From NCBI RefSeq assembly GCF_963675165.1, contig NC_087377.1, forward strand, positions 16,114,518 through 16,178,517: a DNA stretch of 64,000 nt, given 5' to 3'. Below are positions 1 to 64,000 of the stretch, in pieces. Within the stretch, counting starts at the first letter, position 1, and each line of letters starts with the position of its first letter. This stretch comes from Halichondria panicea (lineage: Eukaryota > Porifera > Demospongiae > Suberitida > Halichondriidae). Below the pieces are notes generated by a model. That model made no database searches, was not told the DNA's origin, and worked only from the letters and a program-made list of their open reading frames with translations. Both the position numbers and the translations under genes were made by a program.

Positions 1-16
1 GCTCACTCACTCACAG

Positions 17-99
17 AGCTGGCTGTATTCTGGCTGGTCTGGGGTTCACTCCACATGCAGAAGAATGAGATTTTATCTAGCTAAGACACTATTTGCAAG
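17..99 (+). pseudogene. ABCF3 exon relic, copy 1
   Basis: After a cag acceptor the sequence reads AGCILAGLGFTP, as in ABC-F ATPase ABCF3, and ends LAKTLFAR before a gtaagc donor. The middle, where the family has the SGG ABC signature, is missing, and the two halves are in different frames. Copy 1 carries a four-base difference (catgcag) from the relic at 16523-16601. The upstream exons would lie outside the window. It cannot encode a working ATPase. Confidence 0.7.
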
Positions 100-491
100 G
101 TAAGCGGTTTTTGTGAGACGGAAGTGCTGACATTAATTTTTTCTTGGGGAAGGCGTGGGTGTTTTTTCAGAATCAGGCTTGTTTTCAGAGCTATCTTTTA
201 GCTGCCATAAGTTGAATTCCGTGGATATAATTTCAATGATTTTCTGATTTTCTGAAAGCTTAGAAAGAGACCTTTCAAATGGTGTCATCAAAGTTTATAT
301 TTGAGAGATAAAAGTATTTGCCAATTTGGCCATAACATGAATAAAATAGCCCATGGTCCAAGGCGGAAAATTACAAATTAGGGCCCCAACAAAATTTTGG
401 ATCGAAACACATCATTTGAAAGGTCTCTTTAATTCTAAGCTTTCAAAAAATCATAACATTTTTGACATTGGATCAACGGTATTAAAGTTAA

Positions 492-1387
492 CCCTTTCCC
501 GGCTTTGGACGACATATGTCGTCCAGCTGACCGAGATTTTTCAAAAATTTGCTGTGCTGGCTGTGTTGGAGCTATGCACACACTGTAGGTACCAGCACAT
601 GCGCATTGAGCTGCTCTTTCACATGGTATTTTCAACATCTTGCTTTGAGGTACACTTTGTGCAGTACGGTCGAAAGAAAAGTGACCGTTTGATGATGACT
701 TCAAGATCTTTGTAGTACAACCTCAATGGGGTTCTAGAGCTGCTAGACAGTGAGAATATCAATCCTCATGGCCTTGTAGAGTGAGAGGACAGTGACTGGG
801 ATCATAGCTAGGTAGGAAGCTACCTCAAGCTAAAAAATAAAGAGCCTGAGGAGCCTGAAGGAGCTGGACCAAGTTTCTGGATCTGGTAAGTCTAGAGTAG
901 CATTTGTAAAACATACTGTATACTGATAGCTTCAGGATAGCTTCAGTATATGTTTGCTTAGGCTAGTTAGTACAGCAGTGGATATCATGAGCCACCATTG
1001 AACTTGTAAACGTGTGTGTAGGTGAAGAACGTTTCCCGGGAAAAGGGCGTCTGCTGATACGACCTCGCAGAGAAGTTTCGGCAGATCCTGATCGAACTAT
1101 GTCACCGTGAGAACATTGAGAACACTTACTTAGTGTCTATAGCACTTTGTGCCTTCGTATAATATTGTTTGTGTACATAATTGTGAATGTTTGTAAACAA
1201 TCGCTAATTAGTTGGGGGTGGTCAGTTGCTAGGTAACGATGATGATGTCATGGTACCCCTGGGGTCTGGGCTACCTGTAGGAAATAGTTACGAGTGATTT
1301 CAATGTATGGTTCATAAGATATGGATTTTTAAAGAAAAACATGTATTAATTCTGTATTATTTTGTTTTAATTAAAGCCGGGAAAGGG
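492..1387. mobile_element. piggyBac-like non-autonomous element, 896 bp
   Basis: The insertion is bounded by TTAA target duplications at 488-491 and 1388-1391. Its termini are inverted: CCCTTTCCCGGC on the left and GCCGGGAAAGGG on the right. A perfect 18-bp palindrome, GGACGACATATGTCGTCC, sits just inside the left end at 507-524. Module A copy 3 has the uninterrupted empty site at about 16998-17005. TTAA duplications with CCC-starting ends are the hallmark of piggyBac transposons. No intact transposase is visible; the internal ORFs are short and unrecognised. Confidence 0.9.
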
Positions 1388-1582
1388 TTAATGGCTGTTG
1401 AAAAATCAGGTTTGTTTTTAGAGCTATCTTTTAGAGGCCATAACTTGTGTTAGGAACGTCCTATTTAAAAAACTGAAAGACGCATTCTGTAGCTTTGAGA
1501 AAGCACTATTGTATAAAGTGTCTTAAAACCGCTAATTGCTCGCAGTGCCAAAGCTCACTAATTTGTGTGTCCTATGCTGTAG

Positions 1583-2078
1583 ATGTAGGAACACGGAACC
1601 ATCGTCGGTTGTGTGCAGTGTATTATAGTCGTACCCCCGGGTTTGAAGTGATCCATGGACTACTGGACCGTGTCATGCAGCTGCTGGAGGTGTCCTTCAC
1701 CAAAGATGGCAGTGGATACTTCCTCAAGGCAGCTGAAGGTGAGGGTTGCATAAGCACAGCTGTGTATGTGTGTTAGGGACTTGTGAAGGAACTACATATG
1801 CATTCAGTCCAGTTTGTTGGGAATTAGTGGCCGTGAGGTTTTTGAAGTGTATGTGTTGAATCCACTGGAAGATTATTTTGTCATAAAATTTATTCCTACA
1901 ACTCACTTGCTCACTGCCCACACTTCTGCCCTGCTTGTATTTACCGCCCCCTCCCCTGCACACACACTCCACAGACTCTACCTAGTTCCCGGGCCGTTGT
2001 GCGGAGGTGTGTGTACGTGGGAAGGTGATTGGGAAACTGGGCATGCTCCATCCTGGTGTGTCTGTTGTGCAGCTCTAG
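1583..2078 (+). pseudogene. FARSB C-terminal exons, broken, copy 1
   Basis: The exon at 1583-1738 reads DVGTRNHRRLCAVYY, then GFEVIHGLLDRVMQLLEV, close to the C-terminal part of cytosolic phenylalanyl-tRNA synthetase beta subunit, which charges tRNA-Phe. The next exon (1975-2078) contains [19 protein letters not shown], also typical. However the join is interrupted by a TAG just before FPGR, and a second TAG after VVQL ends the protein before the family's usual C terminus. Upstream FARSB exons are absent. I read it as a duplicated, decayed fragment rather than the functional gene. Confidence 0.75.
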
Positions 2079-2938
2079 TGTGTGTGAGACTGGGAGGTGT
2101 GTTTGGTGCAGCTGTTCTCACGGCCTCCTCCAACCAGTACCTGCCCTCCGTACTCTCCAGGGAGAACCTATCTCCTCAGGTTAGTGTGTGTTCATCATGA
2201 CCTCCTTGACAGTATGTACCCAGGTGTGTGTTTAGGGTCAATACTGCAAGGTCATGTACTGTACATAATTATGTCATGTACATATAATTATAGCCTGGAT
2301 CCCAGGGTAGGCCGGTGAACGAGGCTAGTACATATAATCCTTTTGTTTGTAGTTAGTGTGCTTTAGTAACCATTAAAGATCTAACATACTCTTCTTGAGG
2401 GGAGGGGTAGTTAAACACATTATTTTAAACAGCCATAACTTTAATACCGTTGATCCAATGTCAAAATTTATATTATTTGCTTAAAGCTTAGAAACAGACT
2501 TTCAAATAATGTGCTTCAATCTAAAATTTCTTTTGTGTAATTTTTCGGCCTTGGACCATCAGCTATTATCCTTGGTTGTGTCCAAATTAGTTTTGTAGCT
2601 CAAAATGACGTTTGAAAGGTATATCTTATATACCCTTTGATTCCTTGTTAAAAACCGCTTCTATCTATATATGTTGTAGAGCTGGTAAGCTCCACATTTT
2701 GTGATCTTGTGTGTGGGCATTGGGTGCATGATGTGAGATCAATTTCAACATGGTATGGAGTGTTGTTAACATGGAGGGTGACATTGTATGAGTGTAATAA
2801 CGTGCGACCCCCCCCACACACACCTTTAGGCCTACTATGCTGCTCACTTCAACTGACTCTTACGATTATTCTAGTATTCATAATGTAAGTACGTACATAT
2901 TGTATACCAGTACATGTGTTGTGTGTGGTGTCCCTATA

Positions 2939-3374
2939 GTTGAGTGTGAGTGTGAGAGGCCATATATATAAGGAGGACATACGTGTGTCGAGGCTGGAGG
3001 TGGCCCGTGTGCTGAGGGAGAGAAATGAGTACAAAGAGAAGTACCTCTCACTATTGGAGCAGATTAGGTAAAGGGTCATCGTGTAGTGTTTGTAAAGCGG
3101 TCATCATAACTTTAATAATTGCTAATACATACTAACACTGTGTATCCAGAGGAGGTTCGACAGGTGCAGTGCAGCTCAAGCAATTAGTCTCTGATTACAC
3201 GCTTGCATGAGCGGATAATTAGTGTTCATGCAATCAAAGGCTAATACATACTAACACTGTGTATTTGTACTAACAATGTTAGTTGATTAATAATAATGTT
3301 TCTCTGTTGCACAGGATGAGTGCTGACTCGGCTCTGTTTAAGTCCAAGAGCACGAAATCAAAATGGCTCGACTA
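2939..3374 (+). pseudogene. Coiled-coil protein exons (JIP3/4-like?), copy 1
   Basis: The exon at about 2939-3067 encodes a charged helix with EVARVLRERNEYKEK followed by LLEQIR. It splices in frame at cag to 3316-3374 (MSADSALFKSKS...), which stops at TAG. The RERNxYKE pattern resembles the N-terminal coiled coil of JNK-interacting proteins 3/4, but only weakly and over a short length. In copy 3 the same exon has a TAG in place of the Glu codon. Upstream exons are missing, so this is probably a gene fragment. Confidence 0.4.
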
Positions 3375-3831
3375 GTGAGTTGTGTCACGTCAGTTAGTGT
3401 GTAGAGTTGTAGTGAAGCTTTTCTTATTCTAGTCACTCTATAGAGATTATCATAGAATACAGTCAGGTTAATTAATGGACTCCATAGCGGACCTATGCCA
3501 CCTCTAGAGTACAGCTATACTGTTTCACTGTATATCTTGAAGTAAGATTATAATCTAGTGCAATAAGATACTATTAGTGTTATGATTCTACTAAAACTCG
3601 TTCTCAAAAGTTTCAGCCTATAGTCTAGTTTTATTTTATTGCTCCCGTTACTTGCTGCTTAGCCAGATCATATAGTATAACACTCCTCTGGTTTCTATAG
3701 ATCTTTATTATTTATGTCAACAGCCGAGGGTAGCACTTCAGTGCTCTAGTTCTAATTGTAGATTGACTGATCGATTTGTCTTCTGTACTATTGTTAGATT
3801 TTTGCACCCCTCATCTTTTCCTGGCCCCCAG

Positions 3832-4240
3832 TTATGCGGCCATTTTTCAGCCCGGCCAAGTGTTGAGGAGACAAGAAGAGGCACTGAGAATGGAGGTAGA
3901 GGTACAGAGTACATTAGCTGGAAATGCATTTGTATCATACTTTGTAGAGTCCCTTAAAGCCATTCAAGGTCAGCTATAGTGTGTCCTATTTGAAGGTGTG
4001 CAATGTACAATCATGTACGACCCCCCCCCCCCCCCCCACACACACACACCTTTAGGCCTACTATGCTGCTAAGAAAGAGAGGGGCCTCACGTAAACTGGC
4101 CACTCAGTGTGACTATGACCATGTGATTCTTTAACCCCTCACTGTCTGACTCGGAAGAGGAGATAGACTTTGTATTCTGGGAGAAGGCGTCCACCCTACC
4201 CTCGGACAAGACCCCAACCAAGGACCTGAACTTGTTATGA
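3832..4240 (+). other. Unrecognised exon-like segments of module A
   Basis: After a ccccag acceptor at 3831 there is an open stretch to 3979 rich in Glu, Gln and Arg (RRQEEALRMEVEV), which looks helical. A second open stretch near 4141-4240 is acidic (LSDSEEEID) and ends in TGA. Both recur in copy 3 (about 19470-19620 and 19780-19880) with indels, and a poly-C/CA tract lies between them. They may be the 3' exons of the coiled-coil fragment upstream. I do not recognise a family. Confidence 0.3.
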
Positions 4241-4425
4241 GACTGTTAAATATTATTTTGTCTGTTTTTGTACTATTTTCTGGCAATGTAATTATGTACT
4301 TCATGTCATCATAATAACTATAATTATAAAATTCTGTTGCAACTTAATTTCTCAACATGATAAAAAGAATATCAATATCGTTATAAACTCATCGCACAAT
4401 TAAAGAGAAACAATTAACAAAATAA

Positions 4426-7278
4426 CTAATTAGCACTTATAGAGAAGAAATCAACAGTTTGAATATAAGTAAACCATTTTGCCTGTCCTCCGGCTACAAT
4501 GACCTCTCTAGGAAGTACTGAGCATGTGCAGCAGTCTCGCGCAGTAGGCAGGTCTCCCACTTTCACCCACCTCCTGGTGTCAGGCTGGTAGAGGTGGATC
4601 GATGAACTTGTGTTGACTCTGTCGTCTTGTCCACCAACGGCTAATAGTGACCTCCCAATACTGAGAGGAGCTGACCACACTAGTGGTACTTCCTGTAAGG
4701 TCTGCCAGAGAGTGGGTGTGTCCAGGTTGGAAAGGGCTTTTGCAATGAGTTCATTGAGGTCGACGTGGTACACTGTCTTGGTTGCACACCCAGTGTGATC
4801 GAACCCTCCCATTAGGTAGAGGATGTTTCCCATGAGAGTCGATTTCAGTATTGATCGTGGGTTAGGTAGTGACTGAGCAATGTACCATCTTCTTGATGCC
4901 ACGTCCAACACCTCCACAGAGGAGATACGTTCTTTATCATTATACCCACCAGCTACAATGATGTGGTTGTTGAAGGAGACAGCTGTTGAGAAATCACGAG
5001 CAATGTTCATTGGTGGGTACGGGTGAGTCCATTCCCCTGACTCAAACACTGCAAGCTGATTGGTGCGTTTGTTATTTCTTGGATAATGTCCTCCAGCCAG
5101 CACTAGTCGATTAGCGAGTGATGTCATAGCGAAGTACCTGGCAGTGTACTCTGGTAATTTGGTCCATTGATCTTGCTCGAGCTTCATCACTGTACACCTG
5201 TCACAAGGATTGTGTGCATCACCTCCACCAACATACACCGTGTCACCGATAACAACACTCTGAACCGAGGTGCCCATCTTGATTGGCATGTCTTTTCCTC
5301 CTCTCCATTTCAGAGTGAGTGGAGGTCTCAACTCTCTGGGAGGGGGACCCTGAATAATGAATGAGTGTAATTAGGATAGTGTCTACTAACAAGCGAGTGT
5401 TACTTGTAGCAATAATTGCATGCACACTAAATCACTTTCTCTAATTAGCTTAAGAGGCCACGCCCACTAGTCTAATAGAATGTACAGTACGATTATAAAA
5501 GATCAAAGCTTTTACTATAGCTCTGCAATAATATAATGGTGCATTTGTCTCACCTGTCTCTGCTGTTGAATGATGGCGTCTCTCCTGACCAGCTCAGCAT
5601 CTTTGTGCTTAATCTGTTCCCTGTGAGCCTGTACAGGGGAACATTGGTGGAAATCAAACACAGACGTGAATAACATTAGAGAAAATTCTACAACAGAACA
5701 AGACAATCTTCACTAAAAGAAGTACATAATTATAGGCACACTCAAACAGATGTGTAGTTACGGCTTAACACATGAGACAGCATCCATGCATGTTAAGGTA
5801 CAATACTATTGTTGCTGTGGGAATCTCATTATCACACTACATGTACGCACCTTCTTGACTGATTCAGTGTCCTTTGACTCGTTCTTTGTTGCCTCCACTG
5901 GGTCCGAGCTTGTTGTCAGGTAAGTATCTAAAATCGATACCAACATTAAATAGACGGATATGATTTTTTCGTTAGGGTTACAGTTACTGAAACGTAAAAC
6001 ACATAATAATATACTTATCATTGACTCACAGATGTCCCTGGCAGATGGTCTCCTCCTCATGTCTTCTTGCAAACAACTGTCGATAAGCTTCCTCAACCTG
6101 TGTGTGTGAGGGATCTGAGCAACATGGAATGATCGATCTTCCACAGATTTGATCGTCTTCAGCTTGCAAACAATCTGCATCATAATCGCCCCAAGAGAGA
6201 ACACATCCAGGCTATTATCGTAATTATCCTTGTCCAATCGAATAGCCTCGAGAGGTAGATACCCCATACGGTGACCAATGGCTGTGAGGGTGTGGCTAAG
6301 CTTGGAGGGATCGTATAGCCGTGACATGCCAAAGTCGGATATCTTTGCGACAGGCACTGGTCGTGTAAGCTTCAGCAAGATGTTATCGCCACAGAGGTCA
6401 CGATGGATAATCTGCTTGCTGTGAATGTAGGCCAGACCACAAGCCATGTCTTTGGAGAGGCTAATTTCACATTCGCTAGTGAGGGACTCTTCATTAAGGC
6501 CGGAGAAATAGGATCTCAGATTGCAATCCATCAGCTCAACAACGAGGATTGTACTCCCTGATTTGGGGTGCTTGGCAGTCGACAAAAACTGAACAACGTT
6601 TGGGTGCTGGAACGACTTGAGAAAATCACTCTCACGATCAATTGCATTGCTAGCTTCTTCGTTTTTGCCGATTGGAATACTTGCCTGCATCTCCATAGCG
6701 TCGTGAAGCAGCACTTTGACTGCACATATCTCGTCCCTGTAGCTGCCTTTGAAGACTGCTCCAAATGCACCTTTACCTAGAGGTTCGTCTAAGAAAACAG
6801 TCAAATTATCGTTGATCTTCTGGCGGTTTTGGTCAACTGCAGAACATTGTGTGTGTGTATGTGTGTGTGTGTGTGTGGGGGGGGGTGAATATTATAGCAG
6901 CTAACGAACTAAGCATTATGACTGTATGATTCCTGTGCTGAACTAGTGCTTACCCTCTGACTTCACATCAGTAGGATTGTTTGGACCAGTAGACTGTAGA
7001 TGATCTTTCTCAATGGTCTGGGCTATGTGAACTTCACTCACGATGGGACTTGACAAAGCCTCCACCATCTCTTTCCAGCTCTTCCCTCCTTCATTAAGCC
7101 ATTTAATCAAACCCTCACGATAGCAGTCATCAGGATTGTTGCTCCATTCTATCCCGATGCTGTGGATTGTATCCGAGGGTACGTCAAGAATAAGCAAGAT
7201 GTTTCGCCACTTGATTCGAGCATCAAACGTGACGAGATACAATCTCTTTAGATCTGCTATTGTGAGATAGTCAGACAT
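4426..7278 (-). CDS. K1: Death domain-TKL kinase-coiled coil-Kelch protein
   Basis: Five exons in frame: 7278-6954, 6836-6030, 5927-5851, 5628-5554 and 5349-4426, giving 735 aa. Exon 1 encodes a Death-type helical domain (DCYREGLIKWLNEGG, SWKEMVEAL). Exon 2 is a protein kinase with GKGAFGAVFKG (glycine loop), AVKVLL (lysine), HRDLCGDN (catalytic loop) and DFG. The usual APE is replaced by PLEA. A short linker and a coiled-coil exon (KDAELVRRDAIIQQQRQ) lead into about five Kelch repeats (repeated VxxxGG followed by a Trp) forming a beta propeller. Likely an intracellular signalling kinase in which the Death domain recruits partners and the propeller binds substrate; that role is inferred. An upstream in-frame ATG at 7341 exists, but the MSDYL start is shared with the paralog at 13465 and is preferred. 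Confidence 0.85.
6848..6888. repeat. (GT)n tract in K1 intron 1
   Basis: A GT run followed by a G run lies in the first intron. The paralogous intron of K2 has a longer one at about 13014-13070, so the tract has changed length since duplication. Confidence 0.9.
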
Positions 7279-7546
7279 CTTCTCTGTAGAATAATTATGG
7301 TTATTAGAATTATGTGATAAAATAATATTTGGTGTGTGCAAACTAAATCATGTACATACAGTAAAAACAGTACTGTCTGCACTTACTGATAATAATCCAG
7401 AGGCTACAGTGCTAGTAGTGCAGTCAGTGCAGTATCTTCCACTCACAGTGCAGTGTAACAGTTTAGTTTGACAGTTGTACAATTACAAGACACGCCATTT
7501 TTCCTCCTCTGCAGAATAAACAATATCTTGTCACGTGATACACCAC

Positions 7547-7665
7547 ATGGATTCAGTCAGTTTTGAAGCTCTGAGCAAGTGGTCAAACTATTTGTCTGTA
7601 TTGGTTGAGGCTGAAGACAGGAGTCCATGGACAGGGACTACTGAGGAACCTTCATCAAGAACAAG
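7547..7665 (+). pseudogene. Orphan exon, module C copy 1
   Basis: ATG opens a 39-codon frame (MDSVSFEALSKWSNYLSV...) ending in a gtaatg donor, head to head with K1 and 268 bases from its start. No downstream exon continues it in phase: joining to the kinase-like exon at 8687 gives a stop after a few codons. In copy 2 (about 13797-13911) the ATG is lost. I do not recognise the family. It is probably a relic first exon. Confidence 0.35.
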
Positions 7666-7783
7666 GTAATGTACTTATTCGTAAATAATTACAAAACGAG
7701 AGGTCATTTCTTTTGGAGGTTGAGAAAAATTCCTGGTGTTGCATATTTATAGGGTCGCATCTAATTGGAGGTTACTCTACTAT

Positions 7784-7832
7784 CCTCGATTACAGGCTGC
7801 TTAAAATTACTTCTAGCGGCCTGGAATCGAGG
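7784..7832. repeat. cctcga hairpin, module C copy 1
   Basis: Inverted arms cctcgattacaggc and gcggcctggaatcgagg are separated by a short AT-rich spacer. The same palindrome type (tagcctcga...tcgaggcta) recurs at 50374, 51693, 55264 and 57967. Confidence 0.55.
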
Positions 7833-8686
7833 TCAGAAAATTGCCTAAGATCGGAGGGTGTCGCATATTTGGAGGGTCACCTTAAATTGAACAAGTACGG
7901 TACTTGTGTATACTGTGTAGTTAGTTATAATGTGGGCCCTAACTTTGGACGTTTCGTTTTCGTATTATTTTCGCTTTCGTATTACATGGTTAGAATTTGC
8001 ATGATGGTAACTACCTCCCAAATAACGAACACACACACACTTGTTGTTCCCGCCCATACTTGTACTCAGAGATGTGCTCACAGAATAAGGCCTATAGTTT
8101 ACTAGGATCATTTATGAGATGGAGGATTGAAAAATTAAGATATTCCGGGCACACCACTGTCAGTGTGTACTGTGTACCGTATAGCGGGTAGGGTATAAAC
8201 TTTCGTAGAATGACCGTTGAAAGGTTTTCGCGGATTTAATTTTCACGGAATAGCAGCCTTTCTGCAGCATGCATGCATGCGATATTAAATTCTAAACCTG
8301 TGTAGGGTACCAGCTACATAGTCTTGTACATGGCTTGTAATAATAATTATTATACGTGTATAATTATGATGATATCCCATTTTGTGCTACATCAGGAGTG
8401 CATGAACTCCTGGTACTATAATAATTATTATCGGGTTTAAAATACAGCGATTTTTCAATTACGAATTACGAAATTCGCTCAATAGATTGGTCATGCAATT
8501 TCCATTTATAGTTACAACACAATCAAGCTTGTACAGTGTCATTCACAATCCATTAACCTCTCATTGGATAGTACTGTCCCTATTCCTGTGTTGTACACTA
8601 CTGTCTATTTAATTGTAGATTGTGTTATTTATGTTTATGTGATCAATTTCCTGAACCAATTTTCCCTCCCCCCACAGTCTCGTGCA

Positions 8687-8880
8687 TGGACAAAGATAAT
8701 GTGTACAGTTTTGGAGTGCTTGCTTGTAAAGTGGTGAATGCCAGATTTCCTGAAGCTGCTGTATTTCTTGGTCTGCTATCGAGTATGGAAGGTGTATGGC
8801 GGGAGCTCCACCCACTCATCACCTCAGGACAGACCCTCCATGGACACTGTGTTACACCACATCAAACAATTGGACTCTGA
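8687..8880 (+). pseudogene. Protein kinase C-lobe fragment, module C copy 1
   Basis: After a ccccccacag acceptor one frame reads DKDNVYSFGVLACKVVNARF, matching kinase subdomain IX (DxYSFGV) seen in TKL kinases, and runs to a TGA at 8878-8880. No glycine loop, catalytic loop or DFG segment is present nearby on this strand. It is therefore a stray exon. Copy 2 at 14978-15174 has D and E substitutions closer to the canonical DVYSFGVLACEV. Distinct from the K1/K2 kinases, which are on the other strand. Confidence 0.55.
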
Positions 8881-9055
8881 GTCTTAGTATTGGTGCATGA
8901 GTGTGTTATTATTAATTTGTGTAAAGAATATATAATAATTATTCTTGCAAACAAAGTGGGGGAGGGGCTGCTCAAGATGAGGGGGTGTTGCATATGGGGT
9001 CAGAGATCAGAAAGCCATGTGGACTAACTGAAAACTGTACTAGATATCATGCAAG

Positions 9056-9212
9056 ATGAAGGCAGCCTTGATAGCAGCCACGGTCCTCACACTCTTTTGC
9101 TCCCTTCATAAAGCCAGCTCTTTGGGGAAGCTGAAGGTACCGGTGGTTTTACTTCCCTATGTCCCCTCCAGCACTGGAGTCAAGGTCAACTTCACTCTGA
9201 GCTCCCCTCAAG
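9056..9212 (+). pseudogene. NUP210 first-exon fragment, module C copy 1
   Basis: ATG opens a signal peptide (MKAALIAATVLTLFC) followed by KLKVPVVLLPY and VKVNFTLSSPQGCFSW, then a gtcagt donor. This matches the start of the nuclear pore membrane glycoprotein gp210, whose mature N terminus has KLNVPKVLLP, VNFTL and EGCYRW. None of the many downstream NUP210 exons follow. Copy 2 (15367 onward) has a two-base insertion that shifts the frame. It is a captured first exon, not a full gene. Confidence 0.6.
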
Positions 9213-9614
9213 GTTGCTTCTCTTGGTCAGTGTACCTACTGTGTGTGTGTAGGGGAGGGGGGATACTGGTGTAAGCTGTGACCCTGAGTTACAGTCAATA
9301 GTTAATTAAGCTTGGTGCAAAGATTTAGGCCTAAAAATAATTTTAACGTGGCTTAATATTGCTCGGTGAATTCCAGCGTCCAATAATTATTATATAATTA
9401 TAGTGCAATAAAAATAATTAATGATCACGTATAATTATTATGCCACGCCCACACACACAGGTTGAGCATTAATTAATAATTAAGTATGCCTTGACTGTAC
9501 AGTAAGTGTACATGTGTGTGTGAGGTCAAGGTTCATTCATTTTGCCAATTGGCTCAGCTTCATTGTACATGCCCTAAACACGATAATTACCAGTTGTTGT
9601 TGTTCTTCCCACAG

Positions 9615-10511
9615 TTGAGCGTCGGCGTCGGGACAGGATCAACGAGCTCATCAAGGTACTGGCTCAGATAGTGCCTACTTGTCAGAAGAAAGACGCAACT
9701 ACTGGTTCCATTGTCGGGGTGAGTGTGTGTGTCTGTGAGTGTGTGTACTAAAGTACTATTGGAAAAACCATCAAAATATCACTAACTTGGTTTTTTTTAA
9801 GAGAAAAATTACTATTATTGCTAAGCATGCATTTAGTGTAGAGCCCAGTGTTATGTTAGTTACTAGTAGCATAGAATCCAGCAGAGTTCATTGTATATAA
9901 CACATGTAGTTAGTTACACATAAAATAAAATTGCTATTTTTTAACAGCAACTAAGCATGTTTTTTGTTATCTCCACGTACATGTCTCACCCTCACGTTAT
10001 GTTTCCCTGACTCCAGTATGTGTACAGCAAGGGAACGGTACTGGACAAGACAGTCGACTACTTGAAAGAGCTCGTGTTTCAAAACGAACAACTCACAGCC
10101 AGTGCCAATATCGCAGAGAAATCAACCAATGCTTTAGCAATGCTTCAAAACCAAATCCAAGTCCTGGAGAAAGAGAACGCATTTCTTCGAGCACAGATTA
10201 TCCAGTTTGGAATCGATGCAGCTGCCTCCTCTGGTCAGAAACAACCTAACCAGCAACTTCTAAACTCTCCTCTGGCCCAGAGTCTCCTCAACACAGTAGT
10301 GACCCACTCACCACCGACCACTTCTGTCTCCCCTCCACAACAATCTACACAACAAACTAACAATGTAGCAGCACAGCAACTACTACTATCCCTGGCACAG
10401 AACCTAACCAACAGCCCTCTGTTGACCTCACTGGCACAGAACCAAACACCAAGTTCTATCTCATCCCTACAATATTATTTTGTCTATTTTGTACTATTTT
10501 CAGGCATGTAA
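9615..10511 (+). pseudogene. USF-type bHLH-leucine zipper fragment
   Basis: The exon at 9615-9718 begins in phase within VERRRRDRINELI, the basic region and helix 1 of an upstream stimulatory factor-like bHLH protein. It splices at 9719/10016 into YVYSKGTVLDKTVDYLKEL (helix 2), then a leucine-zipper-like helix with LEKENAFLRAQI and a Gln/Ser-rich tail. USF factors bind E-boxes (CACGTG) as dimers. The 5' exons encoding the start of the basic region are missing. At about 10471 the frame runs abruptly into the duplicated 3' flank of module B and stops at 10511. It is therefore truncated at both ends by duplication junctions. Confidence 0.6.
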
Positions 10512-10638
10512 TTATGTATGTACCACTTCATGTCATAATAACATGTGATAAAAGTCTGTTGCAACTCAACATGATAAAAAATATCAATAATCGTTATAAA
10601 CTCATCGCACAATTAAAGAGAAAAAATTAACAAAATAA

Positions 10639-13011
10639 CTAATTAGCACTTATAGAGAAGAAATCAACAGTTTGAATATAAGTAGAGAATAGTTTTGTCT
10701 GTCCTCCGGCTACAATGACCTCTCCACTAGGAAGTACTGAGCATGTGCAGTTGAGTCGTGCAGTAGGCAGGTCTCCCACTTTCACCCACCTCCTGGTGTC
10801 AGACTGGTAGAGGTGGATCGATGAACTTGGGTTAAATCCGTTCGCTCCACCAACGGCTAATAGTGACCTCCCAATACTGAGAGGAGTTGACAACACGAGT
10901 GGTACTTCCTGTAAGGTCTGCCAGAGAGTGGGTGTGTCCAGGTTGGAAAGGGCCTTTGCAATGAGTTCATTGAGGTCGACGTGGTGCACTGTCTTGGTTG
11001 CCCCCCCAGTGTGATCCCACCCTCCCATTAGGTAGAGGGTGTTTCCTATGAGAGTTGATTTCAGTTTTGATCGTGGGTTAGGTAGAGACTGAGCAATGTA
11101 CCATCTTCTTGATGCCACGTCCATCACCTCCACAGAGGAGGTACGTCTTTTATCATCACGCCCACCAGCTACAATGATGTGGTTGTTGAAGGAGACAGCT
11201 GTTGAGGACTGACGAGCAATGTTCATTGGTGGATACGGGTGAGTCCATTTCCCTAATTCAAACACTGCAAGCTGATTGGTGCGTTTTTTGTTTCTTGGAT
11301 CCTGTCCTCCCACCAGCACTAGTCGATTAGCGAGTGATGTCATAGCGAAGTACTTGGCAGTGTACTCTGGTAGTTTGGTCCATTGATCTTGCTCGAGCTT
11401 CATCACTGTACCCGAGTCACGATCATTGCCTGCACCACCTCCACCAACATACACCGTGTCACCGATAACAACACTCTGTATCGAGTCACCCATCTTGATT
11501 GGCAAATCTTTTCGTCTTCTCCATTTCAGAGTGAGTGGAGGTCTCAACTCTCTGGGAGGGGGACCCTGAATAATGAATGAGTGCAATTATTAAGAGGCCA
11601 CGCCCACCAGTCTAATAGAATGTACAGTACGATTATAAGAGATCAAAGCTTCTACTATATAGCTCTGCAATAATATAATGGTGCATTTTGTCTCACCTGT
11701 CTTTGCTGTTGAATGATGGCGTCTCTCCTGACCAGCTCAGCATCTTTGTGCTCAATCTGTTTTCTAGGTGCCTGTACAGGGGAACGTTGGTGGAAATCTT
11801 AGAATTAAAACACAGACATGAATATCATTAGTGGAAATTCTACAACAGAACGAGAACAAACAACAATTTCCGCTAAAGAAAGTACATAATTATAGGCACA
11901 CTCAAACGGATGTGTAGTTACGGCTTAACCACTTGAGACAGCATCCATGCATGTTAAGGTACAATACTATTGTTGCTGTGAGAATCTCATTCACACACTA
12001 CATGTACGCACCTTCTTGACTGGTTGAGTGTCCTTTGACTCCCTTTTTGTTGCCTCCACTGAACCAAAACCTCTCGTCAAGTAAGCATCTAGAAAATCGA
12101 TACTAACATTAATACAGACGAATGTGATTTTTTTCGTTAGGGTTATAGTTATAGGGTTAGCGGAATTGTAAAACACATAATTATAATTAACTCACAGATA
12201 TCCCTGGCAGATGGTCTCCTCGTCATGTCTTCTTGCAAACAACTGTCGATAAGCTTCCTCAACCTGTGTGTGTGAGGGATTTGGGCAACATGGAATGATC
12301 GATCCTTGGCTGATTTAATGGTCTCTAGCTTGCAAACAATCTGTGTCACAATCACCCCATAGGAAAACACATCCAGGCTACTATCGTATTTCTCCTCTTC
12401 CAATCGAATAGCCTCAAGAGGTAAATACCCCATCCGGTGACTAATGGCTGTGAGGGTGTGGCTAAGCATGGAGGGATCGTATAGCCGTGACATGCCAAAG
12501 TCGGATATCTTTGCGACAGGCACTGGTCGTGTAAGCTTCAGTAAGACGTTATCACCACAGAGGTCACGATGGATAATCTTCTTGCTGTGAATGTAGGCCA
12601 GACCACAAGCAATGTCTTTCGAGAGGCTAATTTCACATTCGCTAGTGAGGGACTCTTCATCAAGGCCGGAAAAATAAGATCTCAGATTGCAATCCATCAG
12701 CTCAACAACGAGGATTGTACTCCCTGATTTGGGGTGCTTGGCAGTCGACAAATACAGAACAACATTTGGGTGCTGGAACGACTTGAGAAAATCACTCTCA
12801 CGATCAATTGCATCACTAGCTTCTTCGTTTTTGCCGACTGAAATACTTGCCTGCATCTCCATAGCATCGTGAAGCAGCACTTTGACTGCACATATCTCGC
12901 CCCTGTAGCTGCCTTTGAAGACTGCTCCAAATGCACCTTTACCGAGACGCTCGTCTAGGAAAACAGTTAAATCATCGTTGATCTTCTGGCGGTTTTGGTC
13001 AACTGTAGAAC

Positions 13012-13061
<50 letters not shown>

Positions 13062-13465
13062 TGTGGGGGGGGTGAATATTATAGCAGCTAACGAACTAAG
13101 CATTATGACTGTATGATTCCTGTGCTGAACTAGTGCTTACCCTCTGACTTCACATCAGTAGGATTGCTTGCATCAGTAGACTGTAGATGATCTCTTTCGA
13201 TGGTCTGGGCTATGTGAACTTCACTCACGATGGGACTAGACAATGCCTCCACCATCTCTTTCCAGCTCTTCCCTCCTTCATTAAGCCATTTAATCAAACC
13301 CTCACGATAGCAGTCATCAGGATTGTTGCTCCATTCTTTCCCGATGCTGTGGATTGTAGCCTGGGGTACGTCAAGAATAAGCAAGATGTTTCGCCACTTA
13401 ATTCGAGCATCAAACGTGACGAGATACAATCTCTTTAGATCTGCTATTGTGAGATAGTCGGACAT
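10639..13465 (-). CDS. K2: Death domain-TKL kinase-coiled coil-Kelch protein
   Basis: Close paralog of K1 with the same exons: 13465-13141, 13002-12196, 12088-12012, 11771-11697 and 11565-10639. The model closes in frame at 736 aa. The Death domain, kinase motifs (GKGAFGAVFKG, AVKVLL, HRDLCGDN, DFG) and Kelch repeats are all present. The post-DFG segment reads MGYLPLEA as in K1. Differences from K1 include ERLGKG for EPLGKG and a changed linker (YLTRGFGSVEA). Sequence encoding the coiled coil and Kelch is also shared with K3. Because both K1 and K2 are open throughout, both are probably functional or very recently duplicated. Confidence 0.85.
13013..13070. repeat. (GT)n microsatellite in K2 intron 1
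   Basis: Long uninterrupted GT run ending in a G tract, expanded relative to the K1 intron. Confidence 0.95.
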
Positions 13466-13796
13466 CTTCTCTGTAGAATAATTATGGTTATAATTTGTCA
13501 GAATTTAATATGTGATAAAATAATATTTGGTGTGTGCAAACTAAATCATGTACATACAGTAAAAACAGTACTGTCTGCACTTACTGATAATAATCCAGAG
13601 GCTACAGTATCTTCACAGCTTGATACCAGGCAAGATACAGAAATACAGGACAACAGCTAGCTCAGCTACAACAAGACCCGTCCTCTTTCTCTGCAGAATA
13701 AACAAATAGCTGTCACATGCGATGACACATAACATTGCTAAACCACGTGGCTGGTCTTTCACTTCCATACTAAGCTAGAGAAAAGAAGAAATTGTG

Positions 13797-15595
13797 CAGT
13801 CAGTTTTGAAGCTCTGAGCAAGTGGTCAAACTATTTGTCTGTATTGGTTGAGGCTGAAGACAGGAGTCCATGGACAGGGACTACTGAGGAACCTTCATCA
13901 AGAACAAGGTAATGTACTTATTTGTAAATAATTACAAAACGAGAGGTCATTTCTTTTGGAGGTTGAGAAAAATTCCTGGTGTTGCATATTTAGAGGGTCG
14001 CATCTAATTGGAGGTTACTCTACTATCCTCGATTATAGGACGCTTAAAATTACTTCTAGCGCCCTGGAATCGAGGCTGTGGTTTGACCTCTATTTAGGAC
14101 GCAACATATAAAAAATAATTGTCTACTTTTAGAGGTCAGAAAATTGCCTAAGATCGAGGGTGTCGCATATTTGGAGGGTCGCCTTAAATTGAACAAGTAC
14201 GGTACTTGTGTATAATGTGTAGTTAGTTATAATGTGGGCCCTAACTTTGGACGTTTCGTTTTCGTATTATTTTCGCTTTCGTATTACATGGTTAGAATTT
14301 GCATGATGGTAACTACCTCCCAAATAACGAATACACACACACTTGTTGTTCCCGCCCATACTTGTACTCAGAGATGTGCTCACAGAATAAGGCCTATAGT
14401 TTACTAGGATCATTTATGAGATGGAGGATTGAAAAATTAAGATATTCCGGGCACACCACTGTCAGTGTGTACTGTATAGCGTATAGCGGGTAGGGTATAA
14501 ACTTTCGTAGAATGACCGTTGAAAGGTTTTCGCGGATTTAATTTTCACGGAATAGCAGCCTTTCTGCAGCATGCATGCATGCGATATTAAATTCTAAACC
14601 TGTGTAGGGTACCAGCTACATAGTCTTGTACATGGCTTGTAATAATAATTATTATACGTGTATAATTATGATGATATCCCATTTTGTACTACATCAGGAG
14701 TGCATGAACTCCTGGTACTATAATAATTATTATCGGGTTTAAAATACAGCGACTTTTCAATTACGAATTACGAAATTCGCTCAATAGATTGGTCATGCAA
14801 TTTCCCATTTACAGTTACAACACAATCAAGCTTGTACAGTGTCATTCACAATCCATTAACCTCTCATTGGATAGTACTGTCCCTATTCCTGTGTTGTACA
14901 CTACTGTCTATTTAAGTGTTATTTATGTTTATGTGATCAATTTCCTGAACCAATTTTCCCTCCCCCCACAGTCTCGTGCATGGACAAAGATGATGTGTAC
15001 AGTTTTGGAGTGCTTGCTTGTGAAGTGGTGAATGCCAGATTTCCTGAAGCTGCTGTATTTCTTGGTCTGCTATCGAGTATGGAAGGTGTATGGCGGGAGC
15101 TCCACCCACTCATCACCTCAGGACAGACCCTCCATGGACACTGTGTTACACCACATCAAACAATTGGACTCTGAGTCTTAGTATTGGTGCATGAGTGTGT
15201 TATTATTAATTTGTGTAAAGAATATATAATTATTATGAAGATTTAATAATTATTCTTGCAAACAAAGTGGGGGAGGGGCTGCTCAAGATGAGGGGGTGTT
15301 GCATATGGGGTCAGAGATCAGAAAGCCATGTGGACTCACAGAAAACTGTACTAGATATCATGCAAGATGAAGGCAGCCTTGATAGCAGCCAAGGTCCTCA
15401 CACTCGCGTCTGCTCCCTTCATAAAGCCAGCTCTCTGGGGAAGCTGAACGTACCAGTGGTTTTGCTTCCCTATGTCCCCTCCAGCACTGGAGTCAAGGTC
15501 AACTTCACTCTGAGCTCCCCTCAAGGTTGCTTCTCTTGGTCAGTGTACCTACTGTGTGTGTGTAGGGGAGGGGGGATACTGGTGTAAGCTGTGAC
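13797..15595 (+). pseudogene. Module C exon fragments, copy 2
   Basis: Second copies of the three plus-strand relics: the orphan exon (about 13797-13911, ATG lost), the kinase C-lobe fragment (about 14978-15174) and the NUP210 first exon (15367-15540, frame broken by two extra bases near 15405). About 60 bases near 14072-14133 are present here and absent from copy 1. Loss of the start in one relic and of frame in another supports absence of selection. Confidence 0.6.
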
Positions 15596-15770
15596 CCTGA
15601 GTTACAGTCAATAGTTAATTAAGCTTGGTGCAAAGATTTAGGCCTAAAAACAATTTTAACGTGGCTTAATATTGCTCGGTGAATTCCAGCGTCCAATAAT
15701 TATTATATAATTATAGTGCAATAAAAATAATTAATGATCACGTATAATTATTATGCCACACACACACACT

Positions 15771-15811
<41 letters not shown>

Positions 15812-15947
15812 CCACCCACACACACACACACAGGTTGAGCATTAAACCGGACATAGTGTCAGATATCTAACCATGCAGCTAGCATACTTGTAGTGATACA
15901 TGTGTGTCTCTCCCCTGCCCTAACCACACCCCCTCACACACGTGCAG

Positions 15948-16601
15948 GTGTTGGCAAGTCCACCCTCCTCCGCTCTATGGCGTGTCATGAGCTGCGTCTA
16001 CCAGCTGGTGTGAGTGTACTACACGTGGAGCAAGAGGTCACCGGGGACAACACACTAGCACTGGATAGTGTACTCAAGTGTGACACTGAGAGAGTGCAGC
16101 TGCTCGCTAGAGAGGGGGAGCTACTGCATGGCCTCAGGGGACAAGAACACAGCAGCAGGCAGGTCTGTATACTAGGGGTGGGGGGAGGTGTTTTAAGTAC
16201 AGTAAAATTACAATAATGAATTTTATTGTGTCCAGCTATGATTAGGGTTACCAGTGTGTAGGTGTCCTAGTGTGTAGTGTACTGTGTGTTTGACTGCTAG
16301 TCAGCATTCGTATGATTATGGTTTGTGTGTATATTTTCAGTAGTTATTTTCAGTACTTTATTTACCTTTCATCTTCCCCTCTCTCTGTATGTGTAGCGCT
16401 TCTGATGAACTGGCTGAGGTATACCTTCCACTACAGGAGATAGACGCTGATGAAGCACCAGCAAGGTAACTGTACCCAGTAGATCAAGTACCATCTTACA
16501 CACTGTGCTCACTCACTCACAGAGCTGGCTGTATTCTGGCTGGTCTGGGGTTCACTCCACAGAAGAATGAGATTTTATCTAGCTAAGACACTATTTGCAA
16601 G
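15948..16601 (+). pseudogene. ABCF3 exons, broken
   Basis: Three exons in phase: 15948-16162 (Walker A GVGKSTLLRSMA, then VLHVEQEVTGDNT), 16397-16465 (ELAEVYLPLQEIDADEAPAR) and 16523-16601. These follow ABCF3 closely. ABCF3 is a cytosolic ABC ATPase without membrane segments, linked to translation control. In the third exon AGCILAGLGFTPQ is followed by a stop at 16581-16583; the continuation RMRFYLAKTLFAR lies in another frame. The segment holding the ABC signature has been deleted. No Walker B exon follows; the sequence passes into module A instead. Confidence 0.75.
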
Positions 16602-17201
16602 GTAAGCAGTTTTTGTGAGACGGAAGTGCTGACATTAATTAATCTTCTGTTTTCTAGGGGAAGGCGTGGGTGTTTTTTCAGAATCAGGCTTGTTTTCAGA
16701 GCTATCTTTTAGCTGCCATAACTTGAATTCCGTGGATACAATTTCAATGATTTTCTGATTTTCTGAAAGCTTAGAAAGAGACCTTTCAAATGGTGTCATC
16801 AAAGTTTATATTTGAGAGATAAAAGTATTTACCAATTTGGCCATAACATGAATAAAATAGCCCATGGGGTCCAAGGCGGAAAATTACAAATTAGGGCCCC
16901 AACAAAATTTTGGATCAAAACACATCATTTGAAAGGTCTCTTTAATTCTAAGCTTTCAGAAAATCATAACATTTTTGACATTGGATCAACGGTATTAAAG
17001 TTAATGGCTGTTGAAAAATCAGGTTTGTTTTTAGAGCTATCTTTTAGAGGCCATAACTTATGTTAGGAACGTCCTATTTAAAAAACTCAAAGACGCATTC
17101 TGTAGCTCTGAGAAAGCACTATTGTACACAATTAAAGTGTCTTAAAACCGCTAATTGCTCGCAGTGCCAAAGCTCACTAATTTGTGTGTCCTATGCTGTA
17201 G

Positions 17202-17697
17202 ATGTGGGAACACGGAACCATCGTCGGTTGTGTGCAGTGTATTATAGTCGTACCCCCGGGTTTAAAGTGTCCATGGACTACTGGACCGTGTCATGCAGCT
17301 GCTGGAGGTGTCCTTCACCAAAGATGGCAGTGGATACTTCCTGAAGGCAGCTAAAGGTGAGGGTTGCATAAGCACAGCTGTGTATGTGTGTTAGGGACTT
17401 GTGAAGGAACTACATATGCATTCAGTCCAGTTTGTTGGGAATAAATGGCCGTGAGGTTTTTGAAGTGTATGTGTTGAATCCACTGGAAGATTATTTTGTC
17501 ATAAAATTAATTCCTACAACTACACTTGCTCACTGCCCACACTTCTGCACTGCTTGTGTTTACCGCTCCCTCCCCTGCACACACACTCCACAGACTCTAC
17601 CTAGTTCCCGGGCCGTTGTGCAGAGGTGTGTGTACGTGGGAAGGTGATTGGGAAACTGGGCATGCTCCATCCTGGTGTGTCTGTTGTGCAGCTCTAG
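17202..17697 (+). pseudogene. FARSB C-terminal exons, broken, copy 3
   Basis: Same two exons as at 1583-2078. Here a two-base deletion (gtttaaagtgtccatgg instead of gtttgaagtgatccatgg) shifts the frame inside the conserved FEVIHGLLDR stretch. The TAG before FPGRCAEV is shared with copy 1, so the first stop predates the duplication. Confidence 0.7.
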
Positions 17698-18586
17698 TGT
17701 GTGTGAGACTGGGAGGTGTGTCTGGTGCAGCTGTTCTCACGGCCTCCTCCAACCAGTACCTGCCCTCCGTACTCTCCAGAGAGAACCTATCTCCTCAGGT
17801 TAGTGTGTGTTCATCATGACCTCCTTGACAGTATGTACCCATGCCAGGTGTGTGTTTAGGGTCAATACTGCAAGGTCATGTACTGTACATAATTATGTCA
17901 TGTACATATAATTATAGCCTGGATCCCAGGGTAGGCCGGTGAACGAGGCTAGTACATATAATCCTTTTGTTTGTAGTTAGGGTGCTTTAGAGATCTAACA
18001 TACTCTTCTTGAGGGGAGGGGTAGTTAAACACATTATTTTAAACAGCCATAACTTTAATACCGTTGATCCAATGTCAAAATTTATATTATTTGCTTAAAG
18101 CTTAGAAACAGACTTTCAAATAATGTGCTTCAATCCAAAATTTCTTTGGTGTAATTTTTCGGCCTTGGACTATCAGCTATTATCCTTGGTTGTGTCCAAA
18201 TTAGTTTTGTAGCTCAAAATAATATGAACTTTGATGGCGACGTTTGAAAGGTATATCTTATATACCATTCGATTCCTTGTTAAAAACCGCTTCTATCTAT
18301 ATATGCTGTAGAGCTGGTAAGCTCCACATTTTGTGATCTTGTGTGTGGGCATTGGGTGCATGATGTGAGATCAATTTCAACATGGTATGGAGTGTTGTTA
18401 ACATGGAGGGTGACATTGTATGAGTGTAATAATGTGCGACCCCCCCCCCCCCCCACACACACCTTTAGGCCAACTATGCTGCTCACTCTAACTGACCTTA
18501 CGATTATTCTAGTATTCATAATGTAAGTACGTACATATTGTATACCAGTACATGTGTTGTGTGGTGTCCCTTTTATCATAGTTGAG

Positions 18587-19008
18587 TGTGAGTGTGAGAG
18601 GCCATATATATAAGGAGGACATACGTGTGTCGAGGCTGGAGGTGGCCCGTGTGCTGAGGGAGAGAAATTAGTACAAAGAGAAGTACCTCTCACTATTGGA
18701 GCAGATTAGGTAAAGGGTCATCGTGTAGTGTTTGTAAAGCGGTCATCATAACTCTAATACATACTAACACTGTGTATCCAGAGGAGGTTCGACAGGTGCA
18801 GTGCAGCTCAAGCAATTAGTCTCTGATTACACGCTTGCATGAGCGGATAATTAGTGTTCATGCAATCAAAGGCTAATACATACTAACACTGTGTATTTGT
18901 ACTAACAATGTTAGTTGATTAATAATAATGTTTCTCTGTTGCACAGGATGAGTGCTGACTCGGCTCTGTTTAAGTCCAAGAGCAAGAAATCAAAGTGGTT
19001 CGACTAGT
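18587..19008 (+). pseudogene. Coiled-coil protein exons, copy 3
   Basis: Copy of 2939-3374. The RERNEYKE stretch reads RERN followed by TAG, so the fragment is interrupted. The second exon (KSKSKKSKWFD, then stop) is preserved. Confidence 0.4.
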
Positions 19009-19887
19009 GAGTTGTGTCACGTCAGTTAGTGTGTAGAGTTGTAGTGAAGCTTTTCTTATTCTAGTCACTCTATAGAGATTATTATAGAATACAGTCAGGT
19101 TAATTAATGGACTCCATAGCGGACCTATGCCACCTCTAGAGTACAGCTATACTGTTTCACTGTATATCTTGAAGTCAGATTATAATCTAGTGCAATAAGA
19201 TACTATTAGTGTTATGATTCTACTAAAACTCGTTCTCAAAAGTTTCAGCCTATAGTCTAGTTTTATTTTATTGCTCCCGTTACTTGCTGCTTAACCAGAT
19301 CATATATACTATTGTATAACACTCCTCTGGTTTCTATAGATCTTTATTATTTATGTCAACAGCCGAGGGTAGCACCTCAGTGCTCTAGTTCTAATTGTAG
19401 ATTGACTGATGGATTTGTCTTCTGTACTATTGTTTGATTTTTCCACCCCTCATCTTTTCCGGCCCCCAGTTATGCGGCCATTTTTCAGCCCGGCCAAGTG
19501 TTGAGGAGACAAGAAGAGGCACTGAGAATGGAGGTAGAGGTACAGAGTACATTATCTGGAAAATGCATTTGTGTCATACTTTGTAGAGTCCCTTAAAGTC
19601 ATTCAAGGTCAGCTATAGTGTGTCCTATTTGAAGGTGTGCAATGTACAATCATGTACGACCCCCCCCCCCCCCCACACACACACACACACCTTTAGGCCT
19701 ACTATGCTGCTAAGAGAGGGGCCTCACGTAAACTGGCCACTCAGTGTGACTATGACCACGTGACTCTTTAACCCCTCAGTTCCCGACCCCACCCCTCACT
19801 GTCTGTCTCGGAAAAGGAGAGAGTCTTTGGATTCTGGGAGAAGGCGTCCACCCTACCCTCGGACCTGAACTTTTATGAGACTGTTAA

Positions 19888-21415
19888 ATATTATTTTGTC
19901 TGTTTTTGTACTATTTTCTGGCAATGTAATTATGTATGTACCACTTCATGTCATCATAATAACTATAATTATATGCAATAAAATTCTGTTGCAACTCAAC
20001 ATAATAAAAAGAATATCAATATCGCTATAAACTCATCGCACAATTAAAAAGAAACAATTAACAATTAGCACTTATAGAGAAGAAATCAACAGTTTGAATA
20101 AAACTAAATTTTGTCCGTCCTCCGGCTACAATGGCCTCTCCACTAGGAAGTACTGAGCATGTGCAGAAGTATCGTGCAGTAGGCAGGTTTCCCACTTTCA
20201 CCCACCTCCTGGTGTCAGGCTGGTAGAGGTGGATCGATGAACTTGGGTTGTCTCTGTCATCGCACCCACCAACGGCTAATAGTGACCTCCCAATACTGAG
20301 AGGAGCTGATCGCACGAGTGGTACTTCCTGTAAGGTCTGCCAGAGAGTGGGTGTGTTCCGGTTGGAAAGGGCCTTCGCAATGAGTTCATTGAGGTCGACG
20401 TGGTGCACTGTCTTGGTTGCCCCCCCAGTTTGATCCCACCCTCCCATTAGGTAGAGGGTATTTCCTATGAGAGTTGATTTCAGTTCTGATTGTGGGTTAG
20501 GTAGTGACTGAGCAATGTACCATCTTCTTGATGCCACGTCCAACACCTCCACAGTGGAGGTAAGTCGTTTATCATCCTCCCCACCAGCTACAATGATGTG
20601 GTTGTTGAAGTAGACAGCTGTTGAGGAATGGCGAGCAATGTTCATTGGTGGGTACGGGTGAGTCCATTCCCCTGACTCAAACACTGCAAGCTGATTGGTG
20701 TGTTTGGTGTTTCTTGGATCACGTCCTCCCACCAGCACTAGTCGATTAGCGAGTGATGTCATAGCGAAGTACTTGTCAGTATACTCTGGTAGTTTGGTCC
20801 ATTGATCTTGCTCGAGTTTCATCACTGTACACTTGTCACAATCATTGTCTGCAATGCCTCCACCAACATACACCGTGTCACCGATAACAACACTCTGTAC
20901 CAAGTCACCCATCTTGATTGGCATGTTTTTTCTTCTTCTCCATTTCAGAGTGAGTGGAGGTCTCAACTCTCTGGGAGGGGGACCCTGAATAATGAATGAG
21001 TGTAATTAGGATAGTGTCTACTAACAAGCGAGTGTTACTTGTAGCAATAATTGCATGCACACTAAATCACTTTCTCTAATTAGCTTAAGAGGCCACGCCC
21101 ACCAGTCTAATAGAATGTACAGTACGATTATAAGAGATCAAAGCTTCTACTATAGCTCTGCAATAATATAATGGTGCATTTTGTCTCACCTGTCTCTGCT
21201 GTTGAATGATGGCGTCTCTCCTGACCAGCTCAGCATCTTTGTGCTTAATCTGTTCTCTGTGTGCCTGTACAGGGGAACGTTGGTGGAAATCTTTGAATTA
21301 AAACACAGACGTGAATATCATTAGTGAAAATTCTACAACAGAACGAGACAATTTCCGCTAAAGGAAGTACATAATTATAGGCACACTCAAACGGAGGTGT
21401 ATTTAGCGGCTTAAC
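19888..21415. repeat. Segmental duplication module B, partial copy 3
   Basis: Shares the 3' flank, Kelch exon, coiled-coil exon and part of the next intron with K1 and K2. Homology ends near 21415, inside the intron upstream of the shared coiled-coil exon. Beyond that point the gene carries unrelated exons. Confidence 0.85.
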
Positions 21416-23377
21416 ATGATTTATACAATAGCATCAATTGTTGAGGTATTGTTGGAATCTCATCGACACACTTAGCTACATGTACGCAAACAAATATCAT
21501 CATTGTAGTATAATACTAGCGTATAAGAATGTGTGCATTTGGTGACTACTATAATACCTGTAAGAGAGCGGCCCTCTCAACTAGAGCAGCCTCTCTCTGG
21601 GAAATCAGATCAGCGATCCTTGACTCTTGTTCACTGAGTTGTCTGTCCTTGTCAGCAATCATACCATCTTTGGTGGCACAGACACTATTCAATATCTGTA
21701 TATAAAGTAAGGTTATCAACATGCTAGCTCGTTGAGCGAAATAGCTTATAATGAACAAAATAAACTGGTTCTGCTGACCTGTTGCTGTCTAGCAAGCTGA
21801 GTATCTTTATCCGCTACTTCCTCATCTTTTTGAACAAGTAGCTCATCTTTTTGTACCAGAAGTCCATCTTTTTGATCCAGTTGATCGTCTTTTTGTGCCA
21901 GAAGTGCGTCTTTCTCAGTTAATTGCTCATCTTTCCTCTCCAGTATCCTGTCCTTCTGGACCACCTCTCTCTGAGAACAGAGTACAGCATGCAGTGTCAG
22001 ACCCTTGTACCCACTAGCTCACTGGACTGGACTCACCTGTAGAGCCTCTATCCTCTTCTCCTTTGCCCTGAGGGTCCTGGCAGTCTTCACTCGTGCAATG
22101 TCCAGCAGGAGCAGTCCTCCGTCCATCTCCCTCCCCACCTCCTCCAGAGACGAAAGGAGCTCAGCGGTGGTTGGTCTTCTCTCTGGGGTGTTGGCCAGAC
22201 ACTCCCTCACCAGACCAAACAGAGGGTGCTCACGTCCACCCGCCAGACTCCTCTCAAGGAGAGCCGTGTAGGGACCTCGACGCTCAAACTCTGAGCGAGC
22301 CAGGAGGTGGTCTGGGTTGTTAGGGTCGCTGTACGTGGGGGCAAGGAGATCTCCTGGAAACACCTAGTCCAATGACACGAGTGGAAGAACATGTGAATAC
22401 TGACTGTCATGATTGTTTTTATGTATATGTCTGTATGTATGGAGAAAACGAGTACAAGTATATTCACAATCATACATACAAAATGCATTTGCTGAAGGTC
22501 AACAATATTAAAGGGGGATCTCCCCAACACATACAACCACAATACTTATAAGGTAATTCACTGCATGAATGGTCACCAGGAATCTAACCTATGAATATCA
22601 TTAACTACACATACTTGTGTGAGAGCAAACAATTGCAGCACTCCGAAAGAGAAGACGTCCAGACTGGGTCCGTACACACTGTGACCTCTGTCAGAGAGGG
22701 CCTCGGGCGGCATGTACACCAGTGTCCCAGGAAACCTCGTCAGAGTCCTGGCCAGTCGACCAGGCTCCAGATTCACGATACGAGAGTTACCAAAGTCTGT
22801 GATCTTGGCTCTCAGAGATGACGTCAGCAGGACGTTCCTGGCAGTGAGATCACGATGGACCACGGACTCACGATGCAGGTGGAGCAGCCCTCGAGCCACA
22901 CAGACCAGAATGTACTGGGTAACAGAGAGGGGGATGTTGGGGGTGGACTCTAGGAGATCGTCCAGACTTGAGTCCAGCCTCTCCATGACCAGGAGGGGCA
23001 GTCGAGAGCCAGTCACGAAACACAGCCCAATGAACTGGGTGATGTTGGGGTGACGGATGCGAGCCATGAGTCGACACTCTCGGCGGTAGTTCCCAGCTAG
23101 GTTGGCCACTCCACCACGCTCGTCCGTCTCCAGGAGAACCTCGTGGATCTTCTTGGCTGCATACACCTCACCATTGATCATCACCTGTGCATGGAGGCAG
23201 TCACACTTGAATAGCTAGCAGATACACTAGAGACAGTGCACAGAAACAAAGCATGCAGTGACTGACCTCTTGAACAGAGCCATAGGAGCCAGTTCCTAGA
23301 ACTCTCTCCTCTCCAAAGTGCTCCACATTCTCCAGCACAAACTCCCTCAAGTCAGCATCATCTCGCAAAGAAAACAT
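20058..23377 (-). CDS. K3: kinase-heptad coiled coil-Kelch protein
   Basis: Seven exons: 23377-23267, 23184-22615, 22363-22037, 21970-21779, 21695-21558, 21264-21190 and 20984-20058. Every exon is a multiple of three and all introns are phase 0; total 779 aa. Exons 1-3 encode a protein kinase: GTGSYGSVQE, YAAKKI (lysine), HRDLTARN (catalytic loop), DFG and YMPPEAL. The catalytic loop looks tyrosine-kinase-like, the PPE segment TKL-like. Exon 4 carries about eight consecutive KDxxLxx heptads, a long coiled coil likely to oligomerise the protein. Exons 6-7 are the shared coiled-coil and Kelch modules (Kelch about residues 472-779). No Death domain is present. Cytoplasmic signalling role inferred. 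Confidence 0.85.
21779..21970 (-). repeat. Coding heptad repeat in K3
   Basis: A 21-base unit encoding KDxxLxQ is repeated about eight times in this exon (KDRILER, KDEQLTE, KDALLAQ, KDDQLDQ, KDGLLVQ, KDELLVQ, KDEEVAD, KDTQLAR). The strict seven-residue spacing predicts a continuous coiled coil. The shared exon at 21190-21264 continues the pattern (KDAELVR, RDAIIQQ). Confidence 0.9.
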
Positions 23378-23839
23378 GGTTGACTCAGCTAGCTACATAT
23401 ACTGGTACATGTACGTAGCCATATAAAATACTATCAGGAGTGTATGCATTCCTGATCCTAGTGCAGCGGAAGTAAATGTGGGGTAATTTTCTTCCGGTTA
23501 TACAGGAACAGCCATCTATGTTTATTTTGTCAAATTCGCAAAATATTAGTGCTGGTAATTTCAACGATCCTTGCCAGAACGCAATAGCTATAAAGGGTCA
23601 ATTTTTTAATAAATTTTATACAAGTCTTCAAAAAAAATATATAATTATATAATCTTCAAAAAAATAATTGAAATCTGTTGGTGGTTGGGCCATAATAATA
23701 GGGTATAAATAATAATACTAGCTTATTATATAATCGGTGAGATGGTTCCTAGCTTGGGGCTCTGGAGGTTGTGTCTGGTGGTGGCATAGGGGAGTGCAAC
23801 AGCATCCGTGATAACCGTTAAATCCAACTTTAATCTGGG

Positions 23840-23843
<4 letters not shown>

Positions 23844-23905
<62 letters not shown>
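23844..23905. repeat. (GT)n microsatellite
   Basis: About 30 uninterrupted GT dinucleotides. Confidence 0.98.
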
Positions 23906-23908
<3 letters not shown>

Positions 23909-24225
23909 AGGATAGTATATTATACAGAAGTATATACTATAGGGTGTGTGTATGAGATATACAGAAGTATAGGGACCAGGCTTTCCGACACAACTGACTC
24001 TGCCTAAAATTAGAAACAGCTCAAAGTTCTAATGCATTTTACATAGTCTATCACAGTGTCACAGAAACAAAAGAACAAAAGAGCAGACAACACAAAACCA
24101 TACAGGTATAGAAAAAGCAAGCAGATGTTTGAGAGTCGAGAATGATGTGTGTGTGTGTGTGGTTGTAATACACATGTACATATACATGTCACGTCGTGTA
24201 CATGCATGCACACTTTAGCTGATAA

Positions 24226-24254
24226 GTACACGCTAGGCACAAGCACACATGGAC

Positions 24255-24298
<44 letters not shown>

Positions 24299-24323
24299 AC
24301 GCTAGGCACAAGCACACATGGAC

Positions 24324-24363
<40 letters not shown>

Positions 24364-24391
24364 ACGCTAGGCACAAGCACACATGGACTTA
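24226..24391. repeat. Composite minisatellite with (GT)n cores
   Basis: Three copies of a 30-base unit (containing acgctaggcacaagcacac and atggactt) at about 24226, 24296 and 24361 alternate with GT runs. Higher-order repetition of a unique block plus a microsatellite suggests unequal exchange or slippage across the whole composite. Confidence 0.9.
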
Positions 24392-24467
24392 GTTGGTTAA
24401 TCTACAGTGTGTTGGGTTCCATGGAACCCATGGAACCTGTCTGGATCTGACACTGATAAGGAATCAA

Positions 24468-26047
24468 TTAGTTACCTAATAGGACACGGTTTGAAGCTCT
24501 TTCACAGCTACAGGGTTTCAGTCCATTCATCTTTACACAGTACTGGTTGGCATGGTTACAATCATTCACACACCCAGATGTTGTACAGCAAAGTTTCCCT
24601 AAGAATGTAAGTAGAAAAAATAAATACTGAAGTCCACAAACTAATACTTGCCTTCCATTGTAGCAGGGTCACACAAATACCTCTTCATTTCTGTCTCAGA
24701 TCTAAAACGTTGAGTTAAAAAAAAACACAGAGTGGATTAACAAGTAGTCTCGATTCCAGGTAGCAAGGAAGCTAGGGAGAAAGACCTGGGAATTGACCTG
24801 ATTAATTAACAGGCTTTATGTACACACATTCCATTAAGGGTCATTGTTGACAATGGTCAGGAACTTAATTCATGTTTATTTGCCATCATAACCATACCGA
24901 TGCAATTAATAATTATAAGTATTTTCAGGAATTAGTTAGCACCAATACCCAGTATTCCAGTTATAGGCACATTCTAATTATGTGGTAATTAAAGCAATTT
25001 TCAACTGCTTACACGTTAGTGTTGACAGTATTATACTCGACGGAGGGTGGAGTACGAGGGAAGAGATGAGGGGCCAGTTGAGCTGTCACCATCTCCAGCA
25101 AGATCTGAGCACAGTCATCGTAGTACTTCTCAGAGTTCTTAGCTACACTGAATCCATTGACGTCACACACGTAGCTCTTCCCATTGGCCCTCAGGAGGTC
25201 AAACCCACACACTGTTTGCTGAGAGGGGAGACACGTAGTATCAAACAAATAAACAAAAAACAACTTACCTTGAAAGCCAGGCATACTTTCTTTACGATAA
25301 GTTTCTCTTCATTGGTCAACACAATTGGATACCTAGTCTCCTTTCCATTAGAATTTCTGTCCACCGTTCCACCAAATACCTGGAGCAAAATGAATACCGT
25401 AGTGTTACTAGAATGTTTTGCGATCATTAAACACATGCAAACTTAATTTGCAAGGGTTGATCAATTTGCAACAATAAAATCCGCAAAACCTAAATTATTA
25501 CTAGTAAATACACACGATCCTTGCCAGAACGCAATAGTTAAATGGCAAAGGGTCAAATTTTCTGCCAATTTGGCTCATTCGCAAAGGTTTTTCACCCGCA
25601 AAATATTCTAGTAATACTGTATAACACCATCGTCACAAGATATTCACATGACTTACCGGTGACTTTCTGGCATCTGCAAAGGCATAATCTGGTCCAACAG
25701 CATGAACTTTGACGTCAGTTCCGTCAGTGGCCAGAAACTCCTCATAGATGTACGACCCGTCCTTTCGCACAGAGCTCTCCTTCGAGTAGGCACTGTTGCT
25801 GGTTTTTGTCTGTAAATATACAAATTAAATTGGTGTGAAGACTATGCTTCTTTCACGACTGACCTTCCTGAAGAGCCTCTGAGATCCTCCACCATAGTCA
25901 GAGGGGAAGTAGATGTAGATATTGTGGTCCTCAGCAGAGACTGGCTTCTCAACAAACGGTTTGTGGAACACTTGACCACCTACTTCAATTACATCATCAT
26001 TCTCAACAATCTCTGTGGGGGGATTGAATGTGTGTGTGGGGGGGATT

Positions 26048-26082
<35 letters not shown>

Positions 26083-26429
26083 GGGGGGGAGGGTTGAGTG
26101 TATGTGTGTGGGGGTGATGAGTGTGTGTGTGTGGGGGGGGCTGAGTGTGTGTGTGTGGGGGGGCTGAGTGTGTGTGTGTGTGTGGTGGGGAGGGGGCGGT
26201 AATATACTGGTTAAATATTTACTTTCACTCACCTATTTCCTTTTCAGCACCGCCCCTGTTGAGGACCACGTGTTTGGGTACCTCCACTCCGTTCTTGATG
26301 AGGGTCTCGTACACCTGTTGTCTGGGGAGGAACAACACTCACACAGTGGCACTACTCACACACACACACACTCACACACACACACCCACCCACCCACCTA
26401 CCCACCCACATACACCCACATGCATGCAC

Positions 26430-26503
<74 letters not shown>

Positions 26504-26946
26504 GTCCATGAGGGTGTACTGCTCCTGAAGGTCGTTGACCACCATGGGCTGACGCAGGTCCACGTAGGCAATGGCCTTGTCTAGAGGGAAGCCATCAGAG
26601 TAGAATGCAACCAGACAGTCCACTACTGGCCACTCGTCCACTGGCTGGTGCAGGATCACTTCATCACTGAAGATCTGAATCTCAATAGACTGATGAGAGG
26701 CTAGACGACGGAGAATGTTCTGCATCGGCTTGGCTAGTGTCTGTAGAGATGTCACAGTAAACTCAATACCTAGACACACATAGTAGATACCTTTTTGTTC
26801 ATTGCACACACTCCTATTGTGATCAGTCCATCCTCAGCTTCATGCACACAGCAACTGGACCCAGTACCTTGGTTGTCCTTGAAGATGATGCGAGGCTCCT
26901 CGACCTCAGCGTTGTCTGTACCTGTGTCTGAACGCTGCCCTTCCAT
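24468..26946 (-). CDS. PPIP5K/Vip1-type inositol pyrophosphate kinase, kinase-only
   Basis: Nine exons (26946-26868, 26769-26502, 26321-26233, 26012-25864, 25809-25657, 25379-25269, 25218-25013, 24701-24652, 24598-24468) total 1236 bases: 411 aa plus stop, in frame. The protein follows diphosphoinositol pentakisphosphate kinase: [88 protein letters not shown]. This is the ATP-grasp-type kinase making inositol pyrophosphates in the cytosol. Family members are normally over 1000 aa with a histidine-phosphatase domain containing RHGDRTP. Here that domain is absent: after [10 protein letters not shown] two small exons add a tail with eight Cys ([18 protein letters not shown]) and stop. The exon 8 donor is GC, not GT. 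Kinase identity is sure; the last two exons are less certain. Confidence 0.85.
25397..25622. repeat. Inverted-repeat element in PPIP5K-like intron 5
   Basis: The ends are inverted: gtgttactagaatgttttgcg on the left, cgcaaaatattctagtaatac on the right. Internal markers are caagggttgatcaat and gatccttgccagaacgcaat. A reverse-oriented copy lies in the thioredoxin reductase gene at about 31018-31230 and a degraded one near 23526-23630. Looks like a small non-autonomous DNA transposon. Confidence 0.7.
26032..26192. repeat. GT/G-rich repeats in PPIP5K-like intron 3
   Basis: Alternating (GT)n and G runs with the recurring block gggggctgagtgtgtgtg fill most of the intron. Confidence 0.9.
26356..26501. 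repeat. (CA)n microsatellite in PPIP5K-like intron 2
   Basis: The intron is almost wholly CA/CCCA repeat and abuts the exon 2 donor, so the splice donor is the start of a GT tract on the coding strand. Confidence 0.95.
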
Positions 26947-27139
26947 CTAGTTTAAGCTAGCTACCTGTAGCTAGCAATAGAAGTACAATGACCGTGGTTC
27001 CTTTGAAATTAATTTGAAGAATGCATTAATTATGCGTTAATTATGATTCCTTACGCATTAAAATTAATACGCATTTAGCGCACCTTATCCTTGAAGATTG
27101 GTGGGGGCGTTGCCTGTCCTTGAGTCTATTCATAGATTA
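26947..27139. promoter_or_regulatory. Shared head-to-head promoter region
   Basis: Only 193 bases separate the ATG of the PPIP5K-like gene (minus) from the proposed ATG of thioredoxin reductase (plus). The interval holds an inverted-repeat cluster of tgcgttaat/attaatacgca type at about 27022-27074. A bidirectional promoter is inferred from spacing alone. Confidence 0.5.
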
Positions 27140-33230
<6,091 letters not shown>

Positions 33231-33566
33231 CTTCATCGCTGGCCAGCTTCTGGAGGATCACTATAGACGGGAAACTCTTTTAACAAATTTTTTACATTGA
33301 CTACAGCCAGAATTATATCTTGTGCAATTTTTTGATGGTTTACTTGTAAAGCGCTGACAGAGTGAACTTGAGGTTTTTACTGCACATATGAAATTATAAT
33401 TATCATTCATCCATCTACTGTTGAATCTATATCTCTATATATATACAAAAAAATTGTTTGTCCTTTGTCATTACTAAAATTGTAATTCTACAAGACTACA
33501 GTTTCAGTTTGCAACTATAACTATAGCTACATAGTGTATATCTATCATCGTTCCAAATTAAGTTCT
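33231..33566. other. Convergent 3' region of TXNRD and the PSD-family gene
   Basis: The two stop codons are 336 bases apart and the genes converge. The TXNRD 3' UTR must carry a SECIS element to decode the UGA. By eye I could not identify a convincing one (ATGA...AA...TGA quartet with a stem) here; it may be non-canonical or read past 33566. No other gene is seen. Confidence 0.5.
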
Positions 33567-35078
33567 TTACTGGTCATAAGGGACTGTTGCAATCTTGGAA
33601 TTGATGGGGATGTTGTCGTGTGGATATTCTCCAATTTCTTTCTGCTCGACAACAAATTTTACCTCAACTCCCGGCCTGAAAATGAGGCAATGAGTGGACC
33701 CTCCAAAGTGGAACATTCCGAGTTCTTGTCCCTTCTTCACGCGCTGTCCCTCGTACACTGTGATCTCATTGGTCGACACTTCAGCCATGCCGATAGCAAG
33801 GAATGCCATAAGACCGATGTACTTGTTATCAGCCTCGATAAAAATGACGGCACGAGCAGCGACTTCGGTGAGGTAACTCTGAGTATCGTTCGGAGCTGAG
33901 TCATCAAATCCTGCACACTGTGCCTCAGAATAATAACTGCCTTCCACAACGTATGCTTTCTTGATTATACCGTCTACGGGGCTGTGCCAACGATGGTAGC
34001 TGAGGGCGCTTAGAAATGCTTGGTATACCGTCCCACCGACAAAAAGATCAACAAGCGGATCATTGGCAAGCATGAACTGCATCGAGTAGGGCTGTGATTT
34101 TATCCAAAATCGAGCTCGACGTTTGACGTTGAATTGAATGTTGAAAGTTGCTGACTCGCAAGCATTTGCAATGACCTTTGTATCGTCAGGGCTTGCAATT
34201 GGACGCATTCCCTCTCGATATTGTCGTACGAAGAAGTCGTCCCAAGATGTGAAGCCATGATAAGCAGCTTTAGGATCGCAAACAAACTCCAAATCGAAAT
34301 TCGGCATATCTTCCATTGCTTCCTTTCCGAACCACCCTGTTTTGTCATCGTTGCTTAGAACGTAGCAGGAATCAGACGACTTCAAAAACGTTCCCCAGCA
34401 ATTCAGAACCCTTTTGAGTTGCGTGTTGACCTTGTCGTTAAGAAAGGCAGCGTATCCACCGACTGTTGCCATGGGCCAATCCAAGATGGCATTGATTGGG
34501 AACCCGACGAGACCCTTCCTGCTGTACTCGGGTGCTTTGGTCATGACTCTGTTGATAAGACGAAGCATTAGACGGTAATGCCTCACCTGCGGCTTGCCCA
34601 TTGGATCGAGAATGTACGGAGGTTTGAATGGAACTTGAGCAAACATCTGGTGAAAGAACATGCTGACCTCGGAATCAGTCTCGATGAGGGTCTTCAGGTC
34701 TTCCACTGGTGGGAGAAGACCGGGGATTTTGAGGCCTTCTGCAGCTGCATCTATTTCGTCAGCCCCGTCAATCTCGTCAGTGCCGTCGACTTCTTCGATG
34801 AGTTTCTTCAGCCAATCATTGAGGCGCTCTTGATCGGAGGGTAGCCATTTGCCGACACGATAGGAGACAATTTGTGCTTCTGCATGGGGATAGATGGAGA
34901 GAATAACTAAAATAGCAGCTGTTTCTATACATGTACATGCATGCATGTACAATGTCGTAATAATAATTATACTGATAGGTGAGCATGCGATAATGTTAAA
35001 GCAACTGCAACAGTATATAATACCTTTTTTCGATCCTGCTGCAGGTGTACCAGAGGGTGGTCCACGACGTCCTGACAT
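33567..35078 (-). CDS. Phosphatidylserine decarboxylase-family enzyme, GGST type
   Basis: Two exons, 35078-35024 and 34879-33567, give 455 aa; the 144-base intron has good GT-AG borders but is a multiple of three and stop-free, so an unspliced 503-aa reading also exists. The N-terminal half resembles the PSD-associated domain (FPINAILDWPM, AAFLNDKVN), followed by SWDDFFVRQYREGMRPIAS, ACESATFNIQ, GGTVYQAFLSALSYHRWHSP and FHFGGSTHCLIFRPG. In this family the chain self-cleaves at the Ser of the (L/G)GS(T/S) motif to make a pyruvoyl cofactor. The GGST form with this N-terminal domain is known from fungal and bacterial PSD-like enzymes, including the fungal tryptophan decarboxylase PsiD, rather than the mitochondrial LGST enzyme. 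No transmembrane segment or clear presequence. Substrate unknown. Confidence 0.85.
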   Translation of the reverse strand: MSGRRGPPSGTPAAGSKKGIIYCCSCFNIIACSPISIIIITTLYMHACTCIETAAILVILSIYPHAEAQIVSYRVGKWLPSDQERLNDWLKKLIEEVDGTDEIDGADEIDAAAEGLKIPGLLPPVEDLKTLIETDSEVSMFFHQMFAQVPFKPPYILDPMGKPQVRHYRLMLRLINRVMTKAPEYSRKGLVGFPINAILDWPMATVGGYAAFLNDKVNTQLKRVLNCWGTFLKSSDSCYVLSNDDKTGWFGKEAMEDMPNFDLEFVCDPKAAYHGFTSWDDFFVRQYREGMRPIASPDDTKVIANACESATFNIQFNVKRRARFWIKSQPYSMQFMLANDPLVDLFVGGTVYQAFLSALSYHRWHSPVDGIIKKAYVVEGSYYSEAQCAGFDDSAPNDTQSYLTEVAARAVIFIEADNKYIGLMAFLAIGMAEVSTNEITVYEGQRVKKGQELGMFHFGGSTHCLIFRPGVEVKFVVEQKEIGEYPHDNIPINSKIATVPYDQ

Positions 35079-37120
35079 GGTAACTTCTGAGAGAGAATAT
35101 TTCAGCTCCGGGTATTATATTCTTGAGGTCCTCAAATGTTGAATGGTGCAAGCTCGTTTGTGTCTCCTTTATTTATAGCTGCTTGCATCGTGTCTGCACA
35201 TGGCAAAATGCTTGAGTGAGTCCATAACACATACTTGCAACTATAGTGTTATCAACTATGCATGACCACTGTTTTAATTATGTGTTATAATATTATTTTA
35301 TTGGTACGAAGTTCGAAACATGATAAATACCTATAATTATAATTATATGCAAGAATGTAATAGACAACATAATATTAATATTATATAGACAATCAGTATA
35401 TAATTATATGCAATATTAATGTTGTGTATACAGCTATATACCGTAGCTTTTCCTCAGCCTGTATAATTACATACATTTCCAACTATGTATATAGGCCATG
35501 ACGAACGTTTATATATAATTATGTCATTTACTCTCGTTTCCCATATAGCTACAAGATTTATACATGCACGTTAGAGATATTACCGTACCCTCCCGAAAAT
35601 ATGCCCATCCCCTATTTTGCTTCGAAGTTCTTACACAAGGGTATTTTGACTCGTAATACGCCCACCCAGAATGCCTGAGCAGTAGCTAAATGCCATCATG
35701 CATGTTCACAATTTAATTTTAGTTGAAGAACGCAATTTTTAGCTGGTATTACCCGTATAGCTATAGTTAGACTCAACTTCTTGCTGGACCAAGATATCTG
35801 CATGTGTGGATCTGTTTGCTTTGAAGATGTCTAAATAATTAGCACAAATCTGAGAAAGTCATCACCCAATTTTGTAAAGAGATCATGCATGAAATTTTTA
35901 CACATCCTAGTATAGCTCTGAAGTGTGTCAAAAAGTAGATTACATCACCCATGCACACTTGGATTGATCAGTGTGCAAATTCCAAGCCTGTGACAGATAA
36001 TTATACAGGAAGTCACAGCATATATACATCTGATACATGCACTGTATGCCTACATGTATATAATTATGTTCGATACTCTCATAATCTTGCGTATAATTAT
36101 ACTGTGTTGTGTCTATATTATAATTATACGTAGCTATATATAATAATAGTATCCTATATAGATTTAACTTTCATAAATAGTTACGGATGCTGTTTGGTGG
36201 TGTTTTCTCATGTGTTTGTCTGGGATGCATATTATAATTATGCTGTTTAGTGGAGTTCTGCTAAATGTACTTTTTTATTAAAGATTTAGCAATTAATGCA
36301 AGGATACAACAAATAGCTATAAAGCTAGGGTGAAGAGTGTCCTATAATATAAAAATTAAAACATATATTAACACATACGTTTTAATAGCTACAACATGTC
36401 AACTAAGTGAGAATACAAATAATTATGTCTTAAATGAACATAATTATAATACTATAGCACAGTCCATACTAAAGCAAATTCATTGTGGCTAACGAGCTTA
36501 TTCCATACTGCAATTGCATGAGGAAAAAAGGCCGAAAATTTGTACAAGGATGTTCTACATTTGTAGGGGACCAGAGAGAAACAGTTACTTCTCCTGTATA
36601 CCCGACGTACATGCATGCATGTTGCATGGTCACTTAGGGCATATATACGTTGTTGTAATATCTATATCTCATATACTGTCAATTAAATGCTTCAGGCTTG
36701 CTAAATAGCACTATTTTCTCGTTGATTCCATAATTAAGTATACATACCTCTAAGTAGAATAACATTTGCTACTGTAACATATAATTATATAAGAGGCACC
36801 ATTTTAACTAGATATAATTATTATACTTATTGCATGTAAAAATGGCCCATGGAAAGTTTCCATTTGCATGGCAGGCAAATTTAACATAATTATACACTTC
36901 ATGTATTAATTGACATTTATAAATACACAATTATAAAGCAATCTTAGCTTATGGCATGATTATTATACTAAGAGATAATAATATAATACTAGTGCAACGT
37001 ACGTGTATTTAGTATGGTCAACACAATGTCATTCTATATATAATTATAATAATTATATAATTATGTCTTATTTAAAGTGACTGATAGCTCACATCATTCA
37101 GAATCGTTTGTAGAGCTTCA
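35079..37120. other. AT-rich intergenic region
   Basis: No supported coding sequence over about 2 kb. It contains the PSD gene's 5' flank (shared with 38590-38945), many taattata repeats and a partial MITE end at about 35583-35610 (ccgtaccctcccgaaaata), related to the Tc1/mariner-type MITE at 38682. The tract near 36690-36710 carries caggcttgctaaatagcac, a motif repeated in the 5' flanks of the receptor genes further on. Confidence 0.6.
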
Positions 37121-38131
37121 CTATTGCATACTGCATCTTTTTAGTTTGTTCCCGAGCATTTTAATGGCTTTTCTCATTTCAGGGTTCCTCAAGATAGCTA
37201 TGGAGTCCATTACTGGTAACAGTGAGTACAATTGTTGCAATAAGGCTAAGACCAGCAGCAAAGCTTTAGGTGGATGAACTCCCAATGGTGCAAAAAATAG
37301 GTTGATCAAAATGTATCCAAACAATGGTGGAATATATACTCCAAAAAGTGAGAGAAAGAGTGTGAAAAAAGTGATATTTGCCTTTCGATCCCGTTTTCTT
37401 TGTTCTACGTCCTCTTGTGTGCCTGAGGGTATGATCATTTGGTTGCGTACTCTCTTTGCTTTGATGAGCATTGTTATGTACATCACCATGGGGACTACGC
37501 TACCCATTATCAGTCCTAGTGCTATGAATAATGTTGTGTGTGTCTGACAAAACGTGTAGTTAGGGCATGTCTCGTCAATGGGACCGATGCATACCCAATT
37601 AACTCTACTGACACCAAAGCAACCAAATATCATCTTTAGCCCTCCGTTGATTGCAGATAATGCTAGCACTATCGAACATAGTATCAATATCACTTTCCTT
37701 CTGATGTGTCTGCTGTATCGGAAAGGTATAAAAACGGTGCAGAAACGATCGCAGACAAACACAAACATGAGCCAGTTACGAAGGTTGAATGCAAATGTAA
37801 ATACTCCACCAGTGATATTGCATGTGTGTAATCCAATTGACCATTGTCCATCAATTGTAGAAATAACAGCTGTAGGAAAAATGATAAGTACGTACGAACA
37901 ATTGATGATTGCCACTTGTAGAGTTAAGACAAATGTAGTCTGATGCAGATGCTTGAATTTGATGATAAGGAAGATGATCAGTCCTGTAAGACTTAGAGAC
38001 AATGGAAACAGTGCAATGTAGTATACAAGGACAAAGTAGCGTAATCCTAACTCAGCATTGTCACTCAATTCTTGGTTTCCAAACAGCCTATGCTCTTCAC
38101 AAGATTGGTTTAGCTCACTGGAGAGGTTCAT
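37121..38131 (-). CDS. G1: rhodopsin-like 7TM receptor, intact
   Basis: Single exon, 336 aa, starting MNLSSELNQSC with N-glycosylation sites in a short extracellular tail. Seven hydrophobic segments lie at about residues 33-57, 67-92, 104-128, 146-168, 198-225, 252-280 and 288-314. Class A features: Cys104 at the top of TM3 and Cys in loop 2 (ETCP) for a disulfide; CDRFC at 127-131 in the DRY position; a basic third loop (EQRKRDRK). TM7 lacks NPxxY and ends MDSIAILRNPEMR. First of a minus-strand tandem family. Ligand unknown; coupling to G proteins is inferred from fold only. Confidence 0.85.
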   Translation of the reverse strand: MNLSSELNQSCEEHRLFGNQELSDNAELGLRYFVLVYYIALFPLSLSLTGLIIFLIIKFKHLHQTTFVLTLQVAIINCSYVLIIFPTAVISTIDGQWSIGLHTCNITGGVFTFAFNLRNWLMFVFVCDRFCTVFIPFRYSRHIRRKVILILCSIVLALSAINGGLKMIFGCFGVSRVNWVCIGPIDETCPNYTFCQTHTTLFIALGLIMGSVVPMVMYITMLIKAKRVRNQMIIPSGTQEDVEQRKRDRKANITFFTLFLSLFGVYIPPLFGYILINLFFAPLGVHPPKALLLVLALLQQLYSLLPVMDSIAILRNPEMRKAIKMLGNKLKRCSMQ

Positions 38132-38334
38132 TGTAACTAGCTCGACCTATATATTGACTTGTACTGTGCATGTGGTGTCTATTATGTAGTTTTCTTTAAA
38201 TTCTCAATTCTTCATGTATTATATGTTCAATTGATGTTTCGTGCTGTTTTCTCATATTTTGTCTCTAGTATACCCACACACGTGCATGACACGCATCATT
38301 TTGCTGTTTTAGTGGTGTCTGCTCATCTATTTCT

Positions 38335-38945
38335 CTTGTGTGTACAATCATTGAGGCGCTCTTGATCGGAGGGTATAGCCATTTGCCGACTCGGTAAGAA
38401 ACGATATGTGTTTCTGCAAGGGGAGAGATAGAGAAAATAATTGAAATAGCCTATATTCTGTTTCATGCGATGATTACTATAAATATTTAAAGCAACTGAA
38501 ACATTATATAATACCTTTTCCCTTTCCTTTTTTCGATCCCGCTGCAGGCGTACCATGCAGAGGGTGGTCCACGATGCCCTGACATGGTGAATTCCGAGAG
38601 AGAATATTTGAGCTTCGGGTATATTCTTGAGGTCCTCAAATGTTGAATGGCGCAAGCTCGTTTGCATGTCTCCTTTATTTACTGTACCCTCGCGAAAATA
38701 CGCCCACCCTTTTCTGCAAGAAGTCTAGGCTTATTAGGGGACTGGGCGTTTAATCGCGAACGACAAGTTTTCATTTGAAAAGAGGGGATGGGCGTTTATT
38801 CAAGATGGGCTTATTTTCGCGAGGGTACGGTATAGTTGCTTGCATCGTGTCTGCACATGGCATGCTTGAGTGAGTCCATAACACATACTTGCAGTGATCA
38901 ACTATGCATGACCACTGTTTTGATATAATTATGTGCTATATGGGT
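38335..38945 (-). pseudogene. PSD-family gene 5' fragment, duplicated
   Basis: Matches the start and 5' flank of the gene at 33567-35078 (34820-35290): ttgaggcgctcttgatcgg, the intron, the first exon and the upstream region. The first-exon copy is shifted in frame by inserted bases (SAWYACSG in place of SGTPAAGS). Only the 5' end was copied, between two receptor genes. A MITE has since inserted at 38682-38830. Confidence 0.8.
38682..38830. mobile_element. Tc1/mariner-type MITE, 149 bp
   Basis: Terminal inverted repeats ctgtaccctcgcgaaaata and tattttcgcgagggtacgg, flanked by TA at 38680-38681 and 38831-38832. The paralogous sequence near 35171-35178 (tttatttatagctgc) is the exact empty site with a single TA. 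TA duplication and size fit a mariner-type non-autonomous element. Confidence 0.9.
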
Positions 38946-38999
38946 ACAAAGTTCAATATATGCATGCATACGTAATAATTATATAGCCAACACAATATA

Positions 39000-39689
39000 A
39001 TTATGTAATTATACCGTTTCTGGTTATTTTATTTTCGAGGTATTAATCAAGATCAGTGAAAATTTAGTGCCTCGAAAATTGGTTTACTTCCGGTTGAAAG
39101 ACCTCTCTACTGTAGGGGTGTGGTTATTAGTATATTAATATAAGTCATTTTAATTATATACACTTCCGTATAGTATTCATGAAATAAAACAATTTTTAGC
39201 TTGTGACCGGCATAATATAATCGTATAATTATGATGTGCTATTAGTGACTGGAGAGTGTACAGTAATTAATCCCGTATCACATCCGGTCCAGTAATTGCA
39301 CCTCATCATTTACAGCATGCAATTACTTGTCACGCTGTCAATGACAACGGATTGTTTTCGAATAACTGCCGCAGCCGAAAATTTGATGAAAACTGCAGAG
39401 AACTTCATCATACACGATTAGAAATCAGTATGGTTACTCGTGCAATAAGGCATTAATAGCACTCATAACAAGCACTCGGCTACGCCTTGTGCAATTAGTA
39501 GCCCTGCCATTACTTGTTCTATTAATCCCATATACATCTTAAGCATACTATACAAATAAAAAATTATATAGAGAACGTAACATGACATTGTGCTGCATGA
39601 CCAAACTATGAATACACTATAAGTTAATAAATACGTTTGGTCTTATTAAAAGGTGACTGAGAGCACCTAATTACTTCTCATGCATGCAT
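39000..39689. other. Intergenic region with unclassified repeats
   Basis: AT-rich, no gene seen. Near 39255-39535 an attaatcccgtat block and a later attaatcccatat block enclose a distinct, less AT-rich segment that could be another small insertion. Confidence 0.4.
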
Positions 39690-40628
39690 TCAGAATCGTT
39701 TGTAGAGCTTGTTCTGGAGCATTTTTGTGGCCTTTCTCATTTCAGGGTTCCTCAAAATAGCTATGGAGTCAATTACCGGTAACAGTGAGTATAATTGTTC
39801 CAATAAGAATAACATTAATAGCAAAGCTTCGGATGGTCGAACTCCCAACGGTGTAAAAATTAGGTTGATAAAAATGAATCCAAACAATGGTGGAATATAT
39901 ACTCCAAAAAGCGAGAGAAAGAGTGTGAAAAAAGTGATGTTTGCCTTTCAATCTCGTTTTCTTTGCTTGATGTTTTCTCGTGTGCCCAAGGACATGATTT
40001 GGTTGCATATTCTCTTTGCTTTGATGAGCAGTGTTATGTACATCACCATGGGGACTACGCTACCCATTATCAGTCCTAGTGCTGTGAATAATGTTGTGTG
40101 TGTCTTACAAAACGCGTAATTTGGGCATGTCTCGTCAACGGGACTGGCGCATATCCAAATAATTCTACTGACACCAAAGCAACCAAATATCATCTTTAGC
40201 CCTCTGTTGATTGCAGATAATGCTAGCACTATCGAACATAGTATCAATATCACTTTCCTTCTGTGTCTCTTGTATCGAAAAGGTATGAAAACGGTGCAGA
40301 AACGATCGCAGACAAACACAAACATGAGCCAGTTACGAAGGTTGAAAGTAAATGAAAATACTCCACCACTGATAACGCACATGTGCATGTACTCCAAGCG
40401 ACCATTGTCCATCAATTGTAGAAATAACTGCTGTAGGAAAAATGATAAGTACGTATGAACAATCGATGATTGCCACTTGCATGTAGAGTTAAGACTGATG
40501 CTAAACAGTGCAATGTAGTATACAAGGGCAAAGTAACGTAATCCTAACTCAGCATTGTCACTCAATTCTTGGTGTCCAAACAGCCTATGCTCTTCACATG
40601 ATTGGTTTAGCTCACTGGAGAGGTTCAT
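39690..40628 (-). pseudogene. G2: 7TM receptor pseudogene
   Basis: Start MNLSSELNQSC as in G1. A deletion removes most of TM1 and TM2, with a frameshift (LNSTCKWQSSIV). The third loop carries a CGA-to-TGA change, so KRDRK reads KRD-stop before KANITFF. TM6 and TM7 remain recognisable downstream to RNPEMR. Confidence 0.85.
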
Positions 40629-41706
40629 TATGACTAGCTCGACCTATTAACTTGTACTGCTATAGAAACAGGGCTAGTATAGAACCCTCACTACATTCAG
40701 GTTACTATATACAACCAGCCCTTTGGGCCTCTAAAGTAGAAACTTTCTAAACAGTGTTTAACTATTATATATAACTATAGTGCTACTTTATATGAGATTG
40801 TTCTGGTTATACGGATGCTGTTTGGTTGTGTTTTCTCATGTGTTTGTCTGGGAAGAATACTTATAAGTATGCTGTTTAGTGAAGTTTTGCTCATGTAACC
40901 ATCCATGCATGCACGGTGTCTATTTATAGTTAGTGAAGTTAAGACGTACTAGCTTGCATGCCGATATACCGTATACTGCATGTGTTGTGTCTATTATATA
41001 TACGTATAATTATAGTGTTGCTTTATATTAGATTTCTTTCGATTGTTCATATATATAAAATGGTTACGGATGCTGTTTGGTGGTGTTTTCTCATGTTTGT
41101 CTGGGAGGCATAATTTATAAGTATGCTGTTTAGTGATCAGAAGTTATTTCTCCAGACCTGTATATACCCCCGGACATACATACATGCATGCATGTCACTT
41201 AGGGCATTGTTGTGATATCTATCTCATATAATAATTATGTACTTTTACTGTGTGCAGAAAAACACAAGCATCCGTAACCATTTATAAGTTAAACCTAATA
41301 TAAAGCAACACTATAATTATATATACATATATAATAGACACAACACAGTATATACGGTATACATGCAGCTATACTAGTCATGCACAACTATTAACTTCGC
41401 AAACCATAAATATAGACACCATGGATGGATGTAAGATATGCCCACAGGGTATAACAATTCCCTCTCATAATTTCCCCAGACATGATACAAGATCTTGTAG
41501 AGATAATTTTGTCTGTCGGCATGTTAAAAAGTAGGGTATATATAACGATGTTTGATTTGAACAAAGGGCAATTGCCGGCCACACAAATGCATGGTCCTGG
41601 GTGAGCAGGGAGATAGAGACACTGCTTGGGAAATTTCTATTTTCGCTTTTCTATCACTATAATATAAATAACAACGTTTCGTGTAAAATCGTTTGTATAT
41701 AGAGCT
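40629..41706. other. Intergenic region with large inverted repeat
   Basis: No gene seen. The segment tatagtgttgctttatatta...ggttacggatgctg (about 41018-41080) recurs in reverse orientation at about 41262-41330 (catccgtaaccat ... aatataaagcaacactata). Related copies lie in the flank of G3 (about 42845-43170). These are flank repeats of the receptor array. Confidence 0.6.
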
Positions 41707-42732
41707 TCACTGTTGCAAATGATGTGTACTGCATCTTTTCAGTTTGTTCATGAGAATTTTAATGGCCTTTCTCATTTCAGGGTTCCTTAAGATAGCTATA
41801 GAGTCCATTACCGGTAACAGTGCATACAATTGTTCCAATAAGGATAAGACCAGCAGCAAAGCTTTAGGTGGATGAACTCCCAATGGTGCAAAAAATAGAT
41901 TGATCAAAATGTATCCAAACAATGGTGGAATATATACTCCAAAAAGCGAGAGAAAGAGTGTGAAAAAAGTGATGTTTGCCTTTCGATCCCGTTTTCTTTG
42001 CTCTGTGTTTTCTTGTGTGCTGCCTGAGGGTATGATTTGGTTGCGTACTCTCTTTGCTTTGATGAGCAGTGTTATGTACATCACCATGGGGACTACGCTA
42101 CCCATTATCAGTCCTAGTGCTATGAATAATGTTGTGTGTGTCTGACAAAACGTGTAGTTAGGGCATGTCTCGTCAACGGGACTGGCACATGTCCAAATAA
42201 CTCTACTGACACCAAAGCAACCAAATATCATCTTTAGCCCTCCGTTGATTGCAGATATTGCTAGCACTATCGAACACAGTATCAATATCACTTTCCTTCT
42301 GTGTCTGCTGTATCGGAAAGGTATAAAAACGTTGCAGAAACGATCGCAGACGAACACAAACATGAGCCAGTTACGAAGGTTGAATGTAAATGTAAATACT
42401 CCACCAGTGATATTGCATGTGTGTAATCCAATTGACCATTGTCCATCAATTGTAGAAATAACAGCTGTAGGGAAAATGATAAGTACGTGTAAAAAATCGA
42501 TGATTGCCACTTGTAGAGTTAAGACAAATGTAGTCTGATGCAGATGCTTAAATTTGATGATGAGGAAGATGATCAGTCCTGTAAGACTTAGAGACAATGG
42601 AAACAGTGCAATGTAGTATACAAGGACAAAGTAGCGTAATCCTAACTCAGCATTGTCGCTTAATTCTTGGTGTCCAAACAGCCTATGCTCTTCACAAGAT
42701 TTGTTTAGCTCACTGGAGAGGTTCATTATCAC
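41707..42732 (-). CDS. G3: rhodopsin-like 7TM receptor, intact
   Basis: Single exon, 341 aa, with a MIM start (MIMNLSSELNKSC). Very close to G1 through all seven hydrophobic segments, with CDRFC, ETCP in loop 2, EQRKRDRK and RNPEMR. Ends KRCSTHHLQQ. The open frame, in an array full of pseudogenes, suggests it is functional. Confidence 0.85.
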   Translation of the reverse strand: MIMNLSSELNKSCEEHRLFGHQELSDNAELGLRYFVLVYYIALFPLSLSLTGLIIFLIIKFKHLHQTTFVLTLQVAIIDFLHVLIIFPTAVISTIDGQWSIGLHTCNITGGVFTFTFNLRNWLMFVFVCDRFCNVFIPFRYSRHRRKVILILCSIVLAISAINGGLKMIFGCFGVSRVIWTCASPVDETCPNYTFCQTHTTLFIALGLIMGSVVPMVMYITLLIKAKRVRNQIIPSGSTQENTEQRKRDRKANITFFTLFLSLFGVYIPPLFGYILINLFFAPLGVHPPKALLLVLSLLEQLYALLPVMDSIAILRNPEMRKAIKILMNKLKRCSTHHLQQ

Positions 42733-43379
42733 TAGCTTGACCTATTGACTTGCTGCTTTAGAAACAGGGCTAGTATATATAGAACCCTCACTACATTCAG
42801 GTCTAAATCATGTAGAAACTTTTTAAAATTACAGTTTTTACATAATTATATAGTGTTACTTTATATTAGATTGTTCTGGTTACGGATGCTGTTTAGTTGT
42901 GTTTTCTCATGCATGTGTTTGTCTGGGAAGTATATAATTATAAGTATTTATGCTGTTTAGTGAAGTTTTGCTTATGTATTTCTCCAGACCTGTATATACC
43001 CCCAGACATACATACATGCATGCATGTCACTTAGGGCATTGTTGTGATATCTATCTGATATAATAATTATGTACTTTTACTGCATGTGTGCAGACAAACA
43101 CAAGCATCCGTAACCATTTATAAGTTAAATGTATAATGTATTATTTATAGCAACACTATATATACGGTATACTAGTCATGCAATATTAATATAATTATAA
43201 TATATAGCAACACTATATAGGGTATACTAGTCATGCACAATTATTAACTTCGCAAACCATAAATATAGACACCACGATGGATGTAAGATATGCCCAGGGT
43301 ATAATTATTATAACTGTGATAATCCCCTCTCACAATTTCCTCAGACATGTTTGATACAAGATCTTGTATAGATAGCTTC
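42733..43379. other. Intergenic region
   Basis: Copies of the G3 upstream and downstream flank repeats (gttacggatgctgtttag, catgcatgcatgtcactta). No coding segment. Confidence 0.5.
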
Positions 43380-44244
43380 AGGTAGATGAATTCCCAACGG
43401 TGCAAAAATCAAAATGTATGCCAGCAAAAGTGCATGGAATATACTAACTCCAAAGACCGAGAAAAAGAGTGTGAAAAAAGTGATGTTTGCCTTTTGTATT
43501 CTTTGCTCTGTGTCTTCTTGTGTGCTTGAGGGTATGATTTGGTTTTGTATTTTCTTTACTTTGATGAATAGTGCTATATGTACATCACCATGGGAACGTA
43601 GCTACCCACTATCTGTACAATTATTGCAATTACTATTGTGTGCCACTGACAAATCTCGAAATTTGGGCATGTTTCGTCAAAAACAGGACTGATGCATGCC
43701 GAAGTAACTCTATCGTACACAAAGCAACCAAGTATCGTTGGTAGTACTGCATTGATTGCAGATAATGCTAGCACCGTCGAACATAGAATCAATATCACTT
43801 TCCTTCTGTGTCTGTTGTATCGGAAAGGAATGAAAACGGTGCAGAAATGATCGCAGACAAACACAAACATGAGCCAGTTACGAAGGTTGAAAGATTAACA
43901 AGAATACTCCACCAGTGATATTACATGTGTGAAATCCAGCTGACCATTGTCCATCAATTGCAGAAATAATAGCTGCAAACACGAAGATAAGTATACGAAC
44001 AAGAAATCGAGGATTGCTACTTGTATAGAGCTAAGAAAAATGTTGTCTGATGTAGATGCTTAAATTTAATAATGATGTAGGTGATCAATCCTGTAAGAAT
44101 TATAGGGAAGATGGAAGCAGTACGATGTTGTATATCCAAGAACAAAGTAGCGTATAATCCTAAGTCAGCATTGTCACTCAATTCTTGTTGTCCAAACAGC
44201 CTAAGCCCTTCACAAGATTGGTTTAGCTCACTAGAGAAGTTCAT
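43380..44244 (-). pseudogene. G4: 7TM receptor pseudogene
   Basis: N-terminal part MNFSSELNQSC at 44244 runs into frameshifts in TM1-TM2. The middle survives (FVCDHFCTVFIPFRY, with Arg to His in the DRF position; DETCPNFEIC). The 3' part is shortened and ends within TM6 sequence at about 43380, without TM7 or RNPEMR. Confidence 0.8.
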
Positions 44245-44857
44245 TGTGACTAGCTCTTGACTGGTATGCTAGACAAGCTAAGTATACTGTATGTTGAATT
44301 GCATGTCTACTTTGTGTTGCTTTACTGAAGTATAGTGTGCATTGTCATGTTGATATTTTTCGTTTTTTCTACCTATAATTATAGCACCATTTATATGGCG
44401 TGTAAAGTTGACCCATAAAATTGACCCCTTAATTGGCAAGCAAGTTTAATGTACCCATATTGCCCATATAATTATATTTGGGACAACATTTACGCAATAG
44501 CAAAAAAATAATCGAGTGTATAATAATTATTGCCACTCGCAGAGTTAGGAAAAATGTAGTCTCTTGTAAACTTGATGATAAGGAAAGATGATCAGTTCTG
44601 TAAGACAGTACAGATGATGTGACTATTGTGGTAAATTATATAATGTCACGCAATAACATTAATTTTGTGTTTACAGCAATTAATTAATATAATCGTTGTT
44701 GCAGCAGTACTCAATGCAGCTGTACTTATTCTCTGCATGTGACTCGTCTGTTTAATCTTGAGTATATATATTTTCCATTTCATCATTCATTCCTAGCTTA
44801 TTTTATATACAGTCCATGCAATACTGGTGTATGTAGAAGCGATATGGGGCTTCCCCC
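44245..44857. other. Intergenic region
   Basis: AT-rich. A short receptor fragment may lie at about 44530-44610 (complement of the TM1-TM2 region). Otherwise nothing recognised. Confidence 0.4.
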
Positions 44858-46095
44858 TCATTTTGGGACACCCGGCCCTAAAACACTAGCGATTTGGGGT
44901 GTTATATTTTCAGTACTTGTGTTAGCATCAGTATAATATATTGCAGCAGTTCTTGTTGTATCAAAAACAGTACTCGATTCAGTATCTGTTCTTGTAGTAC
45001 TAGTTGTAGTAGTACTTGTTCCAGCTGTACTTTTTACATCACTACTGGCTGTTGTTGCAGCAGTTCTCGGTGTTGCATTTGTTCTTATATTTCCTCTTCT
45101 TTGATTTGTCAGTTTGTTCTTGAGTATATTAATGGCCTTTCTCATGCCAGGGTTCCTCAAGATAGCTATGGAGTCAATTACCGGTAACAGTGTGCGCAAT
45201 TCTTGGGATAAGGATAAAACTATTAAAAACACTTCGGATGGTTGAGCTCCCAATGGTGCAAAAATTAATTCGAGTACAAAGAATCCAAACAAAGGTGGAA
45301 TACTAACTCTAATTAGAGCGAGAAAGAGTGTGAAAAAAGTTAAGTTAGCCTTTCGATCTCGTTTTCTTTGTTCTACGTCTTTTTGTGCTCCTGGGTGTAT
45401 GATACGGTTCCGAACTATCTTTGCCTTGATAAATAGTGATATGTACATCACCATAGGGACGAAGTTTCCCACTATCTGTCCTAGTGCTATAAATATTATT
45501 GTGTGAAGCTGACACAACTCGTAATTGAGGCATGTCTCGTGAATGGAAATGATGCATTCCCAAACAACTCGACTGAAACCAAAGCAACCAAGTATCATCG
45601 GTAACCCTGCTGCGAACACAGATAATGCCAGCACTGTTAAACACAGAATCAATATCACTTTTTTTCTATGTTTGTTGTAGCTGAAAGGCATGAAAACGGT
45701 GCAGAAACAATCGCAGACAAACACAAACATGAGCCAGTTACGAAGTTGCACAAACAATACGATTATTCCACCATTGATATTGCATGTGAGTATTCCAAAC
45801 GACCATTGTCCATTAATTGCAGAAATAATAGCTACAGGTAGGAATGTAAGTACGAACAAAGAATCGATGATAGCCACTTTTAGAGCTAAAAAGAATGTAG
45901 TCTGTTGTAGATGCTTGAATATTTGATGATGAGGAAGATTATCAGTCCCGTAAGACTTAAGGACAATGGAAACAGTACAACATCGTATCCAAGGACAAAG
46001 TAATGTGACGCTATATCAGCATTATTGCTCAATTCTTGTTTTCCAAACAGCCTAAGCTCTTCACAAGATTGGTTTAGCTCACTGGAGATGTTCAT
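44858..46095 (-). pseudogene. G5: 7TM receptor with Ser/Thr-rich tail, single frameshift
   Basis: MNISSELNQSC at 46095 opens TM1. A two-base insertion near 45925 (aaatattcaag where others have aaattcaag) breaks the frame between TM1 and TM2. From there 339 codons are open: CDCFCTVFMPF, ETCLNYELC, EQRKRDRKANLTFF and RNPGMRKAI. The tail is extended by some 80 residues, rich in Thr and Ser (GTSTTTTSTTRTD). Only one lesion is visible, so a sequencing error or a polymorphic allele is possible. Confidence 0.75.
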
Positions 46096-46951
46096 TGTGA
46101 CTAGCTCAACCTAATGTCTTGACTTGTATTGCTTTAAAAGTCACAGTAAACTAATGTCTTTTAAACTGTCAATTCTTCAGGCTTGCTAAATAACTAGCAC
46201 TATTTCCTTCTGAATCAATAATTTAAAATTGCTACAAAGCACTATTTTAATTCACGTTGCATAAAAGAGGACTGTATAGAAATTCTCCTCTAGTTTGAAA
46301 CCATTACATACGACTAAAAGTAGAACGTCCGAATAACAGACAAGTTGGTGCAGGAGGTTTTGTCGGTTCGGAGGTCTAGGGGTTGTACTATAATTATAAT
46401 GTTACGTTACCTTAAATTATTTATAATTATTATAAGGTATGTACAAATTATGTATAGATTGAGACAATAATGACTTCAAGGTGCACAAAGATGATGAACT
46501 GAATCAGTGTCAACCCCGAATAGCGGACACCTCTAAAGTAATATAAAATAATAGTTGATTAATATTCTTGAATATTCCTTACTTTGAGGGCATTGTTGCT
46601 CCAATTCAGCAGAACACAAAGGCATATGGTATTTTTATCGCCATTCATTTTGCAATAAAAGGCTCACCATAAAAAAATTGATCACAATGTGTGCTTGCAA
46701 ACCCTTGTCTGGTGAATACTAAATAATAATTCCCCTGATTCTTTATCTGACTGTGCACGTTCATTTGTGTTTAAAGCTAATTGTTGCAGCATTATAATTA
46801 CTTGTTGCAGCAGTACTCGTTATTGTATATTCATTCTTGTGTTCTTAATTCTGTGATCTTCTTGGGGATTTACATTTCAGCTGATATACATTTGTAGCTA
46901 TTATAATTATAGAGTATTATGTCGTACTATACATTTTTCTTAACTCTATAA
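46096..46951. other. Intergenic region
   Basis: Contains the family flank motif ggcttgctaaat near 46184 and AT-rich filler. No gene recognised. Confidence 0.5.
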
Positions 46952-47272
46952 GTGGCAATCATCGATTGTTCGTACATAGTTATATATTTTCTACAGCTGT
47001 TATTTCTACAATTGATGGACGATGGTCAATTGGATTACACACATGCAATATCACTGGTGGAGTATTTTCATTTACTTTCAACCTTCGTTAACTGGCTCAT
47101 GTTTGTGTTTGTCTGCAATCGCTTTTGCATTGTCTTCAGGCCTTTCCGGTACAACAGACACAGAAGGAAAGTGATATCGATACTATGTTTGACAGTGTTA
47201 GCATTATCTGCAATCAGTGCAGTGCTATATACCGACTACATTTATAAGCGAAAACTCGGCCTGGGATCCGAG
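46952..47272 (+). pseudogene. G6: inverted 7TM receptor fragment (TM2-TM4)
   Basis: The only receptor piece on the plus strand. It covers TM2 to TM4 (AIIDCSYIV, then FNWLMFVFVCNRFC-like sequence and PFRYNRHRRKV), with frameshifts around the TM3 start. It ends abruptly at ttataagcgaaaactcggcctgggatccgaggcta, a hairpin-repeat arm also found at the break in G8. Confidence 0.75.
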
Positions 47273-47973
47273 GCTATTATATATGTACAGTAGACTCTCG
47301 CTAATCCGGCCACCTGTGACAGTGTAGCTTATAGGGCGGATTTCGATGGTCGCATTTTAGAAAATAGCCACGGCTAAAAAACAACCTTACCTCGAATCTA
47401 ATGACTGTCTGTCTTGAGGATAATAATCATTCTACTCTCTATAAGTGTAATTTAAGTTATCTGCCAAACCACACACAGTATACTGGTAGTTTGGGGCAGC
47501 AGCCATGCATGCAGTACTGGCCAGTATACGGAATATAGCGAGTGGTATGGGGTGCCAAATGTGTCAAAATAAAAAATGCCCGTATTTATATATCCATGCA
47601 TGTGTGTATTTACAATTTATATCCACGTGTATATTTATAAAACAAGAAGGATATAAATTATTTAAATCAATAGCGTGGTAATTTTGAGACATTTGCATGG
47701 CACCCCATACTATTGGCATAATTATATAAATGGCCCGTGGAAAGTTTCCATTGATTTTGGCAGCCAAATTTACCATAATATATATATATATTCATTATAA
47801 TTTTGCATTTAGCTTGTGGCATAATTATAATGGAGATCATGACATTGTGTTTGAATACGTGTACACGTATAGGTTAATTGCACTATTATATATATAGTAA
47901 TAATAATTATGTTCTGTCTTATTAAAAGGTGACTGAGCACCATTCATAATTCTCAATCGTTTGTAAAGCTTCA
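47273..47973. other. Intergenic region
   Basis: AT-rich, no gene. Contains the segment aatggcccgtggaaagtttcc (about 47730), a 3' flank block repeated near 36842 and 55877. Confidence 0.5.
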
Positions 47974-48987
47974 CTATTGCAAATGGTGTGTACTGCATCC
48001 TTTCAGTTTGTTCCTGAGCATTTTAATGGCCTTTCTCATTTCAGGGTTCCTCAAGATAGCTATGGAGTCTATTACTGGTAACAGTGAATACAATTGTTGC
48101 ATTAAGGATAAGACTAGTAGCAAAGCTTTGGGTGGTTGAATTCCCAACGGTGCAGCAATTATGTTGGTCACGTAGTATGCAAACAATGGTGGAATATATA
48201 CTCCAAAAAGCGAGAGAAAGAGTGTGAAAAAAGTGATGTTAACCTTTCGATTTCGTTTTCTTTGTTCTGTGTCTTCTTGTGTGCCTGAGGACATGATTTG
48301 GTTGCGTACTCTCTTTGCTTTAATGAACAGTGCTATGTACATCACCATGGGGACACAGCTACCCACTATCAGTCCTAGTGCTGTGAACACTGTTGTGTGT
48401 GTCTGACAAAACGTGTAATTGGGACATATCTCGTCAACGGGACCGATGCATACCCAAAAAACTCTACTGATACCAAAGCAACGAAATATCGTCTTTAGCA
48501 CTCCGTTGATTGCAGATATTGCTAGCACTATCAAACATAGTATCAATATCACTTTTTTTCTGTTTCTGTTGTACCGGAAAGGCATGAAAACAGTGCAGAA
48601 ACGATCGCAGACAAACACAAACATGAGACAGTATCGCAGTTGGAAAGTAAATGAGAATACTCCACCAGTGATAGCGCACATGTGTAATCCAAGTGACCAT
48701 TGTCCATCAATCGTAGAAATAACTGCTGTAGGAAAAATGATAAGTGCGAATGAAAAATCGAGGATTGCCACTTGTAGAGTTAAGAAGAATGTAGTCTGAT
48801 GCAGACGCTTGAATTTGATGATGAGGAAGATGATCAGCCCTGTAAGACTTAGAGACAATGGAAACAGTGCAATGTAGTATACAAGGGCAAAGTAGCGAAA
48901 TCCTAAGTCAGCATTGTCACTCAATTCTTGGTGTCCAAACAGCCTAAGCTCTTCACAAGATTGGTTTAGCTCACTGGAGAGGTTCAT
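47974..48987 (-). CDS. G7: rhodopsin-like 7TM receptor, intact
   Basis: Single exon, 337 aa, MNLSSELNQSCEELRLFG. Seven hydrophobic segments, CDRFCTVFMPFRY at the end of TM3, EICPNYTFC in loop 2, EQRKRNRKVNITFF before TM6 and RNPEMRKAI after TM7. More diverged from G1/G3 than they are from each other (for instance FQLRYCLMF for FNLRNWLMF in TM3). Confidence 0.85.
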   Translation of the reverse strand: MNLSSELNQSCEELRLFGHQELSDNADLGFRYFALVYYIALFPLSLSLTGLIIFLIIKFKRLHQTTFFLTLQVAILDFSFALIIFPTAVISTIDGQWSLGLHMCAITGGVFSFTFQLRYCLMFVFVCDRFCTVFMPFRYNRNRKKVILILCLIVLAISAINGVLKTIFRCFGISRVFWVCIGPVDEICPNYTFCQTHTTVFTALGLIVGSCVPMVMYIALFIKAKRVRNQIMSSGTQEDTEQRKRNRKVNITFFTLFLSLFGVYIPPLFAYYVTNIIAAPLGIQPPKALLLVLSLMQQLYSLLPVIDSIAILRNPEMRKAIKMLRNKLKGCSTHHLQ

Positions 48988-49471
48988 AATATTACAATGG
49001 ACTATAGCTATTGACTTGTATATAATTATACTGTGTGTTGTCTTTTATACTTTGTGCTGTTCCTTTAAAAATGGTTCGACAGTCATGTATGTTCATGGAT
49101 GCTGTTTCGTGCTGTTTTCTCATGTGTTTCTCTATATACCCACGCAAGCCCACGACATGCACGTATCATTTTGCTGTTTGTATACATAATACCCAATGCA
49201 TGTACATAATATCACGTACATGTTGTTTAGTGCATGGTTTTTGGTGGTATAATTATGCTCATTCGTACGTCTCCGAGTGTGGGCCAAGTCAGTGATCGTT
49301 CGTCCGGTATATCTGACCCATTGCCAGGGTGACACATGCCCCCTCGGTACCCTTGGTCAATGCGGTTGATTAGTGTATATATACACGTTGCTGTAATATC
49401 TATAACTAATACAAACATGATCCAGTTGTAAAGTTGGAAAATACTTGACCACTGATTCCCATAGCTATATT

Positions 49472-49741
49472 AGGAGCCCATGAATAAGAGAAGGAGCGGC
49501 TGCACTATACGGGGATCACGTTTCGTAATTGGCTATAATGACTGCATTTCCATATATATGCAGAGTCACTATAAGTGGTTGAATCCCTACACGGGCATGT
49601 TATGCGCAATATACAAGGGTGCAGTTTGCAAGTACTTAGACGCTTTTATAAAAAGGAAGTGCGGTTTCACCGGCAATTACGAAACGTGATCCCCGGTATT
49701 ATGTTGAAGTTAGCCGCTCCTTCTCTTAGTTATGGGCTCCT
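49472..49741. mobile_element. MITE copy a, 270 bp
   Basis: Terminal inverted repeats aggagcccatgaataagag and ctcttagttatgggctcct continue inward for about 60 bases with mismatches (gagaaggagcggct; ggggatcacgtttcgtaatt). A second copy is at 60255-60521. No coding content. Confidence 0.85.
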
Positions 49742-50373
49742 GCATGGCTATAATAATAGAGTCATAAAATGTTGTGCACGAGTCAGCTCTCAATAGTGCA
49801 GCTATATAATTATAGCTAGCAAGTGAAACTGAGCTAGACTACAACCATTTCTCTAAAATGTCTGCACTAGCTGTCGAGCGCTACCATAATCTAGGCACCA
49901 GCCTAATTTTTTGGTGTTCTAAATGTGCTATTACCATGCAGGAACACATAAAGAGAAGGAGCATCTAACTCCCCAGAATAATATAGCTGTTGTCTAAGTG
50001 CATGGTGTATAGTAAATAAGTACAAGCTGACAAAACCATAATCCATTCAATTATAATTTCCTTCCATTTTGCGACACAAAGGCCGTAGTGTTTTTATAGC
50101 CATTTTGCAACAAAAGGCTCATTCAACATGATCACAATGTACTAAGTAACACAAGAGCAAGCTAGGGAAAGAGATGTACACCATGCATATAACCTTGATA
50201 ACGTGATATAATATATATATAGTTGTACTATTTAATAACTCTATATAACACAAGTAGTTAGACACTGTTTTTGTTTGTTTGTTGGTTTGTTTTGTTTTTT
50301 TTTGTTAGGAAGTTTCTACATGATTTAGAAGCAAAGGGCTGGTTGTAGTATCCCGAACGCAGTGAGGGTTTAC

Positions 50374-50420
50374 TAGCCTCGATTCAAGGCCGATTAAAAT
50401 ACGGCCTGGAATTGAGGCTA
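50374..50420. repeat. cctcga hairpin, 47 bp
   Basis: tagcctcgattcaaggccg pairs with cggcctggaattgaggcta around a short AT loop. Confidence 0.8.
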
Positions 50421-51692
50421 GGGTTCTACTAGCTCTGAGGACTTGTAAATCATGTGGAAACTTCCTAAACAGTGTCTAAGCATTTTAGATCATAGCAACC
50501 ATGAGTATTTAGCCAATCAGATTTGAATGTTCTTATCTACTAAGTAAAGTACATGATTTTCTAAGTAAGTACATGAAGTTGGATAGAACACTTCCTTTAG
50601 CCAATCAGATTGCAGTATTAATGGCAAACATGATCTAAATAATAATAATAATATCTTACTGTGCATGTTCATTTGTGTCTAAAGCTGTACTTATTGTTGT
50701 TGTAGCATCATAATTACTTGTTGCAGTAGTATAATTATACTCAATGCAGCATATAATTATATATACTCGTTATTGTATCTATTCTTGAGTTTTTTTCTCT
50801 GCAGTTTGTTTTAATTGAGCATTTTTCATTTCAGCTGATAGCTATTATATTGAGTTCATTATGCCGTCGTATACTCGTTATTACAGCACCTGTTCTTGTA
50901 GTACTAGTTGTAGTAGTACTCGTTCCAGCTGTACTTTTTACATCACTACTGGTTCTTGTTGCAGCAGTACTCAGTGTTGCATTTGTTATTATATTTCCTC
51001 TTCTTCGATTTGTCAGTTTTTTCTTGAGTATATTAATGGCCTTTCTCATTTCAGGGTTCCTCAAGATGACTATGGAATCCATTATCGGTAATAGTGTGCG
51101 CAATTCTTGGAATAAGGATAAAACTACTAGCAAAGCTTCAGGTGGATGAACTCCCAACGGTGCTAAAATAAATTCCATTACAAAGAATCCAAACAACGGT
51201 GGAATACTAACTCCAATTAGAGCGAGAAAGAGTGTGAAAAAAGTTACATTAGCCTTTCGGTCTCGTTTTCTTTGTTCTACGTCTTGTTGTGCGCCTGAGG
51301 GTATAACACGGTTTCGTACTTCTATCTTTGCCTTGATAAATAGTGATATGTACATCACCATGGGGACAAAGTTTCCCATTATCTGTCCTAATGTTATACT
51401 GGTTATTGCGAGCAGCTGACACAACTCAAAATTGGGGCATGTTTCGTGAATGAAACTGATGCATGCCCAAACAACTCGACTGAAACTAAAGCAACCGAAT
51501 ATCATCGGTAGCCCTGCTCCTAACACAGATAATGCCAGCACTGTTAAACATAGTATCAATATCACCTTTCTTCTTTGTCTGCTGTATTGGAAAGGCATGA
51601 AAACGGTGCAGAAACGATCGCAGACAAACAGTTACACAAACATGAGCCAGTTACGAAGTTGCAAAGTCAACACGATTATTCCACCACTGATA

Positions 51693-51764
51693 TAGCCTCG
51701 ATCCCAGGCCCAGTTGTTCGCCTAACCGTTATAAAAGCGAAAACTCGGCCTGGGATCGAGGCTA
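51693..51764. repeat. cctcga hairpin, 72 bp, inside G8
   Basis: tagcctcgatcccaggccc pairs with cggcctgggatcgaggcta. It sits exactly at the edge of the receptor homology. Confidence 0.85.
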
Positions 51765-51835
51765 GAGCTGTGTCTAGAGTTGTCTCTGTCTTTTTTTGTG
51801 CTGTTTATATTGTGTTACTAGGACAGTGTTATGTT

Positions 51836-51980
51836 GCTATGCCCTCGGGATATAAACTAGTTATAACACGTGCACTCGGGCTGCATGGCATATATTGCAC
51901 TCAGCCCTCGGGGCTGGCGCCCTTGTGCTTCAGTGCAATATATTCCATACATCCCTCGTGCCCGTGTTATAACTATAACG
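51836..51980. repeat. Second inverted repeat within the G8 insertion
   Basis: gccctcgggatataaac ... gttataacacgtgcactcggg is mirrored by ccctcgtgcccgtgttataac, with tatattgcac/gtgcaatata in the middle. A second small foldback element next to the hairpin. Confidence 0.6.
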
Positions 51981-52070
51981 TAATCCCAAATCAGCATTGT
52001 CACTCAATTCTTGATTTCCAAACTGCCTAAGCTCTTCACAAGATTGGTTTAGCTCACTGGAGAGGTTCAT

Positions 52071-52536
52071 AATTGTCACTATTGACTTTTATAATGCGTG
52101 ATGTCTATATACATATAGTTTTGCTCGTCATGCTATAGTAAACCTGTCAATTAATGTCAGGCTTGCTAAATAGCACCATTTTTTCATGAAATTTTACTAT
52201 AGAGCACCATTTTCTACAATCATGTTTTCGTTGTATTTATAAGAGTGACCCATAGAAATTCTCCACTTAGCTTCAATCCATGTGCATGTTTCCTATAATA
52301 CTAATTTTTGATAATTATAATAGGCACATTTTTGTGAGAGTTAGCTATAGCCGTACATAATTATAGTGGGTTATTTTCGGAAATCTTGTATCATAAACTA
52401 CGAAATTATTCTACCAAAAGATTCAACGTTTATGTAGACCATTGTTTTGTTTGTTTATGAATTGATAAATTTACTTGTGGTCAGGAAAATACCCTAGCTG
52501 GGGAAACTCCCTGGGGATTCTCAGCTGTATTGAAAA
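52071..52536. other. Intergenic region duplicated at 57170-57609
   Basis: Same sequence as the flank upstream of G11, including tgtcaggcttgctaaatagc and ttattttcggaaatcttgta. Marks a block duplication of receptor plus upstream fragment. Confidence 0.7.
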
Positions 52537-52690
52537 AACAGACCGATGCTTAAACTTGATGAGGAAGATGATCAGTCCTGTAAGGCTAAGGATATTGGAA
52601 ACAGTATCCAAGGGACAAAGTAAAATAATCCTAAGCCAGCATTATCTGACTTAATGCTTGGTGTCCAAACCCACACCCCAAGTGTATGTA
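52537..52690 (-). pseudogene. G9: receptor N-terminal/TM1 fragment
   Basis: About 150 bases matching TM1 and the N-terminal tail of the family, as in the fragment at 57622-57800 (LIIFLII-type sequence). Too short and broken to encode a receptor. Confidence 0.7.
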
Positions 52691-52762
52691 CTCGCATGAG
52701 CATACTAGCATGCAGACACCACTATAGTACATAATTAAATATATGCATGGTATTATATGAGC

Positions 52763-52868
52763 CAAGAGTAGATAAGAGTAAGAGTGTTGAACTGCTAGTA
52801 ACACCAATTTCCTGCTCCTGCGTCATTATGCCTCGAGGCGTAGCCGCACGAGGGATACGGTAAAGCTG

Positions 52869-52902
<34 letters not shown>

Positions 52903-53974
52903 TGTGTGTCTGTGTGTCTGTTCCAGCTGTAACTGCTCAACGGTTGCAATGCGACGAAAACTAACAGCTTCTATAGGCTTCTAGCCACGTTCTCTTGGAT
53001 TTTGATTCGTGGATTTGCAAACTAAAGCTTCTTTCTCGAGTTATGGCTAGTTTGACTCACATTGAAGGCTGTTGCAGTCTCTTCAGAATCTTTCATAGCA
53101 TCATCTGTCCGCACAAACTTTCTATTCAACATATGAGTTAGCCTTGCACTAAAGCGCTAGCTTTTTGTTAGCTACAATACTCAGAAAATATCTGTTAAAA
53201 CAGCTAGCTAGCAGTAGCCATTTGTGAAATTGATCTCTTTGGACACACCCTTTAATTATTCCTGTGTATGTAATGCGCATGCGCGCTCATTCCCCACGTG
53301 TGAGAAAATAATAATATCCAAGATCCAGATCCAGATCCTCCTGGCAGAATCATCTTTGTCTTGAAGGCCTGGTAAGCCACAAAACACTACCATATAACAA
53401 TATAGATAACAATATGCATGTACACAGGTCTTTTCTTCTTAGATATTATATACACTGAACTACAGATCTTGGAAGAATCAATTTTCTTCTTTCTTGAGGT
53501 CCTAGTAAGCCACATAATACAACAATAGATGCATGTAAATAAGTCTTTTCTTCTCAGTGACTTTATATAGATAAGCTAACTTTAATATAAAATTCATTAT
53601 AGAAACTAATATAACACTCTAATACTTTTCAGCGAAAGCAAAAACATGGCGAGAGGCATTAGCACAGCGCCAGCTTGAACACTAGTTACTTGATAGTAAT
53701 CAGTACTGATCAACACTTCCCAGAAACTGCACATGCTGTGATTGCACAGTTCAGTGCTACCAGGAGTGTATGAAGAGGAGTATCCAACTGTAGCAGTGTA
53801 AACCAGGTTCCGGTATGAGTATGTTATACACTCCTGGTGCTACAAACCACAGACCACAGTTTACTTAACAGCACTCATTAATTGAATAGTGACGACAGTG
53901 ATGACGCATGTCAAAGCAAATGCGGTTCCACGATTACTACAGCAGTTCAACACTCTTACTCTTATCTACTCTTG
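52763..53974. mobile_element. hAT-like non-autonomous transposon, 1.2 kb
   Basis: Perfect 33-bp terminal inverted repeats at 52764-52796 (aagagtagataagagtaaga...) and 53941-53973, extended to 34 by a C/G pair. The flanks carry tatgagc(c) on both sides, a 7-8 bp target duplication. The unfilled site is preserved at about 57875-57882 in the paralogous flank (tattatatgagcctatac). Ends beginning CAAGAG and a target duplication near 8 bp suggest the hAT superfamily. The interior has a (GT)n tract at about 52870-52902 and no transposase. Confidence 0.9.
53758..53840. repeat. Small inverted repeat inside the hAT-like element
   Basis: ccaggagtgtat pairs with atacactcctgg about 70 bases apart. Similar aggagtg palindromes occur near 8394 and 23436. 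Confidence 0.6.
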
Positions 53975-54439
53975 TATGAGCCTATACAATTAGCAGACAT
54001 GCACCACTATCTAATAATTGTGTCATCCTGAGAAAACACCAGGCATGCATATACATAGCCTCGAATCATGTATGCATGCACTGAACAGCATTTGACTGAC
54101 TGATGGATACCAGAGAAACATAATTATGAGAAACATGCATGTACACACAAAACAGATACCACACAGTACAAGTCAATAGGTTGAGCTATAGTTATACAAT
54201 GAATGTCTCCATGCAGTGATCGAGCTAATTTTGTGAATAGCTTAGAGGGTCAGGTCAGCCATTTTGTTTGGTATGATTATCTGATGCATTGCCAGGGTGA
54301 CACACGCTCCCCCGGGACCGGACTGTTTGATCAACTTCTATGATGTGATTGTAAGCGTGGTCACTTAGCATAGACGTTGGTGATATCTATCTCTTGTAAA
54401 AATACAGCTGCAGGCGAAACAATGAACACAAACAACAAT

Positions 54440-54690
54440 TTTTACCTGTCAATGAGCTAAGAATAAAAATGTTGTCTGTTGTAGCTGCTTGATTTTGATG
54501 CTGACAAAGATGGTCGGTGTGTTGTATAAGGGAAGCACTACAATGTTGTATCCAGGGACAAATTTTAAGTCTGCTTTGCATGTTTCTCGTTTTTTTAAAC
54601 AGCCTATAATATATAGCCTATATAAAAAAATTATAGTAAGCTCTTCATAAGAAATTGGTTTAGCTCATGCACTGCATGAACAGGTTCATT
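54440..54690 (-). pseudogene. G10: degraded receptor N-terminal fragment
   Basis: Weak remnants of the TM1 region and of the Met-start segment (gttcattgtgac flank at 54685). Multiple indels. Confidence 0.5.
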
Positions 54691-56146
54691 GTGACACCAT
54701 AGCTCAACCTATTGACTTGTACTGTGTTGTATATACATTATGCATATATAAAATAGTTTCTTTCTGTCAATGGTATGTTCCCAGAGGTATGTTCTGGTAT
54801 GTTTCTGGGTGTTATGTCGTGGTGTTTTTATCATAATTATGGTACCTGTTTTATAGTGTTTTCTCATGTGTTTCTCTGATACTTACATGACACATACACA
54901 TGTAATCATGTAATTATGTTGTTCAGTGGCGTCTGAATGCTCACTTGATTCTCTTGTATATCCATATAGTATCACGTACATGTTGTGTTTATTGGCGCCT
55001 GCTGGTGATTATTGTCATGTATGTGTGCATCTCCAGTACTCTCGGGGTGTGGGCTGAGTCATCCATCATTTATCTGGTATCTGACACACTTTTTGGGTGA
55101 CGTACGACCCCTTGGTACACGGAATGCACGGAACTTGAAAGTTTGGTGAATTCATGCATCCTGTGGTTGTAAGCACAGTAACTTAGCGTATATGCACATC
55201 CCTCTGAGTCAATATAATTATACTGTGCAGAAACAATTGTATGTAATAGACAAACATGCAGTTTAGCCTCGATCCCAAGCCGCACTTCCTTTGCATGAGG
55301 CCTGCCTGTTAAGGAGGGAGGCTAGAGCCAGTTATGAAGTTAGAAAATAACTGTGTTTTTATGTCTACGTCTTAATTATTTACATTTTTTGCACTTTTTA
55401 TGAGAATTATTGGATTTTTTAAGAGAATAATAGACACATTTTTCAAGAATTAAAGAATAGAATAATGGGTGAAAAAAAGCATAATTTATCAGGGCCTATC
55501 TGGTATCTGGCACACTTTTTGGGTGACACACAACCCCTTGGTACACGGGATGCACCGAACCTGAAAGTTTAGTCAATTTTCATTGTATCCTGTGGTTGTA
55601 AGCGCATGCAGTAAACACAATGAGCCACTTCAACATCGATCCCAGGCCACACAGGAATCAAACATTGCAAAAATCGATTTTAGGATTCAAAGAAAGATTA
55701 CGATAATCGATTCTGAGGTTTAATAAATACATAATCAATAAATTCAGCGGATTCGGCGTTCCCTAGGCGCAGTTATGAAGTTGGAAAACATTCTACCATT
55801 AATATTGCATGTGTTGACTAGTGTCGTAGAACATAACATAACATCATTTTGCACATGCACTTGTTGCATGTAAAAGTGGCCCATGCATGGAAAGTTTCCA
55901 CTTGGCAGAAAAGTTCTAAAAAAAAATATAGCTAGCTTTTATAATCAATAATTATGACATTTGCACCAAAAAACAAATCGCTTTTGATATTAATGGAGAT
56001 TGTAACATTGTATTTAGACCATTAATACTAAATAAACGTAGGTTGCACTTCGTGATAATAATTTATGTTCTATAATTAAAAGGTGATTGATAGCTCGCTC
56101 CATTCATTAATTCTCGTGTATTCAGAATCGTTTGTATAGAGCTTCA
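54691..56146. other. Intergenic region
   Basis: No intact gene. Contains a diverged tandem pair of blocks (atctggtatctgacacac at about 55073 and atctggtatctggcacac at about 55499), a cctcga hairpin at 55264-55324 and the receptor 3' flank block near 55870. Confidence 0.5.
55264..55324. repeat. cctcga hairpin, imperfect
   Basis: tagcctcgatcccaagccg at the left and ggagggaggcta at the right; arms partly degraded. Confidence 0.5.
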
Positions 56147-57169
56147 CTATTGCAAATGATGTGTACTGCATCTTTTCAGTTTGTTCTTGAGAATTTTAAT
56201 GGCCTTTCTCATTTCAGGGTTCCTCAAGATAGCTATGGAGTCCATTATCGGTAACAGTGTGTACAATTGTTCCAATAAGGATAAGACCAGCAACAAAGCT
56301 TCGGGTGGTTGAATTCCCAACGGAGCAAATATTATGTTGATCACAATGAATGCAAACACAGGTGGAATATTAACTCCAAAGAGCGAGAGAAATAGTGTGA
56401 AGAAAGTGATGTTTGCCTTTCGATCTCGTTTTCTTTGCTCTGTGTCTTCTTGTGTGCCTGAGGGTATGATTTGGTTTTGTATTTTCTTTGCTTTGATGAA
56501 TAGTGCTGTGTACATCACCATGGGGATGAAGCTACCCACTATCTGTCCTATTGCTATAATTACTATTGTGAGCAGTTGACAAAACTCAGAATTGGGGCAT
56601 CTCTTGTCAATGAAACTAGTGCATGCCCAAATATCTCGACTTAAACGAAAGCAACCAAGTATCGTTGGTAGCACTCCACTGATTGCAGATAATGCTAACA
56701 GTATCGAACATAGTATCAATATCACTTTCCTTCTGTGTCTGTCGTATCGAAAAGGCATGAAAACAGTGCAGAAACGATCGCAGACAAACACAAACATGAG
56801 CGAGCTACGAAGCTGGAAAATTAACGAGAATGCTCCACCATTGATATTACATGTGTGAAATCCAGTTGACCATTGTCCATCAATTGTAGAAATAATAGCT
56901 GAAGGCATAAAGATAAGCACATAAAAAAAATCAAGGATTGACACTTGTAGAGCCAAGAAAAATGTAGTCTGTTGTAGATGCTTGAATTTGATGATGAGGA
57001 AGATGATCAGTGCCGTAATACTTAAGGATATTGGAAATACTACAATGTTGTATCCAAGCACAAAGTACCGTAATCCCAAATCAGCATTGTCACTCAATTC
57101 TTGATTTCCAAACTGCCTAAGCTCTTCACAAGATTGGTTTAGCTCACTGGAGAAGTTCATAATTGTCAC
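56147..57169 (-). CDS. G11: rhodopsin-like 7TM receptor, intact
   Basis: Single exon, 340 aa, MTIMNFSSELNQSCEELRQF. All seven hydrophobic segments are present, with CDRFCTVFMPFRY, DKRCPNSEFC in loop 2, EQRKRDRKANITFF and RNPEMRKAI. Distinct TM2 (ILDFFYVLIFMP) and TM6 (FGVNIPPVFAFIVIN) sequences show it has diverged from G1, G3 and G7, useful if receptors have different ligands. Confidence 0.85.
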   Translation of the reverse strand: MTIMNFSSELNQSCEELRQFGNQELSDNADLGLRYFVLGYNIVVFPISLSITALIIFLIIKFKHLQQTTFFLALQVSILDFFYVLIFMPSAIISTIDGQWSTGFHTCNINGGAFSLIFQLRSSLMFVFVCDRFCTVFMPFRYDRHRRKVILILCSILLALSAISGVLPTILGCFRLSRDIWACTSFIDKRCPNSEFCQLLTIVIIAIGQIVGSFIPMVMYTALFIKAKKIQNQIIPSGTQEDTEQRKRDRKANITFFTLFLSLFGVNIPPVFAFIVINIIFAPLGIQPPEALLLVLSLLEQLYTLLPIMDSIAILRNPEMRKAIKILKNKLKRCSTHHLQ

Positions 57170-57609
57170 TATTGACTTTACAATTATAATGCGTGATGTC
57201 TATATACATAGTTTTGCTCGTCATGCTACAGTAAACCTGTCAATTAATGTCAGGCTTGCTAAATAGCACCATTTTTTCATTTTAAAGTAATGAAATTTTA
57301 CTATAGAGCTCTATTTTTAATGTATAATTAATTTTCTACAATCATGTTTTCGTTGTATTTATAAGAGTGACCCATAGAAATTCTCCACTTAGCTTCAAAC
57401 CATGTGCATGTTTCCTATAATAGGATTAATTAGTAGATTATACTGGCAACATTAATTTTTGATAGTTATAATAGGCACATTTTTGTGAGAGTTATAGCCG
57501 CACATAATTATAGTGGGTTATTTTCGGAAATCTTGTATCATAAACTACGAAATTATTCTACCAAAAGATTCAACGTCCTTTAACCATAATTATTGTCCAT
57601 TATATAAGT
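57170..57609. other. Upstream flank of G11
   Basis: AT-rich, duplicated at 52071-52536. No gene. Confidence 0.6.
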
Positions 57610-57800
57610 ACGAACAAAGAATCAACGATTGCTATAGACTTGTAGAGCCAAGAAAAACGTAGTCTGTTGTAGATGCTTGAACTTGATGATGAGGAAGATG
57701 ATCAGTCCTGTAAGGCTTAAGGATATTGGAAACAGTATCCAAGGGACAAAGTAAAATAATCCTAAGCCAGCATTGTCACTCAATGCTTGGTGTCCAAACC
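57610..57800 (-). pseudogene. G12: receptor N-terminal/TM1 fragment
   Basis: Encodes FGHQALSDNAGLGLFYF and SLTGLIIFLIIKFKH, then stops after the TM2 start. Upstream it lacks the MNxSSELNQSC segment. Its flank holds the empty site of the hAT-like element. Confidence 0.75.
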
Positions 57801-57966
57801 CACACCCCAAGTGTATACTCGCATGAGCATACCAGCATGCAGACACCACTATAGTTAAATATGTACGTGGTATTATATGAGCCTATACAAGACAAATAAA
57901 TTAGCAGACATACACCACTATCTAATAATTGTGTCATCCTGAGAAAACACCAGGCATGCATATACA

Positions 57967-58024
57967 TAGCCTCGAATCCACGCCAACTAAAATACGTATT
58001 TTAATCGGCGTGGATTCGAGGCTA
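57967..58024. repeat. cctcga hairpin, 58 bp, near perfect
   Basis: tagcctcgaatccacgcc pairs exactly with ggcgtggattcgaggcta. The loop aaaatacgtatttt is itself palindromic. In the paralogous copy at 54056-54070 only the left arm (agcctcgaatc) remains. Confidence 0.9.
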
Positions 58025-58215
58025 GCATATACACTGAACAAGTAACAGTAGCAGGCGAAAAGATAATTACGATCAAAACATGCATCAAGGATTTCCCCTT
58101 GTAATGTGGTATCAAAGCACGTAATCCTGCCAGCATTGTTGCTCAATTCTCGGTGTCTAAACAGTCTATATATAGATTGGTAATTGGTTTAGCTCACATG
58201 CAGGAGATGTTCATT
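58025..58215 (-). pseudogene. G13: degraded receptor N-terminal fragment
   Basis: Remnant of the N-terminal tail (complement of aatcctgccagcattgttgctcaattct) up to the Met-start flank at about 58213. No TM segments intact. Confidence 0.55.
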
Positions 58216-58857
58216 GTGACAAACTCTAACTATAAATTTGTACTGTGTGGTGTCTACGTATAGTTGCTTTATTGTTGCAGTAAACCTAATGCCTTCATAT
58301 TCAGGCTTGCTAAATACCACAATTTACATGCTCGCGTTGATTCCCCGCATAAGATTAATTTTAACTGGATGCACACTTGTTGCATGTAAAAGTGGTCCCT
58401 AGAAAATCTTCACTTTATTGGCAGGCAAGCTATATAAATTGGGTTAGTCTTACCTATTGTATGATGTGTGCCACTATTTCAATTTGTTCCAGAAAATAAT
58501 TTTACTGGCCTTCAGGCTTGCTAAGTATCACTATTTGCTCGTATAGTTGTATAGAGCTTAAAGTAGGAAACTAGCACAATTTTAACGATATTCTCGTTGC
58601 AGTTACAAGTGCCTCTTATAATAATAATTTCGTGTGGTTATTGCAAGTGTGTTTAAAGAATATTTCATGTCATCAATACAACAATAACTTTTGATTCGTA
58701 GCGCATGGTACAGTAAGTATATCAACAAATCAAACAATTATATATATACTTGTGTGACGTACCGTACTAAATACTCGTAGCTAGAAATATAAGAACGGTG
58801 ATTGGATAGCATAGTTATATTCGTGTGTTCAGACAGATTTGTACAGTTGTTTCACTG
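58216..58857. other. Intergenic region
   Basis: AT-rich. Contains flank motifs caggcttgctaaatacca (58303) and caggcttgctaagtatca (58514). No gene. Confidence 0.5.
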
Positions 58858-59863
58858 CTATTGATGTGTACTGCATCTTTTCAGAATGTTCTTAAGCATT
58901 TTAATGGCCTTTCTCATTTCAGGGTTCCTCATGATAGCTATGGAGTTCACTACTGGTAACAGTGAGTATAATACTTGCAATATGGATAAGACTAGTAGCA
59001 AAGCTTCGGGTGGTTGAATTCCCAACATTACAATGATAAATTCGATCACAAAGAATGCAAGCAAAGGTGGTATATTAACTACAATTAGGGCAAGAAAGAG
59101 TGTGAAAAAAGTTATGTTAGCCTTTCGATATCATTTTCTTTGTTCTGTGTCCTCTTGTGTGCCTAAAGGTATGATTTGGTTACGTACTATTTTTGCCTTG
59201 ATAAATAATGCTATGTACATCACCATGGGGACAAATCCACTCACTATCTGTCCTAGTGCTATCAGAAATATTCTGTTAAGCTGACAAAATTCGAAATTTG
59301 GGCATGTCTCGTCAACGGGACTGATGCATAGCCAAGCAACTCTATTGAAACTAAAGCAACCAAGTATCGTCGGTAGTGTTGCGCTGGTTAGAGATAGTGC
59401 CAGCACTGTCGAGCATAGTATCAATATCACTTTCCTTCTGTATCTGTTGTATCGGAATGGCCTGAAGACAATGAAAAAGCGATCGCAGACAAACACAAAC
59501 ATGAGCCAATTACGAAATTGTATAACAAACGATAGTACTCCACCAGTGATATTGCATGTGTGTAATCCAGTTGACCATTGTCCATCAATTGTAGAAATAA
59601 TAGCTGCAGGCATAACAATAAGTACGAAAAAAATCAAGGATTTCCACTTGTAGAGCTAAGAAAAATGTAGCCTGTTGCAGATGCTTGAATTTGATGATGA
59701 GGAAGATGATCAGTCCTGTAAGACTTAGAGACAATGGAAACAGTGCAATGTAGTATACAAGGGCAAAGTAACGTAATCTTAACTCAGCATTGTCACTCAA
59801 TTCTTGGTTTCCAAACAGCCTACGCTCTTCACAAGTTTGGTTTAGCTCATTGGAGATATTCAT
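58858..59863 (-). pseudogene. G14: 7TM receptor pseudogene
   Basis: Start MNISNELNQTCEERRLFG at 59863. A one-base change in an A-run near 59628 breaks the frame at TM2. The middle is open (CDRFFIVFRPFRY, DETCPNFEFC, TEQRK), then TGA replaces the codon after EQRK. TM6 and TM7 follow to RNPEMRKAI. At least two lesions. Confidence 0.85.
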
Positions 59864-60989
59864 TGTGACTATATTGAGTTTGATGTCTATATATATACGT
59901 AGTTTTGCTTAACGTCATTATTATAGTAAAACTTTTCGCGTAAAATAGCACCATTTTTTTTCAAAGTTGCTATATAGCGCCATTTTTAACTATAATTATT
60001 ATGTACTCGTTCATTCCAATGATTATTATAGCTCAACTACAAAATCATGTTCTCCGTTGTATGACAAGTCACCCATAGAAATTCTCTACTTGGGAAGTTA
60101 ACTCAAACCATGTAATTGAAATAATTGTATCCATATATATACATGCATCCAGCACAATTCTATCTAAGTGCTTCCCACAACAGACAACACATACACCGCA
60201 AACAACAAACAAAACAAAGATTTAAGTACATTACATGGGTTAATGGCTATTAACAGGAGCCCATAAACAAGAGAAAGAGCGGCTGACTACGGGGATCACG
60301 TTTCATAAGTGGCTATAATTATGACCGCATTTCCATATAATTATACAGAGTCACTAAGTGGTTGGAAATCCCTACACGTGTTATACGCAATACAGGGCTG
60401 CGGTTTGCAAGCACTTAGTTCCTTCCATACAAGGAAGTGCGGTTTCACCAGCGATTAAGAAACGTGATCCCTGAGTATATACGTTGAAGTTACCCGCTCC
60501 TTCTCTTATTTATGGGCTCCTGCTAATATAGGTCATTCTAAAATTTTGCACTAACGAAAATTACCTGCTATAGGTAATGAACGGTCTTAAGTATACTGGA
60601 ATGTAACCATTTGGCAAGTTTTAACGCATCCATGCACCTATCATGAAGTTTGCGCAATAAAACTAATAATTATAACATGACTGTGCATGTTTATAATAAT
60701 TTATACTGTTTAAATAGACAAGACATAATTGTGTTTGACCGTATATAATTAAAGTTGTTCTTTTTTTTGAAAACGAAGCACGACACACTGTCACATTATT
60801 TGACTGCATACATGCAGCTATATCGCATGTACATTTAGAGTGGACCATATAATTTATATAAACAATGTAACAATCGTGACAATTGCACACTAAACAGTAT
60901 AATCATGACTTAGTCTTGACTGTACACTTACTGTCTTAGATTAATGGGGTAATTATCACTTCCTCTCGTTTTTGACATCATATCAATGT
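59864..60989. other. Intergenic region with MITE
   Basis: AT-rich, no gene. MITE copy b lies at 60255-60521, followed by a short cgaaaattacctgctata repeat end near 60556. Confidence 0.6.
60255..60521. mobile_element. MITE copy b, 267 bp
   Basis: Second copy of the element at 49472-49741, ends aggagcccataaacaagag and ctcttatttatgggctcct, with conserved ggggatcacgtttc. Confidence 0.85.
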
Positions 60990-61200
60990 GTGTACAGCAC
61001 TGTGAGTAGTAATGTGAGTAATCCAAATGACCATTGTCCGTTAATAATAGCTGCAGGCAGGAATGTAAGTGCAAACAAAGAATCAATGATTGCCAAGAAG
61101 AATGTAGTCTGTTGTAGATGCTTGAACTTGATGATGAGGAAGATGATCAGTCCTGTAAGGCTTAAGGAAAATGGGAACAGTACAATGTCGTATCCATTGT
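60990..61200 (-). pseudogene. G15: receptor N-terminal fragment
   Basis: TM1-TM2 region remnant (complement of tgatgaggaagatgatcagtcctg, the LIIFLII segment) with internal deletions and no start. Lies just before the assembly gap. Confidence 0.65.
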
Positions 61201-61300
61201 GACTAGCTCGACCTAATGTCTTGACTTTTACTGTACGATGTTTACTTAGTAAACGTACTAATGTCCTTATAATTATAAACTGTCAATTCTTCAGGCTTGC

Positions 61301-61500
61301 NNNNNNNNNNNNNNNNNNNNNNNNNNNNNNNNNNNNNNNNNNNNNNNNNNNNNNNNNNNNNNNNNNNNNNNNNNNNNNNNNNNNNNNNNNNNNNNNNNNN
61401 NNNNNNNNNNNNNNNNNNNNNNNNNNNNNNNNNNNNNNNNNNNNNNNNNNNNNNNNNNNNNNNNNNNNNNNNNNNNNNNNNNNNNNNNNNNNNNNNNNNN
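61301..61500. other. Assembly gap (200 N)
   Basis: Exactly 200 undetermined bases. The true distance between the receptor array and the mannosidase gene is unknown, and the join may be a scaffold estimate. Confidence 1.
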
Positions 61501-61585
61501 AAACACGTACCTGTCAACCCAATTGACCAAGTAAAACCAGAGGCTGAGTATTTAATAAGAAACTGCTCACTCAGTACAGTACAGT

Positions 61586-64000
61586 ATGGCTCAGACAAAG
61601 CTTCAGTGGGTCCTACTCTCAGTGGTAGTGTTGCTGGCTTGTTCAGTGGCTGCACACAAGTACGACTCCTCCAAGACCTATGTTCATATTGTTCCACACA
61701 CTCATGATGATGTTGGCTGGCTCAAGACAGTGGATCAGTACTTCTATGGAGGTGAGGGAGAGGACATTATACAGCAGCTTACTTTTATACTACGTTGCAA
61801 TAACACATAACAATCTAACTAGCTCAGTGGGCCGGGTCCGGGTACCGGGTGTGCTTGTCGCTAGCTGTCTATATCAGGAGCAAATGAGCACATTCGCTTA
61901 TTGTTTACTCCTATCAGTATGCTTATCAGTACAATGTACTCTGTCTCTCCACGACAGTGCAATGTATAATTTATGGATTTCGGGCATCTCACTAATTTGT
62001 ATAGACTGTGGAAGAATTTTTTGCCTGGTCTGTATGTATTAAACCGTACTGAGCTTCGTTTGCTACATTAAAGCCATTACATCATGCATGTACAGATTCA
62101 TATTGGGAGACTTATGCAGCGCTTTATCTGTATGTAGAATGAGCTGCATTAATTTTCATTGTTGCAGCCAACAAGTCCATTCAGCAGGCTGCAGTACAGT
62201 ACATTCTGGACACAGTGGTGGAGGAGCTGCAACTCGACTCTAAAAGAACCTTCATTTACGTGGAGATGGCTTTCTTTACACGATGGTGGAATCAGCAGAA
62301 TGATGCCACAAAACAAGTGGTGAGGGATGGGGGCTTGTAAAGAGCTTGTACTGTGCTTGTACCATGCTTGTAAAGAGCTTGTACTGTGCTTGTACAGGGA
62401 TTTACAGAGAATAAGTACAGTACCGGTACATGTACTTGTCACTTTTTTTATTATACTTTCACGTGGTCTGCAACAAATTCAATGCAGACCACTTGGAAAT
62501 GTCACAAGCTAAAAAGTTAGAGTGCAGCCAACATGCATGACCACCTCATACAAATGCAATTAGTGGCTAACCCTACCGCTAATAACATTAATTACCATAT
62601 AGCTGCATTCAACCCACCTGACATCCTTTGAACATGTGCACTTACTTAAAGTGTCAGTATGTTGATGTTTGCAGCATTGGCAAGATCTAGTTCATATTCC
62701 TTGTGGGTAAATGTCGCAAAGTCATTCTTAGAAGTCATTTCTTGGTCGGCTAGAAAATGAAAATTTGTCAAATATCAGATACTAACTATAGTGTCGATTC
62801 TCCTTAATTTAAAGATAAATTATCATTATATTCTGTTTATTTTGGGTGCTTGGAACGGTATTTTTTCATCTCATTTTCATCTCATTAAAAGATATGGCTT
62901 TGCTATAACAGGTCAAGAATCTTGTCAAGAACAAACAGCTTGAGTTTGTGAATGCTGGCTGGTGTATGAATGATGAAGCTGGCACTCACTACAATGCCAT
63001 CATTGACCAGATGACTGCAGGTAAGTACATGCGCATGCAGCTATATACCTAGAATGTTTTCAAAGTGGTGGCTATACTTACACTGTATGCAATCACACAA
63101 ATTAATTGGCCTCTTTTATGTAGTAAACTAACCACCACTGACCAGTGTGGGCACGGACATCATGTATATACTTCATAAAACCATGCATGCCCTCAATTAT
63201 TACCATTCATCGATTTTAGCGTGAGCAGCGTTCTCATTCAAAAGGAATCACTTAGCTACGTAATTAACACTTGCAACATTTGGTCGCTATTAACAGCCGT
63301 TAGTTCGCATAATTGTACCATTTTGCTGGGTTTGAGCTCATGCAAGTTTGTAAGGAAAGAAAATGTGTATCAAATAAGTGTTTTGAATGGCCATGCATGT
63401 TGTGTGAAGATGTCCAGAAGCCAATTGAGTCTTTATGAAGTGCCAAGTGCATACATGTACAGTGTATACTCACCATGCAGTACTGTGATAATAATTAACA
63501 CAGTGTGATTTTATGTAGGTCTTCAGTTTGTGGAGGAGAACTTTGGAGCTGATGCTCGACCGAGAGTGGCCTGGCATATTGACCCATTTGGACACTCTTC
63601 AGAGCAGGCAGCCATCTTTGCCATGGTGAGGGAACGTCTAACATGTATGCCTAGTCACTTTGTAGATGTACGTCTAGTAGTGTGTGCGCGCGTAAATTAT
63701 TATTTCGATAGCCTTGGTATGTGCTCACCACCCATCTCTCCCTGTATATCCGAATGCTATTTTTATAAGGTCCACGAAATCTTACCTTGTATTCCGAGCA
63801 TTAGAATTAACCAATGTCTTTGATTAAAACACTTTGCTGTCAGCAATATCTCTCTTCCATTCTCCTCTAGATGGGTTACGATGGCTTCTTCTTTGCTCGC
63901 AATGATTACGATGATCGCAAACGGAGACTGGCCAACAAAACAATGGAGATGGTATGGAGACCCAGTCAGAGTTTAGGGATGAACTCTGACCTCTTCACAG
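61586..64000 (+). CDS. MAN2B1: Lysosomal alpha-mannosidase (GH38), 5' part
   Basis: Exons 61586-61751, 62168-62319, 62912-63020, 63519-63625 and 63871 to the window end are in frame. A signal peptide ([16 protein letters not shown]) precedes [19 protein letters not shown], the zinc-binding HxHxD segment of GH38. Further on are [41 protein letters not shown] (its Asp is the expected nucleophile) and [11 protein letters not shown]. The order and spacing follow lysosomal acid alpha-mannosidase, which trims mannose from N-glycans in lysosomes; full proteins are about 1000 aa, so most of the gene lies beyond the window. The start is chosen because the signal peptide follows directly. Confidence 0.9.

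Follow-up and report, generated by a model that had tools for sequence, protein, structure and literature searches.

Three kinase genes of the demosponge Halichondria panicea, K1, K2 and K3, lie in the 64,000-nucleotide stretch analyzed here (the window, from whose first letter positions are counted) and raise the question of how two different kinases come to end in the same coiled-coil and Kelch exons. According to the original prediction, homology between K3 and the other two genes stops inside an intron near 21415, and the junction is a direct snapshot of exon shuffling creating a new signaling protein. The join is real: a different kinase and coiled coil are connected to the same coiled-coil/Kelch tail via a phase-0 intron. 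The main feature of the locus, however, is diversifying selection on the Kelch pocket, which lay outside the scope of that prediction. In the following, type A designates genes with the K3-type kinase and type B those with the K1/K2-type kinase.

Structure of the K3 gene and its relatives

The re-annotated K3 gene is on the minus strand and comprises seven exons with a coding sequence open over 779 amino acids (Table 1). All six introns are GT-AG and, as predicted, in phase 0, with every exon length divisible by three. The last two exons are indeed common to the three genes; the acceptors of the exons at 21190-21264 and 20058-20984 are identical in K1, K2, and K3, as is the donor of the 75-nt exon.

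Table 1. Exons of K1, K2, and K3 and the limit of A/B homology, in window positions.
Feature	Position	Strand	Remarks
K1 Kelch exon	4426..5349	-	
K1 shared coiled-coil exon	5554..5628	-	
K1 B-linker exon	5851..5925	-	
K1 B-type kinase exon	6031..6837	-	
K1 N-terminal DEATH-like exon	6952..7278	-	
K2 Kelch exon	10639..11565	-	
K2 shared coiled-coil exon	11697..11771	-	
K2 B-linker exon	12012..12083	-	also found behind front end C
K2 B-type kinase exon	12197..13003	-	
K2 N-terminal exon	13139..13465	-	helical, DEATH-like (putative fold)
K3 exon 7	20058..20984	-	six-bladed Kelch propeller, hypervariable pocket rim, stop
K3 exon 6	21190..21264	-	shared coiled-coil exon, 25 aa; phase 0 on both sides
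Boundary	21416..21417	-	A/B homology switches abruptly
K3 intron 5, A-type part	21418..21557	-	many fixed A/B differences
K3 exon 5	21558..21695	-	A-specific coiled coil
K3 exon 4	21779..21970	-	A-specific coiled coil, length differs among copies
K3 exon 3	22037..22363	-	C-lobe end of kinase and start of linker
K3 exon 2	22615..23184	-	A-type kinase core; HRDLTARN and DFG present in sequence
K3 exon 1	23267..23377	-	start codon and glycine-loop region of A-type kinase; open frame, donor GTCAGT

Both A and B are eukaryotic protein kinases, as documented by Pfam matches (Pkinase; 2.2e-38 for the joined K3 kinase, 1e-36 for the joined N-terminal part of K2) and by the catalytic Lys, HRD, and DFG motifs in their translations. 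The top PDB matches of type A are mixed (EGFR, a Src-Abl ancestor, TYK2, BRAF, IRAK4, TNNI3K, and plant kinases). The identity of the Kelch propeller is supported by Kelch repeats in Pfam (Kelch_1, 3.4e-28 for K3 exon 7), a six-bladed predicted model of the K3 domain (pLDDT 79.8, pTM 0.83), and Foldseek matches to human Kelch domains. The N-terminal exon of type B has no Pfam match over the cut-off (one far below it), and a PDB search up to E 10 gave none. The model built for it started four codons ahead of the start codon and has six helices at a pLDDT of 43.4, a quality too poor for a structure search.

The front part of K3 recurs in other copies. Four further intact C1 copies cover exon 1 and are 100% identical there, compared with 92% for the single C6 copy and 72% on C11; exon 3 is 93-99% identical in the ten further intact C1 copies that cover it. 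The aligned residues of exon 4 range from 64 to 113 across copies, and the DNA of 21430-22030 recurs at 40 scored loci, mainly adjoining A kinases.

The boundary between types A and B

An intron alignment of 20 of the 28 Kelch genes read in the C1 cluster (8 A and 12 B) places the last fixed A/B difference at 21417, 2 nt from the predicted position. One truncated gene, five genes with odd introns (15481204, 15618532, 15626722, 15573468, and 15567462), one of type C, and one without an assigned front end were left out. Among columns with at least six A and eight B letters, there are no fixed differences between 21416 and 20985, and Fst per bin is 0.70-0.99 upstream of the boundary and -0.05 to 0.20 downstream. 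Eight C1 A genes read across the boundary have it in one alignment, with distinct sequences, and the gene parts occur at many loci, which makes it neither a chance finding nor a misjoin at 21415, an objection that the original prediction itself had raised. The flanks, predicted to be shared as well, present a less clear picture: A and B are not clearly separated in the 3' flank, but the alignment there is gappy.

Homology between the A and B introns does not end cleanly at this point. Upstream of 21417, a diverged island of homology (approximately 21492-21444) differs by 10-32% in 25-column bins and is followed by a block (21443-21419) with 52% A/B divergence. Because of this residual homology, 21417 marks the end of A/B likeness and not clearly the original join; the change looks like the edge of a later exchange between established families.

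A clustered family with several front ends

The C1 cluster contains at least 99 Kelch exons (among 128 scored of 458 candidates) in an array of about 1.9 Mb. They comprise 57 exons with front end B, 28 with A, 12 with C, and 2 with none assigned; by distance alone, B and A account for the same 57 and 28, leaving 14 exons with neither, 12 of which were paired by hand with the 12 cluster copies of C. The K3 kinase core is represented by at least 48 matches at 84-100% (among 150 scored of 822 candidates), which take in K3 itself and two matches with stops, and 81 matches of the B-type kinase were assigned to the C1 cluster, fragments counted. A kinases with a Kelch tail are present on C1 and also on C6 and C28. 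K3 is thus one of many, and the notion that it captures the creation of a new protein is not supported; what stands of the exon-shuffling interpretation is a genuine intronic module join, not a fresh or unique event.

Front end C is a 383-aa protein whose Kelch tail is joined at a different junction from that of A and B. Pfam yields nothing for it up to E 1; there are only chance-level matches in PDB (E 0.49 or more) and sub-cut-off matches in NCBIfam (E 0.045 or more). Kelch exon 15650120 has no recognizable front end, and an open frame farther upstream has no Pfam match. The Kelch propeller lies behind at least three front ends, two of which are kinases. Wnt exons, Wnt being specific to animals, agree with an animal source of this DNA, and cathepsin matches were also obtained.

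Probable exchange of the Kelch tail between types A and B

Within the C1 cluster, the Kelch exons of types A and B are not differentiated. Their Fst is -0.0016, a value reached by 2,630 of 5,000 label shuffles; 11 of 25 exons have a nearest neighbor from their own class (13.0 expected), and at 129 of 370 variable sites, two or more nucleotides are common to A and B. The Kelch exons read number 37 of at least 128, and the truncated 16081367 among them was excluded from the Kelch statistics. Genes 15509529 (type C) and 15650120 (none assigned) were taken as B in the tree, dN/dS, r2, and bin analyses; the Fst and fixed-difference tests were redone without them, whereas the tree retains them as B, and type C is otherwise absent from the exchange statistics. 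Since fixed differences occur only upstream and the Kelch Fst is close to zero, the C1 tail does not go with either type. Nine sites in the Kelch exon that seemed fixed between A and B proved to be gap columns with one to three sequences in each.

The separate phylogeny of the Kelch part, suggested along with the original prediction, did not favor a single recent event: K3 has no supported sister, and the A/B labels are scattered over the tree of 36 exons, requiring 10 changes, a number matched or undercut in 110 of 500 shuffles for B and in 148 of 500 for A. Resolution is poor, with 23 of the 33 internal branches open, and only two of the label changes follow necessarily from supported branches. 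Monophyly of the tail by front end is unsupported by tree and Fst, but an AU test with the ten C1 A-type exons as one clade fell short of rejection at 5% (p = 0.06). In the Kelch tree, the three C6 A genes analyzed group by themselves; their coiled-coil exon is also diverged and their intron longer, which indicates that the exchange is not universal.

The signal for recombination inside the Kelch exon is mixed. At distances below 10 nt, r2 is 0.113, and it declines to 0.041-0.046 past 200 nt; none of 2,000 permutations reached its mean within 60 nt. Repeated mutation at sites under selection would likewise reduce r2. As distance grows, the proportion of four-gamete pairs barely moves, from 0.24 to 0.27-0.32, and the correlation is weak overall (-0.03).

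Diversifying selection on the Kelch pocket

The Kelch domain diversifies at rim positions equivalent to the Nrf2 pocket of Keap1, whereas its core and the kinases are conserved. Whole-domain dN/dS is 1.14 (27 sequences), compared with 0.13 and 0.39 for the A kinase parts and 0.30 for the B kinase. By site class, pN/pS is 3.88 (2.40-7.29) for 18 pocket-rim codons, 1.98 for 54 loop codons, and 0.48 (0.37-0.65) for 228 core codons. Codon models, which presuppose a single tree, an assumption that recombination violates, give omega values of 11.7 for the pocket, 3.1 for the loops, and 0.61 for the core; the pocket lnL is -1100.07 with omega free and -1151.10 with omega fixed at 1.

The pocket comprises the residue after GG and the first and second residues after the arginine position. 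Since this class was set after the variable sites were known, two further comparisons reduce, without removing, the resulting bias. In nine held-out sequences, three of which are near-copies, the values are 2.04 (1.29-5.09) for the pocket, 1.26 for the loops, and 0.40 (0.30-0.54) for the core. Among the 21 Keap1 pocket residues listed in PMC10669650, 16 fall into the classes used here, with the register set by hand. Variability is maximal at register 0 (pN 0.430); moving the register by one position lowers it to 0.159 and 0.191, and moving it by two to twelve positions to 0.017-0.120.

Origin of the tail and competing explanations

The tail probably moved from B to A. For the C11 homolog of the K3 kinase (84% in the core), the 10 kb read contain no Kelch match with an E value better than 3.5, whereas a B-type kinase on C12, 59% identical to the K1/K2 type, is followed after about 0.8 kb by a Kelch with 48% identity; a second C12 B-type kinase has no Kelch within 2.9 kb. 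The polarity is based on one A and one B homolog.

We consider it likely that K3 belongs to a large, clustered, recombining family with the character of a germline-encoded set of recognition proteins that have exchangeable signaling modules. Throughout the family, a short coiled coil and a six-bladed Kelch propeller, the latter with a pocket rim that varies by copy, form a C-terminal module mounted on A (K3 kinase and long coiled coil), B (K1/K2 kinase and DEATH-like exon), or C. The tail was probably a B module at the outset and was acquired by A via a phase-0 intron; in C it is attached at another junction. On C1, non-allelic recombination or gene conversion may since have kept moving it between A and B, which would let a binding specificity evolved on one front end pass to the other. 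The variable pocket would bind a peptide or protein ligand, as in Keap1, while the coiled coils would gather copies and the kinase or adaptor front end would relay the signal. The likeliest use would be intracellular discrimination of non-self or altered self.

A recent single exon-shuffling event, joining the K1/K2 tail to a new kinase at 21415, would explain the sharp phase-0 intronic boundary, the near-identical shared exons, and the absence of Kelch from the stretch read for the C11 homolog. It is nevertheless very improbable, given that the tail is present in numerous A-type genes on C1 and in further ones on C6 and C28, that the K3 Kelch lacks a supported sister, and that A/B homology persists upstream of 21417. 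An assembly artifact, in which a chimera arose because tandem repeats were collapsed or misjoined or because haplotypes were left unpurged, is barely conceivable. Although scores are equal for some copies lying in opposite arms (e.g., 15825371, 16893884, and 17364546), all eight aligned C1 genes have the A-tail junction and differ in sequence, A kinases with Kelch tails occur on C1, C6, and C28, and the splice sites of K3 are clean throughout.

Spread of the tail by gene conversion under relaxed constraint, with a Kelch domain that matters little and has no role in recognition, would fit the observed whole-domain dN/dS near 1 and the unseparated A and B tails. The conserved core (0.48; omega 0.61), a pocket above neutrality in both the main and held-out sets, the variability peak at register 0, and the absence of stops from 125 of the 128 listed Kelch exons render this improbable. 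A repertoire that is real but has endogenous partners, with pockets that sort host substrates or build self-sorting signaling complexes, would agree with the endogenous peptides bound by known Kelch domains (KLHL12, KLHL3, KLHL20, and Keap1 complexes). It seems rather unlikely, because strong diversification of paralogs behind conserved front ends is generally more usual in conflict and recognition systems.

The recognition repertoire favored here may, as a tentative proposal, represent a class of receptors, so far undescribed, that act inside cells in immunity or allorecognition and in which continuing recombination swaps a hypervariable Kelch pocket among at least three signaling front ends in an inverted array of the extent given above; no description of such a family was found in the literature searched, in which subscription papers are thinly covered. 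If correct, recognition is separated from output in an animal germline, with one propeller repertoire serving several signaling modules and pocket residues under very strong diversifying selection within it. The exchange of modules would have a boundary defined to the base, with likely donor and recipient families that can be named. Specificity and output would diversify independently through such exchange, and the family would provide concrete candidates for how animals without antibodies recognize non-self.

Comparison with known systems

One close parallel is with Keap1 and the KLHL proteins, which share the six-bladed Kelch and whose Nrf2 pocket (in Keap1) is lined by the residue classes that vary here. 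They are BTB-Kelch ubiquitin-ligase adaptors, whereas the present Kelch is fused to kinases or to the C protein; no BTB match was found in A and B (E up to 0.001) or in C (E up to 1), and the Pfam matches of the Kelch exon include none either. KLHL genes are not known to form hypervariable arrays. Type B resembles IRAK4 and other TKL kinases in combining a kinase domain with an N-terminal helical exon, but differs in its Kelch tail and tandem amplification, and its DEATH fold is putative.

Kelch-containing Eph-like kinases likewise have a kinase and a Kelch motif in one protein. Kelch is named among the N-terminal domains of Eph-related proteins in a figure legend of PMC6993872, the accessible part of which does not mention an array or pocket diversification; the Kelch domain described here is C-terminal. 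The MATH and F-box families of Caenorhabditis elegans are, as reported in PMC5392922, expanded and infection-responsive, with substrate-binding domains under strong positive selection. These proteins are ubiquitin-ligase adaptors, whereas the variable domain here is a Kelch propeller behind kinases or the C protein. Germline immune repertoires with shuffled modules, such as those of NLRs, offer a further likeness in their many clustered copies, the diversification of the domain used for recognition, and the variety of front ends; NACHT, NB-ARC, and leucine-rich repeats are absent from the Pfam matches of A, B, and C. The features of a diversifying repertoire found in the sponge family are its clustered copies and positive selection on the putative binding surface.

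Gene structures and genomic layout

K1, K2, and K3 are minus-strand genes of the window with a common C-terminal tail of coiled-coil and Kelch exons; the kinases of K1 and K2 show 28% identity to that of K3. In K3, a kinase (Pfam Pkinase, 2.2e-38) is followed by two coiled-coil exons specific to this type of front end (A), a shared coiled-coil exon of 25 aa, and the Kelch propeller; all introns are GT-AG and in phase 0. K1 and K2 (front end B) consist of a helical N-terminal exon, the B kinase, a linker exon, and the same coiled-coil and Kelch exons as K3. The original prediction, which interpreted K3 as a product of exon shuffling, correctly described the shared exons as phase 0, because the B intron between kinase and linker, as read from the sequence, is in phase 1 but that between linker and coiled coil is in phase 0, like the introns of K3.

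Coordinates of the genes and regions discussed (unprefixed positions are those of the window; C1 is contig NC_087377.1)
Feature	Position	Strand	Description
K3	23377-20058	minus	7 exons; open 779-aa product
Front end C	L012:6310-7458 (C1:15511310-15512458)		383 aa
A-type coiled-coil exon and relatives	21779-21970		length differs among copies (64 to 113 aligned residues)
Region immediately upstream of K3	23840-24370		long GT/CA microsatellites with a short repeated segment between them
Kelch exons without assigned A, B, or C	C1:15650120, 17274077		
Kelch array	C1:15.48-17.39 Mb	both	
A genes on C6 (L030, L033, L034)	C6:528270, 580223, 762625		common long insert in the last intron
Further big kinase clusters	C3:0.87-1.71 Mb; C11:4.4-6.5 Mb; C15:0.68-0.77 Mb		distant relatives of the A kinase (about 46-51%) or of the B kinase (43-45%)

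The window, C1:16114518-16178517, belongs to a 131-Mb genome, and the copy numbers of kinases, Kelch exons, and front ends are lower bounds. Ten hits to Wnt exons in this genome indicate an animal, and related genes may exist in sponges. Among the best 150 of 822 candidates scored, at least 48 (including K3) match the K3 kinase core with 84-100% identity; two of them contain stops, and the next candidate drops to 51%. The best 128 of 458 candidates for the Kelch exon have identities of 78-100%, and 125 of these are stop-free. The C1 cluster, with at least 99 Kelch exons, is a large inverted array: the 53 listed exons that lie to the left of 16.2 Mb are all encoded on the minus strand, and the 46 to the right of 16.5 Mb all on the plus strand. 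Several copies in opposite arms score equally, which suggests either segmental duplication in recent times or the presence of haplotypes.

When each of the C1 Kelch exons was assigned to whichever front end lay closest, up to a distance of 5.5 kb, 57 were preceded by B, 28 by A, and 14 by neither. The DNA behind two of these 14 was read, revealing an open frame of 383 aa (front end C) behind one exon and no recognisable front end behind the other. At least 12 copies of C (87-100% identity) are present in the cluster, and pairing by hand placed them behind 12 of the 14 exons. Front end C had no Pfam matches at E-values up to 1 and only chance-level matches in the PDB. The second domain of C, approximately residues 130-373, was found also at many further loci of the genome.

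Probable exchange of the tail between front ends

On C1, the tail is not associated with front end A or B. Kelch Fst between 9 A and 16 B exons is -0.0016, a value reached in 2630 of 5000 label shuffles, and the nearest neighbour belongs to the same class for 11 of the 25 exons (13.0 expected). A tree of 36 Kelch exons requires 10 changes of the A/B labels, with equally low numbers in 110 (B) and 148 (A) of 500 shuffles, two labels counted as B having been left uncorrected. Resolution is poor (23 of 33 inner branches are open, and supported branches force only two label changes), and a single clade of the C1 A exons was not rejected (AU test, p = 0.06). A and B have at least two nucleotides in common at 129 of 370 variable sites. 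Linkage (r2) declines from 0.113 below 10 nt to 0.041-0.046 beyond 200 nt, and the mean within 60 nt was matched by none of 2000 permutations, but the share of four-gamete pairs is nearly flat with distance, and the overall correlation is -0.03. The 3' flank, in a gappy alignment, shows no clear separation of A and B. Exchange is not universal, however, as three A genes on C6 have a diverged coiled-coil exon and a Kelch clade of their own; this clade and their common last-intron insert suggest local homogenisation by chromosome.

In an alignment of 8 A genes with 14 that were labelled as B, class Fst ranges from 0.70 to 0.99 in the bins as far down as 21395 and lies between -0.05 and 0.20 past it. 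After removal of a type C gene and an unassigned gene (8 A, 12 B), the final fixed difference lies at 21417, with none from 21416 to 20985. Diverged homology between A and B occurs upstream, at roughly 21492-21444, starting near the B donor site, and the same alignment shows none at 21443-21419. From these alignments, we read the original joint as probably older and farther upstream, and 21417 as the edge of a later exchange. The C junction is located upstream of the A/B boundary, inside or just before the B linker exon, because C genes also possess this exon.

In the 10 kb read at a C11 homologue of A (84% identity across the kinase core), Kelch matches were no better than E 3.5, and another kinase starts about 2 kb downstream. 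On C12, a B homologue (59%) is followed after about 0.8 kb by a Kelch sequence with 48% identity; a second B-type kinase has no Kelch within 2.9 kb. The presence of Kelch behind this C12 homologue of B and the lack of a Kelch match in the stretch read at the C11 homologue of A make B the likelier original owner of the tail, on thin evidence.

Selection on the Kelch pocket

The Kelch-tailed proteins of this family combine a common variable pocket with one of several conserved front ends. In the C1 cluster, dN/dS (Nei-Gojobori) of the Kelch exon is 1.14 (27 sequences: 9 A, 16 B, one C, one unassigned). Values are 0.13 (n = 4) and 0.39 (n = 10) for core and end of the A kinase, 0.30 and 0.36 for B kinase and N-terminal exon (n = 15 each), 0.25 for the shared coiled coil (n = 24), and 1.86 for the second A coiled coil (n = 10; 49 codons only). 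The most variable residues of the six blades directly follow the double glycine or lie one or two positions after the arginine; others occur in loops after glycines and near the C terminus. In the predicted model, they flank both ends of one hairpin per blade, a topology that would place them on one propeller face. Of the 21 pocket residues of Keap1 listed in the part of PMC10669650 consulted, 16 fall into the three variable classes (register by hand).

The 18 codons of these three classes (the pocket set) have a pN/pS of 3.88 (2.40-7.29), the adjacent loops 1.98, and the core 0.48; the 18 sites of highest variability include 10 from the pocket set. Its pN is 0.430 at register, 0.159 or 0.191 after a shift of one residue, and 0.017-0.120 when slid by two to twelve. 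Codon models yielded omega values of 11.7 (pocket), 3.1 (loops), and 0.61 (core), and the free pocket model is far better than omega 1 (lnL -1100.07 vs -1151.10). Because the pocket class was set after the variable sites had been viewed, nine held-out sequences, including three near-copies, were tested (from C6, C28, and the C1 locus at 11 Mb), giving 2.04 (1.29-5.09) for pocket, 1.26 for loops, and 0.40 (0.30-0.54) for core.

Putative function and related systems

Foldseek matches include complexes of Keap1, KLHL12, and KLHL20, by analogy with which the variable pocket would bind a peptide or protein, of possibly microbial, allogeneic, or endogenous origin. The coiled coils would cluster the proteins, and kinase or adaptor output would come after binding and clustering; their place in the cell is our assumption. 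Single 'Kelch motif containing' transcripts of two sponges decrease after exposure to microbial molecules, according to the part of PMC6208332 consulted, which is a weak lead if these transcripts belong to the present family. In our literature search, of partial coverage, we recognised no description of arrayed Kelch proteins that combine interchangeable front ends with diversification of the pocket. The MATH and F-box genes of nematodes, as described in the consulted part of PMC5392922, resemble the present genes in forming large families whose binding domains are under positive selection, and Eph-related kinases, drawn with Kelch motifs in one figure legend of PMC6993872, resemble them in combining Kelch motif and kinase.
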